A stretch of 64,000 nucleotides of DNA, from positions 1 through 64,000 of the IMG/VR virus record IMGVR_UViG_3300034044_000048; one strand, 5' to 3'. This DNA is from a virus. Position numbers and translations under genes: made by a program. Shown piece after piece: positions 1 to 64,000 of this stretch. The notes under the pieces were generated by a model. That model saw only the letters and a program-made list of their open reading frames with translations. It searched no databases and was not told the DNA's origin. Positions within the stretch are counted from its first letter, which is position 1; each line of letters starts with the position of its first letter.

Positions 1-2
1 GA

Positions 3-1004
3 GAAGCTTCTAAAAAGCCTACAGAAGAAGATGTAGAAAAGTTATTAGATGTTTCGTCTGAAATTGAAGAAGGTAATAAAACAGAAGGTGAATTAAAAAT
101 TTTAGCTGAAAAGCTTATAAAAGATGGAGTTTTATTACCTTTTGAAGATGATAAAGATTTAAGTGAGTATACTATTGATGATTTTAAAGAATTATTTGAA
201 GAAAACATAAAAAATAAAGAAGAAGAAATTAAAAATAATACACCTAAAGAATTTTTTGAAGCATTACCTAAAGAATTACAATATGCAGCAAAATATGTAG
301 CTGAAGGTGGAGATGATTTAAAAGGTCTTTTTAAACATTTAGCTTCTTTAGAAGAAACAAAATCTTTATCGTTAGATGATGAAGAAGGTCAAGAGCAAAT
401 AATTAGAGAATATTTAAGAGCTACTAATTATGGTGATGAAGAAGAAATAAATGAAGAAATTGAAACTTGGAAAGATTTAGGTAAATTAGAAGATAAAGCT
501 TCTAAATTTAAGCCTAAATTAGATAAGATGCAAGAAAAAGTAGTTGAACAAAAAATTAAAGAACAAGAATTTAAAAGACAAAAACAAGAAGAAGCTACAA
601 AAGAATATGCTAAATCTGTTTATAGTGTCTTAGAAAAAGGAGAATTAAATGGTTTAAAACTAGATCCTAAAGTTCAAAATATGATATATAATGGATTAAT
701 TCAACCAAATTATACTTCAGCTAATGGTTCTCCTACTAATCTTTTTGGTCATTTATTAGAGAAGCATCAATTTATAGAACCAAGACATGATTTGATAGCA
801 GAGGCTTTATGGTTATTAGCAGATCCTGATGGTTATAAGAAACAATTGACAAATAATATTAATAATAAAGTAACTAAAGAAACAGTTAGAAAACTTAAAA
901 TGGAAGAAGCAAGTAAAGGAAAAAGTTCAGAATATGAACAAGAATCTTCAAGAAAGCCTTCTTTAAAGAAAAGAAATAGAAGAAATTTCTTTGAAAGTAA
1001 ATGA
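3..1004 (+). CDS. Scaffold-like acidic protein, 5'-truncated
   Basis: The reading frame is open from the first bases of the window, so the gene begins upstream; 333 residues are visible and the first internal Met (position 528) is probably not the start. The product is highly charged, rich in Glu and Lys, without cysteine, and mostly predicted helical or coiled coil. A run of acidic helices is followed by a Lys-rich C-terminal tail ending in basic residues. It sits 40 bp upstream of the capsid gene and is read in the same direction. In tailed phages an acidic helical gene directly before the capsid gene is commonly a scaffold, and the basic C-terminal tail resembles the capsid-binding end of scaffolds. 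That role is inferred from composition and position; no family was recognised with certainty. Confidence 0.6.
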   Translation, partial: EASKKPTEEDVEKLLDVSSEIEEGNKTEGELKILAEKLIKDGVLLPFEDDKDLSEYTIDDFKELFEENIKNKEEEIKNNTPKEFFEALPKELQYAAKYVAEGGDDLKGLFKHLASLEETKSLSLDDEEGQEQIIREYLRATNYGDEEEINEEIETWKDLGKLEDKASKFKPKLDKMQEKVVEQKIKEQEFKRQKQEEATKEYAKSVYSVLEKGELNGLKLDPKVQNMIYNGLIQPNYTSANGSPTNLFGHLLEKHQFIEPRHDLIAEALWLLADPDGYKKQLTNNINNKVTKETVRKLKMEEASKGKSSEYEQESSRKPSLKKRNRRNFFESK

Positions 1005-1044
1005 TAATAATAAAAATAAATAAAAACAAATAAAATAAAAACAA

Positions 1045-2658
1045 ATGGCAACACCAACTTTAAACAATGGTATTTTCCTGAGAGACACAGCTTATGAAGC
1101 AAGTTCTCATGTAGATTCCTACCACTTAGTAGATATGCTTAGAGATACGCAACCTACAGACTTAGGTCCTGTAGATATTTGGGCTATGGCTCAAAAAGTA
1201 GAAATGCCTCTCTATCAAATGTCAAGCTTTGGCGGTAAAAATGTAAAATTAATTGATAATGTTAGAGGTGAATGGAAATGGCAAACCCCAATTTCTCAAG
1301 ATTTACCTTACATTATTGAAGATATTGAACCTACTAATGTTAAAAAAGGTCAAGATGGTACAGACTTTAAAATTAAATTAAATAAGAGGTTTGGACATGG
1401 TGATATTATCACATATGACAAATTTAATGGAGTAGAGTTATATATCACAGATGATGACATCTTACCAATGGGAGATGGTTTCATTCATACTGTTAGATTA
1501 GTTAATAATGATAACTACAAATACCTTGATAATAAATTTTTAAGAGAAGGTACTAAGTTTTTTAGAAAAGGTTCTGCAAGAGGTGAATATGGTGAAAGAT
1601 TTTCTGACATTACTGTAAGTTCTGGATTTAGAGAGTTTTATAACTATGTGGGTTCTACGGAAGCACATGTTCATTATTCAGTATCGTCAAGAGCTCATAT
1701 GATGAGTCAAGGTGGTTTAAATGCTGATGGTACAGTTCCTGTAACAGAAATTTGGAGAAGCTTTGATGATAACATTAACCCATCTGTATCTTCTATTGAG
1801 GATATTGTAAAAACTATGGGTAAATCTTATGTTAAAAAAGCAATTGATAATGGAACTTTATCAAGAAGTTTCTTAACAAAAATGGAAGCTTCTCACTTAT
1901 CTAAAATTGCAAATGATATTGAATCTTATTTAATGTGGGGACAAGGTGGTAGAATCCGTCAAGATGGTCCAGATGATTTAAGATTATCAGTTGGTTTATG
2001 GAAACAATTAGATAACTCATTTAAAAAAGTTTATAATAAGAGTAATTTTACATTAGATTTATTTAAATGTGAATTATATAACTTCTATCAAGGAAGAGTT
2101 GAATTTAATGGTCCAGATCCTAAAAGACAATTAATTGTACAAACAGGAATTGGAGGAATGAAATTGGTTAATGAAGCAATTAAAAGAGAAGCAAATGCTG
2201 CTGGTTTAGTTATTCAAGCTGATGACATAGGAGCTATTACTGGTAAAGGTATGGATTTAGGATTTGGATTTGCATATACTTCTTATGTTATTCCTTTCTT
2301 AGCAAATGTTAAATTTGTATTGAATCCTGCTTTTGACAACTTACATACAAATGATATTGAAAATCCAATCATTGATGGTCATCCATTATCTTCTTACTCA
2401 TTTATTATTTTTGATATTACAGATTCAGGAAATGATAACATCTTTTTATTAAAACTTAAATGGGATAATCAATTGAAATGGTGGTATCAAAATGGTACAA
2501 TGGATTACATGGGAAGAACTCAAGGGTTCCAATCATCTGGTCAGTTTAATGGATATAGAGTTATGATGACTCAAACAATGCCAACAATCTGGGTTAAAGA
2601 TCCAACTAAAGTATTAAAAATTGTTATGAGAAACCCAATTACAGGAGGCTCATTCTAA
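1045..2658 (+). CDS. Major capsid protein (crAss-like, HK97-type expected)
   Basis: The product is 537 residues with no predicted membrane segments, about the size of crAss-like capsid subunits. It is the best major capsid candidate because it follows a scaffold-like gene, has an A-rich leader ending AAAAACAAATG, and is closed by its own strong terminator (2676-2706), as expected for a very abundant protein. Codon choice is also less AT-driven than in the flanking genes (more C-ending codons such as TAC, AAC and ATC), as in highly expressed genes. The fold cannot be confirmed by eye. The alternative is that the other isolated structural gene with its own terminator, at 5055, encodes the main capsid subunit, but that protein is cysteine-rich and lies next to adhesion genes. 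Confidence 0.7.
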   Translation: MATPTLNNGIFLRDTAYEASSHVDSYHLVDMLRDTQPTDLGPVDIWAMAQKVEMPLYQMSSFGGKNVKLIDNVRGEWKWQTPISQDLPYIIEDIEPTNVKKGQDGTDFKIKLNKRFGHGDIITYDKFNGVELYITDDDILPMGDGFIHTVRLVNNDNYKYLDNKFLREGTKFFRKGSARGEYGERFSDITVSSGFREFYNYVGSTEAHVHYSVSSRAHMMSQGGLNADGTVPVTEIWRSFDDNINPSVSSIEDIVKTMGKSYVKKAIDNGTLSRSFLTKMEASHLSKIANDIESYLMWGQGGRIRQDGPDDLRLSVGLWKQLDNSFKKVYNKSNFTLDLFKCELYNFYQGRVEFNGPDPKRQLIVQTGIGGMKLVNEAIKREANAAGLVIQADDIGAITGKGMDLGFGFAYTSYVIPFLANVKFVLNPAFDNLHTNDIENPIIDGHPLSSYSFIIFDITDSGNDNIFLLKLKWDNQLKWWYQNGTMDYMGRTQGFQSSGQFNGYRVMMTQTMPTIWVKDPTKVLKIVMRNPITGGSF

Positions 2659-2675
2659 AATAATACACTTAAATA

Positions 2676-2706
2676 AAAAGGGAGAATTTAAAACTTTCTC
2701 CCTTTT
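2676..2706 (+). terminator. Rho-independent terminator after capsid gene
   Basis: An 11-bp perfect stem AAAAGGGAGAA / TTCTCCCTTTT with a 9-base loop lies 18 bp past the capsid stop, and the descending arm ends in a T-run. The A/T-flanked stem makes it partly symmetrical, but no leftward gene ends here. Confidence 0.8.
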
Positions 2707-2708
2707 AA

Positions 2709-2754
2709 TACTTGGTAATAAAAACTATGATAGGATTGCACCCTATACCAAGTA
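2709..2754 (+). other. Second structured intergenic element
   Basis: Arms TACTTGGTA (2709-2717) and TACCAAGTA (2746-2754) are perfectly complementary and enclose a second small stem, ATAGG (2730-2734) with CCTAT (2742-2746), which competes for one base. It follows the terminator directly and ends about 30 bp before the next start codon. It could be a leader structure of the 2785 gene, a processing site or a second terminator without a T-run. The structure is visible; the role is not known. Confidence 0.45.
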
Positions 2755-2784
2755 CTATTATAAACCAACAAAAATAAAATAAAT

Positions 2785-3795
2785 ATGTCTTTTACAAAAG
2801 TAGAAACACCAGGAATTAAAATTAATTCAAAAGTTAGAATTAAACCATTTTTTGATCCTTCAAAAGAAAATATGGGATTAGAAAAATACAACATGGTTGT
2901 TTATGAAGGAGTTTATCATTCAGAACAATTAGCATGTTTAGAACACAATGGTATAAAAAGGTACATAACAGGATTGAATGAATTTGATAAATCAGTTCAA
3001 CTTTTACCAGAAGAAGAAAAAGAAGCAAAAATAAAAGAGATAAGAAAAACAGTATCTCATTTAGAAAAAGTATTAGCTGCAAATGTAATAGATCCTGAAG
3101 ATCCTGATTTTTGGAATAAAGTTAAATTGTTACATCCTTCAAATTCTGAGTTTTGGGATAGAATAGAATTAAGAGTTGGAAATGATACTACTTTTTTAGA
3201 TTCAAAAGATCCATATGATTTAATAAAATTACATGCTATTAAAGCAGGAGGATTTTCTATACTTGCCCCTTCTTTTGAAGAAGCAAAAAATAGATCAGAA
3301 AGTCCAAAATTTTATTTAGATGTAGATGATGTTACAATTGTTTCTAAAAATGAATTTAGAAAAATAAGAAATAAAGCTTTAGGATTATTACAAGAATTAT
3401 ATGATAAAAATTCAAATAAACTATTATATGTTACAAAAGTAGTTAGTGTATCATCTGCTCATTTTAAGAAATCTACACCTAATGATGTTTTATATGAATC
3501 AATGGATAATTATATTAATGGTTTAGGAGAAGAAAAATCAAAAACTAAAGCACCTCAAAGATTTTTAGATATAGCAAGATTATCTCTTAAAGATCTAAAA
3601 ATGAAAGCTATGATTAAAGATGCTATCTTTTATAAATTTATTATATTAAAATCAGATGGTTATTTATATCATGCTGACACTAGTAGTTTATTAGGTAAAA
3701 ATATAGCAGACGTGGCTGAATATTTGAGTAATCCATTAAATGAAGATATTTTAACTAAACTATTAAGTTCAGTTGATGAACAATGGAATAAATAA
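2785..3795 (+). CDS. Conserved virion-module protein, unknown function
   Basis: 336 residues, soluble, with one cysteine. The first third contains a short beta-rich stretch then a charged helix (around residues 70-95). The middle has alternating Asp/Pro/Trp motifs (DPEDPDFWNKVKLL, near residue 110). The last third is helical. It lies between the capsid gene and the connector-type gene at 3798, with only 2 bp to the latter, so the two are probably co-translated. The pattern is reminiscent of a conserved protein encoded directly after the capsid gene in crAss-like phages, for which I know no firmly assigned activity. A structural or assembly role is inferred from position only. Confidence 0.5.
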   Translation: MSFTKVETPGIKINSKVRIKPFFDPSKENMGLEKYNMVVYEGVYHSEQLACLEHNGIKRYITGLNEFDKSVQLLPEEEKEAKIKEIRKTVSHLEKVLAANVIDPEDPDFWNKVKLLHPSNSEFWDRIELRVGNDTTFLDSKDPYDLIKLHAIKAGGFSILAPSFEEAKNRSESPKFYLDVDDVTIVSKNEFRKIRNKALGLLQELYDKNSNKLLYVTKVVSVSSAHFKKSTPNDVLYESMDNYINGLGEEKSKTKAPQRFLDIARLSLKDLKMKAMIKDAIFYKFIILKSDGYLYHADTSSLLGKNIADVAEYLSNPLNEDILTKLLSSVDEQWNK

Positions 3796-3797
3796 AA

Positions 3798-4505
3798 ATG
3801 AATAACTCAACTATAATATTAAAGGTTGAAGAAAGACTCAACAAATTATCAAGTAATGACTATGATAATATTGAGTGTTGGCAAATAGTTGAAGCTTTTA
3901 ACAAAGCTCAAATTGAGTGGGTTAGAAGACAGTTAAGAGGAGCTAACTTATACAGAGATGGTGATGAAAATTCAAGAAGAAGAATAGATGATATTCAAAG
4001 ATTATTAATAGATGTTCCTTTATCAATTACAGATAAAGGACTCTATTTTGAATCTTTAAATGAATTACCTGATAATTATCTTGAATTTAAAAGAATAGAT
4101 GTAGAAGCTAAAAAAGATTGTTGTGAAAATTCAATTGTAATGGCTGTATATTTAGCAGAAGAAGATAATAGAAGTCAGCTATTAAGAGATGAACATAAAA
4201 ATCCATCTTTTGAATGGGGAGAAACTTTTTGTACTTTAATAGGAAATAAAGTAAGAATTTTTACTAATAATAAATTTTCTTTAGAAAATGCAAAATTGAC
4301 ATATTATAGATTTCCTATATACATTGAAGTTAATGGTTGTGTTGATCCTTATACTTCTAATATGAGTACTCAAGATATAAATTGTGAGTTTAAAGATGAT
4401 ATTATAGAATTATTAATTGATGAAGCTGTTGCTATTATTGCTGGAGATATTGAATCTGGTAATCAATTTAGTAGAGGTAGTGAATCAGCTGAAAGAAATA
4501 ACTAA
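3798..4505 (+). CDS. Ring/connector-type tail or neck protein (crAss-like)
   Basis: 235 residues. The N-terminal part is helical (residues 1-75), with the pattern of repeated Leu and Asn, then NIECWQIVEAFNKAQIEW, a basic RRQLRG turn, and RRRIDDIQRLL. A beta-rich middle follows, and the C-terminus is an acidic helix. This arrangement matches the small helical-plus-beta proteins that form rings between portal and tail in crAss-like virions; similar size and layout recur at 14715 and 15401 in this window. The start follows the previous stop by 2 bp. The exact ring position (which layer) cannot be decided from sequence. Confidence 0.5.
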   Translation: MNNSTIILKVEERLNKLSSNDYDNIECWQIVEAFNKAQIEWVRRQLRGANLYRDGDENSRRRIDDIQRLLIDVPLSITDKGLYFESLNELPDNYLEFKRIDVEAKKDCCENSIVMAVYLAEEDNRSQLLRDEHKNPSFEWGETFCTLIGNKVRIFTNNKFSLENAKLTYYRFPIYIEVNGCVDPYTSNMSTQDINCEFKDDIIELLIDEAVAIIAGDIESGNQFSRGSESAERNN

Positions 4506-4508
4506 AAG

Positions 4509-4985
4509 ATGAAAGAAAAAAAAACATTAAAAAAACCTTCTTTTTTTACAATGGAACCTATGAGTCATGAAAAGAAAGAAGAAAAAAAAGAATCTTATGA
4601 TGAAGAACATGAAGAGTTTGTGAGAATGTTACCCATTTATTTATCAAAATTAATGGGAGCAACTACTAAAGGTCATTTAGCTCATTTAACAACTGAAAGT
4701 TATTCTGTTCATAAAGCTCTTGATGATTTTTATAAAGGGATTGTTGATTTAGTAGATAGTGTTGTTGAACAAATTCAAGGAAAATATGAAAAACTTATAG
4801 ACATAAGTATTGTTACAGCTAATTCATTAAAAACAACAAGAGAAGTAGTAGAATATTTAAATAGCTTATATGAATTAATTAATGAAATGCAAGAAGGTTG
4901 CAATTCAAGTGAAATCATAAATACCTTAGATGAAATTAAATCTCTTATTAACAAAACAAAATATAAATTATTATTTTTAAAATAA
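4509..4985 (+). CDS. Helical-bundle protein resembling DUF5856
   Basis: 158 residues. A lysine-rich disordered N-terminus (residues 1-35) precedes a helical core with the pattern GHLAHLTTESYSVHKALDDFY then IVDLVDSVVEQIQGKYE. That His/Glu-containing helix pair resembles the DUF5856 family, which is frequent in phages of Bacteroidota and may adopt a ferritin-like bundle. The function of that family is not established to my knowledge. The gene lies 3 bp after 3798-4505 and ends before a weak hairpin, so it closes the first transcription unit. Assignment is by recollection of the motif and is uncertain. Confidence 0.45.
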   Translation: MKEKKTLKKPSFFTMEPMSHEKKEEKKESYDEEHEEFVRMLPIYLSKLMGATTKGHLAHLTTESYSVHKALDDFYKGIVDLVDSVVEQIQGKYEKLIDISIVTANSLKTTREVVEYLNSLYELINEMQEGCNSSEIINTLDEIKSLINKTKYKLLFLK

Positions 4986-4989
4986 TTAG

Positions 4990-5007
4990 GAATTTTATAT
5001 AAAATTC
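4990..5007 (+). terminator. Weak AT-rich hairpin
   Basis: GAATTTT / AAAATTC, 7 bp, loop ATAT, 5 bp after the stop of the 4509 gene and followed by a T-rich stretch. It has one G-C pair only, so it may be a weak terminator or a transcript-stabilising end. Confidence 0.35.
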
Positions 5008-5054
5008 TTTATATTATAGTATATATATTTATTAACAAAAACAAAAAATAGAAA

Positions 5055-6452
5055 ATGGCTTATTTTAATCATGCTTTTCAAAAAGTATTCTGGGCAGGTG
5101 GAACTTCAGGATACATTAATACAGCAGGTGTAAACTCTGTTGATTTAAAACCTACTTATGGTGTAGGTGCAGTTACTTTTGCTGATCAATCAGCTCCAGG
5201 GTATCCCTCTGTGGCGGTTGCTCCAACAGGAGGGGAACCTTTAACATTAGTAGCTACTTCATTGTATCAAAACGATACAATAGGACCTTTTAATGGAGGT
5301 TATCATGAAACTACTAAATCTAAAATGATAAACCCTAAGTTTATCAGTAAATTTTATGTAGTTGAACCAAAAACTCCATTAACTCACATTATAGGAGTTG
5401 GTGCAACACCTAATTTAAATTTATCTGGAGCAGATGCAGAATGTTGTCCTACTTTTTACTGTAATGAAACTTATGGTATTAGATTTGATTTAAAAGGATC
5501 TCCAGCATTAAGACTTTTAAACCATAATGCTTATCATGTTTCTTGTGGTTATACAGGATGTTGTTCAGGACCTACTCCTGAATTAGTAGATCCTGCAGAT
5601 GTAATGTTTGCATGGATGGCAGATGTTTTAGAAGATCCTATTTTATCTGGTGTTTATGAACAAAGACAAAGATTAGTAAATGTTGGTGTAACTGTTACAT
5701 GTGATAATGGAGCTACTTGGGATTTATATTTACCAGCAAATCCAACAGCAGGTGTTGCAGGTACTTATTTTGAAGCAGATGGTGTTACATTAACTGCAGA
5801 TGCTATAGCTTTTCAAAATGATTTGCAAAATAGTACAGGAGTAACTTTTACAAATGTTCAACCTTCTACTGCATATACTTCAATCTTCGACCCTGCTAAC
5901 CCTAACTGTTGTGCAGGTTTAGTAATGCAATCAGCATTTGTAGAAACTAAATTTGGAGATTGTACTTTCCAAACATCAGATCATTATGAAATTGAACCTT
6001 TATTGATTCAAGCATCTATGGTTGATGAAACAGGAGATCCATGTGTATTTAAACAATTATGTATTTCAGATGGTATTACTCCTTCTGGTACTAATAGTCA
6101 AACTGTATATCCTGCTATTCAATTTGGAACTCAAGCAATGGGTACTGGTGAAAGTGTTTTAAGAGATCTTATTTTATCAGAAAGATATGGTCAAAATCAT
6201 TTTCATACTGATCTAAGAATTAGAGAGATAACACAAGGAGATGATATTACAGCAGCAGTAAATAGAAATGCACTATATGCTTGTTATTTCATCTTACACT
6301 CTGTTCCAAGATATAACAACCCAACAGGGACTTTTGATAATGATCAATATTTACTAGCTATTCCTATGGCAGCTAGAGATACTAACTTTGAGAATTTCAT
6401 GGCTTCATGGTTAGCAGGTGCTAATAACCCTACAACACTACAAGTATACTAA
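5055..6452 (+). CDS. Cysteine-rich structural protein, unknown family
   Basis: 465 residues with about 14 cysteines, many in CC or CxxC pairs (AECCPTFYC near 130, CGYTGCC near 165, NPNCCAG near 280, CVFKQLC near 330). It is glycine- and threonine-rich with little charge and no signal peptide, as expected of a beta-rich virion surface protein. The gene is isolated: it has its own A-rich leader of about 70 bp and is followed by a strong terminator (6477-6516), which points to high dosage. Possible roles are a capsid decoration protein, a head fibre base or a tail component. I do not recognise the family; the high cysteine content sets it apart from the capsid and cargo proteins but matches the adhesion cassette downstream. 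Confidence 0.5.
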   Translation: MAYFNHAFQKVFWAGGTSGYINTAGVNSVDLKPTYGVGAVTFADQSAPGYPSVAVAPTGGEPLTLVATSLYQNDTIGPFNGGYHETTKSKMINPKFISKFYVVEPKTPLTHIIGVGATPNLNLSGADAECCPTFYCNETYGIRFDLKGSPALRLLNHNAYHVSCGYTGCCSGPTPELVDPADVMFAWMADVLEDPILSGVYEQRQRLVNVGVTVTCDNGATWDLYLPANPTAGVAGTYFEADGVTLTADAIAFQNDLQNSTGVTFTNVQPSTAYTSIFDPANPNCCAGLVMQSAFVETKFGDCTFQTSDHYEIEPLLIQASMVDETGDPCVFKQLCISDGITPSGTNSQTVYPAIQFGTQAMGTGESVLRDLILSERYGQNHFHTDLRIREITQGDDITAAVNRNALYACYFILHSVPRYNNPTGTFDNDQYLLAIPMAARDTNFENFMASWLAGANNPTTLQVY

Positions 6453-6476
6453 TACTTATAGTATAATAACTAATAT

Positions 6477-6516
6477 AAAAGGGAGAGTGAGATATAATTT
6501 CTCCTCTCCTTTTTTT
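6477..6516 (+). terminator. Strong rho-independent terminator
   Basis: Left arm AAAAGGGAGAGTGAGA and right arm TCTCCTCTCCTTTT pair over 15 positions with one bulged T and one G-T wobble, loop TATAATT, and the right arm runs into eight T residues. It lies 25 bp after the 5055 gene and 16 bp before the next start. Confidence 0.85.
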
Positions 6517-6531
6517 TAATTCATATAAAAA

Positions 6532-7077
6532 ATGGCAAAACATAGTTTAAGTTTAGAAGTTTTAGAAACAAGAAATGAGTGTCAATTATGTATAATAGAT
6601 ACAAGTATCTATGCTGATAAATTACCAATTGATTGCCCTTATATTGATATTTTAGTTCCTGGTTTTACTTGTGCTGTTAGACTAGAAGTTCAACCTAGAT
6701 TTTGCAATCTTTGTTTTACAGCTTGTGATTTAACAATTCAAACTTCAGATTGTGGTATTGTATTTAATTCATTACCTGATGGTGTTTATGCTATTAGATA
6801 TAGTGTTTCTCCAAATGAATATGTTTATGTTGAATATAATCATTTAAGAATTGCAAAAGCTTTAAATAAATTAAATGAATTATATTGCACAATAGATTCT
6901 GGTAATTGTGAACCTTCTGAAAAAAATAAATCATTATTAAAAAAAGCACAAGAAATTGAAACTTTATTAAAGGCTGCTAAAGCTAAAGTTGAATACTGTC
7001 ATGAGCCAAAAGAAGGAATGGATTTATATGAATTTGCAATGAAAAAATTAAATAAAATAAATTGTTCAACTTGTTAA
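6532..7077 (+). CDS. Cysteine-rich small protein, unknown
   Basis: 181 residues, about 14 cysteines. The first 95 residues are beta-rich with spaced CxxC pairs (ECQLC near 20, CNLCFTAC near 60, DCGIV near 73); a helical segment follows (residues 100-145, ALNKLNELYC and a Lys-rich helix), and the protein ends in CSTC. No catalytic motif is visible. It opens the adhesion cassette just after the 6477 terminator, so its transcript either reads through or starts inside the short gap. It might bind metal or be disulfide-stapled in the mature virion; a fibre-adaptor role is inferred from neighbourhood only. Confidence 0.45.
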   Translation: MAKHSLSLEVLETRNECQLCIIDTSIYADKLPIDCPYIDILVPGFTCAVRLEVQPRFCNLCFTACDLTIQTSDCGIVFNSLPDGVYAIRYSVSPNEYVYVEYNHLRIAKALNKLNELYCTIDSGNCEPSEKNKSLLKKAQEIETLLKAAKAKVEYCHEPKEGMDLYEFAMKKLNKINCSTC

Positions 7078-7089
7078 AACCAATAAAAA

Positions 7090-7284
7090 ATGGCAAATTG
7101 TTTAAATTGTAAAAGAGAATTAAGTTGTTCTTGTAAAAGAAGAACTGCCTCAAATGGAAAATCTGTTTGTACCTATTGTTTATCTACTTATGAACAAATA
7201 ATAGCTAAGAATAAAAATTTAAATATCAAAGTTAGTGCTAAAGATAATGAACCTACTATAATTAACGTAAATGTAAATAAATAA
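7090..7284 (+). CDS. Small zinc-ribbon-like protein
   Basis: 64 residues with the order CxxC (C4, C7), CxC (C13, C15) and CxxC (near 27 and 30), separated by basic residues, then a short hydrophilic tail. Three close cysteine pairs in a small basic protein suggest a zinc ribbon or knuckle. It begins 12 bp after the 6532 gene and its stop overlaps the next start as TAATG, so translation is probably coupled to the propeller protein at 7284. What it binds is unknown; a chaperone or adaptor for the neighbouring fibre protein is one possibility. Confidence 0.5.
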   Translation: MANCLNCKRELSCSCKRRTASNGKSVCTYCLSTYEQIIAKNKNLNIKVSAKDNEPTIINVNVNK

Positions 7285-9347
7285 TGCCTAATTATAAAAC
7301 ATATGTTGTAGGAAATAATGATAAAATCTTTAGAAAAGATGATAATCAAGGCTCTTGGATAGATGTATCTCCTAATTCTATAAATGCAGCTCTTTCTTTA
7401 TCTGATGTAATGACAGATCCTTCTGACCCTAATAAAGTCATAGCTATAGGTCAAAAGCAAAGAATAAACAATTCAACATCAGGTCAAGGTATTATTGTTT
7501 CTAATGATGCAGGTGTTACTTGGACTACTCCTGGTGGAGATTGGTTGCCTTCTTCCGGAGCTTATGTTTTAGATTTTAAAGAGATATGGTTTGTTGATTC
7601 AAATGTTATATGGGTTGTAGGTTCTAAGGGTTTAGTGGTTAAATCAACTGATGGTGGTTTAACTTTTAATAGAACTAATCAAATACCAATAACTAATTTA
7701 ATTACAGTAAATATAGGTAATACTACCACACAACAAGATGGCAACTTTACTCATGCAATTCATGCTATAAGTTCAGATGTAGCAATTGTTAGTTGTACAG
7801 ATGGTATAGGGGGTTATGAATGTTACATTTTTAAAACTACAGATGGAGGTGTTACATGGTCTTTACTGAATGGAGGGAACAGTTTGTCTTTATCACCAAA
7901 TCCTTATAATTATGGAGGATTATTTCAGTCTAGTGAAGGAATTTGGATGTCTAATGATGAACAAGTTATAATAGTCATTACAGAACCTTTAACTTATAAA
8001 TCTACTGATGGAGGTTCTACTTTTAATATCATAGAACCTGACGGTTTAACTACAAAAAATAGAAACTTTCATTTAACATGGTATCCTTCATATACACCTG
8101 TTAATTATAAAATAACAGGTACACATGAACCAGATGCTTGTATTATTAAAGAAACCACAGATGTAGGATTAACTTGGAATTGTTCACAAAGCTTTGAAGG
8201 AAAGTCTTCTAGAGCTGCTCATTTTTATTCACTTTTAGAAGGTTATTACATAATAGATAATGGTATTTATCATTCTTCTGATAATGGTTTAACCTCAGAT
8301 GTTGGACCTGATACTTTTACAGATGCACAAGTTTTATTTGCTGTATGGACAGGTAAAGAAGATTCAACTTTTTGTTATACTGCAATAAATTGCAAAGATG
8401 ATACAGAAATTATCAATATTCAATTTGACACACAAGTAGATACATCTTTAATATATACTTTTAATGAGTACCCTGATAAATGTTGGTCTTTAATAACTAA
8501 TGAAAATTGTGCAGGAACTTTTGTAAATGTCACTTTAAATACAAATTATATTACATGTAATGATTGTTTAGGGTATTGTTATAATTTAATTTCTTGCAAT
8601 GGAGAATGTGAAGATTTAATAAATGTACAAGCAGATGTTGATTTTAATGTAACCCCTGGAGAATTAGTTATAACAGATTATAATTCAGAATGTGTATATA
8701 AAATATATCCATTGTATGAATATTATTTTTTAATGAAAAAAACTAATCAGTTTTCTTCATTATCAGGACCATTGCAAAACGGAGCTATATATAAATTCAC
8801 TATAACATCTATTGAAATAAATAATGTAGAGCAACTGCAAGCACCTATCAATCCTTATTATATGGATTTAAATAGTTATAACCCTTTATATTGTGTTAAT
8901 AATAACTGCTCATCTGCATTAATAAATACTTTTGAAAATTCTTGGTCTAATTTAGTTGATTATTTAAATTTTAATTTTCAGCAATTAAATTTACCATTAC
9001 AAGCAATAAATACAGGATCTAGTCCTTGTGAAAACATAAGATATTCAAATTTTATAATACAAGCTTCTTCTGATTTTAAAATTGTAATTACAGAATCACA
9101 AACTAATTCAAATAGTATAATAACTTATACTTATGAAGTAAATTCAGGAAATGTAATAACCACTATTGATATTAATGGAAATTCTATTAACACTTTTGAT
9201 GGTTGTGGTGGTAAATTAAAATGTATAGAGAATGAATTTATATATTTAATTGACCAATATTCTGGCACATGTCCAGATTCAAAAAAAGAATGTAAATCTC
9301 AAAATAGAATTATTAATCCTAATTTTAAAATAAAAGGTTGTGAATAA
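7284..9347 (+). CDS. Asp-box beta-propeller adhesion protein
   Basis: 687 residues in two halves. Residues 60-340 carry six Asp-box motifs of the form [ST]-x-D-x-G-x-T-[WF] beginning at residues 73, 121, 185, 240, 291 and 331 (for example SNDAGVTW and STDGGLTF; the last ends in Ser). The spacing of 40-64 residues fits a six-bladed propeller of the BNR/YCF48/sortilin type. Residues 345-687 are beta-rich with many cysteines (CNDCLGYC, SCNGEC). Such propellers in phage tail regions often bind glycans or act as receptor-binding proteins; a hydrolase role is not supported because no catalytic residues can be assigned. The start overlaps the previous stop (TAATG), and the 3' end overlaps the next gene. 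Confidence 0.65.
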   Translation: MPNYKTYVVGNNDKIFRKDDNQGSWIDVSPNSINAALSLSDVMTDPSDPNKVIAIGQKQRINNSTSGQGIIVSNDAGVTWTTPGGDWLPSSGAYVLDFKEIWFVDSNVIWVVGSKGLVVKSTDGGLTFNRTNQIPITNLITVNIGNTTTQQDGNFTHAIHAISSDVAIVSCTDGIGGYECYIFKTTDGGVTWSLLNGGNSLSLSPNPYNYGGLFQSSEGIWMSNDEQVIIVITEPLTYKSTDGGSTFNIIEPDGLTTKNRNFHLTWYPSYTPVNYKITGTHEPDACIIKETTDVGLTWNCSQSFEGKSSRAAHFYSLLEGYYIIDNGIYHSSDNGLTSDVGPDTFTDAQVLFAVWTGKEDSTFCYTAINCKDDTEIINIQFDTQVDTSLIYTFNEYPDKCWSLITNENCAGTFVNVTLNTNYITCNDCLGYCYNLISCNGECEDLINVQADVDFNVTPGELVITDYNSECVYKIYPLYEYYFLMKKTNQFSSLSGPLQNGAIYKFTITSIEINNVEQLQAPINPYYMDLNSYNPLYCVNNNCSSALINTFENSWSNLVDYLNFNFQQLNLPLQAINTGSSPCENIRYSNFIIQASSDFKIVITESQTNSNSIITYTYEVNSGNVITTIDINGNSINTFDGCGGKLKCIENEFIYLIDQYSGTCPDSKKECKSQNRIINPNFKIKGCE

Positions 9348-9636
9348 ATTAAAATACATAAAAGAAAAATGTGATTTTGCAAAAGCTGTTTATAATAAAT
9401 ATCTTGAAGAAAGTTATGGTATTAGTATTTGTTGTGATTTAGATTTTGAAAAGTCTTTTGTTAAAGTAAGATTACAGGAACTTGCTTCAATATATGATGA
9501 AAAAGCTTGTGTTGTTCAGCAACCTATAATAGAGTGTTGTTATCCTCCGTGTGAAGTTAATGCTGAATTATTTGTTGTAATTCCAGAGCCTTGTGAAGAA
9601 TGTGAAATAATATCTGTTGAATTTTCAATTGGATAA
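9340..9636 (+). CDS. Small cysteine-rich protein, GTG start
   Basis: 98 residues, with an N-terminal helix (KYIKEKCDFAKAVYNKYLEE) and a C-terminal cysteine-rich half containing ECCYPPC and CEECE. There is no ATG in frame. The likely start is a GTG at 9340 overlapping the last codons of the propeller gene, which implies translational coupling. No family is recognised. The C-terminal CC/CxxC pattern is like that of its neighbours, so it is probably part of the same fibre complex. Confidence 0.45.
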   Translation: MNKLKYIKEKCDFAKAVYNKYLEESYGISICCDLDFEKSFVKVRLQELASIYDEKACVVQQPIIECCYPPCEVNAELFVVIPEPCEECEIISVEFSIG

Positions 9637-9682
9637 ATGATAAAAATTTTGTATATTAATAATAAGAGTAAAAATATTTTTT

Positions 9683-11209
9683 ATGTTACCTACTAATTCA
9701 GAAATTGCTAAAAAATACGGTTGCAGTCCTACTTCATCAAATTGTGTAGTTTGGCAGGGACCTGATATAGAATGTATATCTTTATGTAAAGGAGATACAA
9801 TAACAGATGTTGTATATAAATTGGCGACTGAATTATGTATAATAATGGAACAATTTAATCTTAACAACTATGATTTATCATGTTTAAGATCAGATTCAAC
9901 ATTAACAATAAACAATTTACAAGATTTAATACAACTACTTTTAACAAGACAATGTAGTATTTTAGAGGGTAATAGTGATGGAAGTCCTATTACAATTTCT
10001 AATGATGTTTGTCCAACAAACTGTATTGTACCAATTGCTAAATGTTTTGAATTTACAAATTCACAAGGAGATCTTGAAAATTCAATGCCTTTATTAGATT
10101 ATATAAATGCTATAGGAAATAGAGTTTGTTCAATAGTCGATACTTTAAATACTACTAATAATAGTTTAATAAATACTAGATCTCTTTTAGATTCTACAAA
10201 TAAAAACATAGAAATATTAGATAATCAAAAAGCAAGTAAAACATCTTTACAATATCAATTAAATATAAAAACAGATGGTCTTTCTGAAACATTATTTGTA
10301 ACAGATGCTTTAAGAAAAGTTGAAAATGAGACTATTAAATCAAAAGAAGCACTAGGTACTATTGAAAATGTATTTGATGCTATAGTAACAGAAGGAACTA
10401 TACCTGAAGAAGATCAATTATCTTCTCAAGGAAAAGTTAAAAATATTTTAGGTTATATATTTAAACCTAAAAATATATCAGAATCTCTTACTAATTTGTG
10501 GTTAAATATAAGTGATTTAAGAAAAAGTGTAAAATTTATACTTGATAACTGGGATAGGAATAGTTGTAATAGTCTTTTTTTAAATTTCCAAACTCAACTA
10601 TCAGGAACAAGAATTAAATTATATGTAAATGGTTCAACAGGTTTTACATCAGATTGGGAAGAAATAGGTAATAAAACTGAAATTATAATAAAAGATAAAG
10701 ATGGTAATGTAACAACAACTAGTTTTACATTATTTAGTTATTTATCTGATCCTTCTGGATTTACTATTGATTTAGCACCTACACCAATAGATATAACTAA
10801 AGATATTGAAGTAATCCTTGTTACAAAATTTAGAAATAAAGTATCAAATACAACTTGTGAAAAAGAATATAAAGATGTTATATATTCAGAAGTTGTATGT
10901 CCTTCTGTTACTTTTTCTGTATCTTCTGATTCTATTAATTATCAATTTAACTCAACAAAAGGATTTACATATAAATTAAATCTTTATTATTCAGGAAGTA
11001 CAAATGTTTTAGAAACTCAAATAATTACATCACCTCCTCCTTCAGTTAATAATTCTTTTATGAATTTAAAAGAAAATACTGATTATGAGTTAGAATTAAT
11101 TGTAGTTAATTGTTTAAATCAAGAAACTGTTTGTGATAAAAATTATTTTAAAACATTAACAAGTCCTTGTTTACCTGTGATTAATGTAACAGCAACCCTA
11201 ACATATTAA
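9683..11209 (+). CDS. Fibre-type protein with CxxWxGxD anchor
   Basis: 508 residues. The N-terminus has the motif C21-V-V-W24-Q-G26-P-D28 followed by GD at 37-38 and a helix, and the same spacing occurs in the 11214 product. Residues 70-300 are helical, probably a trimeric coiled-coil shaft (repeats of Asn/Leu and polar heptads). The C-terminal 200 residues are beta-rich, with two fibronectin-III-like units (the last contains ENTDYELELIVVNC). The layout of anchor, shaft and beta tip is that of a phage tail or head fibre. There are 46 bp of A/T-rich leader before the ATG. The attachment partner and the receptor cannot be read from sequence. Confidence 0.55.
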   Translation: MLPTNSEIAKKYGCSPTSSNCVVWQGPDIECISLCKGDTITDVVYKLATELCIIMEQFNLNNYDLSCLRSDSTLTINNLQDLIQLLLTRQCSILEGNSDGSPITISNDVCPTNCIVPIAKCFEFTNSQGDLENSMPLLDYINAIGNRVCSIVDTLNTTNNSLINTRSLLDSTNKNIEILDNQKASKTSLQYQLNIKTDGLSETLFVTDALRKVENETIKSKEALGTIENVFDAIVTEGTIPEEDQLSSQGKVKNILGYIFKPKNISESLTNLWLNISDLRKSVKFILDNWDRNSCNSLFLNFQTQLSGTRIKLYVNGSTGFTSDWEEIGNKTEIIIKDKDGNVTTTSFTLFSYLSDPSGFTIDLAPTPIDITKDIEVILVTKFRNKVSNTTCEKEYKDVIYSEVVCPSVTFSVSSDSINYQFNSTKGFTYKLNLYYSGSTNVLETQIITSPPPSVNNSFMNLKENTDYELELIVVNCLNQETVCDKNYFKTLTSPCLPVINVTATLTY

Positions 11210-11213
11210 AAAA

Positions 11214-11981
11214 ATGGCAGAAGATTGTAAAAAAGAAAATTGTAACCCTTGTAGAAATGCTATATTAGTACCAACTACATACAGTAATAATCCAGAAGCC
11301 TGTCCTGTTTCATCAGAAACTTGTTCAGAAATTTTTGATATAGAATGTATATGTTGGACAGGAGTTGATATTTGTGAATTTAATATTAAAAAAGGAGATA
11401 GATTAAGATCTATTATAGATAAATTGTTTTTAGGATTAAACACATTAGGATGTGAATATTCAAATTCTTTAGCAACAATAGAAACTCTTGAGCAAGAAAT
11501 AACAAACTTAACTTCTCAAATTCAATCAATCCCACAACCTCAACCTCTTGTAAATTATTTTGCTGAAGATAACACAACTGCTGTAATTGATTCTTCTACA
11601 TATTATTTTCCTCATGTAAATTATCAAGCTTTATCATACACAAACCCAGCCTCAGTTTCTAAAACATTTATAGTTCATACAAACTTTACAATAGAATCTG
11701 ATGGGATTAATGAAATAATAAATACAGTATTTGGTGGAATAATAAGAACTGATGTTAATTCTATAGATACAACAGAAACAGAAGTTAATACTTATATAGA
11801 AACTACCACACCTAATCCTGGAACAAATGGAGCAAATGTAATTACCACTAATTTTCATATAATGAAAAAAATAACATTACAACCAAATGAAACAGTTTCT
11901 TTAAAATTTAGAAATATTACAGGAATGAGCGGAACTAATTTAAAGAAAGCTCAATTTTTTATAAATGAATTAAATAATTAA
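11214..11981 (+). CDS. Second fibre-type protein with shared anchor
   Basis: 255 residues. A cysteine-rich N-terminus (C5, C10, C13, C30, C37) leads into C45-I-C-W48-T-G50-V-D52 with GD at 61-62, the same anchor spacing as the 9683 protein. A short coiled coil follows (residues 78-105, with LATIETLEQEITNLTSQI), then a proline-rich hinge (PQPQP) and a beta-rich C-terminal domain of about 140 residues rich in Thr and Asn. The gene starts 4 bp after 9683-11209. It reads as a shorter fibre or a fibre tip built on the same docking module. The C-terminal domain resembles no family I can name. Confidence 0.5.
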   Translation: MAEDCKKENCNPCRNAILVPTTYSNNPEACPVSSETCSEIFDIECICWTGVDICEFNIKKGDRLRSIIDKLFLGLNTLGCEYSNSLATIETLEQEITNLTSQIQSIPQPQPLVNYFAEDNTTAVIDSSTYYFPHVNYQALSYTNPASVSKTFIVHTNFTIESDGINEIINTVFGGIIRTDVNSIDTTETEVNTYIETTTPNPGTNGANVITTNFHIMKKITLQPNETVSLKFRNITGMSGTNLKKAQFFINELNN

Positions 11982-11983
11982 TT

Positions 11984-12313
11984 ATGGCAAGTTGTGGATG
12001 TATAAGGTGTAACAATTTTGGAAGTAATACTGACTGTTTATCAGCAACTGATTTACAAGTTGGAAATATTACAAATATTAGTGTTGATTTAATGTGGGTT
12101 AATAATTCTCAAATATCAACGGGAATTTCTGTTGAATATAAAGATCCGTCTTCTTCTACATGGACCATTTTACCAACATTAGCTTCTACTATAAATAACA
12201 TAACATTAACGGGCTTAACACCTAATACTGATTATGACATAAGAATAAATACTATATGTGGTGAAGAGTTACCATGTATGTCTTTAACAATTAAAATTAA
12301 AACTTTAGAATAA
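11984..12313 (+). CDS. Single fibronectin type III protein
   Basis: 109 residues. A cysteine-bearing N-terminus (CGCIRCNNFG) precedes one complete FN3-like domain: a Trp in strand B (DLMWVNN), VEYKDPSSSTW in strand C, and the FN3 signature LTGLTPNTDYDIRI with Leu, Tyr and Thr in the usual places near residues 75-90. FN3 domains in virion proteins usually give weak carbohydrate or protein contacts. The start is 2 bp after the previous stop, and its stop overlaps the next start as TAATG, so the four fibre genes form one translational run. Confidence 0.65.
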   Translation: MASCGCIRCNNFGSNTDCLSATDLQVGNITNISVDLMWVNNSQISTGISVEYKDPSSSTWTILPTLASTINNITLTGLTPNTDYDIRINTICGEELPCMSLTIKIKTLE

Positions 12314-13248
12314 TGGCAAATATAACAGCAACAATAACAGTTGATTTTCAAGCAAATTATACAGGAAATCATAGAGTCTGTTGGAGAGTACAAGGATCAG
12401 GAGATCCTTATGATTGTAATACTTCTGTATCTTGTGTAGGAGGAGGAGCAGTATGTCAAGCAGTTTTCACAGTTCCTTTAAATAGTACAAGTTGTGATGG
12501 AGATGTAATAATTGAAGGGTATGTACAGGCTGAATGTGAAGATGTTTTATCAACAAATGGTAGAGTTCCTTTTGTCACAAATCCTTTTACCCCTACACCG
12601 ACTTGTATAAGACATGAAATTACTTGTGATCATGTAGGTATTCTTTCAGTTTCTATTAGTTCTTCTGGATCAAACTATGCAGTAGGAGATGTTATAAATA
12701 TAATAAGAAACTCTTCTGATACTGAAACAATGGATGCTTCAATTACAGTTTCTTCAGTTGATGGTTCAGGAGGTATTACAGGAGTGAATATATCAAATCC
12801 AGGTTCCTATCAAATACAACCAACATATAGTATTACTTCAGCAAGTGGATCAGGTGCTGTTTTATCAATAATAATGGATACTTGTCCTTCTGTTTCCAAT
12901 TTAGGTACAGATTGCTCAACAAATACTATATCATTAACAAACGGTTTAATATTAGGAGAAACTTTTGCAACATGTGTTGTTGGTAGTATAAATTTACCAG
13001 AAGGATATACCGATAACACAATTGGATGTTGTATCCCGTCTGATACAGTAAATGATGTATGTTATAATTATGATTTAAATAATACAACAGGTAGTGATGT
13101 AACAATACATTATACAGCCTGTAATGGTATAGATAGTAGTATTTTAGTGCAAGCAGGAACAACTGTTATAATTTGTGCTGTAACGGGAGGTGTAATTAAC
13201 CCAAACATAACAGGATTTACTATAACACAAACAACAAATTGTGCTTAA
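12313..13248 (+). CDS. Adhesin-like protein with glycine-rich repeat
   Basis: 311 residues, beta-rich, about 20 cysteines and almost no lysine. The first 95 residues resemble an FN3-like or Ig-like unit (strand with VCWRVQGSG). Residues 110-185 have the pattern SGSNYAVGDVINI, GGITGVNISNPGSY and SGSGAVLSI, a beta-hairpin repeat common in phage fibre tips. The C-terminal 120 residues carry two cysteine-rich beta units. It is the last gene of the adhesion cassette and is followed by two hairpins, the second a clear terminator. A receptor-binding or fibre-tip role is likely by composition and position but unproven. Confidence 0.55.
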   Translation: MANITATITVDFQANYTGNHRVCWRVQGSGDPYDCNTSVSCVGGGAVCQAVFTVPLNSTSCDGDVIIEGYVQAECEDVLSTNGRVPFVTNPFTPTPTCIRHEITCDHVGILSVSISSSGSNYAVGDVINIIRNSSDTETMDASITVSSVDGSGGITGVNISNPGSYQIQPTYSITSASGSGAVLSIIMDTCPSVSNLGTDCSTNTISLTNGLILGETFATCVVGSINLPEGYTDNTIGCCIPSDTVNDVCYNYDLNNTTGSDVTIHYTACNGIDSSILVQAGTTVIICAVTGGVINPNITGFTITQTTNCA

Positions 13249-13270
13249 TTAAAAATTAAGTTAGATGCAA

Positions 13271-13300
13271 ATTTTGTTGGTTTTATGTATCCTAACAAAA
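13271..13300 (+). other. Imperfect hairpin upstream of terminator
   Basis: TTTTGTTGG and CCTAACAAAA pair with one bulged T across a loop of about 11 bases. It stands just before the terminator at 13302 and may stabilise the 3' end of the fibre transcript. Confidence 0.35.
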
Positions 13301-13301
13301 A

Positions 13302-13337
13302 AGAAACCTCTATATTTTTAGGGGTTTCTATTTTTAA
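13302..13337 (+). terminator. Rho-independent terminator closing fibre cassette
   Basis: AGAAACCTCTA (13302-13312) pairs with TAGGGGTTTCT (13319-13329), 11 bp with one G-T wobble, loop TATTTT, followed by ATTTTT. It separates the fibre genes from the exonuclease gene. Confidence 0.8.
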
Positions 13338-13349
13338 AAAATAGAAATT

Positions 13350-14123
13350 ATGAATAATGGAAGATTATTTTTTGATATTGAAACAAGTTTTAATATAGGA
13401 TGGTTTTGGAGATCTGGTTATAACCAAACTATTTCTCCAGAGCAAATAATTGAAGAAAGAAAAGTAATTTGCATTTCTTGGAAATGGGAGGGTGATGATG
13501 AAGTATATCATTTAACTTGGGATAAAAACCAAAATGATAAAAAGATGATACAAAAGTTTGTAAAAGTAATGCATAAAGCTGATGAAATAATAGCTCATAA
13601 TGGAGATAGATTTGATGTTAAATGGTTAAAAACTAGAGCTTTATATCACGGAATAGCTACATTACCAAAATATAAAACATTTGATACTTTAAAGTCTGTA
13701 AGAAGTCATTTTAATTTTAATTCAAATAAATTAGATTATATAGCAAAATTTTTAAAGGTTGGAGGTAAGATAGAAACAGGGGGGATTGATTTATGGAAAA
13801 AAATAATTTTTGATAAAGATGAAGAATCTTTAAAGAAAATGGTAGAATATTGTGATAATGATGTTATAATCCTTGAAAAAGTTTTTAATAAAATTAAAAA
13901 TGCTACAGTTCATAAAATTAATTATGCAACTTTAAAAGGATATGAAAAATTTTGTTGTCCTGAATGTAGTTCTAAAAGTGTTAGATTATCTAAAACAACA
14001 ACTACAGCAATGGGTACTTTTAGAAGACAGTTAAGATGTAAAAAATGTGATAAAAGTTTTACAGTTAGCAATAAGGTGTATATGGACTTATTACAGTATA
14101 AAATAAAAAATAATTTGAAATAA
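13350..14123 (+). CDS. DEDDy 3'-5' exonuclease with C-terminal zinc ribbon
   Basis: 257 residues. All three exonuclease motifs of the DnaQ/PolB-proofreading fold are present: Exo I D9-I-E11, Exo II HN84GDRFD89, and Exo III Y167-x3-D171, which makes it a DEDDy enzyme. The order and spacing resemble the stand-alone RNase H-like exonuclease domains related to family B polymerases. Residues 203-240 form a zinc ribbon (CCPEC, then RCKKC about 25 residues later), similar to ribbons of transposase-like or transcript-cleavage proteins, and may bind nucleic acid. No polymerase domain is fused. It is encoded inside the tail module, in rightward orientation, not with the DNA polymerase, so it probably acts late, for example in genome maturation or on packaged nucleic acid. 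That role is inference. Confidence 0.8.
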   Translation: MNNGRLFFDIETSFNIGWFWRSGYNQTISPEQIIEERKVICISWKWEGDDEVYHLTWDKNQNDKKMIQKFVKVMHKADEIIAHNGDRFDVKWLKTRALYHGIATLPKYKTFDTLKSVRSHFNFNSNKLDYIAKFLKVGGKIETGGIDLWKKIIFDKDEESLKKMVEYCDNDVIILEKVFNKIKNATVHKINYATLKGYEKFCCPECSSKSVRLSKTTTTAMGTFRRQLRCKKCDKSFTVSNKVYMDLLQYKIKNNLK

Positions 14124-14144
14124 TAGTATTTATGCATATATTTG
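14114..14144 (+). promoter_or_regulatory. Bacteroidota-type promoter TTTG-N19-TATATTTG
   Basis: TTTG at 14114-14117 and TATATTTG at 14137-14144 match both boxes of the Bacteroidota housekeeping consensus (TTTG, 19-21 bases, TAnnTTTG) exactly, with a 19-base spacer. Transcription would start near 14150, leaving a leader of about 30 bases before the ATG at 14179. The -33 box overlaps the end of the exonuclease gene. Confidence 0.6.
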
Positions 14145-14154
14145 ATACAAATAT
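14138..14154. promoter_or_regulatory. Palindrome overlapping the -7 box
   Basis: ATATTTG-ATA-CAAATAT is a perfect inverted repeat with 7-base arms. It covers most of the -7 box of the promoter at 14114-14144 and the expected start point, the usual place for a repressor or activator operator. It could also fold as a small hairpin at the transcript's 5' end. Confidence 0.4.
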
Positions 14155-14178
14155 GTATTAAAAATAAATAATTAAAAT

Positions 14179-14718
14179 ATGAAAATGTTAAAACCAGCAG
14201 ATAAAAAAGCACCAAGATTTAGAGTAAGTATAAAAGCAATTTTAAATCAAAAAACTTATAATGCTTTTAAAAAAGAATATCCTGAACATAAGAACATTAC
14301 ATATAAAGAATTTAAAAATATTATAGTAAATTTTAATAAAACAATTATAAAAACTACATTAACAAATAGAGATGGTGTAAAATTACCAGAAAATTTAGGT
14401 TATTTATTTATTGCTGCTTGTGATAAACCAAAAAAAGGAAATTTAGTAAATTGGAGTGTTTTAAATGAACATTCAAAAGTTGTTAAATATAGTAATTGGG
14501 AGTCTGATGGCTTATTAGCAAAAATTGTTTATACAAATTATCCAATGAGTAATACTTTTCCAGATAGAAATCTTTGGTCATTTATACCTTCTAGAAATTA
14601 TAAAACAGAAGTTTCTAAAGATTTTTCTGAAAATTATGATAAATATATTAGATTAGATAATAAAACAAATGTTGCAAAATTGTTTTTTAATAAACCAAAA
14701 AAAAAATATAATATATGA
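14179..14718 (+). CDS. Conserved crAss-like tail-module protein, unknown
   Basis: 179 residues, basic, no cysteine except one near residue 75. The first 25 residues are very basic. A helical part follows (residues 30-60, KEYPEHKNITYKEFKNIIVNF), then the conserved-looking stretch NRDGVKLPENLGYLFIAACD and a C-terminal half with aromatic-rich strands (LWSFIPSRNYK). I recall the DGVxLPExLGxLFI pattern from small proteins of crAss-like phages, but I know no activity for it. The gene has its own promoter and overlaps the next gene by ATGA, so it leads the ring-muzzle operon. Its early place in that operon and its basic N-terminus would fit a nucleic-acid-binding or assembly factor; this is inference. 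Confidence 0.45.
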   Translation: MKMLKPADKKAPRFRVSIKAILNQKTYNAFKKEYPEHKNITYKEFKNIIVNFNKTIIKTTLTNRDGVKLPENLGYLFIAACDKPKKGNLVNWSVLNEHSKVVKYSNWESDGLLAKIVYTNYPMSNTFPDRNLWSFIPSRNYKTEVSKDFSENYDKYIRLDNKTNVAKLFFNKPKKKYNI

Positions 14719-15401
14719 GTACTACAATAGGATATGCTGTGTCAAGAGTTAGAAATAGTATAAAAGCTGTAAAAGAAGATGCTTTTGTTACAGATAGATA
14801 TATATGGAGCCTTATTACTAAATATGCTAAATTATTCATTCAAAGAATGGATGATAGAAATAGATTAAGAAAATTTAATTCTCTATATAAAACTATACCT
14901 TGTTTAGAATTAGTTGAAACAGATAAAATAGAAGCTTGTTGTGGGGGTATAAAAACAAATTGTATTATAATGAGAACTAAAAATCCTATACCAAAACCTT
15001 TTCAAGGTCCTTCTGGAATTTTATTAAGAAATGTTACAAGCATTGATGGTTCTCAAAAAGTATATAAAACAGATCCTTCAACTTATACTTCATTAACAAA
15101 TACTTCAACTTTTAAGTATGATAAAAAAAAGTATTATTGGTATTTAAATGGTTATTTATATTTTCCTAATATCAATTGGTCTTCTGTAAAATTAGAAGGT
15201 GTTTGGGAAGATGATATAACAGGTGTTTCTTGTGATGCTTCTGAAGGAAAAGATTTAGAATGTACTCTTATGCAGGACAGACCTTCTAATATACCAGAAC
15301 AATTATTTGCAGAGATAGAACAACAAGTATTAAATGAAATACTTCCTTCAGCTAATATTCCTTCAAATGATTCAGATAATAAACAAAATGTATTTAGATA
15401 A
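14715..15401 (+). CDS. Ring-type tail protein
   Basis: 228 residues. A helical N-terminus (residues 1-60, basic with RVRNSIKAVKEDAF and RMDDRNRLRKFNSLYK) is followed by a beta-rich core with two cysteine pairs (EACCGG near 75), a YYWYLNGYLYFP strand pair near residue 140, and an acidic C-terminal helix with EQLFAEIEQQVLNEIL. The layout is like that of the 3798 and 15401 products, and the gene lies directly before the muzzle operon end, where crAss-like phages encode their tail ring proteins. The start overlaps the previous stop (ATGA) and its stop overlaps the next start (TAATG). Confidence 0.5.
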   Translation: MSTTIGYAVSRVRNSIKAVKEDAFVTDRYIWSLITKYAKLFIQRMDDRNRLRKFNSLYKTIPCLELVETDKIEACCGGIKTNCIIMRTKNPIPKPFQGPSGILLRNVTSIDGSQKVYKTDPSTYTSLTNTSTFKYDKKKYYWYLNGYLYFPNINWSSVKLEGVWEDDITGVSCDASEGKDLECTLMQDRPSNIPEQLFAEIEQQVLNEILPSANIPSNDSDNKQNVFR

Positions 15402-16300
15402 TGGGACATAATAATTATTCACTAAAATATAGAAAATTTGATCAACTTTATGATGATGTTGTTATTGATTTTAGAAATTTTAATTTAGAAGGTTTAATTG
15501 ATTCTCAAAACTTAATTAAAATTGCAAGAAGATGTAATTATGAATTGGGTTGGAGAATTTATAGAACTAGACAAGATGTATTAGAAATTGAAAATGGTAA
15601 AGTGAGATTACCAGATGATTTTTATATTTTAAATTATGCTTTTGTATGTGGAGAATATGAAGTTGTAACAGCTTTACCACAAGGAACCGATATTGAAGAA
15701 AGATTAATTGTACCTGATTATGTTTGTGAACCTGGACAACCAGATACTTGTTCTGAACCACCAACAGACCCTTGTGAAATAGAAGATCCTTGTACAGGAA
15801 CCTGTTTAACAAAATGTGGAGATGAATATCAATTAATACAAAAAATAAAAACAACAAAGAGGGTTTATAAATATAGTTTTCCTTTACATTTACAAGAAAG
15901 TTCATTAATTGATTGTAATTGTCCTAACTTAAAAGAAAATAATACTTTAAATAAAGGATATATAGAAAATGGATTTTTATATGTAAATTTTGATTCGGGT
16001 AAAGTTTATATTAATTACATGGGGGATATGATTGATGATGAAGGTAGTTTATTAGTCCCTGACCATGAATTAATAAATGAATATTATGAATATGCTTTAA
16101 AAGAAAGAATACTTGAAAATTTAGCTATGAATGGAGAAGATGTAAGTAATCTTTATAGTTTAATTTCAAGTAAACTAAGAGCTGCAAGAAATAATGCTTA
16201 TAGTATTGTTAATACTCCTAACTTTAAGGAGTTACAAAAAATGTGGAAAACTAATAGAAAAGCTCAATATCATAAATATTATAATATGTTTAAATCATAA
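15401..16300 (+). CDS. Ring/tail-hub protein next to the muzzle gene
   Basis: 299 residues. N-terminal helices (residues 10-60, with ARRCNYELGWRIYRTRQDVLEIENGKVRLPDDFYIL) resemble the adaptor fold of podovirus tail proteins. A cysteine-rich insertion at residues 105-150 (CEPGQPDTCSEPPTDPC and then CTGTCLTKCGDEY) looks like an exposed disulfide or metal loop. The C-terminal part is helical and basic (RKAQYHKYYNMFK). The gene is adjacent to the muzzle gene (5 bp). In crAss-like virions a ring protein is encoded directly upstream of the muzzle gene, which supports the call. Confidence 0.55.
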   Translation: MGHNNYSLKYRKFDQLYDDVVIDFRNFNLEGLIDSQNLIKIARRCNYELGWRIYRTRQDVLEIENGKVRLPDDFYILNYAFVCGEYEVVTALPQGTDIEERLIVPDYVCEPGQPDTCSEPPTDPCEIEDPCTGTCLTKCGDEYQLIQKIKTTKRVYKYSFPLHLQESSLIDCNCPNLKENNTLNKGYIENGFLYVNFDSGKVYINYMGDMIDDEGSLLVPDHELINEYYEYALKERILENLAMNGEDVSNLYSLISSKLRAARNNAYSIVNTPNFKELQKMWKTNRKAQYHKYYNMFKS

Positions 16301-16305
16301 TAGAG

Positions 16306-19300
16306 ATGGCTAAAAAAAATAAAGGATTAGGAAATACAGCTTCTGTAAGCACAAGAACTTTTAATAAAGGTATGGTTAAAGACCTTAATAAAAGTTTAAT
16401 TTCAGAAGGTGCTTATTTACATGCAAGAAATGCAATAAATAACTCAAAAACAGGAGATATGGGAGTTATTGAAAATGAACCTTCTAATCTTTTATGTGCA
16501 AGAATACCTTATACTGTAATTGGTTCAATCCATTTATATGAAGATAAATGGGCTATTTTTTCAACTGATGATGTAAATTCAGAAATAGGTTTATTTGAAG
16601 AAGACCTTTGTAAATATACTACAGTTGTTAATGATTCTTGTTTAAATTTTAAAAAAAGTAATTTAATAACAGGAGTAGCTAGAGAAAATTTTGAGTGTGA
16701 ATGGATTATTTATTGGGCTGATAATTTAAATCCTGATAGGAGAATGAGTATAGATAACCCTCCATATATTCAAATTCCTGATCCTAATAATACAGATCCA
16801 AATTGTAATGTTACAATAGACAGTCCAAATTTAGATTGTGATAAAATAAGGATTGCCAGAACTGTTAAACAACCTTGTATAAAAATAAAACCAGCAGGTT
16901 ATGGTGGAGAATTATTAAATGGCTCATATCAAGTTACAATTGCATATTTAGAAAATGGATTAAGAGTAACTGATTATTCTAATTTAAGTAATATTGTATC
17001 TTTATTTGACCATAGTAATGTTAATGGTAATATTGAAATTCATATTGATAATTTAGATGAGAATTATGATACTTATGAATTAGTGGTTTTATCTTTTATT
17101 AATAATAAATTAGTTGCTAAAAGGATTGGAGAATATTCAACAAACCAGTCAGATATTTCAATAGATAGAATTGATCCTTCTTTAATTTCAGTACCTCTTG
17201 AGTTTTTATTATTAGACATACCAGCTTATGAAAAATCTGAAGCAATTTTTAAAAATGGACCTTATTTATTAAGGGTTGCACCAACAACTAAATTTGATTT
17301 TAATTATCAAATATTAGCAAATCAAATAGAAGCAGAATATGTTGTAGTAAAATATCCTGCAAATTATTATAGAAATGCTGGTGTAAATGTAGGGTATATG
17401 AGAGATGAAGTATATTCTTTTTTTATAAGATGGGTATATGATACAGGAGATAAAACTTCTTCTTTTCATATACCAGGAAGACCTCCTCAAGGAAATGATT
17501 TAACAACAGTACCTTCCAACGTTTATGGAGGTACTGAATATTTATTTGAATCTACAAACACAGCTGGAACTCCTTTACCTGATTCAGGAACCACAAGTGA
17601 TGGAGGTATTATCTTTAAAAAAGGTAGAATGGCTTATTGGCAATCTACAGAAAAATACCCAGATGATAAACCAGAAGTTTGGGGAAATTTATGTGGTGAT
17701 TACATAAGACATCATAAATTTCCAGACAATTCAATTATAAATCATTTTGAACAAGGTGGTCAATATATAAATGTTTTAGGTATTAGATTTAAAAATATAC
17801 CTTTTCCTGTTGATAATCAAAATAATCCAATAAAAGGAATAGTAGGTTATGAAATTTTAAGAGGTAGTAGAGAAGGAAACAAAACTGTTTTAGCAAAAGG
17901 TCTTATAAACAATATGGGTACTTATAGAAATTATGATAATAATGGAAATTTTGAAACCATTTACTATCAAAATTATCCATATAATGATTTAAGAAAAGAT
18001 CCTTTTTTGTCAGTTTCAAAATTAAAAAATGACAAAGATAATGATGTTTTAGGAGGGAATGTTCAATCTTATGGTGGAAGTTGGTATAAGAGAAATTCAT
18101 TTTCATTTCATTCTCCTGATACACAATTTAAACATCCTTTTTTATCTGCAAAAGAATTAAAAATTTACAATAATCATTTTGGAGATACGGAAGGTGTATT
18201 TGTTTCTCCTTATAAACATCCAAGATTTAAAATAATAAACAATGCAGCTTTTTTTATAAGTATTCTTGTAGGTTTAGGTTTAGCATTTAAAAAATTAAAA
18301 GGTGAAGAAAAAACAATTATAACATCAGGAAATACAACTGATACAGTATTTATTCCAGCTCCGACAGGCTCTACAAATGCCGTAGGAGCTGGTGCTGCTG
18401 CATCAGGTGTATTTACTATAAATGGTAATATAGCAGCTATTTCAGCATCATACGGAGCGGGAATAGAATCTCTATTAGCTTTGGGAGGATTTTCTGGAAT
18501 AGCAAAACCTGGAAATGCAACAGCAGCGACATCTATTCTAGTATCTAATTTAATTCCGGGTTTAAATTCAAGTGTTATATATGAATTTGATCCTGTTGGT
18601 TTTGGGTTACCTGGTTTTTTAAAGCAGGCTAATTCAACTGCTTCTTTTTTAGCTTTTTGGGGTCAAAATACAGATGATTTTATAGAATTAATAAAAAACT
18701 TTAGTGCTTATAGACATCATGCAACAGCTTATCAATCTCATGCTTTTTATAATCATTATTCATCAGAACAAGTACAAGGTTTTAAAATAGAAAATGCTTC
18801 TTATATAAAAGATAGACTTCATAGTTTTGATAATATAACAATAAATAATTTATTTAGAAATGGGTTTATTGCTTTAAAAACTACTCAACAATTGCCTGAT
18901 CCTGTTATAACAGATGATTCAAGGTTTACAATGGGACAGTCTATAGGGGTTGATGAATCTAATTTAAATAAACATTTTAAAAAAGGAAAAGCAAGTTCCC
19001 ATTATGTAGCATTAAAGCAAAAGTTAAGAAATCAATATGGACAATTAGAAGGTATTATTCAAGTTCCAACAGCTTCTTGTTTTAAAGCTTGGGAAACTGA
19101 TTTATCTAATCCACCAAATGCTACATCAGATATTATATTCGGAGGTGACACTTACATAGGTAGATATACTGAAAAAAATACTTTTTTTTATTTTTTTGAT
19201 TGGTTATATGATATGCCTGACGGTTTAGAATATGATTATTTATTAAGAAAAATGATACCTTTTCCAACATATTGGATGAATACAGATGATTATCAAATTA

Positions 19301-21144
19301 ATGATTTCTTTAATGGTGTATTTAGTGGTTTGTGTGATGGTAGTGATTCTCCTTCAGGAGATAGTGATTCATCTGGAATATTACCTAATTCTTTTCATAA
19401 TTTTGAAACTTCTTATAATACTAATATTGATGATAACACAAACAATTGGCTTTGTAATGGTGGAATATCTTTAATAGTTAAAGATGCATTTATGTATTTA
19501 TTTAACTCAGGGGTTAGAGATTTTTTTGTTGAATCTGAAGTTAATGTTGAATATAGAGATTGGGGAGATAAAGAAGAAGAGAGACATTATGATCCTTATT
19601 TACATACCGCATATAGTGAGTTATTTAGAACAGACAGGATAAAAATTTTAAATTATTATAAGTATGATTACAGCTTGTCTATTTCAAGATATTATCAAGC
19701 CTACTCAAGTGTATCTTCATTACATGCTAGAGATTATGATCCAAATAAAGCAGAAACTTGTTATACACATTATGCAAAAAGAATTTTATATTCTTTACCT
19801 CAACAGTTAGAAGCTAAAAAAGATTACTGGTCAATATTTCTTGTAGATAATTATAAAGATTTTACAAGTAGAATTACTACTGTAAAACCTGTTGCTAAAA
19901 ATGGTGCTTTCATATTATTTGAAACAGAAGCTCCTGTGCAATTTCTAGGTGTTGATACTTTAGAAACAGATTTGGGTACTAAAATTACTTTAGGAGATGG
20001 TGGATTATTTAAACAAGCTTTACAAAATGTAGTAAATACTGATAGCTCTTATGAGTATGGTTCTTGTCAAAATAGATTATCGGTAATAAATACTCCTGCT
20101 GGTTTATTTTGGATTTCACAAAATCAAGGTAAGATTTTTCAATATGCTAATACTTTAATAGAAATATCAGCAAAAGGAATGAAGTGGTGGTTTGAAGAAT
20201 TTTTACCATATAAATTATTAGAAGATTTTCCTAATTTTGAATTAACTGATAATACTGTTATAGGAATAGGAACTCATTCAATATATGATAATAATAATAG
20301 TCTTTTATATTTTTCAAAAAAAGATTATAAAGTTAAACCTGAATATAAAGGTTTAATAAATTATATTTCTAATGATGATTTTGAAATAAATGGATTACCA
20401 ATAAAATTAGGAGATTTAAGATATTTTGATTCAGCTTCTTGGACAGTTTCTTACGATCCTAAAACACAATCTTGGATTTCTTTTCATGATTGGCATCCTA
20501 GTTTCATGTTGCCTTCTAAAAATAGTTTTATGACTATTTTAAATGATTCAATTTGGACACATAATAACAGATGTGATAGTTATTGTAATTTCTATGGTGT
20601 TGATTATCCTTTTGAAGTTGAAGTGGTTAATCCTACAGGTCAAAATGTAAACACTTTAAAATCTATAGAATATTTAATGGAAGTTTATGAATGGGCAGAT
20701 AATTGTGTAGATAAGCATCATGTTTTAGATTTTAATTTTGACAGAGCTGTAGTTTATAATTCAGAACAAGTTTCAGGAGAATTAAGGTTAAATTTAAAAC
20801 CAAAAAATGATCCAATTGCAACATTAAGTTATCCTAGAACTAATTTTAACAATATTGATATACTGTACTCTAAAGAAGAACAAAAATATAGATTTAATCA
20901 ATTTTGGGACATAACAGATAATAGAGGGGAGTTTTCAAATGCAAGAAGAGATATTTGGGTAACAGAAGCAAATGGTTATATTAAATCATTAAATCCTTTA
21001 AATTTAAATTATCAAAAAAACAATTTAGAAAGAAAAAGATTTAGACATTATGAAGCAAGTTTGTTACTTAAAAGAAGAGTTTCAGGAGCTCACAATATGC
21101 AACTTAAACTTATAAACAACAAAAATCAATATTCAATTAGATAA
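16306..21144 (+). CDS. Tail muzzle protein (crAss-like)
   Basis: 1612 residues, close to the size of crAss-like muzzle proteins. The N-terminus has the conserved-looking pattern FNKGMVKDLNKSLISEG then ARNAINNSKTGDMG and NEPSN (residues 20-65), typical of proteins that form the tail nozzle by beta-propeller-like repeats. Strands rich in Tyr, Asp and Asn dominate throughout. Residues 646-665 are a hydrophobic stretch (AAFFISILVGLGLAF) followed by a Gly/Ala/Ser-rich flexible region to about 770, a candidate for the mobile plug that closes the tail channel. An acidic Ser/Gly loop lies near 1015. The gene is last of the ring-muzzle operon. The plug interpretation is inference; the muzzle call rests on length, N-terminal pattern and gene order. 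Confidence 0.7.
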   Translation: MAKKNKGLGNTASVSTRTFNKGMVKDLNKSLISEGAYLHARNAINNSKTGDMGVIENEPSNLLCARIPYTVIGSIHLYEDKWAIFSTDDVNSEIGLFEEDLCKYTTVVNDSCLNFKKSNLITGVARENFECEWIIYWADNLNPDRRMSIDNPPYIQIPDPNNTDPNCNVTIDSPNLDCDKIRIARTVKQPCIKIKPAGYGGELLNGSYQVTIAYLENGLRVTDYSNLSNIVSLFDHSNVNGNIEIHIDNLDENYDTYELVVLSFINNKLVAKRIGEYSTNQSDISIDRIDPSLISVPLEFLLLDIPAYEKSEAIFKNGPYLLRVAPTTKFDFNYQILANQIEAEYVVVKYPANYYRNAGVNVGYMRDEVYSFFIRWVYDTGDKTSSFHIPGRPPQGNDLTTVPSNVYGGTEYLFESTNTAGTPLPDSGTTSDGGIIFKKGRMAYWQSTEKYPDDKPEVWGNLCGDYIRHHKFPDNSIINHFEQGGQYINVLGIRFKNIPFPVDNQNNPIKGIVGYEILRGSREGNKTVLAKGLINNMGTYRNYDNNGNFETIYYQNYPYNDLRKDPFLSVSKLKNDKDNDVLGGNVQSYGGSWYKRNSFSFHSPDTQFKHPFLSAKELKIYNNHFGDTEGVFVSPYKHPRFKIINNAAFFISILVGLGLAFKKLKGEEKTIITSGNTTDTVFIPAPTGSTNAVGAGAAASGVFTINGNIAAISASYGAGIESLLALGGFSGIAKPGNATAATSILVSNLIPGLNSSVIYEFDPVGFGLPGFLKQANSTASFLAFWGQNTDDFIELIKNFSAYRHHATAYQSHAFYNHYSSEQVQGFKIENASYIKDRLHSFDNITINNLFRNGFIALKTTQQLPDPVITDDSRFTMGQSIGVDESNLNKHFKKGKASSHYVALKQKLRNQYGQLEGIIQVPTASCFKAWETDLSNPPNATSDIIFGGDTYIGRYTEKNTFFYFFDWLYDMPDGLEYDYLLRKMIPFPTYWMNTDDYQINDFFNGVFSGLCDGSDSPSGDSDSSGILPNSFHNFETSYNTNIDDNTNNWLCNGGISLIVKDAFMYLFNSGVRDFFVESEVNVEYRDWGDKEEERHYDPYLHTAYSELFRTDRIKILNYYKYDYSLSISRYYQAYSSVSSLHARDYDPNKAETCYTHYAKRILYSLPQQLEAKKDYWSIFLVDNYKDFTSRITTVKPVAKNGAFILFETEAPVQFLGVDTLETDLGTKITLGDGGLFKQALQNVVNTDSSYEYGSCQNRLSVINTPAGLFWISQNQGKIFQYANTLIEISAKGMKWWFEEFLPYKLLEDFPNFELTDNTVIGIGTHSIYDNNNSLLYFSKKDYKVKPEYKGLINYISNDDFEINGLPIKLGDLRYFDSASWTVSYDPKTQSWISFHDWHPSFMLPSKNSFMTILNDSIWTHNNRCDSYCNFYGVDYPFEVEVVNPTGQNVNTLKSIEYLMEVYEWADNCVDKHHVLDFNFDRAVVYNSEQVSGELRLNLKPKNDPIATLSYPRTNFNNIDILYSKEEQKYRFNQFWDITDNRGEFSNARRDIWVTEANGYIKSLNPLNLNYQKNNLERKRFRHYEASLLLKRRVSGAHNMQLKLINNKNQYSIR

Positions 21145-21195
21145 AATAAATTTATTAAGTTTATATATTTAATTAAATTTTTATTATATTATTAT

Positions 21196-23031
21196 ATGAA
21201 GCAATTTATTAAGAAAAATAAAAGAAAAGTTTCTAGTAAAGAAAATAACTTTACTACTTCAGAATCAGTCATTTCAAATAAAGATAACAATTTTATGACA
21301 TGGCTAACTACTTCTGCTATGATGTCACAAACTGATAAACTTAATATGTTTAATGACAAAGCAGAAGATGGTAAAGAATTTATAGATTGGAATAATCAAC
21401 CTATAACTGTTGATAATAGAAATGGAACTTATCAAAAAACAAATAATAATATAGAGAGCTTTAAAAATGAATATTTAAAAGGTTTATCTCATGATCAAAA
21501 TATATTAAGAAACATAATTCCATTAGTTGATACTTTAACAGGACCTAAAAAATTTGAATATAAAGGTGAAATAGTACCAGAAGGATTTGATGCAAATGGT
21601 ATTAAAGTAAATGATATTAGTAAAAGTGGTTTTCTTAACAGAAATAGAACTTTAAATTATACATTAGAAGGAAGTGATAATTATAAACCAACTGATCCTA
21701 ATAAATTAAAGAAACAAAACATAAATCAAGAACAAGAAATAAATAAAATTTTTAATAATAAGGATTTAAAGGAGAATGAAAGTGATATACCTGTGTTAAA
21801 TCAAGATCAACTAAAAGGAGCGGGTTATGAAGATTATCAATATTCACAACCTTCTAATATAAAACCTTCAACTACAAAATTTAATCCTCAAGATTTTCCA
21901 AACATGCTTTCTCTTTTTGAAAATGGAGGTTATTATGATCCAAATACAGGGATGATGTTTTCTGAAGGAGGTCCTGTAAATCCAAATTCAGAAGTTAAAA
22001 AGAGATATATAAAAGACATAAATACACATGTTGTAACCCCAGATACTGGATATATTTTTAAAAATCAAGAAAACAATCCAGATGAGGTTTATTATCCTGA
22101 TAATGATTTTGGTGAAGAAGAGTCTTTTAATCCAGGTGTATATTCTGATGTTTCTCTTATAAATGGAGTTAATCTTTTAATGTCTGGAGATTTAAATGGT
22201 CGTGAGAAAATGTTAAAAAAAGTAAATAGGAATAACTTTTTAGGTTATCATGGTTTCAGAGGAAAAGATTGGAAAAATGGAATGTCTAAAGAAGAAATTG
22301 ATAACTTTAAGAAAGAAAATCCATTTTTTGAAAAAGGTAGAAAAAGAATCATTAATTATGATCTTAGAAATAATATAGATACTCCTGAAAAAAGAGTTGA
22401 ATACAAGCATCTTGATAAAGCTGAAATGGGAACCTTTTTTCCAACAGATGGTTATGATCCAACATTACTGAATGATATGTTTGGATCAAAAGGTTTTAGA
22501 GATTTATCAAGTATGGATCCTTCTCAATTAACAACCACACACGGTTCAATGGATTTTACAAAAGCATTAGGGGATAAAGTTGCAGAAAACACAGGAACTC
22601 CTAAAACTGAATTAGACCCTAGACCTTCTCCTTATGAAGATGATAGTCCGGACCTTTATGAAGGAAATGCTGAGTTTAAAAGAGTGTCAAGATTTAAAGA
22701 TAATCCTGCAGCACAATCTTTAGCAATATCTGCTGGTATAAATACAATAAATGCTATAGGAAATAAAGTTAGAACTAATAAAAGAGAAGAGGCTTTAAGA
22801 AAAAAAATATCTGACCCTTTTAGTTATTATGGTGTATCAGGTTCAGATAGAGGAGATTACATGTTTAATACCCCAACAGGTCCAAACTTTAGACCAGATG
22901 ATTATACAAGAATAGGATATGGTACTAAAAATGCTTCTTTAGGTTTAGAAGTAGGCTCAGAACTTGAATTATCAGATGCTGAAATTGAAGCTCTAAAAGA
23001 ACAAGGATATGAAATTGAATATTTAGATTAA
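21196..23031 (+). CDS. Cargo-region protein, Gly-Gly motif, Cys-free
   Basis: 611 residues with no cysteine. A polar, probably disordered first 220 residues leads to the short motif FENGGYYDPNTGMMFSEGGP (near 240), then a mixed region (KNQENNPDEVYYPDN) and an acidic C-terminus with LSDAEIEALKEQGYEIEYLD. The paired GG motif also occurs in the following gene, with spacing FKNGG...ANGGP. The gene starts about 50 bp after the muzzle gene in an AT-only leader, and its stop is 1 bp before the next start. Its place between muzzle and the giant genes matches crAss-like cargo proteins. Specific function is unknown. Confidence 0.5.
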   Translation: MKQFIKKNKRKVSSKENNFTTSESVISNKDNNFMTWLTTSAMMSQTDKLNMFNDKAEDGKEFIDWNNQPITVDNRNGTYQKTNNNIESFKNEYLKGLSHDQNILRNIIPLVDTLTGPKKFEYKGEIVPEGFDANGIKVNDISKSGFLNRNRTLNYTLEGSDNYKPTDPNKLKKQNINQEQEINKIFNNKDLKENESDIPVLNQDQLKGAGYEDYQYSQPSNIKPSTTKFNPQDFPNMLSLFENGGYYDPNTGMMFSEGGPVNPNSEVKKRYIKDINTHVVTPDTGYIFKNQENNPDEVYYPDNDFGEEESFNPGVYSDVSLINGVNLLMSGDLNGREKMLKKVNRNNFLGYHGFRGKDWKNGMSKEEIDNFKKENPFFEKGRKRIINYDLRNNIDTPEKRVEYKHLDKAEMGTFFPTDGYDPTLLNDMFGSKGFRDLSSMDPSQLTTTHGSMDFTKALGDKVAENTGTPKTELDPRPSPYEDDSPDLYEGNAEFKRVSRFKDNPAAQSLAISAGINTINAIGNKVRTNKREEALRKKISDPFSYYGVSGSDRGDYMFNTPTGPNFRPDDYTRIGYGTKNASLGLEVGSELELSDAEIEALKEQGYEIEYLD

Positions 23032-23032
23032 T

Positions 23033-25342
23033 ATGAGAAAGATAAAAATAAAGAAAAAACCATCTAAATCTAATTTAAAAAAATTTTTAGAAGGAGGAAA
23101 TATTAAATCTGTTAATAGAGGAAATGCTAACATTGAAGCAGAAAAAGGAGAAAGTGTTGTTGTTTCTGGAAATGATGGTTTAGATGAACATTATTCAATA
23201 GGTGGTAAAAAACATTCACAAGGAGGTACCCCTTTAAGTTTAGATACTGGTTCTTTTATTTTTTCTGATAATAAAAAGAAATTAAAAATAAAAGATAAAA
23301 ATATTTTAGAAGATTTTGGAATAACAGGAAGTAAAGGTAAGACTCCATCAGAAATAGCTAAAAAGTTTGATATAAATAAATATAAAAAAGTATTAAAAGA
23401 TCCAAACTCTGATAAGCTAGAAAAAGAAACAGCTAAAAAGATGATTAACAATTATAATATGAAATTATCTAAACTAGCTTTACTTCAAGAAGGCATGAAA
23501 GGATTTCCTAATGGGATACCTCAAATGGCTATGCCTTATGTTGAAGCAAAAGGTTTAGGAGATTACATAGGACAATTGAGTCAATCATTACAACAACAAA
23601 ATATGCAGCAATCTCCTCAATTTAAAAATGGAGGTTCTATTCCTAAATATGCTAATGGTGGACCTGGAGATCCAGAAAAGAAAAAAACAATAGACCCTAA
23701 GTATAAAAAGAATCCTATTTATGACCAATCTTCAGATCAATTTGATTGGAATAATATAAAAGTAGGAGATGTAATAAAAACTAAAGATGGTAAATGGGTT
23801 ACTGTTAAAAATATTCCTAAAAAATATGATTATACACAAGAAGACTTTAAGACAGTTTTTAATAATGATGAAACAGTAGCTGATAACTATGCTTATTTAG
23901 AAGCAATGTTTAATGATCCTGAAATAAAAAAGGAGTATGCAGAAAAAGTAAGAAAAGCATTATTAAATAAAGACTATTACAAAAGTAAGTATGGGAATAC
24001 TTCAGAAATGTATGATGAAGATTATATTAATGGTTTAGACGAAGATCAAATTATAAAGCATTTTCTTACTGGTCAAAAAAGAAACATGTCATTACAAGCA
24101 CATAAAATTGACCCTAAAGATTTTAATGATGTAGGTAGTGGTTTTAAAAAGGGCTTGTCTGAAGATAAAAAAGCATATTATGAAAAATTAGGTATTAAAT
24201 CTTTACCAGAAGCTTTTGAATATGCAGGAATACCTATCACAGAAGAAAATATAAAAGGTGGAGATTTAGGAATACAACAAGCAACTTATTGGGGATATAA
24301 TGATTTATTAAAAGAAAAAGATAAATATTCCCCAGAAATGCAACAAAAACTATCTAATTTTGATATTCCACAATATGGTGAATCAGATGAACCTTTAGTT
24401 GCTACAATATCTCCAATAGATTCAAAAGGTAAAAACTTATGGGGAAATACTTCAGCTGGACAATTATCAGTAGTTAAAGGTAATAATTTTGAATATGAAC
24501 CAATTGAATTAGAAGATGAACCTATTAAACCAATAGAAGACCCTGAATACAAACAAGATACTGCAAGAGATGAGTGGTGGGCACAAGATTTAGGTAATAT
24601 GGGTAATCTGTTTGGTCAAAGAATGAGATTAAAAAAATATTTACCAAATTCAGCTCAAATAGATTTAGAAGATCCTGAAGTTGTTTATTATGATCCATCA
24701 AGAGCTTTAGCTGCAAATGCTGAACAGTCTAATATAGCAGCTCAATCTGTAACTGCTTTTGCAGGACCTCAAAGCACTCATAGATTAACAGGGATACAAG
24801 GTAAGTCTTTTGCTAATGCAGCTAATACATTAAGTAATTATGAAGATAAAAATGTTGCTGTTGCAAATAATTATTTACAAAATGTAAATCAAATTCATAA
24901 TAAAGAAAATTTAGCTAATGCTCAAAGGATGAATACTTTACATGATCAAACCACAATAGCTAATCAACAGTATGATAATTCAAGAAGACAAGCTAATAGA
25001 AATTTATTTGAGGCTTGGAGACAAGGTTTAACAAATAAAAAGATGACACAAGCTGTTAATTCTATGTTTGACCAATATGAAACAATTCCTTCATTTGGTG
25101 GCGGTGTTTATTTTAAAGAAGGAAGACCTCAAGATCCATCAAAAGGATCAAGTTCTTCACAGACTTCTACTGATTATATATCTGCTTACAGAAAATTAAA
25201 AGAACAAAATCCAGATGTTCCTGATCAAATATTGAAAAAACAATTAGACTCACAATTTTCTAACACTCAACAATCTTTTGAAGATCCTGAATTAGAAAAA
25301 AAGAAACAATATTTAAAAATGATTTCTGGAATATTGGGATAA
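23033..25342 (+). CDS. Cargo protein 1-like, Cys-free
   Basis: 769 residues, no cysteine. Residues 30-100 contain the conserved-looking pattern NIEAEKGESVVV, HYSIGGKKHSQGGTPLSL and TGSFIFSDNKKLKIK-like strand, which I recall from cargo proteins of crAss-like phages. A Gln-rich stretch (QLSQSLQQQNMQQ, near 185) and the GG motif (FKNGG...ANGGP, near 200) follow. Residues 550-680 are Ala/Gln/Asn-rich helices (SNIAAQSVTAFAGP and repeated ANAANTL), like a helical rod. The C-terminus is Ser-rich then helical. It probably lies inside the tail or capsid as an ejected protein. The family call is moderately sure, the role inferred. Confidence 0.6.
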   Translation: MRKIKIKKKPSKSNLKKFLEGGNIKSVNRGNANIEAEKGESVVVSGNDGLDEHYSIGGKKHSQGGTPLSLDTGSFIFSDNKKKLKIKDKNILEDFGITGSKGKTPSEIAKKFDINKYKKVLKDPNSDKLEKETAKKMINNYNMKLSKLALLQEGMKGFPNGIPQMAMPYVEAKGLGDYIGQLSQSLQQQNMQQSPQFKNGGSIPKYANGGPGDPEKKKTIDPKYKKNPIYDQSSDQFDWNNIKVGDVIKTKDGKWVTVKNIPKKYDYTQEDFKTVFNNDETVADNYAYLEAMFNDPEIKKEYAEKVRKALLNKDYYKSKYGNTSEMYDEDYINGLDEDQIIKHFLTGQKRNMSLQAHKIDPKDFNDVGSGFKKGLSEDKKAYYEKLGIKSLPEAFEYAGIPITEENIKGGDLGIQQATYWGYNDLLKEKDKYSPEMQQKLSNFDIPQYGESDEPLVATISPIDSKGKNLWGNTSAGQLSVVKGNNFEYEPIELEDEPIKPIEDPEYKQDTARDEWWAQDLGNMGNLFGQRMRLKKYLPNSAQIDLEDPEVVYYDPSRALAANAEQSNIAAQSVTAFAGPQSTHRLTGIQGKSFANAANTLSNYEDKNVAVANNYLQNVNQIHNKENLANAQRMNTLHDQTTIANQQYDNSRRQANRNLFEAWRQGLTNKKMTQAVNSMFDQYETIPSFGGGVYFKEGRPQDPSKGSSSSQTSTDYISAYRKLKEQNPDVPDQILKKQLDSQFSNTQQSFEDPELEKKKQYLKMISGILG

Positions 25343-25345
25343 ATG

Positions 25346-25366
25346 TTTAAACTTAAAAGGTTTAAA
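25346..25366 (+). other. Small AT-rich hairpin
   Basis: TTTAAACTT and AGGTTTAAA pair over 9 positions (one G-T) around an AAA loop, just after the stop of the 23033 gene. It may be a weak terminator; it lacks a T-run. Confidence 0.3.
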
Positions 25367-25397
25367 ATTATTAAATAATAAATATTAATTTAGCAAT

Positions 25398-28300
25398 ATG
25401 GCTACTTATTTACAAGGAATAACAGATATAATACCACAAGTACAACCTTGGGATCCAAATTTAAATTTTTACAGTTCTATATTAGGAACAAAACAACAAA
25501 AATATAATCAAGGTTGGCAACAGGTTAATAATATCTATAGTAGTGTTTTAAATTCTCCTATGATGAGAGAAGATACAAATGCTAAAAGAGATCAATTTTT
25601 TAAAGATATTGAAAATCAAATAAAACAACTTTCATCTGTTGATTTATCTTTAGCTCAAAATATAGATATGGCGGGTGAAATATTTAAACCTTTTTATGAA
25701 GATGAATTAATATTAAAGGATTTAGGATTTACAAAAAAATATCAAGATGAAATGGCTTTAGCAGATAGATATAGAAAATGTCTTGATGATTCTTGTAAAG
25801 GTAAATATTGGAAAGGTGGTGTTAAAGCTTTACAATATCAAGCTGAAGATTTTAGAAATGCAGATAAAAACTCTGCTTTAAGAGCTTCTTTACCTGAATA
25901 CACCCCATATGTAAATGCTATGGAGAAATATAGTAAAGCTATTAAAGATATGGGTTTTTCTATGACTTATGATGAAATAAAGGGAGGTTATATAGTAACT
26001 ACAAAAAACGGTCCTAAATTACAAGCTCCTTTAATGAATTTTATAATGTCAAGATTTGGTGATGATCCTGAATTAAATGATTTTTATAATACTAAATCTT
26101 ATTTAATGTTAAAAGAAAACCCTGAACAAGCTACAATGATGTATCAAGCAGCAATGATGTCTCAGGGTCAATTAAATGAAGAAGACGTAAAAAAAGAAGT
26201 AGAATCAGTAGATTTACAGAATAAATATCAAAAAAGTAAAGCTGATATTAAAAAACTAAGAGAAGAAGAAGCAGGTAGAAAACAAGTAATAGAACAAAGA
26301 CTTAACATTTTACAAGAAGAAAAGAAAAAAGGAAATATAATTCCAGGTTCAAAAGCTGAAATGAGTTTTCAACAATTAATTGAAGCATATAATAATCAAG
26401 AAATATCTTTAAAAAATCTTGATAGTGTAAATAAAACAATTAGAACAATTGATCAAAATTTAAAAGATCTTGGTATTAATGCTCAAAAAGAACAAGTTCA
26501 AGCTGTTATAGCAAATTCTATGAAATATGGAGACATGATGGCTTCTGCTTCTATAATGGCTTTTAGAGATTTTGAACAAAAAATAAAAAAAGATCCTTAT
26601 GCTTCAGCAAGATATAAATATTCTCTTGAAAATTCAAAAAGTTATTCAGGTGAGGGAAGTAATAAAAATGGATCAAATGCTTTAAACACTATTAGTGAGA
26701 GTCCTTTATCTGCTTCTTTAAATAAGGGTTCTTTAACAAAAAGTAATAAAACTTATATTAAAAAGAAAACATCTTCTTATTTAGAAGAACTTAAAGATTC
26801 AGGTAAAATTAGTAAAGCAGATTATGAAAAGTTAAATGATAATTTAAACGTTGGTGATTATAACACTTTTAAAGAAATTGTGTTTAAAACTGAACAATTA
26901 TATAATAATCATCTTTTAGAAAAGGAACAAAAACAAAATGAAATTAAATCTGTAAAACCTTTAGGCAAAGATTATGGTGATAATGAACTAATAAAAGACA
27001 TTGAAAAAGCACAAGATTCTGGTCAAAATTCAGATTATTATAAAGCTTTTTCTAAATATCAACATAAACAAAAGTATAAAGCTTCTGTTTATGTACAAAA
27101 AGCAAATGAATTAAAAAATTCTTTAAATAATAAATATTTAAATGCTGTTGTAACATCTGCTAAAAATGGTAATGAAAAAGCTTTACAAGAAATATTATAT
27201 ATAGGAGATAATGTACAAAATCTTAAAAAATCAACTTATTTTAGTACATTGCCAAAAGGTGTTAAAGAAGTATTAAATGAATTTCCGCATACTAAAGATC
27301 CTTCTAATTTAACAGCAGAAAATTTATATAAACTTTCATCTATTGCAAATGATGGTAGTTTATTAAATATTTTAGGAGACCCCGCAAAAGTTAATAAAAT
27401 ACTGTTTGATGAAGATGGTGTTTATAATAAAAAAGATTATAACTCTTCAAATCCTGACATGAGTACAATGTCTGAAGAAGATTTAAAAAAGTATAACTAT
27501 ATATTAAACAATGAAGTTGTAGAATTTAATAGAAGGTTTGGTAAAGAAGAAGAAATTTCTTTTTATGATGAATGGATAAAAGAAAATTTAGATATAAAAG
27601 CAGATTTATTAGTTGCAAAAACACTAGATGCTTCTTATAATACATTAGTAGATAATCATAATAAACAAGTAAAACAAATTGTAAATAAATTATCAGGTAA
27701 ATTTCCTTTAGATGATAGTACATTAAGTGAAGCTGAAGGTTTATCTGGAATTATAGCAAGAAATTTATTTGAATTTAAAGATGGAGATTTTGCAAGATTA
27801 AAAAGTTTTAGAGAAATAGAAGAAGAATTATATAAAACAAAATATAGACCTTCTTTTTACACTACTACAAGAGATAGTTGGGGGGATTGGGACTCTTGGA
27901 GGGAGGCTGGAAGTAGCCCTTTGCAGACTTTAACTATATCTGAATTAGAACAATCTAATAATGATGCTGGATCTGAAACAAGTGCAAGATATAAACCTTC
28001 AACTGTTTTAAATTTATTAGCTAATTCAGAAGCTTATACCCCATATGTAGAACCTTTTAAAGATGAAATTTATGATAAGGATAAAGTATGGAAATTAGCA
28101 AATAGTTTATCTAAAAATTATAATGAAAATCCTTTTAAAATTTTAAAACATAATGAAGATAAATTAAACTTAAAAAGAGTTGGAAATAAATTAGAAATTT
28201 CATTAAAACCTGAGTATAAAAAAGAATTAGGGTTCAATGATAAAGTTATAGTTAATTTTGAAGATGTTGAAGTAAATGATCCTTTATTAGAAGCTGTATG

Positions 28301-29120
28301 GGATGATGGTGTTACAGCTTATCAACAGATTGTTACTGAATTTACTAAAAATTTATCAGAAGTAATTTCATCATCTGATAGTGGTTTAAAAGGAAAAGGT
28401 CAGTTTATTGCTGACACTCAGCTTTTTGATGTTCCTACTAATACTTCCTCTGATTTATGGGGCTATTCTAAAGATTTAATTGAAACAGTATTAACTAATA
28501 ACCCACTTAAAACAGAAAGTGAATTAAATAAAGATGATAAAAAAGAATTTGGGTATTTTTTATTAAATGAATATAACTCATGGATGGAAGACTATACTGT
28601 GGGTCAAAATGATAAGTTTAAACCTGCTTCTATTGAATATAATCCAATTAAAGGAAGTGTATATAATAGTGAAATGAAAATTACTTTTCCATCAACCTTT
28701 ATAGAAGATGTGTCTAAAAAATTAGATTTAGAAGAAAAAGAAGTAAAAAAAATGACAGAACCTTATGTTTTTAATATTAAAAATGATGAATCAAAAATAA
28801 AAAAAGCTACTCAATACAAACCTTTAAATACAATTGTTCCTAATCCAGGAGATGAATTTACAATAGATTCAGGTTTTGGAAATAGCAATATTACTTTTCA
28901 AAATATTAATGGTAATCTTTATTATAAGGTTAATGTTCCTAGATTTAATGAAACAACAAATGAAATTGTAGAAAGTTTTGAAAGTGATCAATTACCTAAA
29001 GATTATAGTTTAGAAGATTTTTTTAAAAATTATGTTCCTTATTTATATACACTTGAGGAAGCAAAAAATCAAATTTTAAAAGAAATAAATGGAAAAACCA
29101 AACAACAACCTACCGAGTAA
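25398..29120 (+). CDS. Conserved crAss-like cargo/ejection protein
   Basis: 1240 residues. The N-terminus has the pattern IIPQVQPWDPNLNFYSSIL, then KYNQGWQQVNNIYSSVLNSPM, RDQFFKDIENQIKQLSSVDLS and NIDMAGEIFKPFYEDE, which I recall from one of the large conserved proteins of crAss-like phages upstream of the RNA polymerase genes. The only cysteines are C-x4-C near residue 130 (KCLDDSCKG). Residues 220-420 form long charged helices, the middle is helical, and residues 790-1200 are mixed with many Trp (SWGDWDSWREAG). No catalytic motif is visible. It ends overlapping the next gene by 32 bp. It is probably virion cargo; unlike the next five genes its termini lack cysteine. Confidence 0.6.
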   Translation: MATYLQGITDIIPQVQPWDPNLNFYSSILGTKQQKYNQGWQQVNNIYSSVLNSPMMREDTNAKRDQFFKDIENQIKQLSSVDLSLAQNIDMAGEIFKPFYEDELILKDLGFTKKYQDEMALADRYRKCLDDSCKGKYWKGGVKALQYQAEDFRNADKNSALRASLPEYTPYVNAMEKYSKAIKDMGFSMTYDEIKGGYIVTTKNGPKLQAPLMNFIMSRFGDDPELNDFYNTKSYLMLKENPEQATMMYQAAMMSQGQLNEEDVKKEVESVDLQNKYQKSKADIKKLREEEAGRKQVIEQRLNILQEEKKKGNIIPGSKAEMSFQQLIEAYNNQEISLKNLDSVNKTIRTIDQNLKDLGINAQKEQVQAVIANSMKYGDMMASASIMAFRDFEQKIKKDPYASARYKYSLENSKSYSGEGSNKNGSNALNTISESPLSASLNKGSLTKSNKTYIKKKTSSYLEELKDSGKISKADYEKLNDNLNVGDYNTFKEIVFKTEQLYNNHLLEKEQKQNEIKSVKPLGKDYGDNELIKDIEKAQDSGQNSDYYKAFSKYQHKQKYKASVYVQKANELKNSLNNKYLNAVVTSAKNGNEKALQEILYIGDNVQNLKKSTYFSTLPKGVKEVLNEFPHTKDPSNLTAENLYKLSSIANDGSLLNILGDPAKVNKILFDEDGVYNKKDYNSSNPDMSTMSEEDLKKYNYILNNEVVEFNRRFGKEEEISFYDEWIKENLDIKADLLVAKTLDASYNTLVDNHNKQVKQIVNKLSGKFPLDDSTLSEAEGLSGIIARNLFEFKDGDFARLKSFREIEEELYKTKYRPSFYTTTRDSWGDWDSWREAGSSPLQTLTISELEQSNNDAGSETSARYKPSTVLNLLANSEAYTPYVEPFKDEIYDKDKVWKLANSLSKNYNENPFKILKHNEDKLNLKRVGNKLEISLKPEYKKELGFNDKVIVNFEDVEVNDPLLEAVWDDGVTAYQQIVTEFTKNLSEVISSSDSGLKGKGQFIADTQLFDVPTNTSSDLWGYSKDLIETVLTNNPLKTESELNKDDKKEFGYFLLNEYNSWMEDYTVGQNDKFKPASIEYNPIKGSVYNSEMKITFPSTFIEDVSKKLDLEEKEVKKMTEPYVFNIKNDESKIKKATQYKPLNTIVPNPGDEFTIDSGFGNSNITFQNINGNLYYKVNVPRFNETTNEIVESFESDQLPKDYSLEDFFKNYVPYLYTLEEAKNQILKEINGKTKQQPTE

Positions 29121-32100
29121 TAACTTATTAAATAGTGAAAATACTCCAGAGAATCCTCATAAAGAATTAGTAAAACAATTTAATGAATCAGTAAGTAGTT
29201 CATTTAAAAATGTTTTAGATAAAAAAAGTTATTATACTAAACCTAAATTTGGAACAACTTCTGAATTTGGTGATTATGATACTTTTACTCATCTTTATGA
29301 CCATAGTGCTTTTGATAAACTAGGCTTTAACCCTTATAGAGATAATGAAAGTTATTATAATGAAAATACAGATTGGTATTCAGATTTAGGAAGAACTACA
29401 AGTAATTGGTTTGAATTGGCAAAGTTACCTTTTCAAGAAGTAGCTGGTACATATACACCTCAACAAGAAGCTTTTTATTATGGAGAAGCTGCAAGGAGAG
29501 GTTCAACATCAAGAGGTGGAACTTTTGGTTTTGTTAATGATTTATATCTTAATTCAGGTTATACTATTGGTTTAATGGCTGAAATAGGACTTGAAACTTT
29601 AGCATTAGCAGGATTAGAAGCTATAACGGCAGGGGGTGCTTCCGGTTTAGTAGCAGGAAGATTTGCACAAAAAGCTTTTAAATTAGGAAAAGGTTTAACT
29701 AAAGGTTTAGGTACTGCTGAAAAAGGAGCAGCTACTATTCAAAAAGGTTTATCAGTTGCTGAAAAAAGTAAAAAACTAAAAAATACTCTTGAATCTATAA
29801 ATGCTTTAAAAGATGCTAATAAAGCTAAATCTTTTTGGAACGCAGAAAGAGCAGGTGGAAAAATTTTAAATACATTAAATCCTTTATCAGGAACCACAGA
29901 AATTATAAAAGGATTAAAAAACGGAGATGCTGCTTTAAGCGGGTTGCCAGGATTAACAAAATCTGCAATTGCTTTTTATGAAGATGTTAGAGATTTAAGG
30001 TTAGTTCATTCTGAATCTTTATTAGAATCTGGTTTTGCTATGAATGATACCTATGACCAATTATATAAAGAATATGTTGATAAATATAAAAAAGAACCTA
30101 GTAAAGGAGATTTAGAAGACATGCAAAAAAAGGCTTTAAATGCTGGTAGTATGGCTTATTATTCTAATTTAGGTTTGATATATGCAACAAATGCAATTAC
30201 TTTTAAGTCTATATTTAGAAAATACGGTTATAAATTTGGAGATGATACTTTTGATTTTGGAGTTGGTAAAATAAAATACAATAAAGGTAATTTAAAAAAG
30301 GGGAAACCTGTTGCTTCTTATGAGGCTAATAAATCATGGAGAGAATCAATTAAATCTGGATTTCAAAAAAGTAAAAAATTATTTAAAAAAGAAACATGGA
30401 CTATTCCAAAATTAAAAAGTTTTACTTACTCAAATGCAATGTCAGGATTAAAAACTGGGCTAAGCTATACTAAAAAGAATTTTTCAGAAGGGATTCAAGA
30501 ACTTGGTCAAGAAATTATTCAAGATTTAAGTATTCAATATTATAAAGATGATTATAATAGAACAATAAGAGGTGGTTATTGGAATTATCTTGCTAAATCA
30601 AGTTCTAAATTTTTATCTGGGGAAGGATTAAATGTGTTTGCTTCCGGGTTTTTTATGGGATCTGTTGTTGGAGGTGTACACGGAATACAAAATAAAATTG
30701 TTGAAAAAACTCCAAATATTTATAAAAAAGTTTTTAAAAAAGAAGATTATGAAAAAGGTATTTTAGATAAAGAAAGAAAAGAAAAACAAATAAAAAAACA
30801 AGTTGAGATTATAAATAAAGTTGTATCAGATCCAATAAAATTTTTTAATAAAATTCATGATGTAGTAGATTTAACTAATGTAAGTAATGAATTAGAAAAA
30901 AAAGGTAATGAAAAAAGGATTAAAGAATATATGGATTTAAAAGATGAAGAAGATGCCTTATCCTTTTTAAATATCATAAATTCTTCTCAATTTGATAATA
31001 TTTTAGAAACTTTAGATGAATATAAAAAATTCAATTTAGAAGATTTAAAAGAACATTTTGGAGATTCTTATACTGATGAAGATTTAATGGATTTTAGAAA
31101 TGATATAGATAATAAAAAAGATAAAATTAAAAAATTTAAAAAAGTTTCTGATTACATTAATGAAGAATTTGAAAATCCATTTGCTGTAGATTTTAATTTA
31201 ATAGAAGATGAGAAAGAAAAAGAAAAAGCTCAAATAAAATTTATAAGCTTTGAAAAAGCAAAAGAAGAAGTGATAAAGAAGCAATATTCTTTAATGAGAA
31301 CTTTAGATAGACAAAAGAGTTTATATGATAAAATAGTAAGTGAATATTCACCTCTTTCTGACAAAGCTTCTTCTATTGATTTTGAAGTATTATTAGATCA
31401 AGAAACTTTTGATAAAGAAATACAATTTATAACTGAAGAAATAAAAAATTTAGAAGAAACAATTAAATATGAATCAAAAAATAAAGATTTAAAAGAAGAA
31501 TTAAAATATAAAAAAGAAAAATTAGAAAGTCTTAAAAAAATTGGAGATATTATTCATCAAAAGAACCGTATTTCTGAAATACTTGAAGAGAAAGCTAAAG
31601 AATTAAATAAAGATTTAGTAGGAGCCATTGTCAGAACTAAAAACGGAACTGTTTCAAAAATAGTAGATAAAGTTTTTAAAAGAAAAGGAGAACCTGTATA
31701 TAAACTTGAAAATGGATTTCATATATTACAAAATGAAGTTGAAAAAGTTTTAAAAAGAAATTCTGAAGTAATCAGAGAAGATTTAGAGGTTGATTCATTT
31801 AAAGAATTTCAAAAAGCTTTTAATGAATATTTTAATGTTATAGGTTTAGGTAATAAAAGTTATGAAAAAAACAAATTAATAAATAAAATAACACAAGAAA
31901 TATTAGATTATAAAGTATTAACATTGGATGGTAAAAATCTTCATGAGGAGGTTCAATTTTTATTAGACCCTGAAGGATTTTCTGAACAAGTAGATAGAAC
32001 TGAAAAAGTTTTTGAATATCATTGGGAAAACAGAAAAGAAGAAATAGAAAATGATTTAAGAACTTTTTTAACAAAAACAGAATCTAATAAAATACTTAAC

Positions 32101-33720
32101 ACACTACATGAAAAGTATGGTGTTTTCATTTTAGAAGAAGATTTAAAAGATTTCTTAGATAACCATAAGATGCCTGCTGTTTTTATAGATGAAGAAACTT
32201 TAAAGCCTATAACTAAAAGAGATTCAAGATATAATGATATAATTAAAGAAGTCTTAGATTTTTTTGATAAAACCGGAAAAACAGAAGAAAAAGAAAAAGC
32301 AGAAAAAGAAATTGAAAAAAAGGTTAAACAAAAAGAAACAACTATAGATACTCCATTAGAAGAATGGGATTCTGAATTAAAAAAACAATTACAAGAATTA
32401 ATGGAAAAAGATAATAATGCAATAAAAAATTCAGATAAATTAGATGAAGAAGTTAAAAAAGGACTTATAATCAATTCTCTTGAAGATTATTTAAATTTAA
32501 AATCAAAAAGAGCTAAAATTCAAAAGTTAATTAATGATTTTTATGGAATACTTCCAGAAGAAGAAGTTGAAACATCTTCTGAAGAAGGTACAGGTACAGA
32601 AACAGGTACAGAAACAGGTACAGAAACAGATAAAAAAGAAGATGTAAAAAATAATAAACCAAATAAATCTTTAATTTCTGAAGGTCCTAACAACACAATA
32701 ATGTTAAATTTAGATGATGAATTAATTAAAAAGATTACAAATAATAAAGTTGAAATTTTTACATTAAATAGTAAAAAAGAAATAGATGAATTAGTAAAAA
32801 TATTAAATAAATATGGTTATTTAAATAGTAAAGATATTAATGATTTAGAAGGAGCTAAAGAACTTCATGTTCAATTAAAAGATTCTAAAGGTAAAATTAT
32901 AGATGTTACTTTAATTTTTGCAGGTAAACTAAAATCATTAGCTTTTGGAAGTCCTCTTATAACATTATCTAAAGTTGGATATTCAAATAAAAAAACTAAA
33001 CATTATAATGTACCGATAACATTATCAGATGAAGTTTATTTTGTAGATAGTGAATCAACTAAATCATGGTTAGAAGGGGAAGGAGAAAAAATAACATTTT
33101 ATATAGCAGGTGCTCAAGAAGCTGTTCCTGAAATAGATACAGAAAAAGAATATAAAAAATGGAAAAAAGAAGTAGAAGATAAATTAAATAAAGTTAAAGA
33201 CATTGAAGAACTTGAAGCTTTATTTAAAAGATTGGTTAAAACTAATCTCCAAAGAAGTGAATTAAATTTAAAACAAATTAAAACAGAAGAATTAGATAAA
33301 CTTTATAAAAAAGCTAAAAAGAAAATAATAAATAGTATTAAAACATCGGATTATACTGTTGGTACCCTTCATGAAATGAAAGGAAATTTAAAAAAGAAAG
33401 GTCCTTCAGTAATTAAAAAAATAACAAAAACAGAAATAATTTTAGAATCTGTAAAAGATAAAAAAGAATTTGTTGTATCTTTGGATCAAATCCCTTATAA
33501 TATTGGTATGGAAATAACAGATATAAATGAAGAAGTTTCAGAATCTCAAACTAAAGATGTTGAACTTACTGAAACGGAAAAAGAAGTTGTAAAAGATTCA
33601 AAAGAAAATCTTGAAAAATTTGAAGATGATCCTGAATCAATTAAAAAACTAATAGAAAAAGCTAAAAATATGTCAGAAGAAGAAGCTGAATCTAACATAA
33701 TAGATGATTTGGATTGTTAA
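29089..33720 (+). CDS. Membrane-active giant cargo protein, single C-terminal Cys
   Basis: 1543 residues. Two hydrophobic Gly/Ala-rich segments, at about 157-195 (GLMAEIGLETLALAGLEAIT and following) and 513-535 (ASGFFMGSVVGGVHG), could insert into the host envelope, as do ejected proteins of podoviruses. Between and after them are long charged coiled coils (540-860, 1060-1180). A Glu/Thr repeat near 1167-1180 comes from a 12-bp tandem repeat. The C-terminus is Lys/Glu-rich. The protein contains exactly one cysteine, its very last residue (DDLDC). Its start overlaps the previous gene by 32 bp; the next gene begins 17 bp after its stop. A channel-forming ejection protein is the best guess. Confidence 0.55.
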   Translation: MEKPNNNLPSNNLLNSENTPENPHKELVKQFNESVSSSFKNVLDKKSYYTKPKFGTTSEFGDYDTFTHLYDHSAFDKLGFNPYRDNESYYNENTDWYSDLGRTTSNWFELAKLPFQEVAGTYTPQQEAFYYGEAARRGSTSRGGTFGFVNDLYLNSGYTIGLMAEIGLETLALAGLEAITAGGASGLVAGRFAQKAFKLGKGLTKGLGTAEKGAATIQKGLSVAEKSKKLKNTLESINALKDANKAKSFWNAERAGGKILNTLNPLSGTTEIIKGLKNGDAALSGLPGLTKSAIAFYEDVRDLRLVHSESLLESGFAMNDTYDQLYKEYVDKYKKEPSKGDLEDMQKKALNAGSMAYYSNLGLIYATNAITFKSIFRKYGYKFGDDTFDFGVGKIKYNKGNLKKGKPVASYEANKSWRESIKSGFQKSKKLFKKETWTIPKLKSFTYSNAMSGLKTGLSYTKKNFSEGIQELGQEIIQDLSIQYYKDDYNRTIRGGYWNYLAKSSSKFLSGEGLNVFASGFFMGSVVGGVHGIQNKIVEKTPNIYKKVFKKEDYEKGILDKERKEKQIKKQVEIINKVVSDPIKFFNKIHDVVDLTNVSNELEKKGNEKRIKEYMDLKDEEDALSFLNIINSSQFDNILETLDEYKKFNLEDLKEHFGDSYTDEDLMDFRNDIDNKKDKIKKFKKVSDYINEEFENPFAVDFNLIEDEKEKEKAQIKFISFEKAKEEVIKKQYSLMRTLDRQKSLYDKIVSEYSPLSDKASSIDFEVLLDQETFDKEIQFITEEIKNLEETIKYESKNKDLKEELKYKKEKLESLKKIGDIIHQKNRISEILEEKAKELNKDLVGAIVRTKNGTVSKIVDKVFKRKGEPVYKLENGFHILQNEVEKVLKRNSEVIREDLEVDSFKEFQKAFNEYFNVIGLGNKSYEKNKLINKITQEILDYKVLTLDGKNLHEEVQFLLDPEGFSEQVDRTEKVFEYHWENRKEEIENDLRTFLTKTESNKILNTLHEKYGVFILEEDLKDFLDNHKMPAVFIDEETLKPITKRDSRYNDIIKEVLDFFDKTGKTEEKEKAEKEIEKKVKQKETTIDTPLEEWDSELKKQLQELMEKDNNAIKNSDKLDEEVKKGLIINSLEDYLNLKSKRAKIQKLINDFYGILPEEEVETSSEEGTGTETGTETGTETDKKEDVKNNKPNKSLISEGPNNTIMLNLDDELIKKITNNKVEIFTLNSKKEIDELVKILNKYGYLNSKDINDLEGAKELHVQLKDSKGKIIDVTLIFAGKLKSLAFGSPLITLSKVGYSNKKTKHYNVPITLSDEVYFVDSESTKSWLEGEGEKITFYIAGAQEAVPEIDTEKEYKKWKKEVEDKLNKVKDIEELEALFKRLVKTNLQRSELNLKQIKTEELDKLYKKAKKKIINSIKTSDYTVGTLHEMKGNLKKKGPSVIKKITKTEIILESVKDKKEFVVSLDQIPYNIGMEITDINEEVSESQTKDVELTETEKEVVKDSKENLEKFEDDPESIKKLIEKAKNMSEEEAESNIIDDLDC
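32587..32628 (+). repeat. 12-bp in-frame tandem repeat
   Basis: Three perfect copies of GGTACAGAAACA (32593-32628) preceded by a half copy encode repeated Gly-Thr-Glu-Thr in the 29089 protein. Because the unit is a multiple of three, slippage would alter linker length without breaking the frame. Confidence 0.8.
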
Positions 33721-33737
33721 TAAAAAATATTATAAAA

Positions 33738-36700
33738 ATGAATTGTGCTTTAACACCTAAAAAATTAGAAAATTTATATATATATAATTTTAAAATATTA
33801 TTAAAATATACAAATGATGATAAAAAAGAATTTAATTTAAAAGAACATATAAAATCAATTTATGATTCAATATATAATAAATCAAAAGATAGTAATCTAG
33901 CTACTTTATATGCTCAGCAAGTTCCTAGAATGACAGTTTTAGCAATATCAAATGATAGAGAGTTATCTAAAACTATTAGAAAAAAAGGATTAGATGTAGC
34001 TGAGTTATATGATTTTGACGATCGTTATGAAGATTTTGAAGAGGTTATTAAAGATCTTTCAAATGATTCAGATCAATCTGTTAAAGAAGAAGATGTAGAG
34101 TCTATTAGAGATGAGATTAAAGAAACTGCTAAACGAAAACAAACTAATCCAAAACCAGAAGGTACTCCAGAAGATATTGAAAAAGAAGAGGATAAAAAAG
34201 AATCTAATAAAAAAGAAATAAAAAGAGATATATATAGTGCTAAACCTTCTACAGCTTTGGCATTAACAGGGCAAGAAGAAAAATTCAATGAAGAAACAGG
34301 TTTATGGGAAGAAGATCCTGAAAAATCTTTTTATTATGATTTTTTAAGATTAATTTTTGATAAATCTAATGATGGGTATATTGATGCAGAAAATCTTAAA
34401 ATAGGTAATCATAAAGGTTTTAAAATAAAGGTAATAAGTAAAAGTAAATTACCTATAGATAAAGCAATGCCTGATGAACAAGAACTATTTAAAAATGAGC
34501 CTTCTAGAATGCCTGATTATGAAAAAGGAATTGGTGCTTTTATTACAGATTTAGAAGGTAATATTTTATATTTTGATAAAAATTATAATACCGTTTCAAA
34601 AGAAGAGGGTATGCCTATTTATTTTAATTTAAGAACTCCTATTAAAAATGAAGATGGTAGTTTTTATTTAATGAAGGCTAAAATACAAACACCTGAAGAA
34701 ATATTAAACAATGAGTTAAGAAATGGAGGTTTTGATGTTGCAGAGTATAAAAAAGAATATCCAGAATTATATAAACAATCACTAAAAGAAATTTATAATG
34801 TACAACAAGAAGAATTAAAACAAATTTCAAAAATAAGAAATGCTTTAAATGAAGATAAAAATAAAGAGTTTTTATTAAAAATTAATGCTGTTTCAAGAGG
34901 TATGTTAAATTACAGCTATAACTCTTATGAAGATCCAAATAACATTAATTGGGATAAATCCGATGTTTCTTTTAATCCTGTAAAAATTATTAATGATGGT
35001 GATGTTAGACCTGGAGAATTTAAAGGTGGTATTTTTTTAAGAATACCTGGTCAAAGATCAATTAGGTTACAATCAAAAAATATATCTGACAAAGATATAA
35101 ACATAATTTTAGAATTATTATTTAATCCTGATTTAAAATTAAATAATAAACCTTTAAGTTTTGATATGAGGAAACACCTATTAGAAACTTTAGTTTATAC
35201 AAATAAAAACTCTTTTCAATTAATTAAATCATCTGATAAATTTATAGTTAAAGTTGAAGGTAAGCTGATAGATATTACTTCAGAAAAAAGTTTATTAGAA
35301 GCAAAAGAAAAAGTAAAAGAAATATTAACTAAGCCTTATAGTAAAAATTCTTCTTTTAATACTATATATGGTATTTATAATTTTAAAACTAATGACAAAA
35401 ACAATATAGATGAAGTAGTTTCTATAAAGGATAATAAAGTTGAATTAAAAGAAGTTCCTTTTGATGTGTATGCTAAAAGTCATACTTTATTAAAAATTAA
35501 TTTATCAAATAAATCTGAAAAAACATTAAAATATGCAAATAATTATTTAATGTTTTCAGTTGAAGGAGAGATAGTTAAAGAAGAAGAAGAAAGAAAAGAA
35601 GAGGAAGGAAAAGAAGGAATTAAAAAATCTGATACATCACAAAAAAAGATAGCAAAAATAAAAAATCCTACAATTAAAAAGGAAAGAAAAAAAATAGTTA
35701 GAAGAAAAAGAGAAAAAATAACCAGAAAGAAAAAAGACCATTTAGAAGCAAATAAAAAGATTTTACTTAAAAATTCTAAAAAACAAATTGATAAAGCAAA
35801 AAAATGGTTTGATAATTCAGAGTTATCTAAATATATAAAATTAGAAGATCTAACTAGCATAATTAATTCTGAAGCTTGGGCTAAATTTAAAGATTCTGCA
35901 ATAACTCTTTATAAAGGTTCTAATTACACATTACTTTATCATGAATCTTGGCATGCTTTTTCTCAACAGTTTTTATCTAAAACTGAACAAATTACTTTAT
36001 ACAAAGCTTTTGAAAAAACAAGGTTAGGTAAAGATTTAATTGAAAGAAAAACAGAAGAAGAAGAAAGAGAATTAACAGAAGAAGAAAAATACTTAGTTTT
36101 AGAAGAGTATATAGCTGAAGATTTTAGAGAATTTATGATTTATGGCACTTCTGAGTTATATGATAATAAAAAAGTAAAATCAATTTTTAAAAGGATATTA
36201 AATTTTTTAAAATCAATATTTACAAAAGAAGGAAGATTTAAATTAAAAATAAAAAAATATTTTAATGATTTAAAAACAGGAAATTTTAAACAATATGATC
36301 AATCTCAATTAAATTATTATTTTACAGGTAAAGATTTACATGCTAGGTTTGAGCCTGTTGAAGGTGTAGAAGAAGATTATAACATATCTGAAGATGATAC
36401 AATTAGATTAATTAAATCTACTGATTCATTATTATTAAGTTTAATACATGAGGAAAATATTAAAGTAAAATCTTCAAAATTTTTAATGTCTGTTTTACAA
36501 AATCCTAAAAAGAACTTACCTTTCTTTATGGATAAAGTTTATGATAAATTAATTGACAGATATAATGAATTAATAGAAGAATTAGAAACTATAGAAAATG
36601 ATAATGAATATTTAATATTAGATGAAAAAGTAAATGCTTTAGAAACTTTAATTTCTCATTTTGGATTAAATGAAGATAATATATTTGAATCAACAGGGTT

Positions 36701-39700
36701 TGTTAAATTATACTTAGAAAAATCTATTTTAAACACTTTAGAGGTTGATTTATCAAAAGAACAATCTTTTTTTGAAAAACAGTTATCAGATAAAGAGGAA
36801 AGTCTTTTAGAAAAATTAGATGTTTATACTAAATTTTTATTATCTATAAATAAAGAAAGAGATGAATATGGTAATTTAGTAAAAGATGAATTTGGAGTAC
36901 CTAAACTTTTACCTTTTAATGATGCTTATGCATTAATTAAATCTTTAAGTTATCAAAATAATGATTCTCCTAAAACTATTATAAATAAATTAAAAGAAGA
37001 ATTATCTAATAATAGAAATTATTGGGTAAAAGAATTAATTGATAATTTAGGTGATCCTAATACAGGTGATACAGACTTATTTAGATTACAAAGTAAATTT
37101 TGGCAAGACTTTTTTTACTCAAAAACTCCATTAATTCAAACAAATATAGATCTTAAAAATCAAAATTCAAATACTCAACAATCAAGAACAGTTGATGTAA
37201 AAGTAGGAGAAGCTTCAGCTGTTCATAGAAATTTAGCTAATGATATAACTAGTCATTTTAAAACTGTTAGAAGTAATAGATTTATTAAATTTGTAGAAGG
37301 TGTTGGTAATGTTTTAGATACCGATGCTATATTAAAAAAATATAATGAAAAATATACAGCTTCAAATAATTATAATGAATTTTTTAAAGATATTGGTTTA
37401 AATTTAAGTTATAAACCTGATTTAAAAAATAAAGATTCAGATATTTTAAGAGATGCTGCAGGTAGATTTATAACTTTAATTAGAGAAAAAAATAAAATAG
37501 GATACCAGATTACAGATATAATTAAAGATTTAAGAGAAAAAACTATTTATTATGAAAAAGATGTAAAAAAAGTTTTAGAAGGAGAAAATACTTCTTTAAG
37601 AAATGTTTTAAATTTAGAATTAAAAAATTCTATTAAATATGCTAATGTAGGATTATCAACTCCAGATGGTAATGTAAAATTTGAAGACCATCAGTTTAGC
37701 ACTATTGATATTTTAATTAAAGATATTAATAATTTAAATCATTATAGTGAAATTTATAAATACCCTCATTTAAGTGAGTTTTGGATTGAAAATAATGATT
37801 GGGTTAAAAATTCAGCAATTTTCCATTCCTTATTCATTTGGAATGAAAGTTTGCAAACTTTTGAAGATAGAAATAAAAGTGTTAAACTTGAAAAAAAAGA
37901 AATATCAGGAACTCAAGTAATTGAAGATGATCATTCTAATTTAGATTATAGTGCTAAAACATCAAATGTTGATGAAAGTACCAGAATATTACAAGATATT
38001 CATAATGGTCTTTTATTAGGAGCTTTTTCTAACATAACACCATCTGATAAAGGTACTATAATATCTGTAACAACTAATGTTGTAAGTAGTTATAAGAATG
38101 AAGACACAGCCTCAAAAACAAAAAGATTATATGTTGATTATCAAGGTTTTGGTAAATTAGTTGGTAAACATAATGCTGCAATAGTCAAAGCTGGTAATAT
38201 AATGATTGGCTATTTAGATGCTGAATTAAAAAGAATAAATAAAGTTAAAAAACATCAAGAAACAGGTGAAGAATTACCAAATATATTAGGATATACTGTT
38301 CCTGATAGTAGAGGAAATATAAGAGGTTTAGAATTTGGTATATTAGATGATGTTTTAAATTTTAAAAAAGGATTAAAAGAAAAACTTTTAAAATTAGAAA
38401 ATGCAGACAGTTTAAAATCATTTGAAAATTTAGAGTTGTATAATGAATTTTTAGATGCTGTAAATGATTATTTTAATTGGTCTTATGAACAAACACTAGG
38501 TGCTATAGAACCTTCTTTATTTTTCATTACTAAAGAAATTTTAAATACTGCTAAAAAACAACTTAAAGATTTAGGTTTTGAGAATAAAGATTTAACCTTA
38601 GAAGCTTTAAGAAGAGTAGCATTAAAAACTTATGTTGTTAATTCTTTTTTACATCATGCTGAAAATTTTATTTTTTCTTATGGAGATTTAGCTCAGTATA
38701 AAGATATATTTAAAAGAAATTATGCTTTCCAATCTCAAGGTAATATGCATAGAACAGATCAAGAAGCTGTTGATTTTGTAAATGGTGTATTAGGAAGACC
38801 TTTTGAAAAAAAATATAAAAAAGAAAAAGGAATTGATGAACCTATTAGAAGATATGATAATAAATTAAATACTGTTGTTTTTGAAGAAGTTACTGTTCAA
38901 TCTGAATTAATAGGTGTTAATGATGATGGTTCATATAAAGAATATACAAAAGCTGTAATAGAAGATTTAATTGAAAGAGGATATTCAAAAGAATTAGCTA
39001 TTGAGATTGAAAAGATTGTAAATAAAGCTTATTATTCAATGGATGAAGGAGATGCTGGTGCTTGCCTTAATTTTGATACTTATAGAATATTAAGTTATTT
39101 AAATGATTCTTGGAGTGATAAGCAAGAAGAATTATATCAAAAAATACTTAATAATCCTGAAGAAATTTTAACAACAGACATATTAGAATATTTTCCTCCA
39201 AGAAAGTTTCAATATTTTGGAGCTTTAGAAATGAGTAAATTTAATGCTAAAGCTTTACATAAGTATTCTTTATTTCCATTAATACCAACTGTAATTAAAA
39301 ATACTAATTTAGAAAGGTTATCTGAAATAATGTATGAACAAGGTATTGATTATGCAACTTATGAATCAGGATCAAAAGTTAGTACTATTGTACCAAAAGG
39401 AAAAAAATCAGGAGAAACTCTTTATTCAGATTTAAAAAATAGAATTTTAGAAAGTAGAGAAAATGGAGAACCTTTAGTTAAAAATGTTATATATACTCAT
39501 TTTTTAAAAGATCAATTAAAAATAAATTCTAAATTTAAAAAGAAAACAATATTTTCTACACAATTAAGAACTTTAATAGAAGACTCATTAATTGAAAATG
39601 GTATTCCTGTTGATTTTGAAAAAGATTTACCTTTTTTTGATAGAAAAGAAAAATGGGAATCTTTAACTGAATTAGAAAAATTTAAAAAATCTTTTTTTTA

Positions 39701-42700
39701 CTCAAAGTTTAGAAGATACGAAAATAAAATTTCTAAATATATTGAAGTTCAAAAAATATTATTAAAAAAAGAATTAGGACTTTATGATCAAAACTCAGAT
39801 AAAACTAAATTGGTTTCTGTAATAAAAGAAGAGTTATCAAGAGAAGATTTAGCTGAACACGAATTAGATTTTATTAGAGTTGATGAAAATGGCAAATTAG
39901 ATATTGATTTATCTTTTTCACCATCTGCAGCAAAAATAGAAAGAACTTTAAATGCTATTGTTAATAACAGAATAGTTAAACAGAAAATGAAAGGGGAATC
40001 TTTAGTACAGGTTCCTACCACTTTGTTTGAACCAAGAAAAGCAACACAAGCTGAAAAAAAGAAGTATGGTGCAACTAATGATATGAAAAGTTACACTAAA
40101 GATCCAAAAACAGGTAAAACAAATGCTGCAGAATTTAAAATAGCTTTACAAGGAGATTTTAAAAAACTTTTACATCTTAAACACAAAGATGGAAAAAAAA
40201 TAATGGTATATAAGAAAAGAATTTATACAAAACCAGATGGTACAACCAAATATATAAAAGAAGTTGATCAAAAAGAAAGTTTAAAAAGATTAAATGAAAC
40301 TATTCAAGATGCTGAATGGAGAAGTAAAGAAGAAAATAAAAGATTAATTTCAATGATTGGTGTTAGAATACCTGTACAAGGTTTAAATTCAATGGAACAC
40401 ATGATTGTTTGGGAATTTTTACCAGAAGAAGCTGGTAATATAATTATCCCTCCATCAGAAATAGTTGCTAAATCAGGTGCCGATTTTGATGTTGATAAAC
40501 TTACTGTTCTTTTTCCGGGATTAGAATTAATAAATGGTGAAGTTCATTTTATAGAAGATACTAATGATTCATCTAGTGCACAAGAATCATTAGACAAAGT
40601 AGAATCATTAAAGGAAAAAATAAAAGAATTAGAAAAACAAAAAAATGATTTAAGAAAAAAATATTCTTTAGAATATTCAAAAATATCAAATTCTGAATTA
40701 ACTGAAAAACAAAGGTTAGAGAGAAATGAAATATTGAAACCTTTTTATGATGAATCAGATGAATTAGAACCTTATGCTGACTTAATAGAATCGCAAATTG
40801 ATAAATTAGAATCTATAAAAAATAAATCAAAAAAACAACAACAAAAGTTAGAAGAATTATATGAACAATATGATGATATAATGAATAAAATAGATGATTT
40901 ATATGATAGATTTGAAAAAGCTAAAAAAGAAATAGGTAAAAAGTTTTTTGAAGAAAAGTTTAAAAAGTTTGAAGAAACAAGAGATGCTGAGTTAAATCCT
41001 GTTTTAAATGAACTTAAATCATTAAAATTAGAAACACTTTCTAATAGCACAAGTGCAATTCAAAATTCAATATTAATTGAAATGAGAGATATATTGAGTT
41101 TAGAATATAATTTTTTAAATTTAATAAGACCTAATAGTACTGATTTATTTACAAGTGGGGGAGGTATTGTAGATGAGATGTCTACATATAAAGATTCTTA
41201 TTTTAAATCTACATCGCCAACAAGAGCTTTAGAACCAAAGAAAAATGCAAATGTTCATGCAAGAAACTCTATTGGTAAAAGTACTTTAGGTATATCTGCT
41301 AATGCAAATGTCTTTAATACATTGTTAAATAGAATTGGTGCTGTATTAAATCATTCTTATAGAACTAAAAAAGGTGAAAAAAGAAAAGTTTTTATAAAAT
41401 TAAATCATAATAAAATAGGAAATAATATTTCATTAAGTAATATATTTTCTAAAGATGGTGTTAGAATATCAGATATAATTAATCAATTAATGAATGGTTA
41501 TGTTGATATTGCAAAAGAAGATTGGGTATTTGATATAAATGCAGGTCAAGAAGCTGCACCAACTTTATTATTTTTAATTATGGCAGGGGTTCCTTATAAA
41601 GAAGCTATTTATTTTTTATCAAATCCTTTAATTAAAGAATATATAAAAGAAAGACAAAACTTAGCATCAAGTTTTAGTAAAGCTACTGGTTATTCAGCAG
41701 AATCTATTGTTTTTAATAAAAATAAAGCAAAATTTAACATTTTATCAAAATTTGAAGAATTAGAATTTGTTTTAGACTATGATAAATCATCAGTTAAACA
41801 AGGAAAGTTATATAACTATACATATAATAAATTAAAAAAGGTAGATACTTTTGATGTAGAAAGAATAGGAAAAATGTTTTTTGAAGAAGCTTTAGATGAT
41901 GAAGAAGCTTTATTAGGGTTTTTACATTTTTTACAATTAGAAGATATAGGTAAGCATTTAAACTATTTTAGAAAAGCTGTTAAGCTTGATACTGTTAAAA
42001 ATACAACTTTATTTGATGCTATTAATAAAGAAAATGAAATCAAAAAATTAAGTGAAGTTGGTTTACTTGATGAAAGTTATATTAAAAAAGCCTTTGAAGA
42101 AACCCCAACTGGTAAATTTAGAGTTGGTCCATATCAACTTGAATTATGGCAACCTTTATTTAAAATAAGAACACATCCAAGAGTTACAAGTTATTTAAGT
42201 GATGTTTATGACACTTATAAATTTAATAAAGATGTTAGAATGACATTTAACGATGAGGAAAAATACATAGAAGAATTTAAAAATGATTTAATAATTGCAA
42301 TTTTTGAAAATAGTTTATTACCAAAATCAGAATCAATATTAAATGAAGGTTCTTACAAAGGTGTAGAGATTATTAAAACAGATGAGGATTTATTAATAGA
42401 ATTATTTGAAGAAGATGAGGAAATTAAGTTTAAAATAAATTTAGAAAAATTAAAAGAAGCTTATGATAAATCTTTATTTTCTGAAACTAAAAGTTCATTA
42501 GAAAATAGTTTTGATAAGTTAGGTTTAAACTCTTTACCTTTATATACTTTTTCTGATGGGTACTTTGATTCTTTTTTTAATTATATGTTAGAGCTTACTT
42601 ATTTAAGATATGATTTTCATATTGATTATTTAAAACATACAAGATTATTTAATCAAGAATATGCAAAACATTATAACCAAATTGAAGATTTAGAAAAAGA

Positions 42701-45542
42701 TGATCAAATAAACTTTGTTTATGAAAAACTTATATCAAAATTAGCTTTAAATAGAACTTTAAATCCAAGAAAAATATTTAAAAGTTCTGAATCTTTAGCA
42801 AATGAAATCTTTGAGTTAATGGATATTTACCCAGAATTAAAAGAAAAATATTATTTGCTATCACAATTAAAAATTTCAAGTACTAAAACTGATGATTCTA
42901 AAAAAATTAAAATAACCAATTTAGCATTAATTGATACAAAAGTTGATTCTGATATTTATAAGTTAATGAACTCAAATATGTTAGATTTAATGTCTGAAGA
43001 TAACATATCAGTAAACGATAGTCCGGAAGGTGTTGATATTACTTGGTTTGAAAATAGATTAGTTGCTGAATATTTTAAAACTTTACAATATGCTGCTTTT
43101 ATGCAATCTGGTTTAAATACTAAAGACTTTTTATCTTTAATAAGAATAATGGATCAATCTTTAATAGCTAAAGAATTAGACAATGTAAATATTGATTCGC
43201 TATTTTACAGACCAAATTTTTTTAAGGGATATAGCTCTTTATTTTATAATAATAATTCAATTAATAATGTTGCAAATAGAAAGAGATTTAAAAACTATTT
43301 TGATTCTATACTGTTTCATGGAATGTCTAAATCAAAAAGTGTTAATACATCTGATGAAGAATCTTCTATTGATGAATCTTCAGTTTTAAATCCTGAAGAT
43401 TTTGTAAATCATTCTGGTGGAGCCTATGGAGCAGATACATTATGGGACATTATAGGAAGAGAATTTGGAGTAACTGATCATAAGCATTACAGAGATAAAG
43501 AAAACTCTAATTTATCAAAGAAATTAAAAAACATCACTAATGCTACTATTTTAACAAAAGATCAAATAAATGAAAGTAGAGAAAAAGTAAATAAATTACT
43601 CAATAAAAATTATAAAGATGATATACAAGGTAATTTACAAAGTCGTAATTATTACCAAGTTAAAAATGCAGATGCTGTATTTGCTATTTCTAAATTAAAA
43701 AACAATAAAAGAGAAGTTTCTGGAGGAACTAATACTGCTGTACAATTAGCTATTATTATGGAAAAACCTGTTCATGTTTGGGATGTAAATACTGAAAAAT
43801 GGTACACATATAAAAATGGAAAATTTGTTGAAGAAGATACACCTACTTTAACAAAGAATTTTGCAGGTGTAGGTACAAGAGATATAGAAAATTATAATAC
43901 ATTTAATAAAGCTACTAAAAAATGGGAGTCTAGAGAACAATATGTTGGTGATGAAAAAGCCAAAAAGGCTGAGCAAGCTATAAGAGATGTATATGAAAAG
44001 ACATTTAATAAAAAGTCATCACAAACTACACCTACATTACAAGATGTATCAGAGTATTCAAATGGTAAAACAGAAAGTCCTAATGTTGTTATTCCAAAAA
44101 AGTCTTCTAAAATACAACCGCCTAAAGGTACTATTAATGTGTATTGGGGACAAAGCGAATCAGAAAAATCTACAAGAATATTATCAAATCTTGCACCAAG
44201 AAAATTTACTTATACTAGTACAGATGGTATAGAAAGAGAATATGGTTCTGTCGAACATGCTTATCAATCTAATAAAAATGGTAAATTTGATAAAGCTGTA
44301 TATGATGCTTATATTAAAAAGGGGGGATATGGTGTAAAAATATCTCCTAAATTAACTGAAGTTGGTAAGAGGGGTAATTTACAACTTATGAAAGATTTAG
44401 TTGTAGAATCTTTTATACAGAATCCTAATTCAGAAGCAGCCAAAAAATTATTAATGTATGAAAATTTTACTCATAATACTAATCAATTAATTGATAAAGC
44501 ATTTTTAGAAGGATTAAAACTAGCACAAAAAGAATTATTTGAAATAATAAAAGAAATAAATAAAAATGTTGATATATCTGATAATAAGACTTTTAACACT
44601 AAAGTGTCTATAATAGATAAATATGATGTTAATATAGTTAAAAATAATCCTGATAAAATTTATATATTTGGAGATAATGTTGTAGGTAAAGGTAAAAAAG
44701 GACAAGCTATAATTAGAGATGAAGAAAATTCTTTTGGTATTCCTACTAAAAAATTACCATTTACTTCTGAAGAATCTTACTTTTCCGATAAAGAATTTAA
44801 AGAAAACAAAGAGTATATTGATAAAGCTATAGATAAAATAAAAAAGGATGGAAGAGAAATAGTATTTCCGAAAGATGGTATAGGAACAGGATTAGCTAAA
44901 TTAAAAGAGAAAGCTCCTAAAACTTGGGAATATTTAAATAAAAAGTTATTAGATGAATTTGGATTTAATAATGAAACAGGTGAAGTTATAAGACAACAAT
45001 CACAAACTCAAGAAACAACACAACCTGTATCAGAAACACTGACAGGCAGAATACAAAAAAAATACCCAAAAGAAATTGAATGGGAAACTTTAGCTGGAAA
45101 AGCCGATACTAAAAAATTACAAGAAATTGCTAATTTAAAACCTAATAAAATAGTTCCTTTTAAAAAGGGTACACCTTATGGGGATATTGTAGAGAAATTA
45201 TATGGAAAACACGCAGCAAGATATGTAAGAGATACAGAATCAGAACTTTCTGAAAATGAAGGAGAATTTTTAAGAGATAATCCGGAATTTGCTAAAAACT
45301 TTATATCAGATTTTTTAGAATCTGAATTAGGAGAAGGCGAAACAATGCAATCTTTTGCTAAGAAATTACTTGAAAAATATGTAATTAAAATAGATACTTT
45401 TCAAACTTCATTGTTTGATAATTATTATGTATCAGAAATACTAACAGAAAGTGGAGATACTATAGAATCATTAGGAATAACCCAAGAAGAATGGGATAAC
45501 TTAACCCAAGAAGAAAAAGATAATATTATTAAATGCGGATAA
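33738..45542 (+). CDS. Virion RNA polymerase polyprotein with C-terminal NAD/ADP-ribose-type domains
   Basis: 3934 residues from the ATG at 33738; a TTG 24 bp upstream is less likely. Order: N-terminal region; basic linker (about 615-680); zincin motif H735-E-S-W-H739 with a possible third ligand near E789; helical RNAP region; polymerase core with RIPVQGLNSM and then SGADFDVDK, where D2249, D2251 and D2253 form the DxDxD metal site; coiled-coil insertion (about 2280-2430); helical region; SLOG-like domain (3220-3420, HSGGAYGADTLW and VSGGTNTAVQLAI); NADAR/YbiA-like domain (3466-3605, NVYWGQ, SNLAPRKF, YGSVEHAYQ); macro-like domain (3637-3740, IYIFGDNVVGKGKKGQA, FPKDGIGTGLAKL). Known crAss-like RNAPs are packaged and transcribe early genes after ejection. 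Only three cysteines occur: C3, C1776 and penultimate C3933. Domain names after the polymerase are from motif reading. Confidence 0.8.
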   Translation: MNCALTPKKLENLYIYNFKILLKYTNDDKKEFNLKEHIKSIYDSIYNKSKDSNLATLYAQQVPRMTVLAISNDRELSKTIRKKGLDVAELYDFDDRYEDFEEVIKDLSNDSDQSVKEEDVESIRDEIKETAKRKQTNPKPEGTPEDIEKEEDKKESNKKEIKRDIYSAKPSTALALTGQEEKFNEETGLWEEDPEKSFYYDFLRLIFDKSNDGYIDAENLKIGNHKGFKIKVISKSKLPIDKAMPDEQELFKNEPSRMPDYEKGIGAFITDLEGNILYFDKNYNTVSKEEGMPIYFNLRTPIKNEDGSFYLMKAKIQTPEEILNNELRNGGFDVAEYKKEYPELYKQSLKEIYNVQQEELKQISKIRNALNEDKNKEFLLKINAVSRGMLNYSYNSYEDPNNINWDKSDVSFNPVKIINDGDVRPGEFKGGIFLRIPGQRSIRLQSKNISDKDINIILELLFNPDLKLNNKPLSFDMRKHLLETLVYTNKNSFQLIKSSDKFIVKVEGKLIDITSEKSLLEAKEKVKEILTKPYSKNSSFNTIYGIYNFKTNDKNNIDEVVSIKDNKVELKEVPFDVYAKSHTLLKINLSNKSEKTLKYANNYLMFSVEGEIVKEEEERKEEEGKEGIKKSDTSQKKIAKIKNPTIKKERKKIVRRKREKITRKKKDHLEANKKILLKNSKKQIDKAKKWFDNSELSKYIKLEDLTSIINSEAWAKFKDSAITLYKGSNYTLLYHESWHAFSQQFLSKTEQITLYKAFEKTRLGKDLIERKTEEEERELTEEEKYLVLEEYIAEDFREFMIYGTSELYDNKKVKSIFKRILNFLKSIFTKEGRFKLKIKKYFNDLKTGNFKQYDQSQLNYYFTGKDLHARFEPVEGVEEDYNISEDDTIRLIKSTDSLLLSLIHEENIKVKSSKFLMSVLQNPKKNLPFFMDKVYDKLIDRYNELIEELETIENDNEYLILDEKVNALETLISHFGLNEDNIFESTGFVKLYLEKSILNTLEVDLSKEQSFFEKQLSDKEESLLEKLDVYTKFLLSINKERDEYGNLVKDEFGVPKLLPFNDAYALIKSLSYQNNDSPKTIINKLKEELSNNRNYWVKELIDNLGDPNTGDTDLFRLQSKFWQDFFYSKTPLIQTNIDLKNQNSNTQQSRTVDVKVGEASAVHRNLANDITSHFKTVRSNRFIKFVEGVGNVLDTDAILKKYNEKYTASNNYNEFFKDIGLNLSYKPDLKNKDSDILRDAAGRFITLIREKNKIGYQITDIIKDLREKTIYYEKDVKKVLEGENTSLRNVLNLELKNSIKYANVGLSTPDGNVKFEDHQFSTIDILIKDINNLNHYSEIYKYPHLSEFWIENNDWVKNSAIFHSLFIWNESLQTFEDRNKSVKLEKKEISGTQVIEDDHSNLDYSAKTSNVDESTRILQDIHNGLLLGAFSNITPSDKGTIISVTTNVVSSYKNEDTASKTKRLYVDYQGFGKLVGKHNAAIVKAGNIMIGYLDAELKRINKVKKHQETGEELPNILGYTVPDSRGNIRGLEFGILDDVLNFKKGLKEKLLKLENADSLKSFENLELYNEFLDAVNDYFNWSYEQTLGAIEPSLFFITKEILNTAKKQLKDLGFENKDLTLEALRRVALKTYVVNSFLHHAENFIFSYGDLAQYKDIFKRNYAFQSQGNMHRTDQEAVDFVNGVLGRPFEKKYKKEKGIDEPIRRYDNKLNTVVFEEVTVQSELIGVNDDGSYKEYTKAVIEDLIERGYSKELAIEIEKIVNKAYYSMDEGDAGACLNFDTYRILSYLNDSWSDKQEELYQKILNNPEEILTTDILEYFPPRKFQYFGALEMSKFNAKALHKYSLFPLIPTVIKNTNLERLSEIMYEQGIDYATYESGSKVSTIVPKGKKSGETLYSDLKNRILESRENGEPLVKNVIYTHFLKDQLKINSKFKKKTIFSTQLRTLIEDSLIENGIPVDFEKDLPFFDRKEKWESLTELEKFKKSFFYSKFRRYENKISKYIEVQKILLKKELGLYDQNSDKTKLVSVIKEELSREDLAEHELDFIRVDENGKLDIDLSFSPSAAKIERTLNAIVNNRIVKQKMKGESLVQVPTTLFEPRKATQAEKKKYGATNDMKSYTKDPKTGKTNAAEFKIALQGDFKKLLHLKHKDGKKIMVYKKRIYTKPDGTTKYIKEVDQKESLKRLNETIQDAEWRSKEENKRLISMIGVRIPVQGLNSMEHMIVWEFLPEEAGNIIIPPSEIVAKSGADFDVDKLTVLFPGLELINGEVHFIEDTNDSSSAQESLDKVESLKEKIKELEKQKNDLRKKYSLEYSKISNSELTEKQRLERNEILKPFYDESDELEPYADLIESQIDKLESIKNKSKKQQQKLEELYEQYDDIMNKIDDLYDRFEKAKKEIGKKFFEEKFKKFEETRDAELNPVLNELKSLKLETLSNSTSAIQNSILIEMRDILSLEYNFLNLIRPNSTDLFTSGGGIVDEMSTYKDSYFKSTSPTRALEPKKNANVHARNSIGKSTLGISANANVFNTLLNRIGAVLNHSYRTKKGEKRKVFIKLNHNKIGNNISLSNIFSKDGVRISDIINQLMNGYVDIAKEDWVFDINAGQEAAPTLLFLIMAGVPYKEAIYFLSNPLIKEYIKERQNLASSFSKATGYSAESIVFNKNKAKFNILSKFEELEFVLDYDKSSVKQGKLYNYTYNKLKKVDTFDVERIGKMFFEEALDDEEALLGFLHFLQLEDIGKHLNYFRKAVKLDTVKNTTLFDAINKENEIKKLSEVGLLDESYIKKAFEETPTGKFRVGPYQLELWQPLFKIRTHPRVTSYLSDVYDTYKFNKDVRMTFNDEEKYIEEFKNDLIIAIFENSLLPKSESILNEGSYKGVEIIKTDEDLLIELFEEDEEIKFKINLEKLKEAYDKSLFSETKSSLENSFDKLGLNSLPLYTFSDGYFDSFFNYMLELTYLRYDFHIDYLKHTRLFNQEYAKHYNQIEDLEKDDQINFVYEKLISKLALNRTLNPRKIFKSSESLANEIFELMDIYPELKEKYYLLSQLKISSTKTDDSKKIKITNLALIDTKVDSDIYKLMNSNMLDLMSEDNISVNDSPEGVDITWFENRLVAEYFKTLQYAAFMQSGLNTKDFLSLIRIMDQSLIAKELDNVNIDSLFYRPNFFKGYSSLFYNNNSINNVANRKRFKNYFDSILFHGMSKSKSVNTSDEESSIDESSVLNPEDFVNHSGGAYGADTLWDIIGREFGVTDHKHYRDKENSNLSKKLKNITNATILTKDQINESREKVNKLLNKNYKDDIQGNLQSRNYYQVKNADAVFAISKLKNNKREVSGGTNTAVQLAIIMEKPVHVWDVNTEKWYTYKNGKFVEEDTPTLTKNFAGVGTRDIENYNTFNKATKKWESREQYVGDEKAKKAEQAIRDVYEKTFNKKSSQTTPTLQDVSEYSNGKTESPNVVIPKKSSKIQPPKGTINVYWGQSESEKSTRILSNLAPRKFTYTSTDGIEREYGSVEHAYQSNKNGKFDKAVYDAYIKKGGYGVKISPKLTEVGKRGNLQLMKDLVVESFIQNPNSEAAKKLLMYENFTHNTNQLIDKAFLEGLKLAQKELFEIIKEINKNVDISDNKTFNTKVSIIDKYDVNIVKNNPDKIYIFGDNVVGKGKKGQAIIRDEENSFGIPTKKLPFTSEESYFSDKEFKENKEYIDKAIDKIKKDGREIVFPKDGIGTGLAKLKEKAPKTWEYLNKKLLDEFGFNNETGEVIRQQSQTQETTQPVSETLTGRIQKKYPKEIEWETLAGKADTKKLQEIANLKPNKIVPFKKGTPYGDIVEKLYGKHAARYVRDTESELSENEGEFLRDNPEFAKNFISDFLESELGEGETMQSFAKKLLEKYVIKIDTFQTSLFDNYYVSEILTESGDTIESLGITQEEWDNLTQEEKDNIIKCG

Positions 45543-45565
45543 TAATAAAAAATTAATAAATATAT

Positions 45566-48500
45566 ATGGCAAATTGTATAAATAAATCACTTCCTGAATT
45601 TAAAATTCTTGTTCAAAAAACAGGAATGAATAAACATATATTGGCTGCTAAAATAGCTATATGGCAAGATAAAAATAATACATTAGGTGTATTTCCAACA
45701 ATAGAACAAATAATTGGTGATAACTCTACTAAATTAACAAATGTATCTAATCAAGAAAGACTATATCAAAAAGGTTATATTAATGATAACTTAAAAGAAA
45801 CTGAATTTGGTATTAGAGATTTAGCAGCAAGATTAGCTAATAGAATTGGTGGAGAAGTTGAATTTATTTCTGATTTAACAAAAGATTTTTCTGGTTATAA
45901 TGAAGGTAGTAAATATGTCATCAACTTAGCCAAAGCCACTTTAGATACACCTATACATGAAATAGTAGGACATCCTATTATTAGAGCTATTAAAGATAAT
46001 AAAACTATTAAAGACAACTATAAGGAATTACTGGATTCTGTTGATAATATTGAAGGTGATTTTACTACTTATGAGAAAATAAATGGAAAATGGTATAGTG
46101 TATTTAATGGTATCAATGGAAGGGAATTAACTAAAGAAGACCCTAACTCTGATTCTTTTAAAACTGTAGTAAGAAATGCCAAATCTTTAAAAGACAAGTT
46201 TAAAAAAAGAGAAGAGTCTGAATTATATCAAAACTTACTAAAAGAACTTGAAACAGGTTATGGTAAAGAAGTATTAGATAGAATTAAAAAAGAGTATGTT
46301 TATAAAGAAATTAGTACTTCTTTACAAAATGAATTAAATGATGAGGATGATTTTGATTTTGATATAGCTAAAGAACTTGAAACTAAAACTTTAAATGGTA
46401 AAAAATATATACACAGAATACAAGATAATATAGGAAGATGGTACGAACAAGTACCAATGTCTTTAGAAGAACAGCAGGAAGAGGCATTAGTACAATTATT
46501 AGGAGAACTTACAGCAGGGAAAATAAAAGAAACTAAAGAAAATAAAAATCTTATTAGTTTACTTAAACGGTTGTTAAAAGAAATGACTGCTTACATGAGA
46601 AGTTTATTTAACTCTAAAGAAATAGAGATAGATAAATTATCAGCAGATATGACATTAAACGACTTAGCTAATTTACTTGCTTATACGAATAGTAAAATTA
46701 TATTACCTGGAAGTAGAGTTGAATATACTACTCCTGATAATAGTAAATTTAGTACTTATCAAGAAGCAAGTAATCATATTAGTAAATTGTTTAAAGAAAG
46801 TAAAGATGTTGATTTAAGTGATGTTGGTTTAGATTTAAGAAAAAAAGTAAATAATAGTATTGAAATTCCTGTTTCTAAATTTACAGATGAATTTACAAAT
46901 GATGTATTCATTAAAAAAGACAATAGTTGGTACTATGAAAATACTGACAAAAAAGTTGATGATGCGTTAATTATTCACACATGGAATAATAATATTTCTG
47001 ATAATGTAATAGGTAAATCCGGAGTAGAAGGTTTTATAGAAAAAAATAAACCATTTGAACAATCTAAAGAAATAATAGAAATTTGGAAGAAAGAAAATAA
47101 TATTAAATATAATCCTGAAGAAGTTTATTCAAGAGGGCAAGGTTTTTATTCTTCTATTGGTGCTTATAGTACTATAGAGTTAGATTTACTTTTACAAAAT
47201 TTATTACACCATATTGAAGATAACAAAAAAGCTAGTGGTAAATTTGCTATATCTGCATTTACTAAACCTGTTGGTAAAAGAATAAAACATTTAGAAGGAG
47301 AATCTTCTGTTAGATTTAAAATATACCCTAAATCAGAAGATATATTATGGGCAGCACCTACTGATGTATTTAGTGGAAGTGTATGGGATGCTAGTGAAAA
47401 AGTAAGTAAGAATAAAAAATCTGAATTACTAGGTGTATCTCATACTAAAGCTCCTTCTTTAAATAATATCAATGAGGTAAGCCCTAATCTTGCCGATATT
47501 ATTGATAAAAGAAGTCATGATCATAATGAATTGGGAATTGAATTAACTCATACTAATTTTAGATTAGAATATGATGAAACAGTTCCTTATGAAATTAAAA
47601 AACTTGTTAATTCTATTAATAGTATTTTAGATAGTAAATATGGTAAAATAGTTAAGCCTGAAATTAAACAAAAAGGAGAAAAAATAATACAATATGGTAT
47701 ATTTAGTGAAGGTGCAAATGATATATTAGACTGGTTTGATACAAAAGAAGAAGCTCAAGCTAAGGTTGATGAATCTAATCAACAGCTTATAGATTTAGGA
47801 CTAAATCCTGATTTTAGTGTCAAACCTATTACCAAACCAATAGGTATCCAACCAACTAAAACTAAAGAAAATACTACAAGTATTGAGAGTGTTAAAGACA
47901 AGGTATTAAGAAATACTGATAAATATGTATTACAGCAACATGGGGATAAATTTGTAATATATGATATTGAAGAACAAGAACCTTTAGATATTTTTGAGAA
48001 TAAAGAAAATGCTTTAAAAGAAATTAAAAAATTAACTGGACAAGAAAGCTTAAAAGAAAAAGAATACACTTCTCAAGCATTAACTAATACTAAAATAGCT
48101 ATGCTTAAAGAAATAGCTAAAAAATACCCAAGAAGTTTAATTACAAGTAAGGTAGTTAATAATCAAAGTAGTGAAAGACAGTATCAAAAAAATAAAAGAA
48201 CTAAAGATGTATTTAATCAAAAAGAATTTAAAAATCAAGTTAATTATTCATTAAAAACTGTTGATATATTATCTTCTGATAAAGCCAAACAAGTATTTGC
48301 TAAAGGAGAAAAGAATGGCTGGAGTTTAAATAAAATTCTAACAGAACTTCAAATACCTAAAGAACAAAAACAAATTATATTAGATAAGAATATAAAAAAT
48401 CCTAATATACTTAACAGTAAAGAAGAGTTAGATAAAATAGCTAATAGTAATTCCAGATTATCTAAAGTTGCTAAATTAATAGCTAATAAAATTTCAAGTG

Positions 48501-49543
48501 CTACTAATAGAATAGTTTATGCAGATTTTAATATTATTGATAAAAGTAACGCAGCCGGAGTAGCATATAGTTCTTTAGAAGATGGAATATTAAAAACAGA
48601 TGTAGGATTAAATAAAAGTACTATAGAACAAGTAATTAAATATAGAAAAGATTTATCTGATTTTAAAGAAGAAACTATAGTTCACGAAGAAATACATAGA
48701 TTTACTCAGTTATTATTTCAAATAGATAGAGTAAAAGGCGATAAAACATTAAAAGAAATAGGATTTAGTAAGGCTGAAATAGATTTTGTTGAAGAAGTAA
48801 AAAGTTTATATTCTCAATATAAAGCTACTAATAATACTAATAATGATTTTAACCAACCTAATACTTCTATTGAAGAATTTATTACTTATGGTTTAACTAA
48901 TGGTGAGTTTATTAAACACATATCTAAAATTAAAGTAAAAAATACTACTGTATTAGAAAAATTAATATCTATACTGACTAAACTTTTTGGAAATGATATT
49001 TCTATTAAACAAGCATTAGATAAATCTTTTGAAGATTTTATGTTAGCAGATACCATATTAGAAGAAATATCTGAACAATCAGATTTTTTAAAACCTGATA
49101 ATTTTAACCTAAGAGAAGAAATAATCACATCTTTATTAAATGATGTTAATAAATTTAAAAATTTAAAAGATAATAGATCAACATTAGAAAAGGAATTAAA
49201 ATTTAATTTTAAATCTTTTAAAGATGAAACAGAAGAAAATAAAAATATAGAAGGTTTAAGATTAAAAATTGATCATTTTGAAGTAATTAAAAATGAAGAT
49301 GGTTATTTTTATAATAACGGTAATGAAATTACAGATGAAACAATAATTAATAAATTTGAAATTAGAAAAGAATTAAGAGAAGGTAAATTAAGAATTGGAG
49401 AATATAATAATAATAATTATTTTGTGCTATCAAATGGTAAGATATTAGGCTCTGGTAAAACTAATTTAGGTAAAGAAACAATCTCAGATCCTAAAATAAA
49501 AGAAGAGATTTTAAAAAATGCTATTAAATATAAAAATTGTTAA
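45566..49543 (+). CDS. Giant cargo protein with two zincin motifs and terminal Cys
   Basis: 1325 residues. The N-terminal 50 residues (C4, then EFKILVQKTG, a helix with AIWQDKNN and FPTIEQI) align with the start of the 50487 protein. H131-E-I-V-G-H136 follows, an HExxGH motif like that of dipeptidyl-peptidase III (M49), preceded by a strand (KYVINLAKA). Residues 510-690 form a conserved-looking region (YSRGQGFYSS, KFAISAFTKP, ILWAAPTDVFSGSVWDA), possibly enzymatic but not assigned. H1040-E-E-I-H1044 is a second zincin helix, with EEFITYG about 60 residues later as a possible third ligand. The only cysteines are C4 and C1325, the last residue. Polyvalent phage proteins often combine zincins with other effectors; that class is the best description. 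Confidence 0.6.
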   Translation: MANCINKSLPEFKILVQKTGMNKHILAAKIAIWQDKNNTLGVFPTIEQIIGDNSTKLTNVSNQERLYQKGYINDNLKETEFGIRDLAARLANRIGGEVEFISDLTKDFSGYNEGSKYVINLAKATLDTPIHEIVGHPIIRAIKDNKTIKDNYKELLDSVDNIEGDFTTYEKINGKWYSVFNGINGRELTKEDPNSDSFKTVVRNAKSLKDKFKKREESELYQNLLKELETGYGKEVLDRIKKEYVYKEISTSLQNELNDEDDFDFDIAKELETKTLNGKKYIHRIQDNIGRWYEQVPMSLEEQQEEALVQLLGELTAGKIKETKENKNLISLLKRLLKEMTAYMRSLFNSKEIEIDKLSADMTLNDLANLLAYTNSKIILPGSRVEYTTPDNSKFSTYQEASNHISKLFKESKDVDLSDVGLDLRKKVNNSIEIPVSKFTDEFTNDVFIKKDNSWYYENTDKKVDDALIIHTWNNNISDNVIGKSGVEGFIEKNKPFEQSKEIIEIWKKENNIKYNPEEVYSRGQGFYSSIGAYSTIELDLLLQNLLHHIEDNKKASGKFAISAFTKPVGKRIKHLEGESSVRFKIYPKSEDILWAAPTDVFSGSVWDASEKVSKNKKSELLGVSHTKAPSLNNINEVSPNLADIIDKRSHDHNELGIELTHTNFRLEYDETVPYEIKKLVNSINSILDSKYGKIVKPEIKQKGEKIIQYGIFSEGANDILDWFDTKEEAQAKVDESNQQLIDLGLNPDFSVKPITKPIGIQPTKTKENTTSIESVKDKVLRNTDKYVLQQHGDKFVIYDIEEQEPLDIFENKENALKEIKKLTGQESLKEKEYTSQALTNTKIAMLKEIAKKYPRSLITSKVVNNQSSERQYQKNKRTKDVFNQKEFKNQVNYSLKTVDILSSDKAKQVFAKGEKNGWSLNKILTELQIPKEQKQIILDKNIKNPNILNSKEELDKIANSNSRLSKVAKLIANKISSATNRIVYADFNIIDKSNAAGVAYSSLEDGILKTDVGLNKSTIEQVIKYRKDLSDFKEETIVHEEIHRFTQLLFQIDRVKGDKTLKEIGFSKAEIDFVEEVKSLYSQYKATNNTNNDFNQPNTSIEEFITYGLTNGEFIKHISKIKVKNTTVLEKLISILTKLFGNDISIKQALDKSFEDFMLADTILEEISEQSDFLKPDNFNLREEIITSLLNDVNKFKNLKDNRSTLEKELKFNFKSFKDETEENKNIEGLRLKIDHFEVIKNEDGYFYNNGNEITDETIINKFEIRKELREGKLRIGEYNNNNYFVLSNGKILGSGKTNLGKETISDPKIKEEILKNAIKYKNC

Positions 49544-49546
49544 AAT

Positions 49547-50503
49547 ATGGCAGGAACATGTAACATAAAAAAAGAAATTAGAAAAAAAGTTAATAAAGAA
49601 ATTTATGAAATTTATAAAAATTATGAAGTATTAAACTCTTTTTCTAAAGCAACTGAATTAAATAATAAAATTAATAATTTATATAATTACAATATATCAA
49701 AGATAATACCTATAGATGATAAATTCAAAGTAGCAATAAAAGAAAACAATTTGGAAAAAGTTATTGAAGAAAAAACAATAAAACAAATTTCTTTACAAGA
49801 AAAACTTGAAAAAACACATTCCTTTTTAAAAGATGATTTATTTGTATCTAATAAAACATCTAAAAAAAATAATATTAAGGAAGAAGTTAAAAATGACAAA
49901 TATTCATCTAAATTATTACTTGAATCAATTAAAAAGCATTATGGAGATGATGCTTATGAAGTGAGAAGAAATCTTATTGAAGATATTGGTAATATTTTTA
50001 AAGGTAATGCTAATTCAATAGTGATTAATGAAGAATTTCCATCATTAATAACTGTTAATTATAATAAAAGATTTAGACCTAAAACTGATAAACAAGCTAA
50101 AGCTATGTTAATTTCTAATATAGAAAGGGTTAGAAAAAGAATATCTGAAAAGTTAGGAGATAAAGTTAAAGCGGACCAATGGATAAAATTTGGATTTAAT
50201 GGAAATAATCATTATGTTTCAATTAACATTCCTAATAATTTTCTAGTTTTTATTAATGAAGAATTTGAAAAATATTATATAGAAGAAGAGCATAAAATAA
50301 ATAATACTAAAACATTTACAGGTAGAAATTTAGATTATTTTAATAATGATGAAGCTTTATATGAACAAGAAGAACTTAATTTAAATAATTTAACTAAATT
50401 AGAAGTTTTAAATAATTTTACAAAAAGTGAATGGTCTAAATTGACTTATAAAGAAAAAAATAAAATAAACAAAGAGGGAACAAAAGATGAAATGTGCGAT
50501 TAA
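49547..50503 (+). CDS. Small cargo-chain protein with Cys at both ends
   Basis: 318 residues. A charged helical N-terminal half (residues 5-120) leads to a mixed domain (125-240) with KKHYGDDAYEVRRNLIEDI and a basic helix (AKAMLISNIERVRKRISEKLGD) before strands (HYVSINIPNNFLVFI). The C-terminal stretch NFTKSEWSKLTYKEKNKI resembles the end of the 33738 protein (GITQEEWDNLTQEEKDNI). The only cysteines are C5 and C317, second from the end. The last 17 bp overlap the next gene, and in that overlap TGTGC supplies the cysteine codon of both frames. No enzyme motif is seen. It may be a spacer or connector between its two giant neighbours. Confidence 0.55.
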   Translation: MAGTCNIKKEIRKKVNKEIYEIYKNYEVLNSFSKATELNNKINNLYNYNISKIIPIDDKFKVAIKENNLEKVIEEKTIKQISLQEKLEKTHSFLKDDLFVSNKTSKKNNIKEEVKNDKYSSKLLLESIKKHYGDDAYEVRRNLIEDIGNIFKGNANSIVINEEFPSLITVNYNKRFRPKTDKQAKAMLISNIERVRKRISEKLGDKVKADQWIKFGFNGNNHYVSINIPNNFLVFINEEFEKYYIEEEHKINNTKTFTGRNLDYFNNDEALYEQEELNLNNLTKLEVLNNFTKSEWSKLTYKEKNKINKEGTKDEMCD

Positions 50504-53500
50504 AACAGATGCTGAATTTATTCAGTTACAAGAAGAGCTTAAAATTGATAAAAACAGCTTATTGGTAAGAACTGCTTTATGGATTAAAGAAAACAATTCA
50601 GACAGATACCCAACACCTAATGAATTGAAAAAGTTTTATGAAGATAATTTTGATGTAATTCCTTTTGAAAAGGCTGTTAAAGACTTTTTTAATGAGAAAA
50701 AACAAACTATAGAAAAATCAGAAGATTTTTTAATTGAGTTTAGCTCTAAATTGACTTCTAATTTAGGTCTGAAAAATAACATAATTGAATTTATAACACC
50801 TGAAAATGCAAAAATATTAACTCAAGATAGTAAAAATCCATATACAAATCAAAAATCTTTTTTTTATAAAGGGAAAATCTATTTTGTTAAAGGCAATTTT
50901 AATTTTGAAACTGTTATTCATGAGTTTTCACACATTTTTGTTAAAGCTATCTCAATTGATAATGAAAAATTATTTAATAAACTTTTTGATGATATAATAA
51001 AAACAGATAAAGGTAAATTATTTTTAAAAGAATCCTTAGAAGAATATCCAGGTCTTACAAAAAACCACTCTCAAATAAAAGAAGAAGTTATTGTAAAAAC
51101 AATTACTGATTATCATTTAAATAATTCTAATGAAACTAAAAATATTATTGATAGAATTATTTTTGCAATAAAACAATTAATAAGAAAAATATTTAAAGTT
51201 AATCCTAAAAATCTTTCATTAAATACATCAATTAAAGAATTATCTGAACTAATAGTTGATGGTTCTTGGAATGTAAACATGAATGTAATATCAGATTCTA
51301 ATATTGTTTCTTATTTAAGTGAATACAAAGAAAGATATAAAAGTTTTAAAAAAGCTTTTGAATCAGAAGAAGGTAGAATGGCTATATTGCATCAATTAAC
51401 TCTAAATTCTAAAATAGTAAGAAATCAATTAAAAAGATTATCTGAAACTGAAGACAATATAAAAGAACAATTAACAGAAACTTTCACTACACTATCAGAT
51501 GAGTTTTTATTTGATGTAATGCAGTCTAATATAGGAAAACAATTAGATAGTAGAGAAAAAATAAAATTAGCAGCTTCAGAAAAAATTGATGAATTAAAAG
51601 AGTTTGAGAAAAAAATTGAAGCTCTTGCTTTTAATTTAGATACTTTAGATGAGATGTTAATAAATATAGAAAGTGATATAGCATATATGAAAACATCTCC
51701 AGGTTATATAGAAAATTTAAAAAAGACTGCTTTTTATGATGAAAGTTTAGACCAATGGATTAAATATTTAGAAGAATTTAAACTCAATTTAGAAGATTCA
51801 AATGTTAGCATAGTATCTGCTCTTTATAAAGATATATCTGAACTGCAAGATAAGGCTACTATTTTAAAAAGAAAAGCTAAAAAAATATATGAAAAAGGTA
51901 TGGGAAAAACTTTAAGTGAAGTTTTTGAACCTACTAAAGATAAAATGCTTGAACATTTTAATGAACAAATAGCAGAAAAAGAAAAACAATTAAAAAAAGT
52001 TAAAAAAGGTACTAAAGTATATGATCTTTTAGTTAAAGATATTGAAGGTTTAAAAAAAGTTATTGAAAGAATTAATATTGATCCAGAAGAAATGATAAAA
52101 CATTTAACTGGTAAAAAAGGAGATATTGGTTTTTTACATGCATATCTTGAAAATTTCTTATCAAATCAAGATCCTTCAATTGCTTCATTTGCTTTATTTG
52201 TCAAAGAACATTTGAGTAATACACAAGCTAAAGTTCATAATGATTATTCAGAATTTCTTACAAAAATATCACCTAAGTTAAATAAACTAGGAGTAAAACC
52301 TTCAGAAATGTCAAAATTTGCTAAATTGTTTTTATTTACTGATAAAACTTATAAGTATAATGATGATGGAGAAATTGAAGAATTTGAAGTTTTAACTTAT
52401 TTAAATGAATATCAGAATTATAAATATACATTAAAGAAAATTAATCACGAATTAGAAAAAGCTAATTTAAATTATGATAGAAAAAGAACTCCTGAAAATT
52501 TAAAAAAACTTGAAGAAATTCAAAAGTTAAAAGACACACATCTTGATTTGTTTTTTAAAAAGAAATTTGTTGATGAATTTTATCAAGCAAATAAAATATT
52601 AGATAATTCAAAATATGGAGAAGAATTAAAAAATGAAATAGAAAGAATCTTTTCAGAAATTAGAATGTATCAAAGTTCACATCCAGATCCTCATGTTGTT
52701 TATGATGATTATGAAATAGTAGAATCTTTATTATCAGAATATAAATCTTTATTTAGTTTACATGACAAATATGGTAATAAAAAAACAGGTGAAGAGTTAG
52801 AAAAAGCTGAAATTTTAAACAAATGGAGAAATGAGAAAAATAAATTTTATAGATGGGAAACTAAACATGGAGCTTTTAAATCTGCTTATGAGAATTTTAT
52901 AAAAAAATTAGAAATCAGTTTAGAAAAACAAAATATTAAAAAAGGTTCTGAAGAATGGGATATTGAGTACAATAAACAAAAAAAAGAATGGGAAAGATTA
53001 AATCTTTCTACAAAGATAAAAGATTCTTTTTATGAAGAAAGATCTAAAATATTAAGTTTAATAAATGAAATATTAGGAAGAGAAGAACAAGATCTTCCGG
53101 AGTATTATGAAGACATTATTGACAATTTAAATCCTGAAAAAGATTCTGATGGTATTCCTAATGGAACCATAATGACAGAAGAAAAATTAAAAAATATTTT
53201 AGAATTAAATAAAAAAGCTGAAGAACTAAGAGAAATTTCATCACAAAATACTTTATCTTTTTCAGAAAAAAAAGAATTAAATTTATTAATTAGAAAATTA
53301 GCAAGCGGTAAAACATTAACTGAAAAAGAAATAAAAAGAAAAAAAGAATTAGAACAAAAAAATAAACCTTTAAGTAAAGCTTTAAAAACTCAATTAAATA
53401 TTTTGTATCAAAAGTTAAATAAATTACAAGAAAGAACACCAACTAATTATTATTATGATATTTTAAATAACTTTTATAGAAAGATCCAAATAGCTGATGG

Positions 53501-56057
53501 AGTAGAAGATGGGGATATAGAAGTAATTACAAGCGACAACATTAAAAAATTCAAAAATCCATTTTTTATTGAAAGAATTTTAGAAAAAGATGAAGAATTT
53601 AAAAATTGGTTTTTGAATAATCATTATGAAAAAGAAGTATTTAATACTAAAACTTTTGAAAAAGAAATTATATATGAACCTTCACATGCCTGGACTTATG
53701 TTAAACCAAGAGATGAGAAATATTATGAAAAAACTGAAATATTAGAAGAAGATGGTATAACAGTTAAAGAAGTTTTACATGGTGTACCTAATATGAAATA
53801 TAAGGAAAAAATAGTTAAAGATGAATACTATGTAGGATATGATAAAGAAACAGGTAAAATAGATAATTCAGTTTGGAAAGATGTTCAAGGTAACCAATTA
53901 CCTAAATCTTTAGAAGAAATGGAAAAAGTAGATAAAGATTTACTTGATGAACATAATATTGAATTAGAAAAGTTTTTTGGAAATAAATTTTCTTATGATC
54001 ATTACATTAACAGAAATTATTTAAAATTAAAAGAAGAAAATGATACAAGATTTGAAGTATTAGAAGAATTAAAAAATTTTCATTTAAAAAATCAAGAAAA
54101 AGCTCATAAACATGCAAGATTAGGTTATGAATTACCAAGATTTAGAAAAACTACTGATCAATATATATTAAATAGTTCAACTGATGATGATAATAAATCA
54201 ATAGGTGGAAGATTATGGGGTGGTATTTCTGCAAAATTTGTAAAAAAGGCAGATGATTTTGAAGAAGTAGGTGCTAATTTTGATTCTGAAGCTTTATATG
54301 TTGATTTAGATATATTTGCTAATGATAATGTTAAAATACCTGTAAGAGGTAAGTTTAATTTACCTATAGATCAAGTTAATTTAGATGTTATAGGCTCTAC
54401 AATGGCATATTATTTATCAATTGAACAACATCAAACTTTATCTAAATTGCATCCTTTTGCTAGAGCTATGTCTAGATTATCTGAAGAAAACCCTGTTGAT
54501 ATTAAAAAAGTTTTAATTAATAGTTATACTAAAAGATTAATACCTGGAAAAACTAATAATAGAAAAGAAGTAATTGAAGCTATGATTGCTATGACCTTTG
54601 AAGGAAAAAAATTAAAAGATAGCAATAATAATGCAACTTTAATTAGAATCATGAATACTATGTTAAAGACAGCTTCTCATACTTATTTTGCTTTAGATGT
54701 TCAATCAGCTGTAAAGAACTATTTAGGTGCTAGATGGCAAATTTCTCAAGAATCTTTTAGAGGAAAATATTACACATATAAAGATTATGTAAAAGCAAGA
54801 CCTTGGGCTGTAAAAACATCAACTCAAATATCACAAGAAATATATAGTACAACTGCTAAATCTTTAAATGTACAATTAACGGAAGTTTTTGATGTTCCTC
54901 AAGGTAGAATGACTTCTAAATTTGGAGAATCTCCTGGGAGGTCTTTAAAAAGAGATGTTTTTAATTTTACTTGGTTTACTTCACACAGAAAATGGTTAGA
55001 ATTAGAAGCAAGTTTAGAGCAATTTGGAGCATTGATGAATGCAACAATGATAAAAATTAAAACAGAAGATGGAGAAAAGGAAATAAGTTATTTAAAAGCT
55101 TGGGAAATAGATGAAAAAGGAAGACTTAAATTAAAAGAAGGAATTGATAAAAAATATGATATTAATGGTTCTGAATTTAATAGACTTAAACATTTAAATC
55201 ATGAACTATCTAATAAAAAACAAGGGGCTTATGCAGAATTAGAACAACCTGCTGCTTCAAGATATTTAATGTTTAGACCTGTAATAGCTTTAAAAAAATA
55301 TTTTAGTCCTATGTTGATAGATAGATGGGGTCATGTAAATTTAAGATGGGAGTCTGGTCTTAGAGCGGATCCTAGAATTAATCTAGGAATGGGTCAAGAG
55401 CATATGGGTTGGTATATTCAAAATTTAGTAACTTTTTCAAAATTAATTGAAAGTAGATTCAAATATGCACTTACCATGACTAAAGAAGAAAAAAGAGCTT
55501 TAATGTTAGGAGCTTTAGGTGTGCTAAGATTAAAAGTTTTCTCTTTAATATTAACCCTTCTATGGGATCTTACTGATGGAATGTGGGGTTGGGATGATGA
55601 TGATGAAGATAGAAATGATAAATTAAAAGCTAGAAGTGGGGCTCTTCCTTCTTTTTGGACAGAAGAAAAATATACTAAAGATTTTAATGTAGTCGGTTGG
55701 TTATCTTCTCATTTAACTCTTATGGCTATTGAAGCTCAATCTGAATATGAAAATTTTATACCTTTACCAGGATATGGTCTTAATTCTCAATATCAAACAG
55801 TTGCAGAAGATTTTTCTATTGCTTTTGGAGGTTCTATAAAAATTTATAGAAATATATTGGAAGATCTATATTTTACAGCTACAGGAAATAAAATAGTTGA
55901 ATATCAAAAAAAAGCCGGTGTTATGAAGTTTCAACAAGAGGGTTCTAATAAATTTTGGGCTGATTTTTGGAGATTAGTTGGTGTAAAAGAAAAATACTTC
56001 GATCCTTCAAAAGGTATTAAAAATAGACATTCAATTTCAACCTCATATAGAAGATAA
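50487..56057 (+). CDS. Giant ejection-type protein with zincin motif, N-terminal Cys
   Basis: 1856 residues. The first 50 residues (C3, then EFIQLQEELKIDK, ALWIKENN and PTPNEL) are homologous by eye to the start of the 45566 protein. H145-E-F-S-H149 in a helix after strand KIYFVKG is a zincin motif; EEVIVKTITD about 50 residues later may give the third ligand. Residues 280-960 are long coiled coils. The C-terminal 500 residues are better conserved in style: compact helices with many Trp/Arg, a hydrophobic stretch at about 1680-1705 (LGALGVLRLKVFSLILTLLW) followed by an acidic DDDDED loop. It may be membrane-active, like inner-core proteins of podoviruses or LPD38-type polyvalent domains. C3 is the only cysteine. 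It is the last rightward gene. Confidence 0.6.
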   Translation: MKCAIKTDAEFIQLQEELKIDKNSLLVRTALWIKENNSDRYPTPNELKKFYEDNFDVIPFEKAVKDFFNEKKQTIEKSEDFLIEFSSKLTSNLGLKNNIIEFITPENAKILTQDSKNPYTNQKSFFYKGKIYFVKGNFNFETVIHEFSHIFVKAISIDNEKLFNKLFDDIIKTDKGKLFLKESLEEYPGLTKNHSQIKEEVIVKTITDYHLNNSNETKNIIDRIIFAIKQLIRKIFKVNPKNLSLNTSIKELSELIVDGSWNVNMNVISDSNIVSYLSEYKERYKSFKKAFESEEGRMAILHQLTLNSKIVRNQLKRLSETEDNIKEQLTETFTTLSDEFLFDVMQSNIGKQLDSREKIKLAASEKIDELKEFEKKIEALAFNLDTLDEMLINIESDIAYMKTSPGYIENLKKTAFYDESLDQWIKYLEEFKLNLEDSNVSIVSALYKDISELQDKATILKRKAKKIYEKGMGKTLSEVFEPTKDKMLEHFNEQIAEKEKQLKKVKKGTKVYDLLVKDIEGLKKVIERINIDPEEMIKHLTGKKGDIGFLHAYLENFLSNQDPSIASFALFVKEHLSNTQAKVHNDYSEFLTKISPKLNKLGVKPSEMSKFAKLFLFTDKTYKYNDDGEIEEFEVLTYLNEYQNYKYTLKKINHELEKANLNYDRKRTPENLKKLEEIQKLKDTHLDLFFKKKFVDEFYQANKILDNSKYGEELKNEIERIFSEIRMYQSSHPDPHVVYDDYEIVESLLSEYKSLFSLHDKYGNKKTGEELEKAEILNKWRNEKNKFYRWETKHGAFKSAYENFIKKLEISLEKQNIKKGSEEWDIEYNKQKKEWERLNLSTKIKDSFYEERSKILSLINEILGREEQDLPEYYEDIIDNLNPEKDSDGIPNGTIMTEEKLKNILELNKKAEELREISSQNTLSFSEKKELNLLIRKLASGKTLTEKEIKRKKELEQKNKPLSKALKTQLNILYQKLNKLQERTPTNYYYDILNNFYRKIQIADGVEDGDIEVITSDNIKKFKNPFFIERILEKDEEFKNWFLNNHYEKEVFNTKTFEKEIIYEPSHAWTYVKPRDEKYYEKTEILEEDGITVKEVLHGVPNMKYKEKIVKDEYYVGYDKETGKIDNSVWKDVQGNQLPKSLEEMEKVDKDLLDEHNIELEKFFGNKFSYDHYINRNYLKLKEENDTRFEVLEELKNFHLKNQEKAHKHARLGYELPRFRKTTDQYILNSSTDDDNKSIGGRLWGGISAKFVKKADDFEEVGANFDSEALYVDLDIFANDNVKIPVRGKFNLPIDQVNLDVIGSTMAYYLSIEQHQTLSKLHPFARAMSRLSEENPVDIKKVLINSYTKRLIPGKTNNRKEVIEAMIAMTFEGKKLKDSNNNATLIRIMNTMLKTASHTYFALDVQSAVKNYLGARWQISQESFRGKYYTYKDYVKARPWAVKTSTQISQEIYSTTAKSLNVQLTEVFDVPQGRMTSKFGESPGRSLKRDVFNFTWFTSHRKWLELEASLEQFGALMNATMIKIKTEDGEKEISYLKAWEIDEKGRLKLKEGIDKKYDINGSEFNRLKHLNHELSNKKQGAYAELEQPAASRYLMFRPVIALKKYFSPMLIDRWGHVNLRWESGLRADPRINLGMGQEHMGWYIQNLVTFSKLIESRFKYALTMTKEEKRALMLGALGVLRLKVFSLILTLLWDLTDGMWGWDDDDEDRNDKLKARSGALPSFWTEEKYTKDFNVVGWLSSHLTLMAIEAQSEYENFIPLPGYGLNSQYQTVAEDFSIAFGGSIKIYRNILEDLYFTATGNKIVEYQKKAGVMKFQQEGSNKFWADFWRLVGVKEKYFDPSKGIKNRHSISTSYRR

Positions 56058-56077
56058 AAATCCATTCAAAAAAAAAA

Positions 56078-56105
56078 AGGGGGTAAGCTTAATAGCCTAC
56101 CCCCT
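56078..56105. terminator. Bidirectional terminator between convergent modules
   Basis: AGGGGGTA and TACCCCCT form an 8-bp outer stem, and GCT/AGC a 3-bp inner stem after an A-C mismatch, with loop TAAT. Leftward transcripts meet eleven U residues after the stem (the A-run at 56068-56078 on the plus strand), so termination is strong that way; rightward transcripts meet a weaker T-rich stretch. It stands 21 bp after the last rightward gene. Confidence 0.85.
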
Positions 56106-56198
56106 TGTGTTAATTTTAAATTTCCAAAATAATATTATTATTTTACACTTTATAATATTCTTCAAAAACTGAAGAGTTTAGAAATATAGTATTATTTT

Positions 56199-56573
56199 TT
56201 ATGGAATCATTCCCATTGATTCCATTTCTTTATAATCCATAAAAATGATTTTATTATCACCAATGTTTATTTCATTTCTATCAAAAAATTCTTTTTTTAT
56301 AACAGCTAGATTACCTGTTCTATAAGGATTTTTCATATCTTCTGTTTTTTCAGGATCTATTCCTATCACTACAATTCCTAGTTTTGTATATAATTCACAT
56401 TTTTCACAAGGTTTTTCTGAAATACCTACTACTTTATTATGTAATTCTTTTATTTCTTGAGCCTTTTTTTCTGTTAATATTTGATTCATTACTAGTGGTC
56501 CGTCCATTTCTTTTAAACAAACAGGACATAATTCTTTTGTTAAAGCTACTTCTAAATTATTATTATTTTTCAT
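56199..56573 (-). CDS. Zinc-ribbon protein
   Basis: 124 residues. CPVC at residues 16-19 and CEKC near 56-59 form one four-cysteine zinc site with about 37 residues between the pairs. The intervening helix LVMNQILTEKKAQEIKELHNKVVGISEKP and the following strand GIVVIGID with KTEDMKNPYRTGN look conserved and are reminiscent of small zinc-binding proteins of Bacteroidota phages. The C-terminus is Met-rich. It is the last gene of the leftward module; its start overlaps the previous gene's end by 11 bp. The partner or nucleic-acid target is unknown. Confidence 0.6.
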   Translation of the reverse strand: MKNNNNLEVALTKELCPVCLKEMDGPLVMNQILTEKKAQEIKELHNKVVGISEKPCEKCELYTKLGIVVIGIDPEKTEDMKNPYRTGNLAVIKKEFFDRNEINIGDNKIIFMDYKEMESMGMIP

Positions 56574-56910
56574 CTTTTATTATTTTTATTTCTATTTTAT
56601 TTTTATCAACAGCTTTTATTAATTCTCCAATATAAGCTATTTTATCTGGTTCTAAAGAACTTAATTTTTTAGAAATTTCTAAAATCCCTTCTTCTACCAT
56701 TCTTGATATTTCTTCATCTTTTTCCCAAATAGTATTAATGTAATTATCACAAACTTTTGAAATTTGTGTTTCAAACCTTTTACAACTGTTTTTTAAAGAA
56801 GTTTTATAAAAATTTGTATTTTGTAAATCATCTAAACTTTCATGTAAAATTTGTGAAGCTACTAATGCTGTTATTAAAATAAGTGATAATTTTTCTTCTT
56901 TTTCATTCAT
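56563..56910 (-). CDS. Small helical protein, unknown
   Basis: 115 residues, mainly helix, with two cysteines near residues 43 and 54. A moderately hydrophobic stretch near residues 9-24 (LSLILITALVASQILHES) could be a signal-anchor or a buried helix. The rest is charged, with a lysine-rich end. The ATG overlaps the stop of the preceding 56-codon gene as ATGA, so translation is coupled to a membrane gene. No family recognised. Confidence 0.45.
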   Translation of the reverse strand: MNEKEEKLSLILITALVASQILHESLDDLQNTNFYKTSLKNSCKRFETQISKVCDNYINTIWEKDEEISRMVEEGILEISKKLSSLEPDKIAYIGELIKAVDKNKIEIKIIKDEK

Positions 56911-57077
56911 ATTAAATTAAATTCTTTTAAAAAATAAATAACAGGAAAAGATATTCCTATTACACCTATTATTTTAAGTAATATTTTAATTAACAATTTA
57001 GAATCTATTTCTGCTAAAATCCAAAACATAGATTGTATCATTGCTATTATCATTACTGTTATTATCATTATTTTCAT
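56907..57077 (-). CDS. 56-residue membrane protein, two helices
   Basis: The frame starts MKIMIITVMIIAM and consists almost entirely of two hydrophobic segments (residues 2-23 and 28-51), separated by the short polar stretch AEIDSK, with a final KEFNLI. The start lies 2 bp after the stop of the 57080 gene and the stop overlaps the next start as ATGA, which supports real expression. Size and topology would suit a holin, an anti-holin or a membrane regulator; there is no nearby endolysin in the window to decide. Confidence 0.55.
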   Translation of the reverse strand: MKIMIITVMIIAMIQSMFWILAEIDSKLLIKILLKIIGVIGISFPVIYFLKEFNLI

Positions 57078-57079
57078 AG

Positions 57080-57463
57080 TTATTTAAAATTTTTTGTTGT
57101 TTTAATATATATATAAGTCCAAACACCTCTTAATAATAAAAACAATAAAATATTTTCATAAATTGATAAAATATATTTTTGATTTATTATTAAAATTGCT
57201 AAAATGATTATTATACTTGAAGTTATAAATTTAATAAGTTCATTAAATCCAGTTAAAAAACTAAAAAAATAGACTGAACCTAAAAATTTATTACCTTTTT
57301 TAATAAAAGGTTTTTTGTATTTATTTTTCCAAGATTTAGTTGGATTAAAGTATTCATCATTTAAGTTTTTAAAAGCTGATTTTTTATATCTAAAACTTAT
57401 CACTTCTTGAACTGCCAATAACATTGCTGTTATTCCTAAAAGGGTTGATATAATTATTTCCAT
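57080..57463 (-). CDS. Small membrane protein
   Basis: 127 residues with about four membrane segments: residues 3-20 (IISTLLGITAMLLAVQEV), 65-85 (SVYFFSFLTGFNELIKF), 80-98 (TSSIIIILAILIINQ) and 100-120 (ENILLFLLLRGVWTYIYI). A basic loop at 22-60 would lie in the cytoplasm by the positive-inside rule. No enzymatic motif is seen. It sits immediately after a 32-codon gene (TAA directly followed by ATG). It belongs to a run of three small hydrophobic genes downstream of the polymerase. Confidence 0.55.
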   Translation of the reverse strand: MEIIISTLLGITAMLLAVQEVISFRYKKSAFKNLNDEYFNPTKSWKNKYKKPFIKKGNKFLGSVYFFSFLTGFNELIKFITSSIIIILAILIINQKYILSIYENILLFLLLRGVWTYIYIKTTKNFK

Positions 57464-57562
57464 TTATTTTTTTTTTAAAATTATTAATATTTTTTTTATT
57501 ATGTGTTTATAAATATAAAACACTTCTTTTGAAGTACTGTATTGTTTATTTTCTAAATTCAT
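57464..57562 (-). CDS. 32-residue basic hydrophobic peptide
   Basis: The start codon overlaps the polymerase stop (TAATG) and the stop is directly followed by the next ATG, so a ribosome leaving the polymerase gene could translate it without a gap. The C-terminal half (FYIYKHIIKKILIILKKK) is an amphipathic basic helix. It may be a real small gene or only a coupling leader. Confidence 0.4.
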   Translation of the reverse strand: MNLENKQYSTSKEVFYIYKHIIKKILIILKKK

Positions 57563-59544
57563 TAGAATAAAGTTAATTGATTTTCTTTGTTACTTAATAT
57601 GTTATTTATTTCATCATATATGTTTTTTATATAATAAGAGTTTTCTATTTTATAGTCTTTCCATTCTTTTTTTTCTACTTTATTAAATATTTTGCTTAAC
57701 CATCTACCACTTTCAACTTGTATTTCTCTACCGTCTGTTTTATTGCATTTAATTATTTTACTTCCTTCTTTTGATACATAATACCTAATTACTTTTTGTT
57801 GCTTCTTTTTTTTATAGATTCCTTTTTCAATATATCTTTCTTCAAAATACCAATCTCCTTTTATTTTTTTACCTATACAATAATCAAATATGTTTTTATT
57901 TTCTTCTATTGTGGTTTCTGGTGTTTTATTTAATAAAAAGAAATTATATACAGCTTTTCTTATTATTAATGAACTTTTATTTTTATGAAGAGGAATTTCT
58001 TCAAAAGCATATCTTCCTTTACATTTAGTTTTTGCTTCATAATATTTACCATTTTCTTTTTTCATTAATGAAAATTCTGTTCTTTTTTCATATTTTTCTT
58101 TTGTTATTTCTTCATAAGGATGTACACCTATATAATTATTTACATCACTTAATATTATTTTTTGATAGGTTTCATGTTCTAACACCATTTTAGTAAGAGT
58201 TTCCCAGTTTTTACAAATTTCCATATATTTATCTTTTTGATTTCTAGGTATATGCATTTCTAATCCATCTGTGTTAATCATTATAAGTTTAGAACCTGGT
58301 ATTCCTTCTAAAAGTCGTTCATATAACATTAATAAGGATAATTGACCATTTATTGTATTTCGCATTGTAAATTCAGGATCATATAAAAAAGAATGTTTCT
58401 CATTACTTAAACCATAAGTTGCATTTAAAATAATTTTATAGATGTAATTTCTTATATCTGTTTTTGGTATTTTAATTCTTTCATTGTAAAACCATTCATA
58501 TAAGTCATAAAATATTTTATTTGGTATATGAGCAGGAGACCATTTATTTCTTATTGATAAATTTGGATAATACGATTTTACATCAGAAGACATAATAATT
58601 AAATCTTCATTTTCTTCATATATACCCTGCTTTGATGCTCCATGAATACCACCTAAACCAAAATCTATAGTTACATCTTCTTGTTTTAAACTTAATTTAA
58701 TTGCACCCTTCATTTTTAAAGGGTCTATTATTAAACTTTTAAATTTTTCATGAATTACTTTAAAGTTATTTCTTTTAAAGGTTATATAAGGTAATATAAT
58801 GTCTTTTACTACTATTTCTTTTCTATAAGTTTTCTTATATTTAAAATATTTTTTAGGCTTATTTGTTTTCTTACTTAAGAAATGTAGAAATAATTCTTTT
58901 GAGATTTTAGGTTCTGATGCACTATATAGATTTATTTTATATTGTTTACTTAATTTGTTTCTTAAATTTATTTCTTTTTTTGAAAGATATAGAATATTTT
59001 TAGTTGCCTTTACATCATTAATACAATAATTAATTATTTCATCAATTTGATCTTGGGTTTCAATTTTTGTTGAATGATGGATAGGCATATCTTTTAAATT
59101 ATACCAATCCATTGAAAATTCAATCCATTTTAAAGAACTTCTTTTTTGTGGATTATCCCAATGATTTAGTTTAAATAAATCTAATTGTAAAATTCTCATT
59201 TTAAATTCAGGATAATCTAACCATTCTTTATTTTTTGATTTTTTGATTACTTTTTGTGAATATTTATAAATAATATTAGCTAATTCTTCATTTTTTAATT
59301 GTGAAAAGTAAAGTTCATTATCTAATATAAATTCTGTGATTTGACTATCAAAAGCTAATCCATTAAAATGTATATGTCTTTCTTTATTTTTAATATTTGT
59401 TTTTAAAAAATCTAAAAAAGGAATTATTTCATTTTTAAATTTATCAATTCTGAAGATTTTTATTTCATCAGTTTTATGTTCTATAAATACAGCACAAAAA
59501 CAATTGACTAAAGTTTCATAATCCATTACCCAATGTTTTTTCAT
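57562..59544 (-). CDS. Family B DNA polymerase with proofreading domain
   Basis: 660 residues, a compact PolB. Exonuclease: D8-Y-E10 (Exo I), N61-x4-D66 (Exo II), Y173-x3-D177 (Exo III). Polymerase: motif A SSD321VKSYYPNLS, motif B K370-x3-N374-x2-Y377-G, motif C I-N-T-D426-G-L. Motif C has Asn where most PolB enzymes have the first Asp of DTD; the second is kept. The C-terminal last six residues are NQLTLF, a good match to the bacterial sliding-clamp-binding consensus QLxLF. Replication therefore likely uses a host or phage clamp. It is the core replication gene of the leftward module; a terminator hairpin stands 18 bp before its start. Whether it is protein-primed cannot be told; a primase-polymerase gene is nearby. 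Confidence 0.9.
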   Translation of the reverse strand: MKKHWVMDYETLVNCFCAVFIEHKTDEIKIFRIDKFKNEIIPFLDFLKTNIKNKERHIHFNGLAFDSQITEFILDNELYFSQLKNEELANIIYKYSQKVIKKSKNKEWLDYPEFKMRILQLDLFKLNHWDNPQKRSSLKWIEFSMDWYNLKDMPIHHSTKIETQDQIDEIINYCINDVKATKNILYLSKKEINLRNKLSKQYKINLYSASEPKISKELFLHFLSKKTNKPKKYFKYKKTYRKEIVVKDIILPYITFKRNNFKVIHEKFKSLIIDPLKMKGAIKLSLKQEDVTIDFGLGGIHGASKQGIYEENEDLIIMSSDVKSYYPNLSIRNKWSPAHIPNKIFYDLYEWFYNERIKIPKTDIRNYIYKIILNATYGLSNEKHSFLYDPEFTMRNTINGQLSLLMLYERLLEGIPGSKLIMINTDGLEMHIPRNQKDKYMEICKNWETLTKMVLEHETYQKIILSDVNNYIGVHPYEEITKEKYEKRTEFSLMKKENGKYYEAKTKCKGRYAFEEIPLHKNKSSLIIRKAVYNFFLLNKTPETTIEENKNIFDYCIGKKIKGDWYFEERYIEKGIYKKKKQQKVIRYYVSKEGSKIIKCNKTDGREIQVESGRWLSKIFNKVEKKEWKDYKIENSYYIKNIYDEINNILSNKENQLTLF

Positions 59545-59561
59545 ATCTTTTTTTTTATTAA

Positions 59562-59601
59562 AACCAAAAAAAGACCTAAGTATTTAGGTCTTTAATTGGT
59601 T
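59562..59601 (-). terminator. Leftward terminator upstream of the polymerase gene
   Basis: AAAGACCTAA and TTAGGTCTTT form a perfect 10-bp stem with loop GTAT, extended after a 2x2 internal loop by AACCAA/TTGGTT. On the minus strand it ends in a run of T. It lies between the 59618 gene and the polymerase start, so it should cut polymerase transcription unless bypassed. Confidence 0.8.
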
Positions 59602-59617
59602 CATGTTTAACTAAAAA

Positions 59618-60049
59618 TTATTTTATTATTAAATTTGGTTCTAAAACTTTTTTATCATTTGGTGAATCCATAGTTTCCATATTTAAAAATTGTTTGTAAT
59701 CAAACTCTTTTTCATTAATTGCAAAAGTTTCAATAAATTTTTCAATTTCTTTTTCATTAGTTATATAGTATTCACTATAAGTTTCTTGACTTATTCTTTG
59801 CATTTTATAAGGTTTTTCTGGATTAGAAGCTCCTTTTTTTCTTAAAGGCTCTCCATTATCATCTAACCTAGGAACTTGATGAAAAGTTTCTTTTTTGTTT
59901 TTTCCTATAATTGCTAAAACTTTTCCTTGAGGATTGTATAGAGCCTCAACATATGGACAATTAATATCAGTTGGTATCAAGTTAAATGTTTTAACAGGTC
60001 CCCAATTACTGCTGATAAGCATCATGTTTTGTGTTGGTTTTGTATTCAT
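59618..60049 (-). CDS. Conserved small protein, possibly DNA-binding
   Basis: 143 residues from the ATG at 60049 (MNTKPTQN); an upstream TTG frame extension is rejected because the promoter lies there. The first half is beta-rich (NMMLISSNWGPVKTFNLIP, then VEALYNPQGKVLAIIGKNKK), the second half charged and helical with a Lys/Arg stretch around RKKGASNPEKPYK. It is monocistronic in appearance: a -7 type box lies 29 bp upstream and a terminator follows. Isolated strong expression beside a DNA polymerase would suit a single-strand-binding or processivity factor, but no OB-fold signature is clear. Function unknown. Confidence 0.45.
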   Translation of the reverse strand: MNTKPTQNMMLISSNWGPVKTFNLIPTDINCPYVEALYNPQGKVLAIIGKNKKETFHQVPRLDDNGEPLRKKGASNPEKPYKMQRISQETYSEYYITNEKEIEKFIETFAINEKEFDYKQFLNMETMDSPNDKKVLEPNLIIK

Positions 60050-60077
60050 AAAAAATATTTTTTGTTTGTTATTTTTA

Positions 60078-60085
60078 CAAATATA
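60078..60085 (-). promoter_or_regulatory. Candidate -7 promoter box TATATTTG
   Basis: On the minus strand TATATTTG matches the Bacteroidota TAnnTTTG box exactly, 29 bp before the ATG at 60049. No TTTG is found 19-21 bases upstream (the sequence there is A-rich), so it would be a weak or factor-dependent promoter. Confidence 0.35.
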
Positions 60086-60088
60086 CAA

Positions 60089-60676
60089 TTATTTTTCTAT
60101 TTTTTCTATTTTAAAAGTCTCTTTTTCTAAATCTGTTAATGAACATAATTCATTAACCTGCTTTAAAAGAGTTATCATTTGTGGTATATCTGTTTTATTT
60201 GTGCAAAGTAAATTTGCATATAATGTATAATAGTTTTCAGGATACAAGAATGTGTCTAAAAATGCATAATTTGCAGAGTTTATTCCATAATATTTTTTAA
60301 TTGCTTCTTTTGCATCCTTTGAAAGTTTTGAAAATTTACTTTTTATTACATTTTCAAAATCTTGTTTGTATTTTATAGAGTAATCAAATGTGTAAATTAC
60401 ATTTGATTTATCTATTTTTATGTAATCAGAAAATAATTGATGACTATATAGAAATTCATCTTCAAATTTTTTGAAATCTTTTGAATTATCATCTTTAAAT
60501 AAACATATTAACTTATTTTCTTCTATATCTATTTTATTTTCCCAAGATAGGAAAGTATTAATAGGTTTTATTTCATTTTTAGAAATAATATTTAATCTAG
60601 GGTATAAAAATACCTTTGATTTTTGAAAATAATTTCTATATATATCATCAATCATTTTTAATTGTTTTTTTGCCAT
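60089..60676 (-). CDS. Uncharacterised replication-module protein
   Basis: 195 residues, basic N-terminus (MAKKQLKMIDDIYRNYF), mixed alpha/beta, with cysteines near 62, 158 and 178. The pattern of alternating aromatic strands (SNVIYTFDYSIKYKQDF) and a helix with LSKDAKEAIKKYYGI suggests a compact soluble fold but fits no family I know. It lies 10 bp downstream of the nuclease gene and 39 bp before the 60049 start, and a perfect 12-base palindrome (TAGTATATACTA, 60678-60689) spans the junction with the nuclease gene. Confidence 0.45.
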   Translation of the reverse strand: MAKKQLKMIDDIYRNYFQKSKVFLYPRLNIISKNEIKPINTFLSWENKIDIEENKLICLFKDDNSKDFKKFEDEFLYSHQLFSDYIKIDKSNVIYTFDYSIKYKQDFENVIKSKFSKLSKDAKEAIKKYYGINSANYAFLDTFLYPENYYTLYANLLCTNKTDIPQMITLLKQVNELCSLTDLEKETFKIEKIEK

Positions 60677-60686
60677 GTAGTATATA

Positions 60687-61670
60687 CTATAATGTTATAT
60701 GCCCCATAGCAAACTCGAAGGGTAGTGTGTAGTCTTTGTTTGTATAATGATAGTTAGTAATTTTTAATATTTCTTCCAATTGAGCTTGCCAATCAAGCAA
60801 TGTTTTGTCAGTTACTTTAAACACATAAGATTGTTTATAATTATCTATTACTATGAAATTAAATTTGAATTTAAAGTCAGTTATATTTTCATAGTTTTCT
60901 TTAACAAGTTTTAAATAAATTGCTGCTTGTAACCAATATTTGTAAAAATCAATAGTTTGTTTAAAATCTATTAAAGATTTATTTGTTGTTTTTAAGTCGT
61001 TAATAGTTACAATTTTATTTTCATAATCAATTGTTAAATTATCAATTATACCATGTAAACCGAAAGGGTAATCTTTTAATTTACATTTTAAATATTTCTC
61101 ATTCTCGACTAAAACTAACTCAAAGCCTGATGAATTAGGTTTAATTAAATTATAAGCTTCTTTATTTGATTTAATAATTTTTACTTTTTCTAAACATATA
61201 TTATAAGTTTCAGTATCTATTTGTGTTTTATTTTTTAATTCACATAAATGTTTAAAATATTCAATATTATTTTTTGTTAATATTTTTTCAATTCTTTTAT
61301 CATCTTCTTTTAAGCTTTGATGTAAATTATTTTCAGATAACCAATTTAAAATTTCTTTTTTATAGTCAGTTAAATCATTACTTGCTTTTTTATTTCTAAA
61401 TATGTCATATAATAATTTTAATGTGTTACCTGTTGGTGTTTTATTTGGTACTATTACAAATTGTTTTTTAAAATTTTTAGGTTCTAATAATAAACAATGT
61501 ATAATCCTACCCTCAACTAGATAGGATTCTAATTTTTCTTCTCTCTTATTAAGTATATAATGAGAGTAAAAAGATGAGGGTAGGAATAATAATTTGTTTA
61601 AACTAGAATAACTAAAATAAAAATCTTTTTTGTAAAATTCTTCTTCTAATTCTAATTTATTTTTTAACAT
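60687..61670 (-). CDS. PD-(D/E)XK nuclease
   Basis: 327 residues from the ATG at 61670 (a start 18 bp upstream is possible). The motifs are of the RecB/RecE/YqaJ-type exonuclease fold: EGRIIH with H58, GIID210, IND225-L-K227 and Q248-A-A-I-Y252 (the QxxxY helix). The N-terminal SYSSLNKLL and PSSFYSHYI is the characteristic helix-turn seen in this class. It probably degrades or processes DNA ends and could act in recombination or host DNA breakdown. The start overlaps the PrimPol stop by 14 bp. It ends in TAG. Confidence 0.8.
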   Translation of the reverse strand: MLKNKLELEEEFYKKDFYFSYSSLNKLLFLPSSFYSHYILNKREEKLESYLVEGRIIHCLLLEPKNFKKQFVIVPNKTPTGNTLKLLYDIFRNKKASNDLTDYKKEILNWLSENNLHQSLKEDDKRIEKILTKNNIEYFKHLCELKNKTQIDTETYNICLEKVKIIKSNKEAYNLIKPNSSGFELVLVENEKYLKCKLKDYPFGLHGIIDNLTIDYENKIVTINDLKTTNKSLIDFKQTIDFYKYWLQAAIYLKLVKENYENITDFKFKFNFIVIDNYKQSYVFKVTDKTLLDWQAQLEEILKITNYHYTNKDYTLPFEFAMGHITL

Positions 61671-62094
61671 AACCAAAATGTTTTTCAAGCCATTTGTTTA
61701 CTTCAGGACTTGTTTTTTTTATTAAGTGTTTATAAGATCTAATATCTTTATCTTTATACCAAACTACATAACCTTTATGAGTTCTTAAATCAAATCCTAA
61801 ACCACTTGTTTTATTTGCTAATTTTTGTTTTCCTGTGTATTTAAACCAAACATGTAACCCATTATTTTTAGTATCATAATTTAAAGTTTTAGAAAACTCA
61901 ATTAACATTTTTTCAGGAATATTATCAAAACCATTTACATTTCCGTGTTTATCTATGTCTATTACAATATATCCTTTAGAGGGTGTTGTTAGTAATGTAT
62001 ATCCTTCTGGAACTTTTCCTTTAAAATATGTTTCATCAGGTAACATCCCCCATTTAATAATGGGTTTTTTATTTTTTCCTAAAAAAGTCTTCAT
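61657..62094 (-). CDS. Minimal primase-polymerase (AEP superfamily)
   Basis: 145 residues from the ATG at 62094, whose A overlaps the previous stop as TAATG; an in-frame ATG 39 bp upstream would give a longer overlap and is less likely. The catalytic pattern of archaeo-eukaryotic primases is present: D46-I-D48 in GYIVIDIDKHG, then GLH81VWFK, then D102 in GFDLRTHKGYVVWY. This is the bifunctional primase/polymerase N-terminal fold without a helicase. It presumably makes primers for the PolB enzyme 2 kb downstream. No helicase is seen in the window, so it may be encoded beyond the right end. Confidence 0.75.
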   Translation of the reverse strand: MKTFLGKNKKPIIKWGMLPDETYFKGKVPEGYTLLTTPSKGYIVIDIDKHGNVNGFDNIPEKMLIEFSKTLNYDTKNNGLHVWFKYTGKQKLANKTSGLGFDLRTHKGYVVWYKDKDIRSYKHLIKKTSPEVNKWLEKHFGYVKK

Positions 62095-62390
62095 TAATAT
62101 ATGTATTGTTTTTTTGCAGTTTTTGTTTTCCAAAAGTTTCCATAATTATTAGCTTTTGCAAAATTAAAAACTCTTTCAAACTCTTTTTCTAAAAAAAATG
62201 AAATTTCATATGATTCTTTTATTAAATTTAAAACATATTCTGAAGTTATCATTTTTTCACCAGGCTCTAATTCATCATTTAAATGACAAATGTATCCTGC
62301 TAATATTACACAATTTCCATTTAAACCGCTTTCTTCATCAGAAAAAGTTAAATGATTTTCATCTATAAATTTTTTTATTTTTTCTTTCAT
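62094..62390 (-). CDS. Small conserved-context protein, unknown
   Basis: 98 residues, acidic and helical, with two cysteines (NCVILAGYICHL near 27-35) that flank a short hydrophobic turn. The middle helix YVLNLIKESYEISFFLEKEFERVFNFAKANN is strongly amphipathic, which suggests a dimerising or partner-binding protein. Its stop is coupled to the PrimPol start, so it may act together with PrimPol. No family recognised. Confidence 0.45.
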   Translation of the reverse strand: MKEKIKKFIDENHLTFSDEESGLNGNCVILAGYICHLNDELEPGEKMITSEYVLNLIKESYEISFFLEKEFERVFNFAKANNYGNFWKTKTAKKQYIY

Positions 62391-62400
62391 TTTTTATGTT

Positions 62401-62598
62401 TTATATGTTACTATATGGATTATTTTCTATCCAATCTTTTAAAAAACTATCTAGTTCTGAGTCGGTCATTCCTAATTCTGAAAATTTATCTCTTCCTCCG
62501 ATTCTTGACCAAGTTTCTTCTGTATTTTCTAAATTGATTTCTTTAACATTATTTTCTAATGCTTCTAATAAATCATCTATTGTTGTCTTTTTTTCCAT
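62401..62598 (-). CDS. Small acidic protein
   Basis: 65 residues, acidic. The first 25 residues are a Leu/Glu helix (IDDLLEALENNVKEINLE), then WSRIGGRDKFSELG and a second acidic helix (LDSFLKDWIENN). Its start overlaps the stop of the 62598 nucleotidyltransferase-like gene (TAATG), so it is translationally coupled. An antitoxin-like or regulator partner of that gene is a possibility suggested only by size, charge and coupling. Confidence 0.45.
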   Translation of the reverse strand: MEKKTTIDDLLEALENNVKEINLENTEETWSRIGGRDKFSELGMTDSELDSFLKDWIENNPYSNI

Positions 62599-63344
62599 TA
62601 TATTTCTGTTATTACATTGTTAATAGTTTCAATTTGTTTTTCTGATATTTCATGGGTTTCTAACCATTTTAAACAAATTTCTTTTACAATTTTTGTATTT
62701 TCAATACTTTTTAATATTGTTTTTTGATATTCTTTTGAATAAGATTCTAATTCATGATTAATAATATTATCAAGCATTGATACATACTTTAATACAATTT
62801 CATCTGTATTATAACCTCTTTTATGATACTTAAAACATCTTACTAATTGTCTTAATAATCTATTTGTTTGCCAAATAGTAGTTGAATAAAAAGCTTCATT
62901 CCATTTATTCCAAGTTGCTTTTTTATTTGGTAAATTTTCACTTAAATTTAAATATTTTTTTGTCTTGATATCGTAACATTTTGCAATAATATCCATATCA
63001 AAAGAAGATATAACAGCAAATGCATTTGTACAACCTTTTTTATATATAATATTTACATCAACACAAGTATTATACTTAAATTTTATAGTTAATAATCCAA
63101 AATTTTTAAAATTGTGACCTTCATAAATGTATCTTTCAGCTTTTCTTTTTTCTTTTTTATCTAACAATTGAAAGTTTTTATTATTATACATTGTATAAAA
63201 TAAAGTATTAAAAGAAGCTTCTGAATATGCAAAAACATCTACATCTTGTCCTTCAAAATAATCTAATAATGAACTTCCTGTTATACAACCATTTATTGGT
63301 TGTTTTTTTATCCACTTTTTTACTTTTTTTATTTGTTTTTTCAT
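62598..63344 (-). CDS. Nucleotidyltransferase-like protein
   Basis: 248 residues. The pol-beta-type nucleotidyltransferase signature is visible: G23-S24 followed by D34-x-D36 (GSSLLDYFEGQDVDVF), and a third carboxylate D96 in VDVNIIY. That spacing fits the minimal NTase core; the remainder is helical and aromatic-rich, with several Trp (KATWNKWNEAF, IWQTNRLL). Substrates cannot be read off: nucleotidyl transfer to RNA, to a protein or to a small molecule is possible. The gene starts 11 bp after a perfect terminator hairpin. Other NTase-related readings (a toxin of a MNT-like pair with the small acidic product) are open. Confidence 0.6.
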   Translation of the reverse strand: MKKQIKKVKKWIKKQPINGCITGSSLLDYFEGQDVDVFAYSEASFNTLFYTMYNNKNFQLLDKKEKRKAERYIYEGHNFKNFGLLTIKFKYNTCVDVNIIYKKGCTNAFAVISSFDMDIIAKCYDIKTKKYLNLSENLPNKKATWNKWNEAFYSTTIWQTNRLLRQLVRCFKYHKRGYNTDEIVLKYVSMLDNIINHELESYSKEYQKTILKSIENTKIVKEICLKWLETHEISEKQIETINNVITEI

Positions 63345-63354
63345 ATTTCATATA

Positions 63355-63380
63355 AAAAGAGGGGATTACTCCCCTCTTTT
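63355..63380 (-). terminator. Leftward terminator before NTase-like gene
   Basis: AAAAGAGGGGA (63355-63365) and TCCCCTCTTTT (63370-63380) are perfectly complementary over 11 bp around loop TTAC, and the minus-strand RNA ends in a short U-run. It lies between the 63397 gene and the 63344 start codon. Confidence 0.8.
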
Positions 63381-63396
63381 GTTAATTAAAAAGTTA

Positions 63397-63888
63397 TTAA
63401 TCTAATAAATCAATTATCTCATGTACTGCTTCTGTGATTTCTTTTACAGTATATATTTTATTTAATTTACAAATTTCTTCTTCAAAAAATAATCCAAATT
63501 CTTCAAAATCTTTTAACACATTAAATCTTTGTAAATAATTATTCACTTTTTTAATAGATTCTTTTTTGTCAGAAGCTTGCATAAAATCTAATGCTTCTTT
63601 TTTTAATTTTTCATTTAATGTTTGTTTTGGTAATTCAGGTTCTTCTATATACACTTCTTTTTTAGAACATAAAAGTTTTATTACTTCTTCTTTAACTTCT
63701 TTAATTGAATCAGCTTGTTTTCCTTTAAAATCTTTACCTTTACACATTTTAGCAAATGTAACAACATATTCAGCTCTTTCTTGTGCTGCTATAAACTCTC
63801 CGTTATAAACAGGTTTTCCATCTTTTGAGATTAAGTATCCTCCATTTTTAATCTCTACTTCATCGCTTTTTAAAAATCTTTTACTCAT
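63397..63888 (-). CDS. Conserved helical protein, unknown
   Basis: 163 residues. N-terminal beta strands (EIKNGGYLISKDGKPVYNGEF) precede helices with AAQERAEYVVTFAKMC and a long charged C-terminal helical half with KKEALDFMQASDKKESIKKVNNYLQRF. Two cysteines are seen near 49 and 73, one near 142. The N-terminal SKDGKPVYNGEF hairpin resembles small early proteins in crAss-like genomes, but I cannot name it. It is closed by its own terminator, so it may be transcribed apart from the genes after it. Confidence 0.45.
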   Translation of the reverse strand: MSKRFLKSDEVEIKNGGYLISKDGKPVYNGEFIAAQERAEYVVTFAKMCKGKDFKGKQADSIKEVKEEVIKLLCSKKEVYIEEPELPKQTLNEKLKKEALDFMQASDKKESIKKVNNYLQRFNVLKDFEEFGLFFEEEICKLNKIYTVKEITEAVHEIIDLLD

Positions 63889-64000
63889 TTTTTATTTATT
63901 TAAAATTTATTTATTGCCTACTCTATAAAGTTTTCAGCTTCCCTTTTTTTAAATTTTTAATTTCACTAAGTTTCTGGAAATAACTTCTCCAATTTTGTTT
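63889..64000. other. Right edge, no gene callable
   Basis: The last 112 bases hold no complete gene. All three leftward frames run into the window edge and end in a stop (at about 63923 in one frame), so the 3' end of a further leftward gene is likely, but the frame cannot be chosen. A short patch at 63921-63950 is richer in G and C than its surroundings. Confidence 0.3.

Follow-up and report, generated by a model that had tools for sequence, protein, structure and literature searches.

A crAss-like phage represented in the window, a stretch of 64,000 nucleotides of viral DNA, encodes a virion RNA polymerase polypeptide of which the region downstream of the polymerase core carries three cysteine-free modules that are predicted to fold separately: SLOG, NADAR and DUF7831 (Table 1). 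The explanation that we favour, and consider fairly probable, is that these modules enter the cell with the polymerase and are ADP-ribose- or NAD-directed effectors, probably involved in counter-defence. They would arrive before any phage gene is expressed and would jointly neutralise NAD- or ADP-ribose-based host immunity in the first minutes of infection; an alternative target would be damage inflicted by ADP-ribose on the entering DNA or RNA. The NADAR module would most likely remove ADP-ribose by N-glycosidic hydrolysis, the DUF7831 module, macro-like, would bind or hydrolyse ADP-ribose derivatives, and the SLOG module would bind or cleave a related nucleotide.

Table 1. Features of the virion RNA polymerase polypeptide and neighbouring cargo proteins in the window. 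A single number is the first position of a motif.
Feature	Position (nt)	Strand	Residue (aa)	Basis or remark
Upstream cargo protein, 1543 aa	29089..33720	+		single Cys, the C-terminal residue C1543
crAss-like virion RNA polymerase polypeptide, 3934 aa	33738..45542	+		open frame, core homology, virion homologues
N-terminal cysteine	33744..33746	+	Cys3	
HESWH, zincin-type HExxH motif	35940..35954	+	735-739	
DFDVD, catalytic motif of core	40482..40496	+	2249-2253	
SLOG module	43395..44006	+		PHROG 768, AF2, VIA; fold nearest putative molybdenum carrier 3imk
SGGAYGADTLW	43413	+	3226	SLOG
VSGGTNTAVQLAI	43716	+	3327	
NADAR module	44115..44537	+		profile against YbiA, VIA fold, 22-row alignment
SNLAPRKF	44184	+	3483	
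YGSVEHAYQ	44241	+	3502	
Equivalent of NADAR E88 (E. coli C7)	44253..44255	+	Glu3506	invariant, 22/22
Equivalent of NADAR K95 (Glu+7)	44274..44276	+	Lys3513	invariant, 22/22
Candidate third catalytic residue, phage (gp30.3) type	44472..44474	+	His3579	invariant, 22/22
DUF7831 module, macro-like	44604..45001	+		Pfam, VIA, alignment
IYIFGDN	44658	+	3641	
GKGKKGQA	44685	+	3650	
GIGTGLAKL	44877	+	3714	
C-terminal region past modules, ends ...NIIKCG	45002..45542	+		phrog_8831, E 4e-4, at extreme end
C-terminal cysteine	45534..45536	+	Cys3933	
Downstream cargo protein, 1325 aa	45566..49543	+		Cys only C4 and C1325
Cargo protein, 318 aa	49547..50503	+		Cys only C5 and C317
Last cargo protein, 1856 aa	50487..56057	+		sole Cys is C3

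The core of the polypeptide matched crAss-like phage RNA polymerases exclusively, including Gp50 of crAss001, and the three aspartates of its catalytic motif are invariant in an alignment of 11 polymerases, such that both the DxDxD motif and the homology expected of a crAss-like virion RNA polymerase are present. Megablast of the polymerase against phages yielded no match. Since the homologues crAss001 Gp50 and phi14:2 g066 are virion proteins (PMC10172136), we infer that the polypeptide is packaged in the virion of this phage and, by analogy, it is probably injected into the host. These homologues also carry terminal cysteines but are considerably shorter (2412 aa for Gp50 and 2180 aa for g066). 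The C-terminal end of the polypeptide recurs in L004. Of 73 related polymerases, 69 have an HExxH motif, which usually precedes the core on its N-terminal side; the candidate zincin-type motif HESWH could release the modules by cutting.

Seven motifs that the earlier note had quoted from the tail all lie in the single open frame, where it had placed them, and chance occurrence is excluded because the first module matches the PHROG 768 'DprA-like' profile (E 1.6e-13) and the third matches Pfam DUF7831 (E 1.5e-35). The description of a polypeptide ending in three domains holds as to their presence in the tail and fails as to its end, given that about 180 aa follow them. NCBIfam and PADLOC searches produced no match for the tail, nor did a single-sequence search of the PDB. 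Foldseek alone found no significant PDB match for either predicted model, and all structural statements below derive from a second look with VIA-align after Foldseek. Two separate module alignments were used; a joint alignment of the three modules had placed SLOG over NADAR.

For the NADAR module, a family profile searched against the PDB gave E. coli YbiA as the sole significant match (E 7e-5), and the predicted model aligned with YbiA (2b3w; Z 10.3, 140 residues aligned) and with the NADAR-ADP-ribose structure 8bau (Z 10.1, 133 aligned), the next entry covering the domain having a Z of 3.2. Pfam PF08719 scored the module on its own at 13.6 bits, below the gathering score of 35.1, and the NADAR claim therefore rests on the fold and the catalytic residues. 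We consider the module to be a divergent branch of the family because a relative, L010 (cr126_1), exceeds the Pfam cut-off with 51.8 bits. The catalytic residues E88 and K95 of the E. coli C7 NADAR (PMC11543638) provide the reference for the Glu and Lys that are conserved here, and T4 gp30.3 has a Glu, a Lys at +7 and a His in the corresponding region. In the window module His appears to replace Asp/Glu in the last strand, within an invariant TH pair, as expected for the gp30.3 type, and the Asp found at the third catalytic position of DarT1-linked antitoxins is absent, His occurring in all 22 rows. The module thus shares with the gp30.3 type (PMC11125620) the fold, Glu, Lys(+7) and the His in the last part, but differs in lying inside a virion RNA polymerase, in its divergence and in falling below the Pfam cut-off alone. 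Compared with its three nearest copies, dN is 0.10-0.14 against a dS of about 1, and the resulting dN/dS of about 0.1-0.15 indicates purifying selection. Judged from alignment and model, the NADAR module is clearly predicted to be of an ADP-ribose-cleaving enzyme type.

The SLOG assignment proposed earlier is firm, as is that of NADAR: the AF2 model (pLDDT 96.5) aligned with 3imk at a VIA Z of 13.5, the next match reaching 5.7, and the glycine-rich HSGGA and GGT motifs, which together with a SLOG-type fold characterise cpYpsA-like proteins, are both present and invariant in 23 aligned SLOG sequences. Pfam PF12694 scored the module at 12.8 bits, under the gathering score of 26.2, and a search with the SLOG of L021 alone returned only its own contig. 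Sensing, and not catalysis, may be the role of this module. The third module had been called macro-like, and this can be retained only as a weak resemblance of fold, the sequence family being DUF7831. The best VIA match of the model was the VEEV macro-ADPr structure 3gqo (Z 5.0, 113 aligned, 17% identity; next 3.6), by which DUF7831 is weakly macro-like in its predicted fold. Pfam assigned the module to DUF7831 and to no macro family, and a sequence-confirmed macro domain was rejected since the DUF7831 profile found no macro chain in the PDB. Neither unrelated folds nor missing catalytic residues, which the earlier note had named as grounds for refuting its reading, were encountered.

The modules were shown by sequence comparison to be mobile between virion polymerases of unrelated phages. 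The NADAR module shares 82-86% identity with copies carried by polymerases that match in their cores at only about 25%, and phages differ in having it in front of the core, next to it or behind it. Among 80 crAss-like polymerases selected by core alone, 24 carry a module (13 of the 16 DUF7831 matches in this set being weak, with E above 1e-12), and none of the other ORFs of the same loci does. cr130_1 (L060) has SLOG-NADAR-DUF7831 in the same order as the window, L047 combines NADAR and SLOG, L073 and L086 combine SLOG and DUF7831, and L036-L040, from other phages, combine NADAR and DUF7831. SLOG modules also occur in the N4-type virion polymerases of Klebsiella phage Pylas, of PT15-A5 and of L061. 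Modules are also carried by a partner protein of the polymerase in L016, by giant proteins that are not polymerases and, in L023, by the upstream neighbour of an N4-type polymerase. A genome scan for NADAR yielded four loci, two of which are cysteine-free giant ORFs of Endozoicomonas relatives without a match to the N4 or crAss query polymerases.

That the same ADP-ribose-related modules have been taken up by virion polymerases of two unrelated kinds points to strong selection for having them in the cell at time zero. Polyvalent effector proteins (PMC5512222) are similarly giant, multidomain and probably virion-delivered, combining a polymerase with effectors and an HExxH motif, but their polymerase is of N4 type, and the text of that paper mentions neither NADAR, SLOG nor crAss; the present modules extend the idea to a crAss-like polymerase. 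A combination of SLOG, Macro and NADAR has also been described in the viral NAD/ADP-ribose network (PMC9503650), where phage versions are typically stand-alone, whereas in the present case virion polymerases of two unrelated types carry them as fusions. In a literature search for crAss and NADAR, the matches listed contained only unrelated papers.

The same survey considers phage Macro, NADAR and SLOG to act mainly on low-molecular-weight ADP-ribose derivatives, and the modules might accordingly target soluble NAD-derived immune signals (cADPR variants, Thoeris-like) instead of ADP-ribosylated nucleic acid, with SLOG as a decoy or sponge. The co-occurrence of SLOG, NADAR and DUF7831 here agrees with this possibility, which we hold only tentatively: the activity published for NADAR is directed at nucleic acid that carries guanine-ADP-ribose (PMC11543638, PMC11125620). 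In vitro, guanine-ADP-ribose was hydrolysed by a T4-type phage NADAR that has this His, but the enzyme failed to rescue cells from DarT1 (PMC11125620), and for that reason a role specifically against DarT1 is doubtful. Physical fusion to the polymerase invites the further suggestion that the modules tune it, or process NAD-capped or ADP-ribosylated RNA ends for phage transcription, with SLOG sensing NAD or ADP-ribose, as PMC9503650 proposes for fusions with nucleic-acid enzymes. We regard this as unlikely, because the patchy presence of the modules, their freely swapped positions and their occurrence in partner, upstream and non-polymerase proteins make the link to transcription a loose one.

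A function in host take-over, for instance by erasing ADP-ribose marks on host proteins in a reversal of the Alt strategy, has a precedent in a known fusion between an N4-type virion polymerase and an ADP-ribosyltransferase (PMC5512222; Iyer et al. 2017). It appears improbable in that PHROG and Pfam searches detected no transferase family in the tail and NADAR is a hydrolase family. Variable presence and position could also signify a relic or a neutral insertion without function, which we strongly disfavour given the invariant catalytic residues, the low dN/dS, the repeated independent capture and the lack of cysteine.

Delivery together with the polymerase, as the earlier note envisaged, receives indirect support from the virion homologues and from the modules being free of cysteine, as is the whole cargo. 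The cargo proteins carry one cysteine at each partner-facing end, in the pattern [-..C][C..C][C..-], a rule that came out of testing delivery. It holds at 130 of 133 junctions, and is seen in phi14:2, crAss001 and one split N4-type polymerase. In phi14:2 the ends that face each other are C1797 of g067 with C3 of g066, and C2179 of g066 with C3 of g065, and the corresponding order in crAss001 is gp47-gp50-gp49. Exceptions are the truncated locus ends of L127 and L165; L147, L175 and L192, where the next gene lies outside the block; L176, with a cysteine 10 residues from the end; and L144, where the polymerase is split in two and both sides of the break lack cysteine. This terminal, partner-facing placement suggests that cargo delivery is disulphide-linked. 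We put at slightly better than even the likelihood of a covalent train, in which, both in crAss-like phages and in at least one phage of N4 type, the cargo is joined head-to-tail by disulphides in the virion, threaded in order and released in the reducing cytoplasm with cysteine-free NADAR, SLOG and DUF7831 aboard. Its members would be nearly cysteine-free giants with one cysteine per partner-facing end and none at the outer free ends, fused neighbours would lack the cysteine pair of that junction, and modules would need a cysteine-free sequence to ride it.

Pfam detected no thioredoxin in the ORFs on the minus strand of the window, and among the readable papers searched none combined crAss-like phages, cysteines and the virion. 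The rule provides a signature by which ejected cargo can be recognised from sequence, and offers a simple, bench-testable model of ordered giant-protein ejection, a question left by the crAss001 structure. DUF7831 shows no clear difference in cysteine content between modules and stand-alone domains, three of six of the latter being cysteine-free too, and for NADAR few stand-alone domains were compared. The contrast is clear for SLOG: 4506 aa of domains in crAss polymerases contain no Cys, whereas stand-alone domains have 57 Cys in 4308 aa, with at least three label changes on the tree.

The motifs that led an earlier note to propose SLOG-like, NADAR-like and macro-like domains in the polymerase tail all fall, with their coordinates confirmed, within a single open frame (33738-45542, + strand, 3934 aa) of the window, which belongs to a virus record of 66,244 bases with a G+C content of 25%. 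The polymerase part, with its catalytic DFDVD motif at aa 2249, matched crAss-like phages only, among the matches listed from a search of 50,697 phage records. Its counterpart in crAss001 is Gp50, annotated 'putative RNA polymerase'; gp47, gp49 and gp50 were detected in crAss001 virions by mass spectrometry (PMC10172136), and the annotation of phi14:2 g065, g066 and g067 derives from virion MS/MS. In the crAss-like polymerase genes of four retrieved loci (L060, L065, L086 and L089) TAG is apparently read as an amino acid. The tail modules and the giant polymerase-associated proteins (cargo) of the window are listed in the Table.

Table. Tail modules of the polymerase, and terminal cysteines of the cargo proteins, in the window
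Feature	Position or start	Supporting match	N-terminal Cys	C-terminal Cys
SLOG module	43395-44006	PHROG 768, E 1.6e-13		
NADAR module	44115-44537	profile vs YbiA, fold, catalytic residues		
DUF7831 module	44604-45001	Pfam, E 1.5e-35		
Cargo protein	29089		none	C1543
Polymerase	33738		C3	C3933
Cargo protein	45566		C4	C1325
Cargo protein	49547		C5	C317
Cargo protein	50487		C3	none

The first two domain assignments were borne out by profile and fold. The AlphaFold2 model of the SLOG module (pLDDT 96.5, pTM 0.92) was matched best by VIA-align to the putative molybdenum carrier protein 3imk, at Z 13.5 across 147 residues, the runner-up scoring 5.7. By Pfam alone the NADAR match is weak (13.6 bits vs a cut-off of 35.1); a relative in the human-gut phage cr126_1 lies above that cut-off (51.8 bits), and a 22-row NADAR alignment compared with the PDB had E. 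coli YbiA as its sole significant match (E 7e-5). The NADAR model matched YbiA with Z 10.3 and a Phytophthora NADAR-ADP-ribose complex with Z 10.1, the other rows being far lower. Glu3506 and Lys3513, seven residues further, are counterparts of the E88/K95 pair (PMC11543638), His3579 is the counterpart of the His given for phage NADARs (PMC11125620), and all three positions are invariant in the alignment; T4 gp30.3 likewise carries a Glu, a Lys at +7 and, in the same region, a His. The macro-like character of the third domain stood in part: its family is DUF7831, with stand-alone members in other phages and also in giant viruses, and the structure most similar to its model is a macro domain with bound ADP-ribose, a weak match (Z 5.0; next 3.6) that makes a macro-like fold plausible.

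On sequence evidence, the modules are mobile. Scanning with the NADAR alignment yielded 22 loci, in the majority of which the module is part of a giant polypeptide that has the crAss DFDxD motif. In three of these (L011-L013) the NADAR domain is 82-86% identical to that of the window, vs about 25% for the polymerase cores, and the DNA match barely exceeds the domain; purifying selection acts on these copies, with dN 0.10-0.14 and dS about 1 between them and the window, a dS so high as to be rough only. NADAR follows the core in the window, L011-L015, L017 and L018, precedes it in L010, L019, L020, L025-L029 and L032, adjoins it in L021 and L022, and lies in the next protein in L016; DUF7831 and SLOG also occur on either side. 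The three modules stand in the same order, SLOG-NADAR-DUF7831, in cr130_1 (L060, with TAG read as Gln). Internal SLOG domains occur in N4-type (Schitoviridae) virion polymerases of Klebsiella phage Pylas and Alteromonas PT15-A5 and, by similarity, in L061. In a SLOG tree of 63 rows the SLOG of the window belongs to a 100/100 clade made up of 18 crAss polymerases plus a single N4-type one, and the well-supported branches require that the label 'in crAss polymerase' changed at least three times. A core-only scan, blind to modules, gave 80 polypeptides, some from near-copy loci, of which 24 carry modules (NADAR 4, SLOG 6, DUF7831 16, 13 of the last weak); no modules were found in other ORFs of these loci. 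Here and in the junction counts given below, the loci are related and were sampled by pattern, so that counts do not amount to independent trials.

Cys composition was examined as a test of delivery. The crAss-like virion polymerases are almost Cys-free (14 internal Cys in 259,033 aa), and the N4-type polymerases of Pylas (3819 aa) and PT15-A5 (3495 aa) have none. Since SLOG embedded in crAss polymerases has 0 Cys in 4506 aa, vs 57 in 4308 aa for stand-alone SLOG, the modules obey the same Cys rule as the cargo, which is what ejection together with it would predict; for DUF7831 the contrast is not clear. A family of Cys-free ORFs of about 1955 aa with SLOG (L097-L106; the one scanned has no other Pfam match) looks like ejected cargo. 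Two bacterial loci (L206, Parendozoicomonas; L209, Endozoicomonas) carry NADAR within Cys-free ORFs of 3077 and 3474 aa, which had no match to N4 or crAss polymerase queries and are perhaps prophage ejected proteins. A 2873-aa ORF with NADAR, DUF1848 and SLOG (L079, 1604-10222) is unlike the other giants in having 14 Cys.

The tail is most likely a virion-delivered effector set directed at ADP-ribose or NAD, which would act before early transcription. On sequence alone, it may cleave either ADP-ribosyl nucleic acid or soluble signals. A role specifically against DarT1 is less likely, given that the His-type phage NADAR examined to date failed to rescue cells from DarT1 (PMC11125620). Polyvalent proteins combining an N4-type polymerase with an ADP-ribosyltransferase are already known (PMC5512222); that text mentions neither NADAR, SLOG nor crAss. 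A survey of viral NAD and ADP-ribose systems, which does not mention crAss, presents the Macro, NADAR and SLOG domains of phages as stand-alone in the typical case, whereas here they are fused to a virion polymerase, and ADP-ribose domains go unmentioned in the text of a crAss genome survey. Thus, within an incomplete literature search, the fusion is new in form, though of a known type.

The few cysteines of the cargo (window, L125-L204, phi14:2, crAss001 and p-crAssphage) lie mainly at its junctions. Residue 1776 of the polymerase is the sole internal Cys in window block 29089-56057; crAss001 gp50 has one at 1334. Across 73 distinct loci, both facing ends, those towards the neighbouring protein, carry Cys at 130 of 133 junctions, exceptions being ends that are truncated, neighbours that lie outside the block, one Cys placed ten residues from the end and a split polymerase (L144, 3207-13576), whose two ORFs meet at an internal break lacking terminal Cys. 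Complete first proteins lack an N-terminal Cys (window, phi14:2, crAss001, p-crAssphage, L184, L192, L193 and L023) and complete last proteins a C-terminal one. Phage phi14:2 has g067 (none, C1797), g066 (C3, C2179) and g065 (C3, none), with zero further Cys in 5398 aa, and crAss001 has gp47 (none, C2339; on the other strand), gp50 (C5, C2404) and gp49 (C5, none). In p-crAssphage, whose polymerase carries the annotation of a fusion with another subunit, one Cys-Cys junction is left (gp45 C1956 to gp44 C3) and other internal Cys are present; in cr108_1 the first protein and polymerase are apparently fused, and there is no N-terminal Cys. In L023 a 1194-aa NADAR protein ending LEVCK lies upstream of an N4-type polymerase starting MTPCG, and the only two Cys in 3702 aa are at these facing ends (9900-9975; near-copy L024).

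As the simplest reading, we infer that the cargo proteins may be disulphide-joined end to end in the virion and freed in the reducing cytoplasm; disulphides are reported in the tail of the crAss001 structure (PMC10172136). If borne out, such a chain would be new in kind. An HExxH motif occurs in 69 of 73 polymerases and could process the joined chain, a role already proposed in polyvalent proteins (PMC5512222). In cr108_1 (gp054/gp053, L215) the polymerase gene lies in two ORFs, broken at the DFD motif, and the break lacks terminal Cys.
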